From contig JAJAZD010000117.1 in assembly GCA_026785945.1 (NCBI GenBank), positions 1 through 36,421 of the forward strand: DNA of 36,421 bases. Direction: 5' to 3'. Shown piece after piece: positions 1-36,421 of the stretch. The position numbers and the translations under genes were made by a program. This DNA comes from Pseudonocardia sp. (lineage in GTDB: Bacteria > Actinomycetota > Actinomycetes > Mycobacteriales > Pseudonocardiaceae). The notes below the pieces were generated by a model. That model was not told the DNA's origin and did not search any database. It worked only from the letters and a program-made list of their open reading frames with translations. How positions within the stretch are numbered: the first letter of the stretch is position 1; each line of letters begins with the position of its first letter.

Positions 1-1545
1 CCCGGGCCCGCCGCGCGCGGACGGCCGCGGCGCGCTTGGGGGCGGGGGTGGACAGAGGCGCCAGCGGGGCCGCCCACGACGCCTCCCGCGCGCTCAGCGC
101 GGCGTGGAACTCGGCGGGCGGGACGCCGAAGCGGGACGGGTCGCCGCCCACCTCGTTGAGCGCCACGAATCGGTTCCACCGGTAGAATGTGGTGTCCTCG
201 ACGCCCTTGGCCATCACCATGCCCGACGTCTGCTGGACGCGCGTGGCGAGCTCACCACCCGGCTCGGCCAGCATCGCGGAGTGGATGGTGTCGAGGACGT
301 CGGCCAGGTCCGGACGGTGCGTGCGCGCCACCGATACCGCCGTGTCGAGCGCCACCCGACCCTCGGGCAGGTAGCTGCGGTAGACCGGGAAGCCGCAGAG
401 CAGCTCCGCGACGGCTGCGCGCACCCGCTCCGCGGCGGGACCGGCATCCTGCTCCGGCGCGGCGGCGGGTAGCGGCACCGAGGCCGCGATGCGGCCGACA
501 TCCGCGGCCAGGATCGTGCCCGCCACCTCGAGGCGCGCGGCGTGCTCGGCAGCGTGCAGGGATACCTTGGCCCCGATGTGCTCGGCTGCGAACTGGGTGA
601 GCAGACCCGCGCCGGACGGGTCGATGAACACCCCTTGGATCTCGCGCAGTGCCTCGTACCCCGAGGTTCCGTCGACCGGCCACGACGGCGGGATCTCCTC
701 GCCGACACCGAGGATCTTCTCCACGAGCAGCCAGCGGTCGGGCCCGATGGCGCCGCGCAGGCGCCGGGCGTAGGCACCCGGGTCCGACAGGCCGTCGGGA
801 TGGTCCACGCGGATGCCGTCGACATCGCCGTCGGCCACCCAACGCAGCACCTCGCGGTGGGTGGCCTCGAAGATCTCCGGGATCTCGACGCGGACTGCCG
901 CGAGCGTGGACACGTCGAAGAACCGCCGGTAGGTGAGTTCGGCCGCGCCGCGCTTCCACGACACGAGCCGGTAGTGCTGGCGCTCATGCACCTCCTGTGC
1001 GGTGCCCCCGCCGGTTCCGGGGGCGATGGGTACGGAGTGCTCGTAGTAGCGCAGCTCCGTCCCGTCGTCGGACAGCGAGAGCTCCGAGACCGCCTTCTCC
1101 GCGCCGCCGCCGTCCGTGTCGTCGGCCAGGATCGGGAGCAGGACCGGACCCGCGTCCCAGTCGATGTCGAAGTGGCCTGCGTACTCGGAGCCACGGCCGT
1201 GGCGCAGGACGTCCCACCACCAAGGGTTGGTCTTCGGCACGTCGACACCGAGGTGGTTGGGGACGATGTCGAGCACGAACTGCAGACCGTGCGCGCGCAC
1301 CGCCACCACCAGCGCCCGACGGCCCTCCTCGCCCCCCCGCTCGGCGGAAACCCGGGTGGGGTCCACCACGTCGTACCCGTGGTTGGAACCCGCACCCGAC
1401 TCCAGCAGCGGCGAGGTGTACAGCGCCCCGACCCCGAGGGCGTCGAGGTAGGGCAGGAGCTCCACGGCGTCGGCGAAGGTGGTGTCCGCGGAGAACTGCA
1501 GCCGGTACGTCGAGCCGGGCGCGCTCCCGTTCACGCCCCGTTCGG

Positions 1546-1549
<4 letters not shown>
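1..1549 (-). CDS. treY: Maltooligosyl trehalose synthase (TreY), 3' end cut off by the window
   Basis: TreY converts the reducing-end alpha-1,4 bond of maltooligosaccharides to the alpha,alpha-1,1 bond of trehalose; TreZ then releases trehalose. The first 516 codons are present (the family has about 750-830). Translation from the ATG at 1549 gives the GH13 TreY N-terminus STYRLQFSADTTFADAV, then GSNHGYDVVDP, the VPNHLG region, the nucleophile region VDGIRVDHPDG, and near the window edge GMVMAKGVEDTTFYRWNR and LNEVGGDP. The ATG overlaps the treX stop by 4 bases (ATGA), so translation is probably coupled; treZ is expected beyond the window. The last 25-30 codons (positions 1-85) depart from the family: the conserved STHDTKR motif with the third catalytic Asp reads STPAPKR. 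I think this is sequence error at a contig end, not a dead enzyme. Confidence 0.93.
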
Positions 1550-3714
<2,165 letters not shown>

Positions 3715-3733
3715 GGGGTCCTCCAGAACATCG

Positions 3734-3775
3734 TCGTGATCGGGCAGGTCGTGATCGGGGCAGGTCGTGATCGGG
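3734..3775. repeat. Tandem 15/16-bp repeat upstream of treX
   Basis: Two full copies and one partial copy of tcgtgatcgggcagg occur at 3734-3748, 3749-3764 (one extra g) and 3765-3775. They lie 20-61 bases upstream of the chosen treX start, where the promoter or 5' leader of the treXY operon should be. They may be regulator-binding repeats or simple slippage products; the sequence does not decide. Confidence 0.6.
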
Positions 3776-3896
3776 CGCATCATCGCTCGGGTCGCGGCCC
3801 GCCGCAGGAGGCTACCGGGGGACCTCGACAGCCCGCCGGATGCGACGGTCCGGTGGAGCCGAACGCGAGGTCAGGCCAGGTGGGCTCGACCTGCAC

Positions 3897-4151
3897 CTAC
3901 GGCCCGTCGAAGTCGTCGGACAGGACCACCACCGAGGCACTGCCGTGCCGGGCGACGTTGGCCGACTTGGCCCGTCCCGGGTACGTCGCGATCACGACGC
4001 GGCCCTGCTGGTCGACCCCGGCCGTGACCGGCGACCCCTGCCGTCCGCCGTCCCGGCGCGCGGTGAGCAGGATCATCCTGTGACGCGACCGCAGGAATGC
4101 GGTGAGCTCGTCACGGTCGACGGTGGTGTTCGTCGCGATGCTTCGGGACAT
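3897..4151 (-). pseudogene. Truncated PPOX-class (F420/FMN-dependent) oxidoreductase remnant
   Basis: The 84 codons from the ATG at 4151 match the N-terminal half of the actinobacterial split-barrel F420/FMN oxidoreductases (pyridoxamine-phosphate-oxidase fold, usually about 130-145 residues): ELTAFLRSRHRMILLTA, SPVTAGVDQQGRVVIATYP, RAKSANVARHGSASVVVLSDDFDGP. The frame then stops at TAG (3897-3899) exactly where the family has the Trp of DGPWVQV. The next in-frame codons still read VQVE before all similarity ends, so the C-terminal half of the barrel is gone. I read this as a decayed gene; a short functional protein is less likely. A TACGCT -10 box 7 bases before the ATG suggests the promoter survives. 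It is divergent from the HIT gene, with 31 bases between the start codons. Confidence 0.65.
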
Positions 4152-4182
4152 GATCACCAGCGTAGCGATAGTGTCCGAGGCA
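4152..4182. promoter_or_regulatory. 31-bp divergent promoter between the PPOX remnant and the HIT gene
   Basis: The whole space between the two start codons is 31 bases. On the minus strand TACGCT (4164-4159) sits 7 bases before the ATG at 4151, the spacing of a leaderless promoter. On the plus strand GATAGT (4167-4172) lies 10 bases before the HIT ATG, so the two -10 elements lie back to back. No clear -35 boxes are seen. Confidence 0.4.
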
Positions 4183-4608
4183 ATGAGCACCGTGTTCACG
4201 AGGATCATCGCCGGCGAGCTGCCCGGGCGATTCGTCTGGGCCGACGACCGGGCGGTCGGTTTCCTCTCGATCAACCCGCTGGGCCCGGGCCACACCCTGG
4301 TCGTGCCCCGCGCCGAGGTCGACCAGTGGATCGACGCCGACGCCGACCTTCTCGCCCACCTGACCTCGGTCTCGCAGGCGATCGGCCGGGCGGTGCGGGT
4401 GGTGTGGCAGCCGCCGCGCGTCGGGGTCGTCGTCGTCGGGTTCGAGGTCCCGCATTTGCACCTGCACGTGTTCCCGGCCTGGCGGATGGCGGACTTCGAC
4501 TTCCGCAACGCCGCCACTTCCGTCGACGACGCCGAGCAGGACGGCCACCGCGACGCGCTGCGGGCCGCGCTGCGCGACGCCGGGCATCACGCGCAGGTGC
4601 CGCGGTGA
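4183..4608 (+). CDS. HIT (histidine triad) family nucleotide hydrolase/transferase
   Basis: This 141-residue cytosolic protein carries the histidine-triad signature HLHLHVF (H-x-H-x-H, about residues 88-94), in which the middle His attacks the alpha-phosphate of nucleotide substrates such as adenosine phosphoramidates. The N-terminus TVFTRIIAGELPGRFVWADD and LSINPLGPGHTLVVPR are the usual HIT start and beta-hairpin. The frame is open 27 codons further upstream, but that would overlap the divergent gene and its promoter, and the family start matches the ATG at 4183. A hairpin follows the stop codon directly. The exact substrate cannot be told from sequence. Confidence 0.9.
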   Translation: MSTVFTRIIAGELPGRFVWADDRAVGFLSINPLGPGHTLVVPRAEVDQWIDADADLLAHLTSVSQAIGRAVRVVWQPPRVGVVVVGFEVPHLHLHVFPAWRMADFDFRNAATSVDDAEQDGHRDALRAALRDAGHHAQVPR

Positions 4609-4640
4609 CGGGCGGCTGATCCCCCGTCCGGGGCCGCCCG
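4609..4640 (+). terminator. Hairpin terminator after the HIT gene
   Basis: CGGGCGGC (4609-4616) pairs perfectly with GCCGCCCG (4633-4640). The 16-base loop contains a second small stem (cccc/gggg). It starts one base after the HIT stop codon. There is no T tract, as is common for actinobacterial terminators. Confidence 0.55.
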
Positions 4641-4695
4641 ATCGGCCCGCCCTCGCCGCGGCCGGTGCGCCATCGGGCGGCGGCCGAGCGAAACG

Positions 4696-4724
4696 CTGAC
4701 CACGCGCACACGGCTGCCTACGCT
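4696..4724 (+). promoter_or_regulatory. Predicted sigma-70-type promoter of the MFS gene
   Basis: CTGACC (4696-4701) and TACGCT (4719-4724) are separated by 17 bases, close to the vegetative TTGACA-N17-TANNNT pattern. The start point would be near 4731, leaving a leader of about 39 bases that contains the ribosome-binding site gaaaggg. Confidence 0.4.
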
Positions 4725-4769
4725 GGGTCCACCGGCCGCAGCGGAACCAGGCCGAAAGGGCGGGACCCG

Positions 4770-6083
4770 ATGAGCGGTGTCGATCCGGCTGACGGTGTCG
4801 GGTCGGGCGGTGTCGGGTCGGGCGGCGGGGGGTTCGGTCAGGTCTTCCGCGTCCCGGCGTTCCGCGCGATCTGGGCGGCCGAGCTGTTCTCGGTGGCCGG
4901 CGACCAGGTCGCCAGGGTCGCGCTCGCCGTTCTGGTCTACGGCCGGACCGGGTCGGCGGCGTGGGCGGCCACGACCTACGCCCTGACGTTCCTGCCGGCC
5001 CTGGTCGGTGGGGTGCTGCTCGCCGGCCTCGCCGATCGCTTCCCGCGCCGAGACGTGATCATCGTCAGCGACCTCCTGCGGGCCGTCCTCGTCGCGGTGA
5101 TGGCGATCCCACAACTCCCGCTGTGGCTGCTCTGCGGCATCCTCGTCGTCGTCGTGCTGCTCCACTCGCCGCACTCCGCGGCGCAGGGCGCGCTCATGCC
5201 CGAGATCCTCCGTGGCCGGTTGTACGAGCGGGGGCTCGCCGTCCGGCAGATGACGGCGCAGACCGCGCAGCTCGTGGGCTTCGCGGGCGGCGGGCTCCTG
5301 GTGGCCGCGATCAGTCCGTCGGTGGCCCTGCTCCTCGACGCCGCGACGTTCGCGCTGTCCGCCGTCCTGATCCGGTCGGGCGTCCCCGACCGGTCGCGAC
5401 CCGTCCCCGACCGGGCGCACCACCCGGCCGGTGGCTACCGCGCCGCGGTGAGGGGCATCGTCGACATCGCCGCCGACCCGAGGCGTCGGGCACTCGTGCT
5501 GCTCGCCTGGCTCGTCGGCTGTTACGTGGTCCCGGAGGCACTCGCAGCGCCGTACGCAGCCGAGATCGGCGCCGGGCCCTCCGTGGTCGGGATCATGATG
5601 GCCGCCGACCCGCTCGGCAGCGTGATCGGGGCATGGCTGTTCATACGGTTCGTGCCGGCCGACGTGCGCGAACGCATCGTCGGTGTCCTGGCCGTGGCCG
5701 CCGGCCTGCCGTTGATGCTGATGTTCCTACGACCCGAGGTCCCGGTGACCCTGCTGCTGTGGGGCGTATCGGGAATGTTCTCCACCGCCTACCTGCTGCA
5801 GACCCAGGCCAGTTTCGTACGGGCCACGCCCGATGCCGGACGCGGCCGCGCGATCGGCGTGGCGGCGTCCGGCATCATCGCCGGGCAGGGTGTGGCGGTC
5901 TTCCTCGGTGGCCTCCTCGCCGACCTGTGGAGCCCGTCGACCGCGATCGTGATCTTCGGGGCGATCGGCGCCCTGCTCGCGCTCGGTGGGACCGTGGCGT
6001 GGGCCCGCGCAGCCGGTGGAAGGGATTCCTCCGTCGCGATCTGGGCCCACGCCGACGCCACTTCCAGCCCGAGTGGCTCCTGA
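4770..6083 (+). CDS. MFS transporter, EntS/MFS_3-like exporter
   Basis: This 437-residue polytopic membrane protein has about ten to twelve hydrophobic segments. The MFS loop-2/3 motif appears as GLADRFPRRDVI (about residues 88-99). The overall pattern (FRVPAFRAIWAAELFSVAGDQVARVALAVLVY at the start, SPHSAAQGALMPE in the middle, and a second half beginning RRALVLLAWLVG) is that of the MFS_3/transmembrane secretion effector group that includes the enterobactin exporter EntS. The substrate is unknown. The ATG at 4770 was chosen because gaaaggg lies 10 bases upstream and the preceding codons are low-complexity. It is transcribed alone, convergent with the small-ORF unit at 6168-6258. The N-terminus carries a glycine-rich repeat (GSGGVGSGGGG). 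Confidence 0.88.
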   Translation: MSGVDPADGVGSGGVGSGGGGFGQVFRVPAFRAIWAAELFSVAGDQVARVALAVLVYGRTGSAAWAATTYALTFLPALVGGVLLAGLADRFPRRDVIIVSDLLRAVLVAVMAIPQLPLWLLCGILVVVVLLHSPHSAAQGALMPEILRGRLYERGLAVRQMTAQTAQLVGFAGGGLLVAAISPSVALLLDAATFALSAVLIRSGVPDRSRPVPDRAHHPAGGYRAAVRGIVDIAADPRRRALVLLAWLVGCYVVPEALAAPYAAEIGAGPSVVGIMMAADPLGSVIGAWLFIRFVPADVRERIVGVLAVAAGLPLMLMFLRPEVPVTLLLWGVSGMFSTAYLLQTQASFVRATPDAGRGRAIGVAASGIIAGQGVAVFLGGLLADLWSPSTAIVIFGAIGALLALGGTVAWARAAGGRDSSVAIWAHADATSSPSGS

Positions 6084-6145
6084 GTACGGCCCGGAGAGTC
6101 ACGCCCATGACCGCGCCGCTGCGCCGATCCGGTGGCGGTGGCGGT

Positions 6146-6172
6146 GGGGTCAGTGGGGTCAGTGGGGTCAGT
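6146..6172. repeat. Three tandem copies of ggggtcagt
   Basis: Exact 9-mers lie at 6146-6154, 6155-6163 and 6164-6172. Read on the minus strand they are ACTGACCCC and continue from the end of the 7-codon ORF, so its last codons (CAC TGA CCC) are triplicated. This looks like slippage at the edge of the repeat unit. Confidence 0.8.
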
Positions 6173-6191
6173 GCCATTCTTTGCCGCGCAC
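6168..6191 (-). CDS. Putative 7-codon ORF MRGKEWH, copy 1
   Basis: GTG CGC GGC AAA GAA TGG CAC TGA, with AAAGGAG (6204-6198) six bases before the GTG. The peptide is identical to that of copy 2 although the DNA differs at the Lys codon and the stop codon, which suggests the peptide or its translation is maintained. It is too short for normal gene finders. I recognise no family. The size recalls the minimal precursor genes of P450-modified peptides (biarylitides, MRYYH), but no cytochrome P450 or other modifying enzyme lies next to it. A regulatory upstream ORF is the main alternative. Confidence 0.4.
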   Translation of the reverse strand: MRGKEWH

Positions 6192-6234
6192 GAGGTGCTC
6201 CTTTCGGTGTGTGGTGTGGTGGGTGGTGGTGGGG

Positions 6235-6258
6235 TTAGTGCCATTCCTTGCCGCGCAC
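6235..6258 (-). CDS. Putative 7-codon ORF MRGKEWH, copy 2
   Basis: GTG CGC GGC AAG GAA TGG CAC TAA, with AAGGAG (6270-6265) six bases before the GTG. It is the promoter-proximal copy of the pair, 44 bases upstream of copy 1 in reading direction. An inverted repeat at 6295-6335 lies upstream and may hold its promoter or operator. No gene follows the pair on the minus strand, so it does not look like a leader peptide for a downstream operon. Confidence 0.4.
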   Translation of the reverse strand: MRGKEWH

Positions 6259-6294
6259 GGGGTGCTCCTTCCGGAGTGTCGGTCGATGACTGTG

Positions 6295-6335
6295 AGAGAT
6301 CATCGAAGTCGAACGTATCGTGATCGGTGATCTCT
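6295..6335. promoter_or_regulatory. Inverted repeat upstream of the mini-ORF pair
   Basis: AGAGATCA (6295-6302) and TGATCTCT (6328-6335) are perfect 8-base inverted copies with 25 bases between them. The interior contains TACGTT on the minus strand, a possible -10 box. The repeat is 21 bases upstream of the second 44-bp repeat. A role as operator is inferred from position alone. Confidence 0.3.
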
Positions 6336-6530
6336 GCACCGCGCGAGCACCGAATCAGGGTTTCACGGGAGCCCACCGAGGGCGGGCGGAGCACTCGGGC
6401 TTCGATGTGTTCGGAGCCCGGATTGGGCATCCGGATGCAGCAGAACACCCGAATGGCTCGCCTGCTGATCCTCCGACACGGTCCACTGCTGCCGACCGGC
6501 CTGCGTACGGCCCCGAGGGCGCTCGGACTG

Positions 6531-6560
6531 CTGACACCCGCGGCTGGGATGGACTACGAT
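6531..6560 (+). promoter_or_regulatory. Predicted promoter of the first GGDEF gene
   Basis: CTGACA (6531-6536) and TACGAT (6555-6560) with 18 bases between them closely fit a vegetative promoter. The start point would be near 6567, giving a leader of about 23-30 bases before the GTG/ATG start. Confidence 0.5.
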
Positions 6561-6589
6561 CGCGGGGGCCCGACGACTGGATGACGTAG

Positions 6590-7969
6590 GTGCGAATGTC
6601 CGACAACGATCAAGGGAAGCCTTGGCGATTCCCTGTACCGGGCGTTCTGTCTCTCCGGACCTGGACGCTGTGGAGCCTCCCCCCCTCTCTCGTGATCTCC
6701 GTCATCACAGTGGAGGTCACCATTCTGTCACTGGTCGGGTTGGGAGCGATGTCCGCCGGGCTCCCCTCGGACGCGGAGATCCGCGCAGGAGTGTTGGTCG
6801 GCGTCCTCGGCATTGCACACACGGAAGCCGTACGCAACGTCGAGCGGGTGCGTCGTCGCGTGATGGTGGAGGATCTGCACATCAACCTCGGCTCGGTGTG
6901 GTTCTTCGCCGGAGCCGTTCTGCTCTCGCCGACGCTCGCGGCAGCCTGTACCGCGGTCGTCCACGTCCACCTGTGGTGGCGGGCGGATGGTGCCCGGACT
7001 CCCCTGTACCGGCAGATCTTCAGTACGTCCTCACTGGCGATGGCGAGCTTCGCCGCCTCCGCGGCGATGACCTACGCGGCGGGCTCGGTCGGATCCGCGG
7101 CGCGGCTCGGCCAGGACATAGTGCCGGTGCTCGTGCTGGGAATGTTGGTTTTCGCGACGGTCAACACCGCCCTCGTCGCGGGAGCCATCGCCGTGAGCAG
7201 CCCTGGATCGAAGATCGAACAGCTCGTGGGTGATTGGGACGAGAACCTGCTCGAACTCACCACTCTTTGTCTCGGTGCACTCACCGCCGCCGCCATCGTG
7301 ATCAATCCTTGGCTGGTGGGTTTCGCGATCCTGCCGCTTCTGATGCTGCATCGCGCGGTGCTCGTTCGCCACCTCCGGGAAGCGGCCACGATCGACGGCA
7401 AGACCGGGCTCCTCAATGCGGCCGCCTGGCACACACAGGCTCAGCGAGCGTTGCGACGCGTCGTGCGCAGTACGCAACCGCGCGCTGTGCTCGTTCTCGA
7501 CCTCGACCACTTCAAGACGGTGAACGACACGCACGGGCATCTCGCCGGCGATCATGTGCTCGCCGCGGTGGCCGGTGCACTGCGGGACGAGGTGCGCGAC
7601 CGGGATCTCGTCGGGCGGTTCGGCGGCGAGGAGTTCGTGGTGCTGCTCTCCGGGTTGCAGAACGGTGGCGACGAGGAGTTCGAGGCCGTGGCCGAGCGGA
7701 TTCGGGGTCGGATCGCGTCGCTCCGCGTCGAGATCCCCACGCCGGACGGTCCGTTGACGGTCTCGGGGCTGAGCATCTCCGTCGGAGGGGTCGTGTGCCC
7801 GCAGGACGGCGGCGATCTCCAGGACCTGCTGCAGATCGCCGACACGGCTCTGTACGCGGCCAAGCATGCCGGCCGGAACATGGTCCGGATGGGCCCGGCC
7901 CGTCACGCATCGCTGCCCCGCGTCGCGGGCGAACCGTCGGTCACACACCAACGAGGACCCGCGCAGTAA
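6590..7969 (+). CDS. Membrane-anchored diguanylate cyclase (GGDEF), paralog 1
   Basis: This 459-residue protein has an N-terminal membrane region of about six hydrophobic segments (residues 20-265), then a GGDEF domain (about 275-440) that makes cyclic di-GMP from two GTP. Seen in the domain: [33 protein letters not shown], and the active site GGEEF (about 345-349). RDRD lies five residues before it, which is the RxxD inhibitory I-site, so product feedback is expected. SVGGV and DTALYAAKHAGRN complete the fold. The start may be GTG 6590 or ATG 6596; neither has a strong ribosome-binding site. It is followed directly by a paralog with the same architecture. Its GC content is visibly lower than that of the paralog. 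The membrane domain resembles no sensor I can name. Confidence 0.92.
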   Translation: MRMSDNDQGKPWRFPVPGVLSLRTWTLWSLPPSLVISVITVEVTILSLVGLGAMSAGLPSDAEIRAGVLVGVLGIAHTEAVRNVERVRRRVMVEDLHINLGSVWFFAGAVLLSPTLAAACTAVVHVHLWWRADGARTPLYRQIFSTSSLAMASFAASAAMTYAAGSVGSAARLGQDIVPVLVLGMLVFATVNTALVAGAIAVSSPGSKIEQLVGDWDENLLELTTLCLGALTAAAIVINPWLVGFAILPLLMLHRAVLVRHLREAATIDGKTGLLNAAAWHTQAQRALRRVVRSTQPRAVLVLDLDHFKTVNDTHGHLAGDHVLAAVAGALRDEVRDRDLVGRFGGEEFVVLLSGLQNGGDEEFEAVAERIRGRIASLRVEIPTPDGPLTVSGLSISVGGVVCPQDGGDLQDLLQIADTALYAAKHAGRNMVRMGPARHASLPRVAGEPSVTHQRGPAQ

Positions 7970-8026
7970 GTCACACGGAGTGACAAGTTCGAAGGAGGTC
8001 TACCCCGACGAGCGATGAGTTTCCCC

Positions 8027-8055
8027 CTGACACGCCGTCGGCCGATCACTAGCCT
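8027..8055 (+). promoter_or_regulatory. Predicted promoter of the second GGDEF gene
   Basis: CTGACA (8027-8032) and TAGCCT (8050-8055) are separated by exactly 17 bases. Transcription would begin near 8062, downstream of the ATG at 8015, which excludes that ATG for this transcript. The -35 hexamer is identical to that of the first GGDEF gene. Confidence 0.5.
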
Positions 8056-8092
8056 CGTTCGCATATTGCGGCACAGCGTTCGAGGGGGTCTC

Positions 8093-9400
8093 GTGGTGGA
8101 CGAAATGGCGCTCCGCCCTTCTCCCGCAGGTCGGGGGTGGGCGCTGTGGAGCTTGCCGACCCGCGCTGTCGCGGTGGTGCTCACGGTGGAAGCAGTGGCC
8201 GTGGCCGTCGTGTTGTCCTCGGCCGCCACGCCCCTGCCCGGGGAGGCGGCGCTCGCCGTGTTCGTGGTGCTGCTGAGCGTGGTCCACACCGAGCTCGCCA
8301 CCGGTATCGAACGCATCCGCAGGCGGACCGCCGCCACCTCCTACTTCGACCTCAGCTCCGTCTGGACCTTCGCCGCCGCCCTGCTGCTGCCCACGCTGCT
8401 GACCGCCGGGGTCGTCGTCGCGGTGTATACGCACCTCTGGCGGCGCGTCTGGCGTCCGGCCAAGGTGGCCCTGCACCGGCACGTCTACACGACGGCCACC
8501 GTCGTCCTCGCCGCCGCCGCGGCGCACGCTGCTGTCCGCTCGGTCGGCGGCCTGCCCGAGGGCCCCGACGACCTCGGCGGCATCCTCGCCATCGGGCTGG
8601 CCATCCTCGTCTACATCACGGTCAACACCACGCTCGTCGCCGGGGAGATGTCGCTGAGCAGCGGTCCCACCGGTCTCCGGGACCTGCTCGGGCGCCTGGA
8701 CGACAACGCCCTCGAGATCGCGACGTTGTGCATGGGCGCGCTGGCCGCGGTCGCACTCACTGCGGCGCCGGGCCTGGTCGCGTTGGCGCTGCCGCCGATC
8801 CTGGTCCTGCACCGGGCCGTGCTGGTCCGCCATCTGGAGCAGGTGGCGAGCACCGACTCGAAGACCGGGTTGCTCACCAACGCGGCGTGGCGGACGGAGG
8901 CCGCACGCACCGTCGGCCGGGTGCAGCGTGCCAGCCGCGCCGTCGCGGTCCTGATCCTGGACCTCGACCACTTCAAGACCGTCAACGACGTCCACGGCCA
9001 CCTGGCCGGGGACGACGTGCTGGCCGCGGTCGCGACCCAGCTGCGCACCGGGGTCCGCGAGCACGATGTCGTCGGCCGGTTCGGCGGCGAGGAGTTCGTC
9101 GTTCTGCTGCGCGACCTGCCCACGGGGCAGGCGGGACGCACGGAGATGTTCGCCGTGGCGGAACGCCTGCGTCGCCGGATCGCGGGCCTCGACGTGGTCG
9201 TGGACACCGCGGACGGCGTGTTGACCGTCAACGGCCTCTCGATCTCCGTCGGCGGCGCGGCGTTCCCGGCCGACGGCGCCGCCCTCGAACAGGTGATGAG
9301 AGTCGCCGACGCCTCGCTGTACGCGGCCAAGCGGGCCGGTCGCAACCTGGTGCGCATCGCGGGCCCCGCGGAGATCCCGACGCCGCGCAGCGGGAGCTGA
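8093..9400 (+). CDS. Membrane-anchored diguanylate cyclase (GGDEF), paralog 2
   Basis: This 435-residue protein has the same design as its upstream neighbour: a hydrophobic N-terminal half ([20 protein letters not shown] and later segments), then a GGDEF domain with [22 protein letters not shown], the active-site GGEEF (about residues 331-335) and the I-site REHD five residues before it. The two proteins share the membrane pattern as well ([28 protein letters not shown]), so this is a tandem duplication of the whole gene. I chose the GTG at 8093 because GAGGGGG precedes it by a few bases and the likely promoter ends at 8055. An ATG at 8015 would add 26 residues, and its nearest GGAGG is 18 bases away. 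Confidence 0.9.
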
Positions 9401-9454
9401 GCACGCGAGCGCCGCGGATCACCCTGGCGTCGGGCCGCGGGTCGGGCCTTTCCG

Positions 9455-9460
9455 TAAGAT
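9455..9460 (+). promoter_or_regulatory. -10 box of dxs (leaderless start)
   Basis: TAAGAT ends 7 bases before the GTG at 9468, so transcription would begin at or next to the start codon. The alternative ATG at 9459 overlaps the -10 box itself and is unlikely to be transcribed. No good -35 box is seen. Confidence 0.5.
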
Positions 9461-9467
9461 GGGGCCG

Positions 9468-11402
9468 GTGACCGTGTTGCGATCCATCCGTGGCCCGGCC
9501 GACCTCAAGAGGCTCGGCAGTGATGCGCTCACGGCGCTGGCCGCCGAGATCCGCGCCGCGCTGGTGTCCTCGGTGTCCCGCACCGGTGGGCACCTCGGCC
9601 CGAACCTCGGGGTCGTCGAGCTGACCATCGCGTTGCACCGGGTGTTCGACTCCCCGCGTGACACGCTGATCTGGGACACCGGCCACCAGGCCTACGTCCA
9701 CAAGATGCTCACGGGGCGTCAGGACGGCTGGGAGCGTCTCAAGACCTCCGGCGGGTTGTCCGGCTACCCGTGTCGCGCCGAGAGCGAGCACGACCACGTC
9801 GAGAACAGCCACGCGTCCACGTCGCTGTCGTGGGCCGACGGGGTGTCCCACGCGTACGCGCTGACCGGGCAGCAGCGCCACGTCGTTGCCGTGATCGGCG
9901 ACGGCGCCCTGACCGGCGGCATGGCCTGGGAGGCGCTCAACAACATCGCGGCCGACCGTGGCCGCAACGTCGTCGTCGTCGTCAACGACAACGGCCGGTC
10001 CTACGCCCCGACGATCGGCGGGCTCGCCGACCGGCTGGCGTCGATGCGGCTGCAGCCCGGTTACGAGCGGGTCCTGGAGGCGGGCAAGCAGGCGCTCTCG
10101 CGGACACCGGTCGTCGGCGGCACCCTGTACGCCGGGCTGCACGCGTTCAAGGCCGGCGTGAAGGACGCGCTGAGCCCGCAGGAGCTGTTCTCGGACCTGG
10201 GACTGAAGTACATCGGCCCGGTCGACGGGCACGACATCGCCGCGATGGAGTCGGCGCTGCGCCGTGCACGCCACTTCAGCGGGCCGGTGATCGTGCACGC
10301 TGTGACCCGCAAGGGCAACGGCTACCCGCCCGCGGAGAACGACGAAGCCGAGCAGATGCACAGCGCGGCGGCGTTCGACCCGCAGACCGGGCTCCCGACC
10401 GGCGCGCCGTCGGTCGGCTGGACCGACGTGTTCGCCGACGAGATGGTCGCGCTCGGCCTACGCCGCCCGGACGTCATCGCCATCACGGCCGCGATGCTCG
10501 GTCCCACCGGGCTCGCCCCGTTCGCGCAGGCCTACCCGGATCGCTGCATCGACGTCGGTATCGCCGAACAGCACGCCCTCACCTCCGCCGCCGGGCTCGC
10601 CTCCGGGGGGTTGCACCCGGTGGTCGCGCTGTACTCGACGTTCCTCAACCGCGCCTTCGACCAGCTCCTCATGGACGTCGCCCTGCACGGCCAGGCCGTC
10701 ACGCTCGTCCTGGACCGCGCCGGGATCACCGGCAGCGACGGGCCGTCGCACAACGGCATGTGGGACCTGTCGATCCTCGGGATCGTCCCCGGCATGCGCG
10801 TCGCCGCACCGCGGGACGCGGGCACGCTCCGCGAGGAGCTCGCCGAGGCTGTCGCGGTCGACGACGGCCCCACCGCGATCCGGTTCCCGAAGGGCGCGGT
10901 GATCGACGCGGTTCCCGCACTGCGCCGGGTCGGCGGCGTCGACGTGCTGCACGAGCCCGTGGCACCCGAGGAGTCGTCGGTGCTGATGGTGTGTGCGGGC
11001 GCGTTCGGTGAGCTGGGCGTCGCGGCGGCGCAGCGGCTCGCGCGCCAAGGTGTGGCGGTCACGGTCGTCGATCCGCGCTGGGTGCTGCCCGTACCCGGTG
11101 TACTGGTCGAGATGGCCGCCGCGCACCGGCTCGTCGTCACGGTCGCAGACAGCGGTCGCCACGGCGGGTTCGGCTCGGCGATGTCCGACGCGCTGCGCGC
11201 CGCCGAGTGCGACGTCCCGCTGCGCGACCTCGCGATCCCGCAGGAGTTCCTCGACCACGGGAGTCGCTCCGACGTGCTGGCCGCGGCCGGACTCACCGTG
11301 CAGGACGTCGCTCGCCGGATCACCGAGTGGGCGGCGGCGCAGTCCCGGGACCCGGTCGCCGAGCCCGCGACCGCGGAGACCACCGGGGAGCAGGCGCGCT
11401 GA
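9468..11402 (+). CDS. dxs: 1-deoxy-D-xylulose-5-phosphate synthase
   Basis: Dxs condenses pyruvate and glyceraldehyde 3-phosphate to DXP with thiamine diphosphate, the first step of the MEP isoprenoid pathway. The 644-residue protein has the family length. Motifs: [21 protein letters not shown] near the N-terminus, [15 protein letters not shown], the ThDP/Mg motif [25 protein letters not shown], then the transketolase pyrimidine domain with [17 protein letters not shown] (catalytic Glu) and [15 protein letters not shown], and the C-terminal domain. Its stop codon overlaps the start of the response-regulator gene by one base, so dxs and the two-component pair are probably cotranscribed. In M. 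tuberculosis dxs1 lies in the same neighbourhood as RNase D, DUF3000 and hemE. Confidence 0.97.
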
Positions 11403-12067
11403 TGCGCATCCTCATCGTGGAGGACGAGCACGCGCTCGCCGACGCCGTTGCCCGCGGGCTGCGGCGCGAGGGCATGGCCGTCGACGTGGCCTACGACGGC
11501 GACACCGGCCACGAGAAGTCGGTGATCACCCGCTACGACGTCGTGGTCCTGGACCGTGACCTGCCCGGGATGGGCGGCGACGAGTTGTGCGCGGAGATCG
11601 TCGCATCCGGCACCACGACCAGGGTGCTGATGTTGACGGCCAGCGGCACGCTCGCCGACAAGGTCGACGGCCTGTCCCGCGGGGCCGACGACTACCTCGC
11701 CAAACCCTTCGACTTCCCCGAGCTGCTGGCGCGCTGCCGGGCACTGGGTCGCCGGGCGACCCCGGCCGCGCCTCCCATGCTCCTGGCCGGCGACGTCGCC
11801 CTGGACCCGGCCAAGCGCACCGTCGTGCGGGCCGAGCGCACCGTCGAGCTCACCCGCAAGGAGTTCGGCGTGCTCGAGGTGTTGCTCGCGGCGGGTGGGG
11901 CGGTGGTGAGCAGCGAGGAGCTGCTCGAGCGGGTCTGGGACGAGAACGCCGACCCGTTCACCACCACCGTCCGGGTCACGGTCATGACGTTGCGCAAGAA
12001 GCTCGGCGACCCCGGGGTCATCGAGACCGTCGTGGGCGCCGGCTACCGGGTACCGGCCGCGGGCTGA
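11402..12067 (+). CDS. OmpR/PhoB-type response regulator
   Basis: The 221-residue regulator has a receiver domain (1-115) with acidic pair Glu7/Asp8, phospho-acceptor Asp51 (VVVLDRDLPG), LMLTASG and LAKPFDFPEL (conserved Lys near 101), then a winged-helix DNA-binding domain (about 125-220) ending GAGYRVPAAG. Its ATG shares one base with the dxs stop, and the sensor kinase begins 4 bases after its own stop, so the pair is one cognate two-component system. Targets are unknown. The tight link to dxs hints at control of, or response to, isoprenoid or envelope state, but this is only inferred from position. Confidence 0.95.
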   Translation: MRILIVEDEHALADAVARGLRREGMAVDVAYDGDTGHEKSVITRYDVVVLDRDLPGMGGDELCAEIVASGTTTRVLMLTASGTLADKVDGLSRGADDYLAKPFDFPELLARCRALGRRATPAAPPMLLAGDVALDPAKRTVVRAERTVELTRKEFGVLEVLLAAGGAVVSSEELLERVWDENADPFTTTVRVTVMTLRKKLGDPGVIETVVGAGYRVPAAG

Positions 12068-12071
12068 TCAG

Positions 12072-13205
12072 GTGAGGGCCGGCCGCCGGACCGGGCTGCG
12101 CCCCCGGTTGACGCTGGTCAGCACCGTGCTCGTGGCCGTGGTCAGCGGGCTGCTGCTGTGGCTGGGCTGGCTGCTGGTGGGTGGCGTCGCGCGGACCGGT
12201 CCCGCGCTGCCTCCGGGCAGCACCGTGCGGGTGGGGGACCGGGTGGTCCCCGCGGAACAGGTCAGTGAGGCGGTCGGCGCGGCCGCGCGCAGCCAGGTGC
12301 TCCAGGCGGGGCTGGTCGCCTTCCCACTGGTGGTGATCGCGGCGGCGGTCGTCTCGTGGTGGCTCGTGGGGCGTGTGCTCGACCCGCTGCACGCCGTCAC
12401 CGCCACGGCACGTCGGCTCACCGTCGAGTCCCTGGACACCCGCACGGGCTTGCGCGGCGCCCGCGGCGAGGTCGCCGAGCTGGCCGCCGGTTTCGACGCG
12501 ATGCTCGACCGGCTGCAGGCCGCGTTCGACGCGCAACGCCGGTTCGTCGCCAACGCCAGCCACGAGCTGCGCACCCCGCTGGCCGTACTGCGCACCGAGG
12601 TGGACGTGACGCTGTCCGACCCCGATGCGGACCTCGACGAGCTGCGGCGGATGGGATCGGTCGTGCGGACGGCCACGCGGCGTGCCGACGACCTCGTGGC
12701 CGGGCTGCTGCTGCTCGCCCGCACCGAGGGCACCGGACTCGCGGACGTGCGCCCGGTCGATCTCGCCGAGGTGGTGGTCCCCGCGCTGGCGGCGGTGCGG
12801 GCCGAGGCCGGGCGCCGTGCCCTGCAGGTGCAGGTGCGTACGACCCCCGCCCCGGCGCACGGCGACCCGGTGCTGCTGGAGCGGGTCGCGGGCAACCTGC
12901 TGGAGAACGCGGTGCGTCACAACGTCGTCGGCGGCTGGGTGGAGGTGTGTTCCGGGATCTCGGACGGGGCGTCGGAGCTGCAGGTCGCGTCCAGCGGCTC
13001 CGAGGTGCCCCCCGAGCGTGTGGCGGAGCTGTTCGAGCCGTTCCGCCGCGGCCCGGTCGAACGCACCGGTGCCGCTCCGGGCTCCGGGCTGGGCCTGTCG
13101 ATCGTCCGCGCGGTGGTGCGGGCGCACGGCGGCACGGTGACCGCGGTCCCGGTGGCCGGCGGGGGCCTGAGCGTGACCGTGCGGCTACCGCCGCCCCCGG
13201 GTTGA
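12072..13205 (+). CDS. Sensor histidine kinase, partner of the upstream regulator
   Basis: This 377-residue membrane kinase has TM1 at about 13-40, a short extracytoplasmic loop of about 35 residues, TM2 at about 78-100, HAMP (101-150), HisKA with His164 in FVANASHELRTPLAVL, and an ATPase domain with N-box LLENAVRHN and G2 box GSGLGLSIVRAVVRAHGG. The G1 region reads VASSGSEVPPE, weaker than the usual DxGxGI but similar to many actinobacterial kinases. GTG is the start, 4 bases after the regulator gene. The small sensor loop suggests sensing in or near the membrane. The last 289 bases overlap the RNase D frame on the other strand. Confidence 0.93.
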   Translation: MRAGRRTGLRPRLTLVSTVLVAVVSGLLLWLGWLLVGGVARTGPALPPGSTVRVGDRVVPAEQVSEAVGAAARSQVLQAGLVAFPLVVIAAAVVSWWLVGRVLDPLHAVTATARRLTVESLDTRTGLRGARGEVAELAAGFDAMLDRLQAAFDAQRRFVANASHELRTPLAVLRTEVDVTLSDPDADLDELRRMGSVVRTATRRADDLVAGLLLLARTEGTGLADVRPVDLAEVVVPALAAVRAEAGRRALQVQVRTTPAPAHGDPVLLERVAGNLLENAVRHNVVGGWVEVCSGISDGASELQVASSGSEVPPERVAELFEPFRRGPVERTGAAPGSGLGLSIVRAVVRAHGGTVTAVPVAGGGLSVTVRLPPPPG

Positions 13206-14392
13206 CCGGATCCCGGTCGGCTCGCGCGGAGGGTGGGCAGCAGGCGGTCGGCCAGCAGGGCGATCTGCCAGTCCCTCGCCCCGCCCGTGGCCAGCGCCGC
13301 CCCCACGTCGTCGTCGGTCGGTGGGGTCCAGCACAGACGTCGGAGCAGGTCGGGCTGCAGCAGGTTCTCCACCGGTATCCGGAGCTCCTCGCCGACCGCG
13401 GCCAGCACCGCGCGGGCGGCGGTGAGTCGCGCGGCGGCGTCCGGGTCACGGTCCGCCCAGCGCGCCACGGGGGGAGGGCCGTCCTGGGGAGGTGCCGGCC
13501 TGGGCAGCTCGTCACCGTCGAGCCCGGCGGCCTGGGCCAGGGCCGCGAACCAGTAGTTGGTCAGCTTGCGCTGCGAGCGGCCGCGGAACACCGGCATCGC
13601 GGCGAGCGCCTGCGCCGACTCCGGGGCGGTGACCGCGGCCTCGACGACGGCCGCGTCGGGCAGGACCCGACCGGGCGCGATGTCACGTTCGGCGGCCAGC
13701 CGGTCGCGGGCCTCCCAGAGCGCCCGGACGGCGGCCAGCGGGCGTGCCTTGCGGATCTTGTGGATGCCCGACGTGCGTCGCCACGGCTCGACCCTCGGCG
13801 CGGCCGGGCCCGCGGTGCGGACGGCCTCGAACTCCTCGTTGGCCCAGTCGAGCTTGCCCTGCTCGCTCAGCAGGGCCACCAGGACGTCCCGCAGCTCCAC
13901 GAGCACCTCGACGTCGAGTGCGGCGTAGACCAGCCAGTCCTCCGGAAGGGGGCGTCGGGACCAGTCCGCGGCGCCGTGCCCCTTCTCCAGGGACAGCCCC
14001 AGCATCTGCTCGACGAGCGGGCCGAGCCCGACGCGGGGGAGCCCCGCGAGGCGTCCCGCCAGCTCGGTGTCGAACAGTCGCGACGGGACGAGCCCGACCT
14101 CGGCCAGACACGCCAGGTCCTGGTTGGCGGCATGCAGTACCCACTCCGGGCCCGTGAGGGCGGTGGCGAGCTCGGCGAGGTCGCTGTCCAGCGGGATCGG
14201 GTCCACGAGCGCGGTGCCGGCACCGACCCGGCGCAACTGCACCAGATACGCGCGCTGCGAGTAGCGGAAGCCCGAGGCGCGCTCGGCGTCGACGGCGACC
14301 GGGCCCGTACCGCTCGCGAACTCACGTGCGGTGCGGGCCAGCGCCGCCCGATCCGTGATCACCGGCGGCAGGCCGTCGGCGGGTCGCAACAA
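12917..14392 (-). CDS. rnd: Ribonuclease D (DEDD exonuclease with HRDC), over-long C-terminus
   Basis: A 3'-5' exoribonuclease of the RNase D family. DEDD residues are seen in VAVDAERASG (Asp, Glu), AANQDLACL (Asp) and YAALDVEVL (YxxxD). An HRDC-like domain follows (about residues 205-300: EPWRRTSGIHKIRKARPLAAVRALW). Homologs end soon after IALLADRLLPTL, near 13200. Here no stop occurs, and the frame runs another 95 codons antisense to the kinase gene; that tail is Ser/Thr/Pro-rich and has no domain. The start is uncertain: TTG codons at 14392/14389 are the only common starts in frame. A CTG at 14458 overlaps the upstream gene's stop as CTGA and would give a plausible acidic N-terminus (LTEEPLDDD). 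In either case it is the second gene after the LuxR-type regulator. Confidence 0.85.
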   Translation of the reverse strand: MLRPADGLPPVITDRAALARTAREFASGTGPVAVDAERASGFRYSQRAYLVQLRRVGAGTALVDPIPLDSDLAELATALTGPEWVLHAANQDLACLAEVGLVPSRLFDTELAGRLAGLPRVGLGPLVEQMLGLSLEKGHGAADWSRRPLPEDWLVYAALDVEVLVELRDVLVALLSEQGKLDWANEEFEAVRTAGPAAPRVEPWRRTSGIHKIRKARPLAAVRALWEARDRLAAERDIAPGRVLPDAAVVEAAVTAPESAQALAAMPVFRGRSQRKLTNYWFAALAQAAGLDGDELPRPAPPQDGPPPVARWADRDPDAAARLTAARAVLAAVGEELRIPVENLLQPDLLRRLCWTPPTDDDVGAALATGGARDWQIALLADRLLPTLRASRPGSGQPGGGGSRTVTLRPPPATGTAVTVPPCARTTARTIDRPSPEPGAAPVRSTGPRRNGSNSSATRSGGTSEPLDATCSSDAPSEIPEHTSTQPPTTL

Positions 14393-14454
14393 CGCGACCG
14401 GTGTCGGGGCGGTCGGCTCCGGGGACTCCTGGTCGTCGTCGAGTGGTTCCTCGG

Positions 14455-15171
14455 TCAGCGGATGACCCCGGCCCGCATCGCCAGCGCCACCATCTGGGCG
14501 CGGTCGCCCGTGCCGAGCTTGCGCCCGATCCGGGACAGGTGACTCTTCACGGTGAGTGCGGAGAGGCTCAACGCCTCACCGATCTCCTTGTTGGACTGGC
14601 CGTCGGCCACCAGTTGCAGCACCTCCACCTCGCGCGCCGAGAGCTCACGCGGGGTGTTGTCGGTGCCAGGGACACGGGTGCCCGTAGCCAGTAACGGGGC
14701 GACCGCCGGATCGGCGTAGACACCGCCGTCGAGCACGCGTTTGACGCCGTCGGTGACGATCGCCGCCGACGCCGACTTGAGCAGGTACGCTTGCGCCCCG
14801 GCCTGGAACGCGGATCGCACGGCATACGGGTCGTCCGAGGACGCCAGCACGACGAGACGGTTCCAACCCAGCGACCGCAGTTCGGTCACGAGGTCGAGCC
14901 CACTCCCGTCGGGGAGTCCCAGATCCAGGATCGCCAGGTCGCACGGACCGTTGGCGTGCGCCCGCGCCCTCGCTTCGGCCACCGAGGAGGCCTCGTACAC
15001 CGTTCCCGCGCCCATCGAACGCAGACGTGCGGCGATCGCCTCACGCAGGAGCGGGTGGTCGTCGACCACCAGCACCGAGAACAGCTCTTCCCGCGGGTGC
15101 GGGACCATCGCGGGCGACAGCACAGCACCCGTCGTGCTGCGCACCTGTGCGCCCTGGCCCACTACGGCCAC
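14455..15171 (-). CDS. NarL/LuxR-type response regulator (orphan)
   Basis: This 238-residue regulator has a receiver domain from about residue 30 (LFSVLVVDDHPLLREAIAARL; Asp37/Asp38; phospho-acceptor Asp83 in LAILDLGLPDG; AYLLKSAS) and a LuxR-type helix-turn-helix at about 168-230 (LSAREVEVLQLVADG, NKEIGEALSLSALTVKSHLSRIGRKL). The frame is open 89 codons further upstream. I chose the GTG at 15171 because AGGAGG (15184-15179) precedes it by 7 bases and the DNA beyond is relatively AT-rich promoter-like sequence. No kinase lies beside it. Its stop codon abuts the RNase D frame, so the two are probably cotranscribed. Confidence 0.9.
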   Translation of the reverse strand: MAVVGQGAQVRSTTGAVLSPAMVPHPREELFSVLVVDDHPLLREAIAARLRSMGAGTVYEASSVAEARARAHANGPCDLAILDLGLPDGSGLDLVTELRSLGWNRLVVLASSDDPYAVRSAFQAGAQAYLLKSASAAIVTDGVKRVLDGGVYADPAVAPLLATGTRVPGTDNTPRELSAREVEVLQLVADGQSNKEIGEALSLSALTVKSHLSRIGRKLGTGDRAQMVALAMRAGVIR

Positions 15172-15434
15172 GTCATTACCTCCTGGAGTCGGTCGTGCCC
15201 CCCCGACCGGCACCCAGATCCTCAGCCGGTTCGAGCTGTCGCTCGGCCGCCTGAGGAGGTGTCGTCGAGCAAGCGTAGCCCCCAAGCGGCCTAACGTCGT
15301 GTATCGGATCGAACTTGGAAGGGTGAAAGTTACAGCGTTGTCGATCGCCAACCACTCAATCGGGTGACAAGTCCTTTCCGGACTGATCACAGCCAGCGTC
15401 TCACCCGCTGGTGGGGACCGGTGGACACCGGTGA
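15172..15434 (-). promoter_or_regulatory. Long leader/promoter region of the LuxR-type regulator
   Basis: These 263 bases between the DUF3000 stop and the regulator start contain a relatively AT-rich stretch at about 15290-15400, unlike the surrounding genes. A possible minus-strand -10 box TACGCT lies near 15276-15281. The strong AGGAGG at 15184-15179 sets the regulator start. No hairpin stands out. Confidence 0.4.
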
Positions 15435-16028
15435 TCACACTGTCCGCTGGGCGAGCGGGAGGATGCCCGCCGGCGGCAGTCCCGCGGCCGATGCCACGAG
15501 CCTGCAGAAGGCCTCGGAGTGACGGGTCAGATCCGGGCCCACCGGCGTCCAGGACGCCCGCAGCTCGACGTCATCGTCGCGTCGCGGGCCTGCGATGTCA
15601 CCGAACCGGACCGACGAGGTCTGCGTGACGGTGCCGCCGAGCGCCACGTGGTCGGCGCCCTCGAGCTCCAGCGCCTCGGTCAGCCACGACCATCCGACGA
15701 CCGGCAGCATCTCGTCGCCGAGCTGCTCGGGTTCGAGGCGGGCCTGCACGAAGCAGACGAGCCGGAATGTGCCCTCCCAGACGTCCTTCCCGGCCGGGTC
15801 GTACAGGAGGATGAGCCGCCCCGACGTGTCCGGTTCGTCGAGGTCGTCGAGAGGCTCGCCCGCCCGCCCCGCGCCCGCGTCCGCCTCGACGCTGAACGCC
15901 CAGGTGAAGGGGGCCAGCCGCGGCGGGGCGTCGAGTGCGGACACGAGCAGTTCCGGCCGCGGGCGCATCGCCCCGAGCGAGGCCACGGCGCGCCGGAACT
16001 CTGGTGGTGGGACGGTCGCGTCGGGCAT
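15435..16028 (-). CDS. DUF3000 domain protein
   Basis: This 197-residue protein matches the actinobacterial DUF3000 family: VPPPEFRRAVASLGAMRPRP at the start, LAPFTWAFSVEAD, GRLILLYDPAGKDVWEGTFRLVCFVQA, GWSWLTEALE and a C-terminal RASWTPVGPDLTRHSEAFCRL. It is soluble and its function is not known. The family is conserved beside hemE and RNase D in many actinobacteria (Rv2680 region of M. tuberculosis), and that order is kept here. The ATG at 16028 has no ribosome-binding site, but TAGAGT lies 8 bases upstream, which suggests a leaderless message. The much longer open frame upstream is antisense to hemE. Confidence 0.9.
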   Translation of the reverse strand: MPDATVPPPEFRRAVASLGAMRPRPELLVSALDAPPRLAPFTWAFSVEADAGAGRAGEPLDDLDEPDTSGRLILLYDPAGKDVWEGTFRLVCFVQARLEPEQLGDEMLPVVGWSWLTEALELEGADHVALGGTVTQTSSVRFGDIAGPRRDDDVELRASWTPVGPDLTRHSEAFCRLVASAAGLPPAGILPLAQRTV

Positions 16029-16036
16029 GGCCGGGG

Positions 16037-16042
16037 ACTCTA
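16037..16042 (-). promoter_or_regulatory. -10 box of the DUF3000 gene (leaderless)
   Basis: TAGAGT on the minus strand (16042-16037) ends 8 bases before the ATG at 16028. It supports that start, which lacks a Shine-Dalgarno. The hemE start lies 105 bases away on the other strand. Confidence 0.4.
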
Positions 16043-16133
16043 GGTCGCCCCCGGAGTCGCACCCGGCAGGCGCGCCGGGACCGGCTCGCCCAGGGCGCGG
16101 GAGGTCGATCGGGCGTGGGAAGATGCGGCCATC

Positions 16134-17198
16134 ATGGTCCCTCCCGCCGCGGTCGCCTCCGGTCGCCGTCGTGATCTCCGTTCGGCGCCGCTGCTCGTCG
16201 CGGCACGTGGCGGCAGGCCCGCGCACGTACCCGTGTGGTTCATGCGACAGGCCGGCCGGTCCCTGCCCGAGTACCGCGCGCTGCGCTCCGGCACCGGCAT
16301 GCTGGCTGCCTGCCTGACCCCGGACCTGACGTCCGAGATCACCATGCAGCCCGTGCGCCGCCACGGTGTGGACGCCGCGATCCTGTTCAGTGACATCGTC
16401 GTGCCCCTGTACGCGGCCGGGATCGGGGTCGACATCGTGCCCGGCACGGGCCCGGTGATCGACCACCCGATCCGCACGGCCGCCGACGTCGCCGCGCTCC
16501 CCTCGCTGGAGCCCGGCCGGGTGGCGCCGGTGGCCGACGCGATCGGCCTGCTGCTGCGCGAGCTGGGTGACGTCCCGCTGATCGGGTTCGCCGGCGCGCC
16601 GTTCACCCTCGCCTCCTACATGGTCGAGGGCGGACCCAGCCGCAACCACGAGCGGACCAAGGCCCTGATGCGCTCCGCGCCGGAGGTCTGGCACGCCCTG
16701 ATGGATCGGCTCGTCGGCATCACCTCGACGTTCCTGCACGTCCAGATCGACGCGGGCGTCGACGCGGTGCAGCTCTTCGACTCCTGGGCCGGTGCGCTGT
16801 CCGAACGCGACTACAGGGAGTACGTCCTGCCGCACTCCACCCGCGTGCTCGGCTCGGTCGCCGACGCCGGCGTGCCCCGCGTCCACTTCGGCGTCGGCAC
16901 CGGCGAGCTGCTCGGCGCCATGGCCGAGGCCGGTGCCGACGTCGTCGGCGTCGACTGGCGGATTCCGCTGGACGAGGCCGCCCGGCGCGCCGGGGGCACG
17001 CATCCGGTGCAGGGCAACCTCGACCCCGCGGTGCTGTTCGCCGACGCCGGCTCGATCGAGGCGGAGGTGCGCCGCATCCTCGACGAGGGGCGCCGCACGC
17101 CCGGGCACGTGTTCAACCTCGGCCACGGCGTGCTGCCCGACACCGACCCGGATGTGCTCACCCGGCTCGTCGAGCTGGTGCACGAGCAGGCCCCCTAG
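16134..17198 (+). CDS. hemE: Uroporphyrinogen III decarboxylase
   Basis: HemE removes four carboxyl groups from uroporphyrinogen III to give coproporphyrinogen III. At 354 residues it has the family length. Signatures are [20 protein letters not shown] (about residues 32-51, substrate-binding Arg residues), ILFSDIVVP with the catalytic Asp, [17 protein letters not shown], and [14 protein letters not shown] near the end. It is the first gene of hemE-hemY-hemQ, with 5 bases between it and hemY. Haem is therefore made by the coproporphyrin-dependent branch, the usual route in Actinomycetota. No Shine-Dalgarno is visible before the ATG; AAGAT about 9 bases upstream may be a weak -10. Confidence 0.97.
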
Positions 17199-17203
17199 CG
17201 CCG

Positions 17204-18667
17204 ATGCGAGCTCCACCGCCGGTCGCCGCGCACGTCGCCGTCGTCGGGGCCGGCGTCTCCGGGCTCGCCGCGGCGCACCGCATGCGCACCCTGCTCGGCC
17301 CGTCCGCCGTGATCACCGTGCTGGAGCAGCGCGACCGCATCGGTGGCGTGCTCCGCACCGTCGATCTGGCCGGGGTGCCCTACGACGTGGGCGCCGAGGC
17401 GTTCCTGGCCCGCCGCCCGGAGATCCCGGCGCTGCTGCGCGAGCTCGGCCTCGACGGTGTGCAGGTGCACCCGACCGGTGCCACGCCGTCGGTCCGGGCG
17501 GGCGGGCGGACCGTGCCGCTGCCGTCCGGGACGCTGCTCGGCGTGCCGACCAGCCTCACCCGGCTCGACGGGCTCCTGTCCGCGGCCGGGCTGGCCCGCG
17601 TGGCCGCGGAACCGGCGTGTCCGCTGCGCTGGGAGCGGGGATCCGACGTCGCGCTCGGGGGTCTGCTGCGCTCGCGGTTCGGCGACGAGCTGACCGACCG
17701 CCTCGCCGACCCCCTCCTGGGCGGTGTCTACGCGGGCCGGGTCGACGCCCTGGGCCTGCGCGCCACGATTCCCGCCCTGGCATCGGCCCTCGACGCCGGC
17801 GCACCGTCGCTGACCGCCGCCGCCGACCACGCCACAGCCCCGCCCACCTCCGCGAGTCGGGGTCTGAGTGAGCGCGAGTCGGGGTCTGAGCGCGTGCGAG
17901 CCGCGGCTTCCGTGCGTCCGGTGTTCGGTGCCCTGCAGGGCGGCTACCGGGAACTTGTCGACGCCCTCGTGACTGCGTCGGCCGCCGAGGTCCGGCTGGG
18001 CGTCACCGTACGGGCCGTCGAGCGCCACTCATGTGGCTGGCGGTTGACGCTCGGGCCGCGTACCGACCCTGCCCTGCTCGACGTCGACGCGGTACTGCTC
18101 GCGGTCCCCGCTCCCGCGGTGGCCCGGCTGCTCGGGGGGATCGCGCCCGACGCCGCGCGGGCGGCCGGGGAGATCCCACTGGCCTCCTCCGTGGTGGTCG
18201 CGATGGCGTTCCGGCCCCAGGACGCGACGACCCTCCCGCCGACGTCCGGTGCGCTGATCGCCGCCGACGAGCCATTCGCCGTGAAGGCCATCACGCACTC
18301 GACGACCAAGTGGTCCCATCTCGCACCCGACGGACTCGTCCGGGTCCGCGCGTCGCTGGGCCGGTTCGGCGAGGCGCCCACCCTGCAGGTGGACGACGGC
18401 GAGCTCGTGACGCGGACCCGGGCCGACCTCGAACTCCTCGCCGGGATCACGGCCGCACCGGTGGCCGTACACGTCCAGCGGTGGGGTGGTGGGCTGCCGC
18501 AGTACGGCGTCGGGCATCAGGGCCGGGTCGCGGCAATCGAGGACGACCTGCCCGCCGGGCTGGCCGTTGCGGGTGCCGCGTTGCACGGGGTCGGCGTGCC
18601 GGCGTGCGTCGGCACGGCTCGCGCGGCAGCCGAGGCGCTGGTCGCGTCGCTCCTACCCGCGCGCTGA
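17204..18667 (+). CDS. hemY: Coproporphyrinogen III / protoporphyrinogen oxidase (HemY/CgoX), carrying a DNA repeat
   Basis: This FAD enzyme oxidises coproporphyrinogen III to coproporphyrin III in the branch that ends with HemQ. The 487-residue protein has the Rossmann motif VAVVGAGVSGLAAAH (residues 11-25), VLEQRDRIGGVLRT, YDVGAEAFLARRPE, GVYAGRVDALGLRA, FGALQGGYRELVDAL, and a C-terminal FAD segment GLAVAGAALHGVGVPACVGTARAAAEAL. Residues about 216-231 (SRGLSERESGSERVRA) are encoded by two copies of a 22-bp repeat that also occurs, inverted, after the gene. The frame is kept and the spot is a surface linker in homologs, so the protein is probably still active. It lies 5 bases after hemE. Confidence 0.95.
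   Translation: MRAPPPVAAHVAVVGAGVSGLAAAHRMRTLLGPSAVITVLEQRDRIGGVLRTVDLAGVPYDVGAEAFLARRPEIPALLRELGLDGVQVHPTGATPSVRAGGRTVPLPSGTLLGVPTSLTRLDGLLSAAGLARVAAEPACPLRWERGSDVALGGLLRSRFGDELTDRLADPLLGGVYAGRVDALGLRATIPALASALDAGAPSLTAAADHATAPPTSASRGLSERESGSERVRAAASVRPVFGALQGGYRELVDALVTASAAEVRLGVTVRAVERHSCGWRLTLGPRTDPALLDVDAVLLAVPAPAVARLLGGIAPDAARAAGEIPLASSVVVAMAFRPQDATTLPPTSGALIAADEPFAVKAITHSTTKWSHLAPDGLVRVRASLGRFGEAPTLQVDDGELVTRTRADLELLAGITAAPVAVHVQRWGGGLPQYGVGHQGRVAAIEDDLPAGLAVAGAALHGVGVPACVGTARAAAEALVASLLPAR
17851..17894 (+). repeat. Two 22-bp tandem repeats inside hemY
   Basis: The unit cgcgagtcggggtctgag plus four variable bases occurs at 17851-17872 and 17873-17894. The reverse complement of the same core recurs four times at 18670-18750. 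Because the unit is 22 bases long, the two copies are read in different frames, yet the hemY frame stays open. Confidence 0.85.
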
Positions 18668-18669
18668 CT

Positions 18670-18750
18670 CCCCGACTCGCGCGCACGGAGGGCCCGACCC
18701 GCGCGCACTCAGACCCCGACTCGCGCGCACGGGGGCCCCGACTCGCGGGC
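18670..18750 (-). repeat. Four 22-23-bp tandem repeats between hemY and hemQ
   Basis: The core ccccgactcgcgcgcac begins at 18670, 18692 (degenerate), 18714 and 18737. This is the inverse of the core found inside hemY. The array fills most of the 129-bp hemY-hemQ spacer and ends 46 bases before the hemQ start. It looks like a short interspersed repeat family of this lineage; paired with the copies in hemY it could also form a long mRNA hairpin. Confidence 0.85.
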
Positions 18751-18796
18751 GGGTGGAGCGCGCGCCGGGTGGCGAGCGGGATGGGACCATGGGGAC

Positions 18797-19492
18797 ATGG
18801 CACGTCTTGACTACGCCGAACTCAACAGCACCATCCGCTACACGATGTGGTCGGTCTTCCGCGTCGAGCCGGGGCGCCTCGGTGAGGACCGCACCGCCGC
18901 CGGGTCGCAGCTCACCGAGTTCCTCGACGGTCTCGACGGCAAGGGCGTCGTCGTCCGTGGTGTGTACGACCTCGCCGGCCTGCGCGCCGATGCCGACTAC
19001 ATGGTCTGGTGGCACGCCGAGAACGTGGAGGCACTGCAGGGCGCCTACGCCGACCTGCGTCGTACCACCGTGATCGGCCGGGCCAGCGTCCCGGTGTGGA
19101 GCCAGGTGGCCCTGCACCGGCCAGCGGAGTTCAACAAGAGCCACGTGCCGGCTTTTGTGGCCGGGGAGGACCCCAAGCGCTACGTCTGCGTGTACCCGTT
19201 CGTCCGCTCGCTGGAGTGGTACCTGCTGCCCGACGAGGAGCGGCGGACGATGCTCGCCGACCATGGCAAGGAGGCCCGGGGCTTCGCGGACGTCCGGGCC
19301 AACACCGTTCCGGCGTTCGCGCTGGGCGACTACGAGTGGATCCTCGCCTTCGAGGCCGACCAGCTCGACCGGATCGTGGACCTGATGCGGCAGCTGCGCG
19401 CCACCGAGGCCCGCCGGCACGTCCGCGAGGAGGTCCCGTTCTTCACCGGGCCGCGCGTGCAGCCGGGCGACCTGGCGGCGACCCTGCCCTAG
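18797..19492 (+). CDS. hemQ: Coproheme decarboxylase (HemQ)
   Basis: HemQ, of the chlorite-dismutase-like family, decarboxylates coproheme III to haem b with peroxide as co-substrate. The 231-residue protein starts [20 protein letters not shown] and has [11 protein letters not shown], the catalytic Tyr133 in [12 protein letters not shown], the haem-ligand His156 in [12 protein letters not shown], and [25 protein letters not shown]. This is the actinobacterial HemQ pattern, not a true chlorite dismutase. It follows hemY after the repeat array; ggggac precedes the ATG. With hemE and hemY it completes three late steps; the ferrochelatase gene is not in the window. Confidence 0.96.
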
Positions 19493-19570
19493 CCCGACCA
19501 GGCAGCGCTGCCGGCCCTTCCCGCGCGGCAACGATCTGGCGGCGCCGATCTCGCGGTGCCGTCCCTGCCG

Positions 19571-20923
19571 TCACGTGCAGGGCTCGAAGAACCGTCGCGA
19601 GGTGCCGGGCGTCGGGGTGGCGGCATACGCGGCGACGTCGGAGAAGCGGCAGCCGAACGCGGGGTCGGCCACGGTCTCGGCGTCGGTCACCTCGTCGCCC
19701 GCGGGGCGGTCGCCGGCCTCCACCCACGTGACCAGGTCGTCCCACGCGGTGCCCACCTCGACGTCGGAGAACTCGCAGTGCCCGGCCGCCCGGATCGCCC
19801 GCTGTACGAGCAGCTCGGAGCGTCCCGTGGCGGCCACCTCGCCGGCGTAGACCTGCTCCATCGAGAACGGCACGAACAGGTCGCCGAGGTCGTGCAGCGT
19901 CAACACCGGTGCACGCGGCCTGCCGAAGACCTGCGCGACGGGGTTGAGCTTTCGGGTCTCGCGAGCGCGCTCGTCGGCGACCGGAACGCGCTGGACCGCG
20001 GCGTCGAGGTCGACGGGGGAGTCGGGCTCGTAGTCGGTGCCGATGTTGCCAGCAACGGCGCCGGGTTCGAGCGCCAGACCTGTGACGGGGGTCGGGTCAC
20101 CGTTCGGCACACCCAGCCCGAACAGGAAGTCCTTCCAGAAGGCGAACGACGCGTCCGAACCGGGTCGCGGCCCGCCGGAGTCCAGGATGGTCGCGGCCCG
20201 CAACTGCTGCGCCGCCGGCGTCGTGACGGCCGGGTTCCCCGGCGCCAGCCCGAGGCCGGCGTAGATGCGGGGGAGTGCACCGGTGGCGTAGTCGGGGCCC
20301 GGTGGATACCCGCGGACCCCCGCGAGCGCCTGGGCGGTGACCTGGTAGTCGAGGAAGTAGTCGAACAGGTCGTGGTCGCCGAGCACCCCGCACATGGGCA
20401 GGGCGCCGTCGTAGAAGGCGGGGTACTGCTCGAGCGACCGGGCGATGACGTGCCCGCCCATCGAGACCCCGGTGATGTAGGTCCGCTCCGGCCGGTCGAC
20501 GAGCCGGCGGAACTCCCGGGCCAGCTCGTGGGTGGAGCGAACGCCCGACTCGACGTCGTAGCCGTTGCGGTCGTACGACGACGCCGCCCACGCGTAGCCC
20601 TGGGCGACGAGCCGTTCGCGCATGCCGTAGGGCGGTGCGTCGACCGTCAGTTCCGGTCCGTTGCCGCGGAAGCCGTGGGCCCACAGGACGAGCTCGCCGT
20701 TCCAGTGCGGCGGCACCTCGATCGCGTACCCCGCGCCCCGGTGCTCGCCCGTCAGGACACGTGTCGGGCCGCCGTCCGCTTCCAGGGGCGTGAGCACGGG
20801 CTCGACGATCGTGTACCCCGGCCGGTCGCGATCACCCACCGACGCCGAGGCCGCGGGGGCGGCGACCACCGTGACCCCGAGCAGGGTCGCCAGTACGATC
20901 AGCAGCGGACGGCGTAGGGCCAT
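19571..20923 (-). CDS. Secreted alpha/beta-hydrolase (peptidase/esterase-like)
   Basis: This 450-residue exported protein has a signal peptide (MALRRPLLIVLATLLGVTVVA...ASAS, residues 1-27), then an alpha/beta-hydrolase core: GAGYAIEVPPHWNGELVLWAHG, the nucleophile Ser in TYITGVSMGGHV (GxSxG), a possible Asp in LHDLGDLFVPFSMEQVY, and the His in AAGHCEFSDVE. The combination is that of secreted esterases or S9-like peptidases; the substrate is unknown. The ATG at 20923 was chosen for the GGAGGA 6 bases upstream and because the signal peptide begins there; a longer open frame upstream is not supported. A perfect inverted repeat lies just upstream (20944-20960). It is convergent with hemQ. Confidence 0.85.
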   Translation of the reverse strand: MALRRPLLIVLATLLGVTVVAAPAASASVGDRDRPGYTIVEPVLTPLEADGGPTRVLTGEHRGAGYAIEVPPHWNGELVLWAHGFRGNGPELTVDAPPYGMRERLVAQGYAWAASSYDRNGYDVESGVRSTHELAREFRRLVDRPERTYITGVSMGGHVIARSLEQYPAFYDGALPMCGVLGDHDLFDYFLDYQVTAQALAGVRGYPPGPDYATGALPRIYAGLGLAPGNPAVTTPAAQQLRAATILDSGGPRPGSDASFAFWKDFLFGLGVPNGDPTPVTGLALEPGAVAGNIGTDYEPDSPVDLDAAVQRVPVADERARETRKLNPVAQVFGRPRAPVLTLHDLGDLFVPFSMEQVYAGEVAATGRSELLVQRAIRAAGHCEFSDVEVGTAWDDLVTWVEAGDRPAGDEVTDAETVADPAFGCRFSDVAAYAATPTPGTSRRFFEPCT

Positions 20924-20943
20924 CGAGTTCCTCCGGGCGTCGT

Positions 20944-20960
20944 TGTCACGGATGGTGACA
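20944..20960. promoter_or_regulatory. Palindrome upstream of the secreted hydrolase
   Basis: TGTCAC-ggatg-GTGACA is a perfect 6-base inverted repeat with a 5-base centre, 20 bases upstream of the hydrolase start codon. The position and symmetry fit a repressor operator near the transcription start. The regulator is unknown. Confidence 0.4.
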
Positions 20961-21030
20961 GTCCTACCCGGAAGTAGCGGTCGTGCGCCACCCCGGACGG
21001 ATCTCGGGTGGAGGACGGTCTGCCGGCCGG

Positions 21031-21453
21031 TCAGTCGTCGGGGTTGAGCCGCAGCGAGACGCTGTTGATGCAGTAGCGCAGATCGGTGGGTGTGCCGTAC
21101 CCCTCGCCCTCGAACACGTGGCCGAGGTGACCGTGGCAGGCGGCACACACGACCTCGGTGCGCTTCATGCCCATGGCGACGTCCGTGCGCTCGATGACGG
21201 CCCCGCCCGCGAGCGGGGTGAAGAACGACGGCCAGCCGCAGTGCGACTCGAACTTGGTGTCACTGCGGAACAGCTCGGCGCCGCACGCGCGGCACTCGTA
21301 GACACCCGCGGTCGACGTGTCGGTGTACTCGCCGGTGAACGGGCGTTCGGTGCCGGCCTTGCGCAGCACCTGGTACTCCGCGGGAGTCAGCTGCTCCCGC
21401 CATTCGGCGTCGGACTTGACGACCTTCGGTGCGGATTCGGTGACGGGATCCAT
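21031..21453 (-). CDS. msrB: Peptide-methionine (R)-S-oxide reductase
   Basis: MsrB reduces methionine-R-sulfoxide in oxidised proteins using thioredoxin. The 140-residue protein has KSDAEWREQLTPAEYQVLR, the zinc sites Cys54-x2-Cys57 and Cys103-x2-Cys106 (VVCAACHGHLGHVF), HCGWPSF, and the catalytic Cys128 in RYCINSVSL. It is cytosolic. The ATG at 21453 fits the family start; the long open frame upstream is not protein-like. The ribosome-binding site is weak (GGA). It lies between the small tail-anchored protein and the secreted hydrolase, all on the minus strand. Confidence 0.96.
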   Translation of the reverse strand: MDPVTESAPKVVKSDAEWREQLTPAEYQVLRKAGTERPFTGEYTDTSTAGVYECRACGAELFRSDTKFESHCGWPSFFTPLAGGAVIERTDVAMGMKRTEVVCAACHGHLGHVFEGEGYGTPTDLRYCINSVSLRLNPDD

Positions 21454-21512
21454 GCGTTCCAGGCTACGTCCGCCCCCCGACAACGTGCCCAGGACGCGGG
21501 AGAACCATCCCC

Positions 21513-21866
21513 TTACAGCCACGTGTGCACGACGAACATCAGCGAGTCCCACACCAGGTAGCCGGCCACCGCGAGCAACAGGGACACGACCAGCACCGCG
21601 GCCCAACGCCGTCCGCCCTCGGCCCGGTTCGCGGAGTCCGCGAAGTGGCTGACCCCGTCCAGGTAGCCCTCGACGGTGAACGCTGCGGGCTGGCGCTGCA
21701 TCCGGTCGAGGTGGGCGGCGAAGGCCTGCGCATCGGGATCCTCAGGATCGAGCCCGACGAGCTCGTCGTCGAACTGCCCTGACCTGGCCGGCGGGCACCG
21801 GCCGTCGCGAGGTGGAGGGAACTGCCGGGACCGGGCCGGGGGGTCCGGTTCGTGGAGTTCGGGCAC
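21513..21866 (-). CDS. Small tail-anchored membrane protein, unknown function
   Basis: A 117-residue protein with a proline/acid-rich soluble part (PELHEPDPPARSRQF, FDDELVGLDPEDPDAQAF, AFTVEGYLDGVSHFADSANR) and one C-terminal hydrophobic segment (about 87-108, WAAVLVVSLLLAVAGYLVW). I do not recognise a family. The GTG at 21866 was chosen because TACCCT lies 6 bases upstream, giving a leaderless start that mirrors the divergent LigD-like gene 31 bases away. It runs toward msrB, 59 bases downstream. Confidence 0.65.
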   Translation of the reverse strand: MPELHEPDPPARSRQFPPPRDGRCPPARSGQFDDELVGLDPEDPDAQAFAAHLDRMQRQPAAFTVEGYLDGVSHFADSANRAEGGRRWAAVLVVSLLLAVAGYLVWDSLMFVVHTWL

Positions 21867-21897
21867 GACCGCAGGGTAGCCGGTAGCGTGCCGATCC
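21867..21897. promoter_or_regulatory. 31-bp bidirectional promoter with back-to-back -10 boxes
   Basis: Minus-strand TACCCT (21878-21873) lies 6 bases before the GTG at 21866, and plus-strand TAGCGT (21884-21889) lies 8 bases before the GTG at 21898. The two hexamers are 5 bases apart on opposite strands, so one short sequence seems to start two leaderless messages. Confidence 0.5.
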
Positions 21898-22935
21898 GTG
21901 GCGAGCACGAGCCCGGCGCGGCTGCTGACCGTTGCGGGGCCCCACGGCGACCGCGAGGTCCGCCTGACCAGCCCGGACAAGGTCTGCTTCCCCGAGCGCG
22001 GCATCACCAAGGGGGAGGTCGTCGAGTACTACCGGGCGGTGGCCGAGCCGCTGCTGCGCGTGCTCCTCGGGCGCCCGACCAACCTCAAGCGCTACCCGGA
22101 CGGGGTCCAGGGCGAGCCGTTCTACTCGAAACGGTTGCCCAAGGGCGCCCCGGACTACGTCGAGACGACTCGGGTGACCTTCCCCAGCGGGCGTACGGCC
22201 GAGACGCTGTGCCCGACCGAGCAGGCGGTACTGGTGTGGGCGGCCAACATGGGCACGTTCGACTTCCACCCCTGGCCGGTCCGCCGCGCCGACACCGACC
22301 GCCCCGACGAGCTCCGGGTCGACCTCGACCCCCAGCCCGGCACCGACTTCGCCGACGCCGCGGCCGTAGCGGTCGTGCTGCGGGAGGTGCTCGACGAGGC
22401 CGGCCTGGTGGGCTGGCCGAAGACCTCGGGCGGGCGGGGCGTTCACGTGTTCGCGCGCATCCGGCCGGAATGGGACTTCGTCGACGTCCGGCACGCGGTG
22501 ATCGCGATCGCCCGCCGCGTGGCGGAGCGCCTGCCCTCGCGGGCGACCGTGGACTGGTGGAAGGAGGAGCGCGGCGAACGGGTGTTCCTCGACTACAACC
22601 AGGCCGCCCGCGACCGGACCGTCGCCTCGGCGTGGTCGGTGCGCGGACGTCCACGGGCCACCGTGTCGATGCCGCTCACCTGGGAGTCGCTGCCCGACGT
22701 CGAGCCGGAGGACTTCGACGTGCGCACCGTGCCCGGCCTGCTCGCTCGACACGGCGACCCGCACGAGGGCATGGACGCCGCCGCAGGCGGGCTCGAGCGG
22801 GCACTGGACTGGTTCAGCGCCGACGAGCGTGACCGCGGCCTCGGTGAGCTGCCCTACCCGCCCGAGTACCCGAAGATGCCCGGCGAACCGATGCGCGTGC
22901 AGCCGAGCCGGGCCAGGAGAACGCCGACGGACTGA
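21898..22935 (+). CDS. LigD-type polymerase/primase domain protein (NHEJ)
   Basis: This 345-residue protein matches the stand-alone polymerase domain of LigD, an archaeo-eukaryotic primase fold that fills gaps during Ku-dependent end joining. Seen are SPDKVCFPERGITKGEVVEYYRAVA, LKRYPDGVQGEPFYSKRLPKGAPDYV, the metal pair Asp142/Asp144 in RVDLDPQPGTDF, the nucleotide-binding TSGGRGVHVFARI and the third Asp in VFLDYNQAARDRTVASAWSVR. No ligase or phosphoesterase domain and no ku gene are in the window. The start is GTG 21898, leaderless with TAGCGT 8 bases upstream. A hairpin terminator follows the stop codon. Confidence 0.93.
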   Translation: MASTSPARLLTVAGPHGDREVRLTSPDKVCFPERGITKGEVVEYYRAVAEPLLRVLLGRPTNLKRYPDGVQGEPFYSKRLPKGAPDYVETTRVTFPSGRTAETLCPTEQAVLVWAANMGTFDFHPWPVRRADTDRPDELRVDLDPQPGTDFADAAAVAVVLREVLDEAGLVGWPKTSGGRGVHVFARIRPEWDFVDVRHAVIAIARRVAERLPSRATVDWWKEERGERVFLDYNQAARDRTVASAWSVRGRPRATVSMPLTWESLPDVEPEDFDVRTVPGLLARHGDPHEGMDAAAGGLERALDWFSADERDRGLGELPYPPEYPKMPGEPMRVQPSRARRTPTD

Positions 22936-22938
22936 CCG

Positions 22939-22981
22939 CGGCGGGTGTCCGCGCTCGTCGGGGAGGCGCGAGCACCCGCCG
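22939..22981. terminator. Bidirectional hairpin between the LigD-like gene and DUF397
   Basis: CGGCGGGTG (22939-22947) and CACCCGCCG (22973-22981) pair perfectly; a small inner gctcg/cgagc stem lies in the loop. The hairpin sits between convergent stop codons at 22935 and 23006, so it can serve both genes. Confidence 0.6.
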
Positions 22982-23005
22982 GTGGTCTATCCGGGCGTCG
23001 GAGCG

Positions 23006-23212
23006 TCAGACCAGGTGGTCGAGTTCCCGGTGCCGGGCGCCGTGCAGGAGTGCTCCCATCTCGATTCGGGTGAAGAGCAACGGCGCGACGTCGAGGTTCT
23101 TCGAGTCGCGCAGTGCGATCATGTCACCGGCCCGCGCGAGCTCGACGCAGGCGCCGCGGTCGATGCTTCGTGACGCCTTGATCCATTCAAGTCCAGCGCT
23201 GTTCTGAGGCAT
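23006..23212 (-). CDS. DUF397 protein, copy 1
   Basis: A 68-residue DUF397 protein: WIKASRSIDRGACVELARAG, MIALRDSKNLDVAPLLFT, ALLHGA. DUF397 proteins are small actinobacterial partners of WhiJ/AbaA-type helix-turn-helix regulators in developmental control. GGAG lies 8 bases before the ATG. It matches the other copy at about 43 of 68 positions, so the two are a tandem duplication. It is the last gene of the XRE-DUF397-DUF397 set, separated from copy 2 by 243 bases containing a strong hairpin. Confidence 0.9.
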   Translation of the reverse strand: MPQNSAGLEWIKASRSIDRGACVELARAGDMIALRDSKNLDVAPLLFTRIEMGALLHGARHRELDHLV

Positions 23213-23455
23213 GGCTGATCTCCAATTGCTCAGGTGCTTCCGGCTTTCACGGGTGCTTTTCCCGCGCTCGATGGAAGTGGCGCGGGAGAGTTTTCCTCGA
23301 CTGCGGATCGGTTCGCAGGAGGATTCAGACTTTCGGCGGCGCGTCGAACAGGCGACGGTGGTGTGGTGGTCACCTGCTGCCCGGACGAGCAGGGCGGACA
23401 GCAGGTGACCGGCGCCGTCCCCGGGTTCGGGACGGCTGGGGAGCGAGCTACGCGC
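23213..23455. other. Spacer between the two DUF397 genes
   Basis: No gene is seen. It holds the 12-bp inverted repeat at 23368-23410 and, nearer copy 1, a relatively T-rich patch on the plus strand (about 23220-23330). The promoter for copy 1 is probably here, but no clear -10/-35 pair stands out. Confidence 0.5.
23368..23410. terminator. Perfect 12-bp inverted repeat downstream of DUF397 copy 2
   Basis: GGTCACCTGCTG (23368-23379) pairs perfectly with CAGCAGGTGACC (23399-23410) across 19 bases. It lies 46 bases past the stop of DUF397 copy 2. It has no T tract. A terminator is the simplest reading; an operator for copy 1 is possible. Confidence 0.5.
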
Positions 23456-23662
23456 TCAGCGCAGGTGGTCGAACTCGGATCGGCGGGCGCCGTCCAGGAA
23501 GGCATCGATCTCGGTGCGGGTGAAGTAGAAGGGTGCGACGTCGGGGTTCTTCGAGTCGCGCAACGCGATCATCTCACCCGCCTGCGCCAGTTCGACGCAG
23601 GCATTCATGTTCATGCTGCGGGAGGCCTTGATCCACGTCAGCGGAGTGGGGACTTCGGACAT
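23456..23662 (-). CDS. DUF397 protein, copy 2
   Basis: A 68-residue DUF397 protein: LTWIKASRSMNMNACVELAQAG, MIALRDSKNPDVAPFYFT, DAFLDGARRSEFDHLR. It starts 60 bases after the stop of the XRE gene and is likely in its operon; AGGAG lies about 10 bases before the ATG. In Streptomyces, such pairs (for example whiJ and its DUF397 neighbour) act together, the small protein being thought to modulate the DNA-binding partner. It is the closer match to a canonical DUF397 C-terminus (F..F..G.....FD). Confidence 0.92.
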   Translation of the reverse strand: MSEVPTPLTWIKASRSMNMNACVELAQAGEMIALRDSKNPDVAPFYFTRTEIDAFLDGARRSEFDHLR

Positions 23663-23722
23663 TACGTCGGTGCTCCTGATGTTATTGTTGTTGCCGGACC
23701 CGCGAAGATCTCCGCGGGTTGC

Positions 23723-24592
23723 TCAGGTGTTCATTCGCTCCGCGGCCGTAATGATTCGGCGGCGGGACTCGGTGGGGCTCAATGCGATGGCTCGCAACTG
23801 TGCGAAGGCTCGACGATAATGCCGGATGTTCTCCGGGGAATCCATGAAGAGGGCACCGTCGAGGCTTTCCGAGTAGACGACATCCGACAGGCGGTCGTCG
23901 GACAGCTGCAACAGGATGAAGGCGCTGTTGAGCCCCGGGTGGACGCCGAGGTCGAACGGAATGAACTGGACGGTGATCCCCGGTTGCGCCGCGGCGTCGC
24001 CGAGGTGAGCGAGTTGGGCCGCCATGATGGCCCGGTCGCCCACGACCCTCGTGATCGCGGCCTCGTCGAGGACCACCCAGAGGTCTGGCGGATCTGCCCG
24101 CGCCAACACCTGTTGGCGGGTCATGCGGACGCCGACCCGGGTCTCGGTCGCCTGCGGGGTTTCGCCGGTGCCGGCCACCACCAGCGCGGCAGCGTAGTCG
24201 GGAGTCTGTAGCAGGCCGGGAACGACGCTGGTGTTGTACTCGTTGATCGCCATGGCGGCCTGTTCCATGCCGATGAACGTGCGGAGTCCCTCGGGGAGGT
24301 CCACGCGCTGCCACCACCCGCGTCGACGACTCTCCCTGGCAATTTCCATGATCCGGTCGCGCTCGACATCATCGAGGTCGTACAGGTCACTCAGCTTCTG
24401 GACGTCGTCCAGGGCCACCCCGCGGGCGCCGCTCTCTATCCGGCTGACCTTGGCCGCGGACGCGTCGAGCGCGGCTGCCACCTGTTCTCGCTGGTAGCCG
24501 CGTTCGTGTCGGAGATCCCGGAAGTACTTCGCCAGTTCACGCCGACGTAGGGTGGGGTTCGCTCCCGTGGCCACAGGTGCGCCCCCGCTCAC
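23723..24592 (-). CDS. XRE-family regulator with DUF5753 (WhiJ-like)
   Basis: This 289-residue regulator has an N-terminal helix-turn-helix (about 15-72: ELAKYFRDLRHERGYQREQVAAAL, SAAKVSRIESGARGVALDDVQKL) and a C-terminal DUF5753 domain (about 105-285: FIGMEQAAMAINEYNTSVVPGLLQTPDYAAAL, RQQVLARADPPDLWVVLDEAAI, GDAAAQPGITVQFIPFDLG, VVYSESLDGALFMDSPENI). This is the WhiJ/AbaA-OrfA type that pairs with DUF397 proteins; two follow here. The DUF5753 domain is thought to bind a ligand or partner. A palindrome (24604-24616) just upstream is a candidate self-operator. The region has lower GC than the housekeeping genes and looks accessory. Confidence 0.92.
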   Translation of the reverse strand: MSGGAPVATGANPTLRRRELAKYFRDLRHERGYQREQVAAALDASAAKVSRIESGARGVALDDVQKLSDLYDLDDVERDRIMEIARESRRRGWWQRVDLPEGLRTFIGMEQAAMAINEYNTSVVPGLLQTPDYAAALVVAGTGETPQATETRVGVRMTRQQVLARADPPDLWVVLDEAAITRVVGDRAIMAAQLAHLGDAAAQPGITVQFIPFDLGVHPGLNSAFILLQLSDDRLSDVVYSESLDGALFMDSPENIRHYRRAFAQLRAIALSPTESRRRIITAAERMNT

Positions 24593-24603
24593 GTGAACTC
24601 TGG

Positions 24604-24616
24604 ACCGTCAGACGGT
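24604..24616. promoter_or_regulatory. Candidate operator upstream of the XRE regulator
   Basis: ACCGTC-a-GACGGT is a perfect 6-base inverted repeat with a one-base centre, 11 bases from the chosen start of the XRE gene. Downstream of the likely -10 box, it would block transcription if bound by the regulator itself. Confidence 0.35.
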
Positions 24617-24690
24617 GACGGTTGGATCCGGCACTTGCCGTTTGGGTCGGCGGGCCGCATCCTAACCACATGCACGCTCGAGCCCTGAAG

Positions 24691-24723
24691 CGACCCGCCG
24701 GTCGGTAGTCCACCGGCGGGTCG
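24691..24723. terminator. Orphan 12-bp hairpin
   Basis: CGACCCGCCGGT (24691-24702) and ACCGGCGGGTCG (24712-24723) pair perfectly around a 9-base loop, a very stable hairpin. No recognised gene ends at it on either strand: the XRE gene reads away from it and the next plus-strand gene starts 252 bases later. It may end an uncalled small RNA or insulate the island. Confidence 0.5.
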
Positions 24724-24975
24724 TCCTCACTCGATCGGGCAGCAGAGCGCCCTACGGAGTGGGGTGCGGCCGGTGTGAGGAGGTGGTTGGCCGGGCGCGG
24801 GGAGCCTGGCGGGTTGTCGGTCCGCGTGAATCAGCCGTGAGTCCGATACCCAACCCGAGAACGAGGAGAGCGCCCCGACCGTCGCACGGCTGCGATGGTC
24901 ACGGCGCTTCCTCTGAGCTGAGCCCACCGGTGTTGGCGCACTGGTGGGTGTGGCGTCCTCGACCCGTCAGGCCGG

Positions 24976-25404
24976 ATGAGCAGCACAACACGAAGGTGGC
25001 TGGACACCGTGGAACAGCGTAACACCGGGCGCAAGCCCTTCAATGTGATCATGAGTCTGTTCGGCCGATGGGATCGGCGGCTCTTCCTCGACGACGACGT
25101 GGCCGCCCTGGTCCGCGGCTGGGAGGTGCGCCGCCTTCCCGCCGGAGGGGGCCGGGAGTACCGCGACCGCCGGTGGGACCTCATCGCTGAGTGCGCGCCG
25201 TGCGCGGGGAACGGACTGGTCGGCGGGCACCCGTGCGGCGAGTGCGCGGGCACCGGAACCGTGCGCCTCGCCCCCGTTCCGCACGCCCCGGTGTGGGCCG
25301 GCCCTGGTAGCGCCGACCCGCGCATCGCCGACTTCGGCATCGCCGACCTGACCGCCGCCGCCGAGCAGACCGGTGCTCGGCCGGAGCGGGCGGGGACATC
25401 GTGA
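24976..25404 (+). CDS. Zinc-ribbon protein with DnaJ-like CxxCxGxG pair, unknown function
   Basis: A 142-residue soluble protein. Residues about 74-97 contain CAPCAGNG and CGECAGTG, two CxxCxGxG motifs as in half of the DnaJ zinc-finger domain, so it probably binds one zinc. The N-terminal part (PFNVIMSLFGRWDRRLFLDDDVAALVRGWEVRRL) is not recognised. Its stop overlaps the next gene by 4 bases (GTGA), so they are cotranslated. Small CxxCxGxG proteins occur in actinobacterial integrative elements beside translocase genes, which fits the next gene. The start is uncertain: no good ribosome-binding site precedes the ATG. Confidence 0.65.
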   Translation: MSSTTRRWLDTVEQRNTGRKPFNVIMSLFGRWDRRLFLDDDVAALVRGWEVRRLPAGGGREYRDRRWDLIAECAPCAGNGLVGGHPCGECAGTGTVRLAPVPHAPVWAGPGSADPRIADFGIADLTAAAEQTGARPERAGTS

Positions 25405-25931
25405 TACCCAGCCACGGACCGGAGGCGCGCAGGCTGCTGTCGCCGCCACGGCGCCGACCCGGCCCGCTCGCGGTCGCGGTCCGGTGGCGGCGGGAGCTTC
25501 TCGTTGCGGGTGTCGTCGGGCTCGCGGTGTGGGGGCTCGCGGTGTGGGGGCTCGGGCCGTGGGTGGCGGTCCTGCTCGCGTCGGTCGTCGTGACCGCGCT
25601 GCTGGCGCTGCCGCCGCTGCGAGGGTTCGGCCGCCGGGAACTGCAGGCGGTGGTCGTCCCGCACCGGGCCCGGACCGGCCTCCTCCAGGCCGGGGTGGCC
25701 AGCCGAACGGGGAAGCTGCCGTGGATCGTCACCTCTCGGGGCCGCGGCGACGCCGTGGTCCTGTCGCTGTGGTTGCCGGCCGGGGTCACCGTCGACGACG
25801 TCGACGCCGCCCGCGAGGTCGTCGCGGCGGCGTGCGGCGCGGCGGAGGTGCACACCGTCCGGCCCGGACCGCGACGCGACCGCCTGCTGCTGGTCGTCGT
25901 CCGGCCCCGGTGGGGGTGGTGGGGTCGCTGA
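25401..25931 (+). CDS. Two-TM membrane protein resembling the N-terminus of FtsK/TraB translocases
   Basis: A 176-residue protein with two hydrophobic segments (about 33-70), then a soluble part: GLLQAGVASRTGKLPWIVTSRGRGDAVVLSLWLPAGVTVDDVDAAREVVAAACGAAEV. The last part resembles the region that precedes the ATPase in FtsK/SpoIIIE-like translocases of actinobacterial conjugative elements (a -LWLRxGxSVxDxxxAxxxxAAAC- pattern). No Walker motifs follow and the gene ends, so it is a free-standing or truncated version. It starts at GTG within the upstream stop (GTGA). The assignment rests on pattern recall and is tentative. Confidence 0.6.
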   Translation: MIPSHGPEARRLLSPPRRRPGPLAVAVRWRRELLVAGVVGLAVWGLAVWGLGPWVAVLLASVVVTALLALPPLRGFGRRELQAVVVPHRARTGLLQAGVASRTGKLPWIVTSRGRGDAVVLSLWLPAGVTVDDVDAAREVVAAACGAAEVHTVRPGPRRDRLLLVVVRPRWGWWGR

Positions 25932-26091
25932 GCGGCCCGGCACGACTCGCCACGCGGGGTGACCGGATGTGACCACTGCTGGGAGAGATCATCCCCATGG
26001 GCCTCGTGGACCGCGCGGCCGCGCCCGACGACCCGATCGGTCGTTGAGCCGACAGCAGACCGGACGACGGTGGCCGGTGCCCATACTCCCG

Positions 26092-27049
26092 ATGAGCGAG
26101 GTGCCCACGCCCGGGGCACCCGACGCGAGAGTCCTCGCACCCGTCGCTCCCGCGCCCGACCGGCCGATGCCCGGCCCCGGGGTCACGCCCGTGCCCGCTC
26201 GTGCGGCGGCGGTGAGTCGGTTCGTGACCGCTGAGGCGGCCCGGGCGGCAGAGGTCGTCGCAGGCCCGGCCACCGTTCCCGGCATCGCGGTGGCCGGTGG
26301 ACGGGCCGCACGACGCCGGGCCGGGGAGGCACTGGCTCGAGGCGAGAACCGGGAACCTGTCACCGAGGTCATCACCTTCGACCCCGACCCCGATCCCGTT
26401 CCGGACACCGTCACCGGCCCTCCCGGCGACGGCCGGGGGGGCTTCCGGATCTCCTACGTCGACCACGCGGAGACGAGCCCCGGCATGTGGGACCCGGGCA
26501 CGCTGGACGCGGACGGGCCCGAACCGACGGCCTCGCGGCGCGCGGTGTCGCAGAGGTCCGGTTCGGGCCTGTGGCGTCGGCCCGTCTTACTCGCCGCCGC
26601 AGCGGTGGGCGCCGCCGTCATGGCCGCCGGGGTGGTCGCGGTCCTGTCGGGCGGCGGGCTCTCGCCGTCGCCTGCGGCGGTGGTCGGGGCGTCCGTGCCC
26701 GGCGCCTCCGCCCCCGTCCGGCGCAGCGGGGTCGGACCCCGTGGCGCCGACCGAGGCACCGTTGCGGGCCCCGGCCACCGAGGTCGAGTCGACCGCGATT
26801 CCGCGTCGCGGGGATGTCGACCCGGCCGGCGGCAAGGCCGGCGCCCATCTCGCCGCACTCCGCGAGGCCGACATCCCGACGAGCCGGTCGGGGCTGCCGG
26901 AGACCGAGGCGGCAGCGGTGATCTGCGGGCAGCTCGAGGCGGGAGCCGACGAGGACGCCCTGGTCCGCGCCCTGCCGGCCGTGCTGCCGACGGTCACGAG
27001 GGCACAGGCCGTCGAGGTGGTCGCGATCGCCGGGGAGCTGTACTGCTGA
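26092..27049 (+). CDS. Single-TM protein with DUF732-like C-terminus, interrupted by a frameshift
   Basis: Two overlapping frames each hold half a protein. The first (from ATG 26092) gives a Pro/Ala-rich N-terminus with acidic stretches and a TM helix (LLAAAAVGAAVMAAGVVAVLSG, around 26587-26652). After about 26725 it turns into arginine-rich nonsense. The second frame, shifted by one base, continues with GSDPVAPTEAPLRAPATEVE and a DUF732-like domain (HLAALREADIPTSRSGL, ICGQLEAGADEDALVRAL, QAVEVVAIAGELYC) to the stop at 27049. One extra base, most simply in the C5 run at 26711-26715, would explain it. The whole may be a decayed gene, a sequencing error or, less likely, programmed frameshifting. 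The start codon is uncertain (GTG 25969 also possible). Confidence 0.6.
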
Positions 27050-27052
27050 GTG

Positions 27053-28645
27053 TCACGGCGGGCACAGGATGTCGGCCCCGGGCGCGACGCCGTCGAGGAG
27101 CAGGGAGTCGACGGCTCCGCTGACGCACGCGGTGCGTGGGTAGGCGCCGGTGCCGGCACCCTGCCAGCTGAGGAACCGGGAGGACGTCAGGTTCTCGGCG
27201 GCCCGCCGCGACCCGTCCAGGGTTCCCCTCGGGTCGGCCACGGTGCCGAGCACGAGGATGGCCGGGGTGCCGGCCACCGAGCCGCTCGCGGGGGCGGGCC
27301 CTCCGGTCGGCCACGGCGCGCAGGCGACCAACCGGAGTGCGAACGTGCCGCCGAACAGCGGGTACGTGACGCGCCATTCCGCGGCGAGTGTGGAGATCTC
27401 GGCGGGTGAGGGCCGCCGGCGGGTGTCGTTGCAGGCGGTGGCGAGCATGCCGTCGAACCGGCCTCGCGGTCCGGTGACCGGGCTCAGCACGTCGAGCAGG
27501 GGTCCGGCGTCACCACCCGTGGCCGCAGCGAGCGCGCCGGTGAGTGCGGGCCAGCCGCGCGGCTCGCCGAGACCTGTGAGCACGGCGTTGAGTGCGCCGC
27601 CCGCGGTGAGCCTGCGTCCGTTCGCCGTCACGAGTGGCTGGGTGCGCAGCGCCTCGACGAGGGCGGACGTCGCCGCGCGGGGGTCGGGCCCGAGCGGGCA
27701 GTCCGGCTGCGCCGAGCACGCCACGGCGAAGGCGTCGAACGTGGCCTCGCCGGCTTCGGCGCGGGACTCGCTGAGCTCCGGATCGTCGATCCCGGGGTCC
27801 GGCGGAGCGTCGAGCACGACCCGGCCGACGGCCTGCGGCGAGTCCCGGGCCCAGCCCGCGAGCGCCGCCGCGCCGTCCCCCACCCCGATCGCCGACAACC
27901 TCCCGACGCCGAGCTCGGAGCGCAGCAGCTCGATGTCTGCGGCGGCGGTCGAGGTACGGAAGGCGGCGAGCCGGCCGTCGAGTGCGACACCGCAGTCCTG
28001 GACGACGGAGCGGGCGCGTTCGAGCAGTGCCGACAGCTCGGCCTCGCCGGTGGCTGCCGGGTCGGCGTCGAGGAGGGCGGCGCGGGCGGTGACCGGGGCG
28101 CAGTTGAGGCCGTCGGAGCCCGACCCGCGCCGGTCGAGCCCGATCAGGCTGTAGCTCTGCAGCAGCGCCGGGGTCACCTGCCCGGCCAGCATGACGGCGT
28201 GTCGGGTGGTCGGCTCGGTGGCGCTGTCACCCACGGCGAGCAGCGGCGGCCTGCTCTCGGGGGCGTCGGCGAGCCCGACGCGCACCACACCGAGCGACGT
28301 GGCGCCGGACCCCGGCACCGCCGGGTCGGCCGGCACGACGAGCTCGGCGCATTCCACCCGCAGTGTCCGGTCCGGTGGTGGTGGCGTGCGCAGCACCGCG
28401 AACGTCTCGTCCGTGCACTCGAAGAACGGGAGCGACGCGCTCTGCTGCTCGGGTTCGGGGAGCGTCTCGGGCGCTACGGGAACGGGGGCCGGCGGTGTCG
28501 GCGCCGCCAGGTTCTCCCCGCGGACGGCGACCGGCGTGCGCTGCGACGGCCCGACCGTGCACCCGGCCGCCAGCATCGCGAGCACTGCCGCCACCGAGGT
28601 CAGGACAGCGGCCGGGCGCGCTACCCGCGGGGCCGCTCGTGCCAC
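27053..28645 (-). CDS. Lipoprotein with alpha/beta-hydrolase (TAP-like) fold lacking the nucleophile Ser
   Basis: A 530-residue exported lipoprotein: signal peptide with lipobox LAMLAAGC (Cys at about residue 29), a Pro/Glu-rich linker, then a TAP/SlpD-like alpha/beta-hydrolase (SLIGLDRRGSGSDGLNC, ADIELLRSELGVGRLSAIG, RVVLDAPPDPG, ILVLGTVADPRGTLDGSRRAAENL). Active family members have GxSxG at the nucleophile elbow; here the elbow reads GVGDGAA, with Gly in place of Ser, so it is probably not a normal hydrolase. The Asp of the GTVADP segment is retained. Eight cysteines after the signal suggest disulfides. Start: GTG with AGGAGG 6 bases upstream. It lies 72 bases after the Asp23 operon and may be its last gene. 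Confidence 0.85.
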   Translation of the reverse strand: MARAAPRVARPAAVLTSVAAVLAMLAAGCTVGPSQRTPVAVRGENLAAPTPPAPVPVAPETLPEPEQQSASLPFFECTDETFAVLRTPPPPDRTLRVECAELVVPADPAVPGSGATSLGVVRVGLADAPESRPPLLAVGDSATEPTTRHAVMLAGQVTPALLQSYSLIGLDRRGSGSDGLNCAPVTARAALLDADPAATGEAELSALLERARSVVQDCGVALDGRLAAFRTSTAAADIELLRSELGVGRLSAIGVGDGAAALAGWARDSPQAVGRVVLDAPPDPGIDDPELSESRAEAGEATFDAFAVACSAQPDCPLGPDPRAATSALVEALRTQPLVTANGRRLTAGGALNAVLTGLGEPRGWPALTGALAAATGGDAGPLLDVLSPVTGPRGRFDGMLATACNDTRRRPSPAEISTLAAEWRVTYPLFGGTFALRLVACAPWPTGGPAPASGSVAGTPAILVLGTVADPRGTLDGSRRAAENLTSSRFLSWQGAGTGAYPRTACVSGAVDSLLLDGVAPGADILCPP

Positions 28646-28717
28646 GTACCCCTCCTGGCCGGTCGTGCTGGTCGGGACGCACTGTGCCGCAGCAGCGGTG
28701 TGACGGCCGTGAACGTG

Positions 28718-29410
28718 TCAGGCCACACGTGACGCCGACGCCGCGGTGTCCAGCTCGATGCGGACGGCGGCAGGTAGTGCGCCGAGGCCCAACGAGGCGC
28801 GTGCCGAGGCGAGCACCTGGCCGTCGACACGGCGCAGGACATCCTGGACGTCGGCGTCGTCCGTGATCCACAAGGTCAGGCGCAGCGCGGGCGCGCGCTC
28901 GGGCCCGACGAGCCGTGCACGGACCCGTCCGACCCCGGGGATCCTGCCCGCCTCGGTGGCGACCGCATCGGCGGCCGCGGCCGAGCTGACGACGATCTCG
29001 GTGGCGCCTCCCGCCGCGAGCACGAGATCAGGGCGCCGTTCGGGACGCAACGAGCGGGCAGCCCAGGTCAGGCCGAGCAGCGTGAGCAGGATCCCGACGG
29101 CGATCGCCACGATCCGGCTGACGGTCGACTGCGTCCCCAGCGCCTCGACGATCACCGGGTCGAGCACGGGCCGGCCGGCCCGCATGCTGCCGAACACACC
29201 GAAGGACAGCAGCGCCACGAGTGTGCCCGTCACGAGCAGGAGCAGGCCGATCAGCACGGCGATCCCGCGGTCCCGGGCCCCGGAGCGCGCCACCGCCGAC
29301 CGCGACCGCCGACGCAACACACCGGCCGGCGGCTCCGGCTCCGGCTCCGGCGCGGCCGGTGTCGAGGTCTGCTTGGACAGCTCCACGGTGTTCGCTGCGG
29401 GCTCGCTCAT
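28718..29410 (-). CDS. AmaP-like membrane anchor of the Asp23 operon
   Basis: This 230-residue protein has a Pro/Glu-rich cytoplasmic N-terminus (PEPEPEPPAG), two TM helices (about 49-72 and 98-118) and a C-terminal soluble domain (EIVVSSAAAADAVATEAGRIPGVGRVRARLVG...TLWITDDADVQDVLRRVDGQVLASARASLG) that itself resembles the Asp23 fold. Such AmaP-type proteins hold Asp23 at the membrane. Its ATG overlaps the upstream gene's stop by 4 bases. It is the seventh gene of the operon. The name is inferred from the operon and architecture. Confidence 0.7.
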   Translation of the reverse strand: MSEPAANTVELSKQTSTPAAPEPEPEPPAGVLRRRSRSAVARSGARDRGIAVLIGLLLLVTGTLVALLSFGVFGSMRAGRPVLDPVIVEALGTQSTVSRIVAIAVGILLTLLGLTWAARSLRPERRPDLVLAAGGATEIVVSSAAAADAVATEAGRIPGVGRVRARLVGPERAPALRLTLWITDDADVQDVLRRVDGQVLASARASLGLGALPAAVRIELDTAASASRVA

Positions 29411-29946
29411 CGGGGTCCCTTTCGTTCCTGCACCGACACCGACACCCGGGGGCGGCGGTGCAGGGGCAACTCGGTGAGCAGGTCGTCGACCTGCTCGCGC
29501 ACCGTGGAGCGCAGCTCGGGACCGGCGCCTGCCCAGCTCCGGGCCGTCACGACGATCCTCCGCGGGGACGCCGTGACCGACGCGGACGCCACCTCGTCGG
29601 TCTCACGGACGCGCCTGCCGACGATCCGGGCCAGGACCCGAGGCGAGGTGGTGACGGCCATCGCGGGCGTCGGGGAGTCCAGGACGATGTCCGAGCGGCG
29701 CGCGAGCAGCCCGACCAGCGCGAGCAGCAACCCGACGACGGCGACGCCGATCGCGACGGCCGCCACCGGGAAGTCGGCCCACGTCAGCTCGTCCATCGTC
29801 GCCTGCCAGTCCGGCCAGGGCACCGTCAGGCCGGCCTCGGCGGTGGGGCGTAGCCACGCCGCCACAACCTCGATCACCAGCAGGATGCCCGCCGCGGCCA
29901 GGGCGAGCCCCAGCAGTGGGGCGAGTACCCGGAGCAGATAACGCAT
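29407..29946 (-). CDS. DUF6286-like membrane protein of the Asp23 operon
   Basis: A 179-residue protein with two N-terminal TM helices (LLRVLAPLLGLALAAAGILL and VAAVAIGVAVVGLLLALVGLL) separated by a Trp-rich loop (PWPDWQATMDELTW), and a cytosolic domain SPRVLARIVGRRVRETDEVASASVTASPRRIVVTARSW that is typical of DUF6286 proteins in actinobacterial Asp23 operons. AAGGAGGA lies just before the ATG. It is followed by the AmaP-like gene with a 4-base overlap. Confidence 0.8.
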   Translation of the reverse strand: MRYLLRVLAPLLGLALAAAGILLVIEVVAAWLRPTAEAGLTVPWPDWQATMDELTWADFPVAAVAIGVAVVGLLLALVGLLARRSDIVLDSPTPAMAVTTSPRVLARIVGRRVRETDEVASASVTASPRRIVVTARSWAGAGPELRSTVREQVDDLLTELPLHRRPRVSVSVQERKGPR

Positions 29947-29969
29947 CTTTCCTCCTTCTCGGCTTGCAT

Positions 29970-30335
29970 CTACTGCGGGCCGGTGGCGACGGGCTTGCCG
30001 CGCAGCCCGGACACCGTGACCGAGAGCGTCCGGACGCGGTGGCCCGCGAGCCGGGTGAGGTCGTCACCCACCCTGGCCCGCACGGCGTCGACGACCGATC
30101 GGACGGACGCCGGGTACTGCAGGGTCAGCTCGAGCCGGACGTCCACCACGGCCGGGTCACCGGAGCCGGTGGTGATCCTCGCACTCGCGCCGGCGTCACC
30201 GACCTCGATGCCCGCCAGACGTCGTTCGTGGCGCAGCGTGCCCGGAACCTGGTCGGCCGCGTGTTCGACGATCTTGCGCAGCACCGTCGGGTGGATGTCG
30301 AGGCGGCCGCGGTCCCCGTCATCAAGGGCGGTCAC
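29970..30335 (-). CDS. Asp23/Gls24 family protein
   Basis: A 121-residue Asp23/Gls24 protein: RLDIHPTVLRKIVEHAADQVPGTLR at the N-terminus and a basic/hydrophobic C-terminus (LTLQYPASVRSVVDAVRARVGDDLTRLAGHRVRTLSVTVSGL). Family members form membrane-associated assemblies that respond to envelope stress. The GTG at 30335 overlaps the stop of the DUF2273 gene by 4 bases. It is the second full Asp23 member in the operon. Confidence 0.82.
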   Translation of the reverse strand: MTALDDGDRGRLDIHPTVLRKIVEHAADQVPGTLRHERRLAGIEVGDAGASARITTGSGDPAVVDVRLELTLQYPASVRSVVDAVRARVGDDLTRLAGHRVRTLSVTVSGLRGKPVATGPQ

Positions 30336-30511
30336 CTGTCCCGGCCTCGGCCGAGGACGGCGTTGATGTCGAGCTCGCCGTCGAGCACGCGGCCCGCGAC
30401 GAGGCCGAGCGCCCCGACCAGCAGCGCGACGAGGATGGCGCCGAAACCGCCGATGTAACCGGCGGCGCCGAGGATGAGGCCTGCCAGCAGGCCGGTCTGG
30501 GTCGCGTTCAT
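30332..30511 (-). CDS. Small DUF2273-like membrane protein
   Basis: A 59-residue protein, nearly all one or two hydrophobic segments (GLLAGLILGAAGYIGGFGAILVALLVGALGLVAG), then LDGELDINAVLGRGRDR. DUF2273-type proteins are constant members of asp23 operons. ATG 30511 has GAGGAG 6 bases upstream. The frame is open to 30550, but the ribosome-binding site fixes the start. It overlaps the next Asp23 gene by GTGA. Confidence 0.8.
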   Translation of the reverse strand: MNATQTGLLAGLILGAAGYIGGFGAILVALLVGALGLVAGRVLDGELDINAVLGRGRDR

Positions 30512-30539
30512 CGAGTTCTCCTCAGAAGGGTTCGTGTCG

Positions 30540-30803
30540 TCACTGCACACGCCGGTCGCGGTGCCACCGCAACGTCCGGAGCAGCGCGAGGGCCACCCGG
30601 ACCGGGACGGGGAGTGGTGTCACCACCTCGATCGGGGCGTCGAATCGCGAATCGTCGGCTCCGCCCTCCGGTGGCTCCGGCGGGCCGTGTCCGGCGCCGC
30701 GGAAGTGCGCGACGCCGGCGATGAACACATCCGGGTCACCACCCCGGTCGGGGTGGTGATCCCGGACGAACGCGCGGAACGCCGCGCGTTCCTGTTCGTT
30801 CAC
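30540..30803 (-). CDS. Small protein with J-domain-like HPD motif, in the Asp23 operon
   Basis: An 87-residue protein starting NEQERAAFRAFVRDHHPDRGGDPDVF. The HHPDRGGDP segment is the HPD loop of J-domains with the usual helix III start, but there is no full helix I-IV J-domain, so it looks like a minimal J-like element. The C-terminus (PIEVVTPLPVPVRVALALLRTLRWHRDRR) may be membrane-associated. GTG 30803 overlaps the upstream stop by 4 bases. I cannot assign a function; an Hsp70-recruiting role is speculation. Confidence 0.65.
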   Translation of the reverse strand: MNEQERAAFRAFVRDHHPDRGGDPDVFIAGVAHFRGAGHGPPEPPEGGADDSRFDAPIEVVTPLPVPVRVALALLRTLRWHRDRRVQ

Positions 30804-31207
30804 CCCGCGGGCTCCACCGCGGCGAGGTCGGGCGCGAGCGCGACCGGGACGGCGACGTCGGCGACCGTGATGTTCACCGCGGCGCCGCCGCACATCACGG
30901 AGACCTCGCGCCGCAGCGCGCGGACGACCTCGGGAATCGGCCGGTGGATGTGGAGCACGACGCCCAGCTCGACCGGCTCGTCACCCTCACCGATACGGAC
31001 GCCGGTGAGCCTGCGCCCGGGCAGGTAGGTGGCGACGGAGCCGAAAACCCCTCCGTGCAACCCGGCGACACCGGGGTGCGTCAGCACCGTGGCCGCTACG
31101 CGCTCGGCAAGCGTGAGGGGAACCTCGATGGGGGTGGAGGGCACGGTCACGGGATCGCTCCTGCTCGATCGGGACGAGGTCGGGACGGCGTCGGGAGCTC
31201 GGGTCAC
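30800..31207 (-). CDS. Asp23/Gls24-like small protein
   Basis: A 135-residue protein: LTLAERVAATVLTHPGVAGLHGG, YLPGRRLTGVRIG, VELGVVLHIHRPIPEVVRALRREV, VNITVADVAVP. The pattern (conserved-surface strand, then a helix, then hVNItV-Dv) is that of the Asp23 fold. GTG 31207 overlaps the stop of the first Asp23 gene by 4 bases; an internal GTG near 31150 is an alternative start. It is followed by the J-like small protein with another 4-base overlap, so the operon is tightly coupled. Confidence 0.72.
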   Translation of the reverse strand: MTRAPDAVPTSSRSSRSDPVTVPSTPIEVPLTLAERVAATVLTHPGVAGLHGGVFGSVATYLPGRRLTGVRIGEGDEPVELGVVLHIHRPIPEVVRALRREVSVMCGGAAVNITVADVAVPVALAPDLAAVEPAG

Positions 31208-31689
31208 TCGACGCGCGAGGGCTGCACGGGCTGCACCTCGTCGCCGTTGTCCGCGGTGGGCAGGTGGATGTCGTTGACCGCGATGTTGACCTCGATGACC
31301 TCGAGCCCCGTCATCCGCTCGACGGCGGTGATCACGTTGCGGCGCACCGCACGGGCCAGCTCGACGATGGACGCGCCGTACTCGACGACGATGTCGAGGT
31401 CGACGGCCGCCTGCTTCTCACCGACCTCGACCTGCACGCCCGCGATGTTCGCGGCACCGGTGCCACCACCGGGGATCCGCTCGCGGATCGCGCCGAACGC
31501 GCGGGACACACCCCCACCCATCGAGTGCACGCCGGAGATCTCCCGCGCCGCGATGCCGGCGATCTTCTGCACGACCGATGCGGCGATCGTGGTCCGGCCC
31601 TGCGTGGTGTCGTCCGCGAGGCGCGCGGGCGACGAGACCGTGCCGGTGGGGGTCGCGGTGGTGGGGGTGGTGGTGGCGGGGGTGGTCAT
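31204..31689 (-). CDS. Asp23/Gls24 family envelope stress protein, first gene of operon
   Basis: A 161-residue Asp23/Gls24 protein with a Thr/Pro-rich N-terminus (TTPATTTPTTATPTG) and the full domain: GRTTIAASVVQKIAGIAAREISGVHSMGG, QAAVDLDIVVEYGASIVELARAVRRNVITAVERMTGLEVIEVNIAVNDIHLP. In Firmicutes, Asp23 is an abundant membrane-tethered protein tied to cell-wall stress. AAGGAG is 8 bases before the ATG at 31689. It heads seven overlapping or closely spaced genes (31689 to 28718), probably transcribed from the 78-base space after the reductase gene or together with it. Confidence 0.9.
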   Translation of the reverse strand: MTTPATTTPTTATPTGTVSSPARLADDTTQGRTTIAASVVQKIAGIAAREISGVHSMGGGVSRAFGAIRERIPGGGTGAANIAGVQVEVGEKQAAVDLDIVVEYGASIVELARAVRRNVITAVERMTGLEVIEVNIAVNDIHLPTADNGDEVQPVQPSRVE

Positions 31690-31767
31690 GGGCCCAACTC
31701 CTTCTCGCTCGTGTCGCTTGCGTGTTCGCTGCTGTGACGCGCCGAGCCGGGCCGTCCTCACGGACAA

Positions 31768-32508
31768 TCACCCGATCGGCTCAACCGCGGGACTCCTCCG
31801 CCGGTAGCGCAGCAGCAGGACCCCCTCCTCGTGCAGGACGCCCGCGAGCTCGCTGGATCGTGACCCGCTCCCGTCGGTGCCGCGGGCGATCCGGCCGGCC
31901 GGCCCCCCGGCGAGCAGCGGGGCCACCGTCAGGCACAGCTCGTCAACGGCGTCCGCAGCCACGAGATCGCCGAACAGCGACGGACCGCCCTCGCACAGGA
32001 CACGGTGCAGGCCCCGGCGGGCCAGCTCGGCGAGCAGCGCGCCCGGGGTGAGCCGGTCGAGCACGACGACGTCGGCGCCGGCGGCGGCGAGCCGGTCGCG
32101 GCGCTCCGCCGGGGCGGAGTCCGTCGTGAGCACGATCGGGGGAACCGCCGTGTCGGTGAGCAGGCGGCTCCCGGGGTCGAGATCGGCCGAGCCGGTGACG
32201 ACGGCGATGGGGGGCGGTGTCCCGCGGCCACGGGTCGGGCGTCGCGCCCCGCGGTAGTCCTCGGCGCGGACGGTGCCCGCCCCGACGAGCACCACCTCGG
32301 CGAGCTGGCGCAGCAGGCCGAACACGCGCCGGTCGGCGTCGGATCCCAACCCGGCCGAGCGGCCGTCGAGCGTGACCGCTCCGTCGATCGTCGACACGAA
32401 GTTGACGCGGACGAACGGCGCCGTGAGCCCGGCCGGGTACGCGTACAGCGCGGCGAGCCGGGCGTCGTCGACCTCGGTCGGCTCACCCGGGGGCCAGAGC
32501 TCGATCAT
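31768..32508 (-). CDS. Pyrimidine-reductase family protein (RibD C-terminal type)
   Basis: This 246-residue NADPH-dependent reductase resembles the RibD C-terminal/dihydrofolate-reductase-like domain: VRVNFVSTIDGAVTLDGRSAGLGSDADRRVFGLLRQLAEVVLVGAGTVRAEDY (about 33-86) and VLCEGGPSLFGDLVAADAVDELCLTVAPLLAGG (about 170-203). Stand-alone versions in actinobacteria are annotated as pyrimidine reductases, possibly acting on riboflavin intermediates, but their true substrate is unclear. No deaminase domain or rib genes are near. The start is ATG 32508, with no clear ribosome-binding site. Confidence 0.88.
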   Translation of the reverse strand: MIELWPPGEPTEVDDARLAALYAYPAGLTAPFVRVNFVSTIDGAVTLDGRSAGLGSDADRRVFGLLRQLAEVVLVGAGTVRAEDYRGARRPTRGRGTPPPIAVVTGSADLDPGSRLLTDTAVPPIVLTTDSAPAERRDRLAAAGADVVVLDRLTPGALLAELARRGLHRVLCEGGPSLFGDLVAADAVDELCLTVAPLLAGGPAGRIARGTDGSGSRSSELAGVLHEEGVLLLRYRRRSPAVEPIG

Positions 32509-32710
32509 GGCGCCATCTCAGCACGCGAGGACCTCCCCGGCCGAACCGGACGCCACCACGGTCGGAACCGGTGTGGGGCCGTCGGGGCACCCGTGTGGGT
32601 GGCGCTCCCGGCCCGGCAGGGCGTCACGCTCGGTCGGCATGCGGCCTCACCGCGTCACCATGTCACCATGGCGCCCTGCGGAGACCTGCGACGTTCGAAG
32701 GGCGGCGGCG

Positions 32711-33499
32711 GTGGACCATCCGGTGTTCGACCACGAGGGGCCATGGACCGAGGACGCCTACCTCGCCCTGCCCCACGATGTCCTGCCCCGCGACGGCCGG
32801 GTGGAGCTGGTGGAGGGCACACTCATCATCGGCCCCGGCACGTCGGCCGACCGTGCCCGAGTCGTGTCACGGATCCGTGCTGCGCTGGAGGAGGTGCTGC
32901 CGGACGGGCTGCGGGTGATCGGTCCCGTCCCGCTGCGGCTCGGGCCGGACTGCATGCTGGTGCCCGATCTCGTCGTCACGCGCGCACCGGACGGTTCGGC
33001 TGACGGGCCCGCGTCCGACGGCCTGCTGTTGGAGGCAACCGAACCGACCTCGGAGCGCCACGCCCTGAGATCCACCGGATCGGGCGCCCATGGACCCGAG
33101 CTGCTCGACGCGGCCGACGCACTGATGGTCGTCGAGGTGGTCGGTCGTGAGCACGGTGTCACCGACCGGTCGTTCAAGCCTCAGCTCTACGCCCGCGGCC
33201 GTATCCCCTACTCGCTGCTGGTCGACCACCACGGGCCGTTCGCGGTCGCCGACATGATCATCGGTGGGCGGTACCACGAGTACGCCCGGGCGGCGGCGGG
33301 TGAGGCGCTCAGCGTCGAGGAGCCGTTCCTGATCGAGATCGACCTGGCCGCCCTCGTCCGTGCCGACACCACCACCCACGGCTCCGATACGGCCGGCACC
33401 GGCCCGCACGGCCGCGATGCGACCCGCGGAACCTCCACTACCGACATCGGTGCCACCGGGGCCGTCGTCGACGACACAGCCGCCCCGGCTGCGCCGTAG
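32711..33499 (+). CDS. Uma2-family (PD-(D/E)xK) endonuclease-like protein
   Basis: A 262-residue protein of the Uma2/DUF820 family. Visible: WTEDAYLALPHDVLPRDGRVELVEGTLIIG (with Glu), LVPDLVVTR (metal-binding Asp) and VVEVVG...TDRSFKPQLYARGRIPYSLLVD (Glu and Lys, then GIPYxxxVD). A stretch of about 40 residues (PDGSADGP...HGPELLDAADA) separates the Asp and Glu motifs, which are usually about 20 residues apart. The C-terminus is a Thr/Gly/Asp-rich tail. Uma2 proteins are very common in actinobacteria and their function is poorly known. The GTG at 32711 follows gaaggg and starts at the family's first motif. Confidence 0.85.
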   Translation: MDHPVFDHEGPWTEDAYLALPHDVLPRDGRVELVEGTLIIGPGTSADRARVVSRIRAALEEVLPDGLRVIGPVPLRLGPDCMLVPDLVVTRAPDGSADGPASDGLLLEATEPTSERHALRSTGSGAHGPELLDAADALMVVEVVGREHGVTDRSFKPQLYARGRIPYSLLVDHHGPFAVADMIIGGRYHEYARAAAGEALSVEEPFLIEIDLAALVRADTTTHGSDTAGTGPHGRDATRGTSTTDIGATGAVVDDTAAPAAP

Positions 33500-33515
33500 C
33501 GGTCCTCACCGCCAC

Positions 33516-33521
33516 TAGTCT
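33516..33521 (+). promoter_or_regulatory. -10 box of the small lipoprotein gene (leaderless)
   Basis: TAGTCT ends 6 bases before the ATG at 33528, the spacing expected when transcription begins at the start codon. There is no Shine-Dalgarno at this ATG. Confidence 0.45.
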
Positions 33522-33527
33522 CCGACG

Positions 33528-34127
33528 ATGGCCAGGTCCGCGCGCGAGCGCTTCCGGGTGTCCACCGACCGTGATCTCGCGACGGTCGGCCTCCGTACCC
33601 GCCCGGGTGCCCGCGAGCGCGGCCGCGTGCCGCGAGCGGGCCGAGGCCTCGTCATGGCTGTCGCGCTGGCCGGCGTGATGGCGGGCTGCGGCGCGCCTGC
33701 TCCGGCCCCGCCCTCGTCCACCCCGCCCTCGTCCATCCCGCCCGCCACGACCACCTCCGCTGCCGCCGCGCCGACCGCCGCGGGCGAGAGCCCCGACGAC
33801 GCCGTCTGCGCGCAGCATCCGGCCAGCGCGAGCACCGTGCGCAGCATCGCCCGCGCGGTGGAGAACGGGCCGGTCCTCCCCGCGGGTGTGGCCCTGTTCC
33901 TGATCGACGCGCGGACCCAGGCGGCCAGGGGAGGCGTCGTCGATCCCGCGCTCGCTGCCGCCCAGGCCGAGTTGCTGGCCGCCATCGACGACCTCGACGC
34001 CCAGGGCAGGGCCAACCTCCCCCCGGGCGGCAACCCGGCGGAGGACCTGGTCCGGCTCGACTCCGCCCGCGTCGTCGCGGCGGTGGACGTCGTCGAGCGG
34101 ATCTGCGCCCAGCGACCGGCCCGGTGA
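33528..34127 (+). CDS. Small secreted lipoprotein, unknown function
   Basis: A 199-residue protein with an Arg-rich N-terminus and a lipobox VMAGC (signal PRAGRGLVMAVALAGVMAGCGAP, Cys at about residue 54), then a Pro/Ser/Thr/Ala linker (about 56-85) and a helical domain with two Cys (AVCAQHPASASTVRSIARAVENG, AERIC-like VVERICAQRPAR). I recognise no family. The ATG at 33528 is supported by a leaderless -10 box, although the signal peptide would be more normal from a GTG at 33627. Mature protein would be anchored outside the membrane. Confidence 0.75.
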   Translation: MARSARERFRVSTDRDLATVGLRTRPGARERGRVPRAGRGLVMAVALAGVMAGCGAPAPAPPSSTPPSSIPPATTTSAAAAPTAAGESPDDAVCAQHPASASTVRSIARAVENGPVLPAGVALFLIDARTQAARGGVVDPALAAAQAELLAAIDDLDAQGRANLPPGGNPAEDLVRLDSARVVAAVDVVERICAQRPAR

Positions 34128-34174
34128 CCACGACCCGGGTCGGCCACGCGGCACGGCCGCCCCGTCAGGCCCCC

Positions 34175-34180
34175 TAGGTT
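34175..34180 (+). promoter_or_regulatory. -10 box pointing to a leaderless ATG at 34188
   Basis: TAGGTT ends 7 bases before ATG 34188. That ATG is not in the frame of the hydrolase that follows (34217-35236), which is evidence for a frameshift just downstream. Confidence 0.4.
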
Positions 34181-34216
34181 CGTGGTCATGGAGGTCACCG
34201 CGGCCGTGGGGAACGT

Positions 34217-35236
34217 GTGGGACAAGCTTCACGGCGGCGTCTCGCCGACCTGCGGCGGATGCCTCGCGACATGGTCGTCGAGCGGGACGGCTCGGTGTTG
34301 TACCGGTACCGGCCCGCCCCGGGCGTCGAGCCGGACGAGGGAGCGCCGGTGTTGCTGATCCCGCCGCTGGGCGCGCCGGACTTCGCCTACGACCTGCGCC
34401 GCGGCTGCTCGCTCGTGGAGCACCTGCTGGGTTCGGGGCGCACCGTCTACCTCGTGGACTACGGCACCGTCTCCTTCGCCGACCGGCGCCGGGGACTGGA
34501 GCACTGGGTGGACGACGTCGTGCCGTGGGCGATCCGGGGGGCCGCCGAGCGGGGCGGTGACCTGCACCTGGTCGGCTGGTCGGTGGGCGGGATCTTCTGC
34601 CTGCTCGCCGTCGCCGCGGGCCGCGACGCGGGCAAGGTCGTCCCGGTGGCCACGCTGACGGTCGTCGCCGGCCCCGTCGACATCGCCGCCGTGCCACTCG
34701 TGGCGCCGCTGCGTCCACTGGCGGCCGTGGCCGGTGGAGGCCTGGTCTCCGCGGTCTACCGGGCGGTCGGCAGCTTGCCGGCCCCGCTGGTGCGGGCCGC
34801 GTTCCACCTCACGGCCGTCGACAAGCTCGTCACGAAGCCGCTCACGGTGCTCTCGCGGCTCGACGACCGCGACTGCCTGGCCCAGATCGAGGCCGTCGGG
34901 TACCTGATGGACAACATGCACGGCTACCCCGGACGCGCGTTCGGGCAGCTCTACCACCTGCTCCTGCGCAACAACGACCTCGCCGAGGGCACGCTGACGC
35001 TGGGTGGGCGCTCCATCCCGCTCGACGGGGTCGACGTCCCGGTCCTCGTGGTGGCGGGGCGCGGTGACGTCATCGCGCCGCTCGCCGCGGTGAAGAAGGT
35101 GACCGAGCTGCTCACCGGTGCGCCGGAGGTGCGCTTCGAGACCGCTCCCGGTGGGCACCTGGGTGTCCTGACCGGCCGCGGCGCCCGCACCACCACGTGG
35201 ACCTACCTGGACGCCTTTCTCACCGAACACGCCTGA
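34217..35236 (+). CDS. Alpha/beta hydrolase, PHA-synthase-like; probable N-terminal frameshift
   Basis: A 339-residue alpha/beta-hydrolase related to the PhaC/poly-hydroxyalkanoate synthase group: RRMPRDMVVERDGSVLYRYRP, VLLIPPLGAPDFAYDLRRGCSLVEHLL, VYLVDYGTVSF, the nucleophile Ser in LVGWSVGGIFCLLA (GxSxG, Ser instead of the PhaC Cys), Asp in VVAGRGDVIAPLAAV and His in APGGHLGVLTG. Homologs carry a longer amphipathic N-terminus. The frame starting at the leaderless ATG 34188 (MEVTAAVGNVWDKLH) would join smoothly to RRRLADLRRMPRD if one base were added near 34229-34232. As it stands, translation would begin at GTG 34217. Confidence 0.82.
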   Translation: MGQASRRRLADLRRMPRDMVVERDGSVLYRYRPAPGVEPDEGAPVLLIPPLGAPDFAYDLRRGCSLVEHLLGSGRTVYLVDYGTVSFADRRRGLEHWVDDVVPWAIRGAAERGGDLHLVGWSVGGIFCLLAVAAGRDAGKVVPVATLTVVAGPVDIAAVPLVAPLRPLAAVAGGGLVSAVYRAVGSLPAPLVRAAFHLTAVDKLVTKPLTVLSRLDDRDCLAQIEAVGYLMDNMHGYPGRAFGQLYHLLLRNNDLAEGTLTLGGRSIPLDGVDVPVLVVAGRGDVIAPLAAVKKVTELLTGAPEVRFETAPGGHLGVLTGRGARTTTWTYLDAFLTEHA

Positions 35237-35260
35237 GCCGAGCAGGCCTGAGCCGAGCAC
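35231..35260. repeat. 15-bp tandem duplication over the hydrolase stop codon
   Basis: gcctgagccgagcag (35231-35245) is followed by the same sequence with one change (35246-35260). The stop TGA lies in the first copy. It is a local duplication with no apparent consequence. Confidence 0.7.
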
Positions 35261-35298
35261 ACCTGACGTTTCCCGCCCGAGGGGGCGACACTGGGGGC

Positions 35299-36312
35299 AT
35301 GCGATACGTGACAGACGCGCCACCTGCGGGCCCGGGCGCCCATCCCGTCGACACAGCGAAGCGGTACTCCGTCATCGGGCTGGGGACGTGGCAGTTCGGC
35401 TCCCGCGAATGGGGGTACGGGGCGGACTACGACGAGGGGGAGGCCGCGCGGATCGTCGCCCGCGCGCGAGAGCTGGGTGTCACCGTGTTCGACACCGCCG
35501 AGCTGTACGGGTTCGGTCGCAGCGAGCGGATCCTCGGCAGCGCGCTGCGCGCCTCGGGTGGCACCGACGACGTCGTGGTGGCGTCGAAGATCTTCCCGGT
35601 ATGGCCGACGGCCGGGGTCGTGCAACAGCGTGGGGTGTCGAGCGCGCAACGCCTGGGGGTGCAGAAGATCGACCTGTACCAGGTGCACCAGCCCAACCCG
35701 GTCGTCGGCGACGGTACGACGATGCGGGGCATGCGGGCGCTGCGTGACGTCGGGGTGGTCGACGAGGTGGGGGTGTCCAACTACACACTGCGACGCTGGC
35801 AGCGCGCCGAGGTGGAGCTGGGCGGGCGGGTGCTGTCCAACCAGGTGCAGTTCAGCCTGGTCGCGCGCGGTCCGCTCGCGGAGATGCTGCCCTGGGCGCA
35901 GCGCACCGGGCACATCGTGATCGCGTGGAGCCCGCTGGGGCAGGGCCTGCTCTCCGGGCGGTACAACTCCTCGAACCGTCCGTCCGGCGGGGTGCGGGCG
36001 GCGAACGCGATGTTCCTGCCCGAGAACCTGGAGGCCGCCACGCCACTGCTCGACCGGCTGCGCGACATCGCCTCGGCCCACCACGCCACCCCTGCCCAGG
36101 TGGCGCTCGCGTGGCTGGTGCACTTCCCGAACGTGGTCGCGATCCCGGGCGCGTCCAGCGTCGCGCAGGTGGAGAGCAACGCGGCGGCCGCCGACATCCG
36201 GCTCACCGCCGACGAGCACGCCGCCCTGACGGCGGCGGCGGAGGCGTTCCGGCCCAGGACCGGGGCGTCCGCGATCCCGGCCCTCGTCGCGGGCCGGGCC
36301 CGCCGCCCGTAG
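35299..36312 (+). CDS. Aldo/keto reductase
   Basis: A 337-residue NADPH-dependent TIM-barrel reductase of carbonyl compounds. The catalytic tetrad is seen: Asp and Tyr in VFDTAELYGFGRSE, Lys in VVVASKIFPVWP and His in LYQVHQPNP. Also NYTLRRWQ after VGVS, SNQVQFSLVARGP, IAWSPLGQGLLSGRYN, and the NADPH-binding VVAIPGASSVAQVESNAAAAD near the C-terminus. The family is broad and the substrate cannot be told. The ATG at 35299 was chosen because the family's barrel start follows (VIGLGTWQFG); the upstream open frame belongs to the spacer. It stands 62 bases after the hydrolase gene. Confidence 0.92.
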   Translation: MRYVTDAPPAGPGAHPVDTAKRYSVIGLGTWQFGSREWGYGADYDEGEAARIVARARELGVTVFDTAELYGFGRSERILGSALRASGGTDDVVVASKIFPVWPTAGVVQQRGVSSAQRLGVQKIDLYQVHQPNPVVGDGTTMRGMRALRDVGVVDEVGVSNYTLRRWQRAEVELGGRVLSNQVQFSLVARGPLAEMLPWAQRTGHIVIAWSPLGQGLLSGRYNSSNRPSGGVRAANAMFLPENLEAATPLLDRLRDIASAHHATPAQVALAWLVHFPNVVAIPGASSVAQVESNAAAADIRLTADEHAALTAAAEAFRPRTGASAIPALVAGRARRP

Positions 36313-36421
36313 GGAGGACCCCCCGGGGGGCGGACCCCCCCCCGCGGGAGCACAACCGGCCGGGGGCCGCACGGACGACACCCACCCGGGCCACGCCGAA
36401 CCCGCCCGGCCCCCGGCAAGA
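36313..36421. other. T-free window end, probable low-quality contig end
   Basis: The 109 bases after the aldo/keto reductase stop contain no T at all and have long runs of C and G. No gene or RNA is seen. The composition matches the T-poor start of the window and is probably a sequencing or assembly artefact. Confidence 0.6.

Follow-up and report, generated by a model that had tools for sequence, protein, structure and literature searches.

We here describe a family of genes for peptides of six to eight residues, widely conserved and apparently undescribed, that are often repeated in tandem arrays. It was traced from two copies of an ORF encoding MRGKEWH in a 36,421-nucleotide stretch of Pseudonocardia sp. 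DNA, hereafter the window. Computation reveals selection at the level of the peptide, linkage to a diguanylate cyclase (GGDEF) gene, coevolution specific to the sensor domain of that cyclase, a match between individual residues and a predicted fold of a ligand-binding type. We consider it probable that these leaderless peptides are ligands of a peptide-sensing diguanylate cyclase, with export by an MFS protein where one is present. A full-text literature search, with most subscription papers lying outside its coverage, returned no account of such arrays or of a cyclase so read out.

Mini-ORFs of the window

Both mini-ORFs are located on the minus strand, between a divergent diguanylate cyclase gene (6590-7969, plus strand) and a convergent MFS gene (4665-6083, plus strand; Pfam MFS_1/MFS_3). 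They form a two-unit array (6162-6279) that repeat comparison resolves into 51-nt direct repeats (6162-6212 and 6229-6279) with a spacing of 67 nt, 90% identity and five differences. The first unit in sense direction, 6270 to 6235, reads AAGGAG-CACCCC-GTG CGC GGC AAG GAA TGG CAC TAA (Shine-Dalgarno sequence at 6265-6270, ORF at 6235-6258), and the second, 6203 to 6168, AAGGAG-CACCTC-GTG CGC GGC AAA GAA TGG CAC TGA (Shine-Dalgarno at 6198-6203, ORF at 6168-6191). The duplicated ORF with its Shine-Dalgarno sequence, as reported in the initial annotation, is thus present in both copies, and two of the five differences fall inside the ORFs, both of them silent as had been claimed (AAG/AAA and TAA/TGA). 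As to the neighbours, the same annotation correctly named the MFS gene, which is the next gene on the downstream side of the array and convergent to it, and missed the divergent GGDEF gene as well as the arrays of relatives, which reach 22 units. Two copies by themselves provide weak evidence from silent changes, and the case therefore rests on the relatives.

Arrays in relatives

The exact heptapeptide is encoded in 1 of 390 family genomes, the window's own, and conservation was consequently sought through relaxed patterns and synteny. A first relaxed pattern matched 6 of 62 genus genomes compared to 4 of 62 for its reversed control, hence little proof by itself, and was replaced by a pattern consisting of a Shine-Dalgarno sequence, a start, Arg, one of N/G/D/S, Lys, any residue, Trp, at most about one further residue and a stop. 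This second pattern matches in 31 of 390 family genomes, as opposed to 0 of 390 for the reversed control. The peptides of other species and of paralogues differ from that of the window, mostly conforming to M-x-[NDGAS]-x-x-W followed by zero to two residues.

Relatives retain the GGDEF-array-MFS layout with up to 22 units, a number reached in Pseudonocardia dioxanivorans CB1190 (L101) with 21 copies of MRNKSW or MSNKSW and one MRNKSWH approximately 400 nt upstream. Further arrays, located through MFS matches and subsequent reading of the MFS 3' flank, encode MRNHNW (13 units), MSKDWN (7), MGKDWN (6), MRNRTWI (7), MRNWNW and others. The same layout occurs in a family of another order (f22), with MRDTTWS (12 units, together with one MRDTTWR), MRDNTWT (8), MRDNNWN (8) and MRGNSWD (6), and at one f22 locus (L247, genome G615) at least four units consist of an ORF with two fused cores, MRDTNWVLRDTNWSW. 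Five families at greater distance (f9, f12, f19, f20 and f34) have single or double units divergent from a GGDEF gene of the same type (MLRGVTWI, MRSVQWA twice, MRDVHWG and others). By our filter 20 of 34 such loci carry a mini-ORF and 14 do not; the latter include L319, where a longer ORF is found, MERGVTWTYQLPQPR, and L307 (f20), where the Trp codon of an MRNIIWG-type mini-ORF is TGA, leaving MRNII. An MFS match is present within the fetched stretch at 2 of the 20 distant loci with a mini-ORF (L302 and L250), the others being without.

Applied to the set of GTDB genomes searched, the exact pattern yielded 34 stretches, and we inspected the 12 that appeared to fall outside the family. Of these, L126 and L100 are convincing and L127 is suggestive; the nine others look like chance, including MRGKTWR in Pseudomonas. 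In L126 (2626-2706, Amorphoplanes auranticolor) two mini-ORFs accompany a 64%-identical MFS gene, with no GGDEF match in the 8-kb locus, possibly the outcome of a transfer. In L127 (146-380, an Actinomycetales MAG) Trp-ending mini-ORFs, i.e. two MDDVELGRxWx forms and MRGKRW, stand at the start of a same-strand ORF with a 40%-identical MFS match, which may represent a variant layout with the mini-ORFs upstream of the MFS gene.

Several further features of the loci were observed. In L087 (5537-5632), MRNKTWG and MSNKTWG lie apart from the MFS locus and next to a GGDEF gene and a gene called secA-like by eye from its ORF start. An array such as that of L074 (5142-6418), in which 21-nt repeats are separated by drifting spacers of some 40 nt, could pass for a CRISPR array. 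The motif GA[CG]AATAG is found at most 300 nt upstream of seven f22 and four Pseudonocardia arrays among 72, too few to claim a shared promoter motif. Seven f22 arrays (L224, L227, L230, L242, L243, L246 and L248) have GACAATAG 72-177 nt upstream of the first unit.

Selection on the encoded peptide

Substitutions were counted in 72 repeated-peptide arrays drawn from 60 genomes, using the 387 same-length units among 399 mini-ORFs of the fetched loci, with each change counted once per array and the Trp and stop codons excluded. Of the 65 base changes observed inside arrays beyond residue 2, 56 are silent, compared to 21.8 expected by random placement, and none of 200,000 simulations reach 56. 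The same counts are obtained without the similarity filter, which dropped nothing further; a first count, into which chance matches and variant-length units had been mixed, was set aside. Residue 2 itself appears unconstrained, with 23 silent changes among 43 compared to an expectation of 19.5. Moreover, the serine codon switches between AGC and TCC, a two-base change, inside MRNKSW arrays of Pseudonocardia and inside MRGNSWD arrays of f22, i.e. in two orders.

The initial annotation had named, as counter-evidence to its proposal, repeats retained in related genomes with frameshifts or missense changes. When core-like sites are collected by DNA alone, 399 of 422 are intact ORFs of the length typical of their array, with changes beyond residue 2 mostly silent. 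Of the remaining 23, most are length variants, longer or shorter, or chance matches, and at least three units (L071, L073 and L179) appear broken. For arrays of four or more distinct units (38 in total), pairwise identity averages about 0.45 in the spacers, compared to 0.86 at the best Shine-Dalgarno position and 0.92-1.0 at most ORF positions, a comparison whose weight lies on the remaining codons since Shine-Dalgarno sequence, start, stop and Trp are filter conditions. Selection hence acts on the encoded peptide, and the selection on the heptapeptide suspected from the window is supported by the excess of silent changes in the arrays of relatives.

Linkage to the GGDEF gene

The divergent gene of the window encodes a diguanylate cyclase with an N-terminal membrane sensor and a Pfam GGDEF domain at residues 266-430, and it is this gene that adjoins the mini-ORFs of relatives. 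Co-occurrence was assessed in 113 fetched loci with an MFS match above 60 bits, leaving out MFS matches at or below this score and loci at contig ends, and with the MFS matches of the class search fetched in part. GGDEF gene and mini-ORF occur together in 66 loci, the GGDEF gene only in 4, the mini-ORF only in 8 and neither in 35. Mini-ORFs are thus present at 66 of 70 MFS loci with a GGDEF gene vs 8 of 43 without (Fisher p 4e-17, for loci that were chosen rather than sampled and with relatives counted separately), and on the other strand of these regions the filter finds 4 in 165 kb. One of the four GGDEF-only loci is L247, whose fused form was missed by the filter. The eight loci with mini-ORFs only are six of Pseudonocardia with RNRSW-type units, the Amorphoplanes locus L126 and one with MAWCH, which is probably chance.

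The association also holds within genomes. Five f22 genomes have three MFS matches each, of which the two with a GGDEF gene have arrays, encoding different peptides, and the third has neither GGDEF gene nor array of such type. In a tree of 104 GGDEF proteins, the peptide goes with the clade of the GGDEF protein and not with the genome of origin; in each of six Pseudonocardia genomes, for example, one GGDEF gene next to MRNRGW is combined with another next to MRNWGW, MRNWGF or MRNWTW. The MFS gene is conserved as well, as the window protein has a match at E<=1e-40 in 50 of 62 genus genomes and MFS genes lie beside arrays in two orders, including the f22 layout. This agrees with the partnership that the initial annotation had considered possible, and the MFS protein is a possible exporter of the peptide. 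Collectively, the GGDEF gene is the more constant partner of the two, and its product is the probable receptor of the peptide.

Additional GGDEF genes without a detected mini-ORF of their own were noted. A second paralogue follows in tandem in the window (8015-9400, plus strand), and for this gene and those at other loci that lie directly behind another GGDEF gene no own mini-ORF was found. Most such tandem proteins in Pseudonocardia keep Tyr188, Thr105 and Trp133, the pocket type of MRNxxW peptides, and tandem paralogues may read a peptide made elsewhere. A further GGDEF gene of the same family in the window's genome (G000, contig C200, L289) has no mini-ORF found beside it. Three MFS loci without GGDEF gene (L180, L181 and L184) retain an NRSW-stop stretch with no start codon seen by eye, as if decaying.

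Coevolution of peptide and sensor domain

The sensor domain (6650-7387, plus strand) has a predicted ECF S-component-like fold. The N-terminal part of the cyclase matches no Pfam family above cut-off, the similarity of the sensor to MASE9 is weak (E 0.01, below cut-off), and the comparison to solved structures gave no sequence match at E<=1. The active-site motif GG[D/E]EF is present as GGEEF in 26 of 26 proteins read.

At 61 three-part loci, the partial correlation with peptide distance is 0.43 for the sensor, -0.08 for the GGDEF domain and -0.07 for the MFS protein, with the latter represented by a C-terminal stretch of about 114 columns in all these comparisons and kinship not modelled. The corresponding values are 0.71, -0.38 and 0.13 within Pseudonocardia (31 rows) and 0.39, 0.02 and 0.06 within f22 (20 rows). 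Divergence is faster in the sensor (mean distance 0.62) than in the catalytic domain (0.45), which could inflate the contrast between these two domains.

Among variable sensor columns, residue 188 ranks top for the peptide residue three before Trp (W-3), with an adjusted mutual information of 0.79 in 48 representatives (mean 0.129, sd 0.109), followed by residue 105 with 0.59. In the window these are F188 (codon at 7151-7153, plus strand) and F105 (6902-6904, plus strand), opposite Gly at W-3. Over 81 rows, Asn at W-3 is paired with Tyr188 in 35 of 35 cases and Asp with Gln188 (9) or Arg188 (14) in 23 of 23; Gly occurs with Phe188 (12) or Ala188 (4), Ser with Phe188 (3), and Ala once each with Phe, Ser, Asn and Cys. 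Of 34 held-out rows, 30 were usable, after setting aside MFDRDF and MGDYFR as probable chance ORFs and two rows with an unreadable residue 188. All 30 agree (5 Asn-Tyr, 7 Asp or Glu with Arg, 18 others with Phe, Ala or Cys), many of them being close kin of the first set and the f34 row (MRDVHWG, Arg188) being distant. Later rows with the Asn-Tyr188 pair are MRNIIWG (f20) and MRNREY (another genus of the family), and there is one clear exception, MRSIIWT (f20) with Tyr188. Independent pairs on supported branches all point in the expected direction, at numbers too few to test (3 and 2).

A weaker match links residue 133 to the position after Trp. Trp133 accompanies 21 of 36 peptides that end at Trp vs 1 of 45 others, and Lys133 accompanies Asp after Trp in 7 of 7 cases; D133 of the window (codon at 6986-6988, plus strand) faces the His of MRGKEWH, and Glu133 the Arg of MRGKEWR. 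Exceptions among the held-out rows are MRNKTWG and MRDNNWT, both with Trp133. Per-column covariation shows no agreement between Pseudonocardia and f22 (Spearman 0.11, p 0.13; overlap of the top 40 columns 9 vs 8.1 expected), and only the 188/105 match, judged over all rows, is therefore put forward. Within the limits of few independent contrasts, the peptide appears to coevolve with a linked receptor-like protein, and specifically with its sensor domain.

Discussion

Based on these analyses, we propose the following mechanism. The mini-ORFs would be translated in vivo into leaderless peptides of six to eight residues, MRGKEWH in the window, with additional ORF copies raising the peptide dose. 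The core, mostly [N/D/G/A/S]-x-x-W and zero to two residues, would bind as ligand to the membrane sensor domain of the divergent cyclase. For the window's family and for f22, export through the convergent MFS protein is probable, followed by autocrine or density-dependent sensing from outside the cell and, as a result, a change in c-di-GMP synthesis. The free signalling peptide considered in the initial annotation is plausible. More tentative, and about as open to doubt as to acceptance, is the complete picture of array-amplified hexa- to octapeptides that leave the cell through the MFS protein and are read by the cyclase via an ECF S-component-like receptor, in insulated channels and with a readable code, in which sensor residues 188 and 105 would specify the residue three before Trp and residue 133, less firmly, the residue after it.

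ECF S-components, which have a six-helix membrane fold, bind their ligand from the outside, which, together with the MFS gene adjoining the array in two orders, speaks against the unlikely case that the peptide remains in the cell as a cofactor, binding the cyclase on its cytoplasmic face or while it folds, with the MFS protein unrelated or accessory. Such a role would fit peptides without any signal sequence and the f19 and f20 GGDEF-mini pairs, for most of which the fetched stretch shows no MFS match; the peptide is also tracked by sensor columns around 130-140, a loop that the S-component-like topology would place in the cytoplasm.

It is quite improbable that the peptide is instead a RiPP precursor, modified into a small product in the manner of biarylitides or microcin C, with the GGDEF gene only regulating production. 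The microcin C exporter MccC is an MFS protein, of which the putative export here is reminiscent. ORFs of 5-8 codons are known as RiPP precursors, and multicopy ones occur (PMC13417212). Nevertheless, a scan of 35 window ORFs, 15 of them without any Pfam match, detected no P450, ThiF-like or other RiPP enzyme, most peptides have a single aromatic residue, and peptide divergence tracks the sensor domain; the biarylitide-like product raised by the initial annotation is disfavoured on the first two grounds. An element acting at the RNA level, where repeated Shine-Dalgarno sequences and stops serve as a sponge for ribosomes or for an sRNA, or the divergent GGDEF promoter is tuned by the array, with the peptide irrelevant, is hardly credible. 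A Shine-Dalgarno sequence is present in every counted unit (as a filter condition) and several arrays have CA-rich spacers, and against such an element stand the excess of silent changes, the serine codon switches, the covariation of peptide and sensor residues, and an Rfam search of three loci (L074, L012 and L221) that gave no match at gathering threshold. The regulatory mini-ORF pair that the initial annotation had also considered is unlikely, given a convergent gene downstream and codons selected at the level of the peptide. Taken together, the lack of such enzymes among the ORFs scanned, the excess of silent substitutions and coevolution specific to the sensor disfavour both the precursor and the RNA reading, and we retain the peptide as the probable ligand of the cyclase.

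The proposed system shares single traits with known ones. The microcin C gene mccA, which gives a formylated heptapeptide, likewise has seven codons, and a seven-codon mRNA is translated reiteratively in vitro, very short ORFs being efficient templates (PMC6495379). Different from microcin C are the tandem arrays and the pairing with a GGDEF sensor, and no MccB-like (ThiF) domain was found among the 35 window ORFs scanned. Biarylitide precursors (bytA, MxYxY/H) are five-residue ORFs, known in Actinomycetota, that evade annotation, and one Lysinibacillus strain has six copies; their positions 3 and 5 are aromatic, and they depend on a P450 (PMC13417212). In contrast, MRGKEWH and most of the main peptides are without an aromatic at position 3 and usually have one Trp, and no P450 was detected among the 35 window ORFs scanned.

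As in Rgg-SHP, PapR-PlcR and the arbitrium peptide AimP, a short peptide with species-specific variants appears to coevolve with a linked receptor. Those peptides are cut from longer, leader-bearing precursors, and their readers are cytoplasmic regulators or histidine kinases. Unlike these Gram-positive pheromones, the whole ORF here is the peptide, mostly 6-8 codons, and the probable receptor is a diguanylate cyclase. Control of a diguanylate cyclase by a peptide, as proposed here, has a parallel in Bdellovibrio DgcB (FHA-GGDEF), where the activating peptide is from the N-terminal region of the enzyme itself (PMC6733907). A membrane sensor ahead of GGDEF is a trait shared with MASE sensor domains, at weak sequence similarity, and the predicted fold is like that of ECF S-components, from which the protein differs in its fusion to GGDEF and its linkage to peptide genes.

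If the proposed mechanism is correct, genes of 6-8 codons, below annotation size and present in up to 22 units, would be dedicated ligands of a second-messenger enzyme, and an orphan class of diguanylate cyclase sensors would gain its cognate ligands. The ECF S-component-like fold would be able to act as a peptide receptor, with a residue-level specificity code that is directly testable using synthetic peptides. Actinomycetes would then possess a new class of cell-cell signalling, in which several insulated channels coexist per genome.
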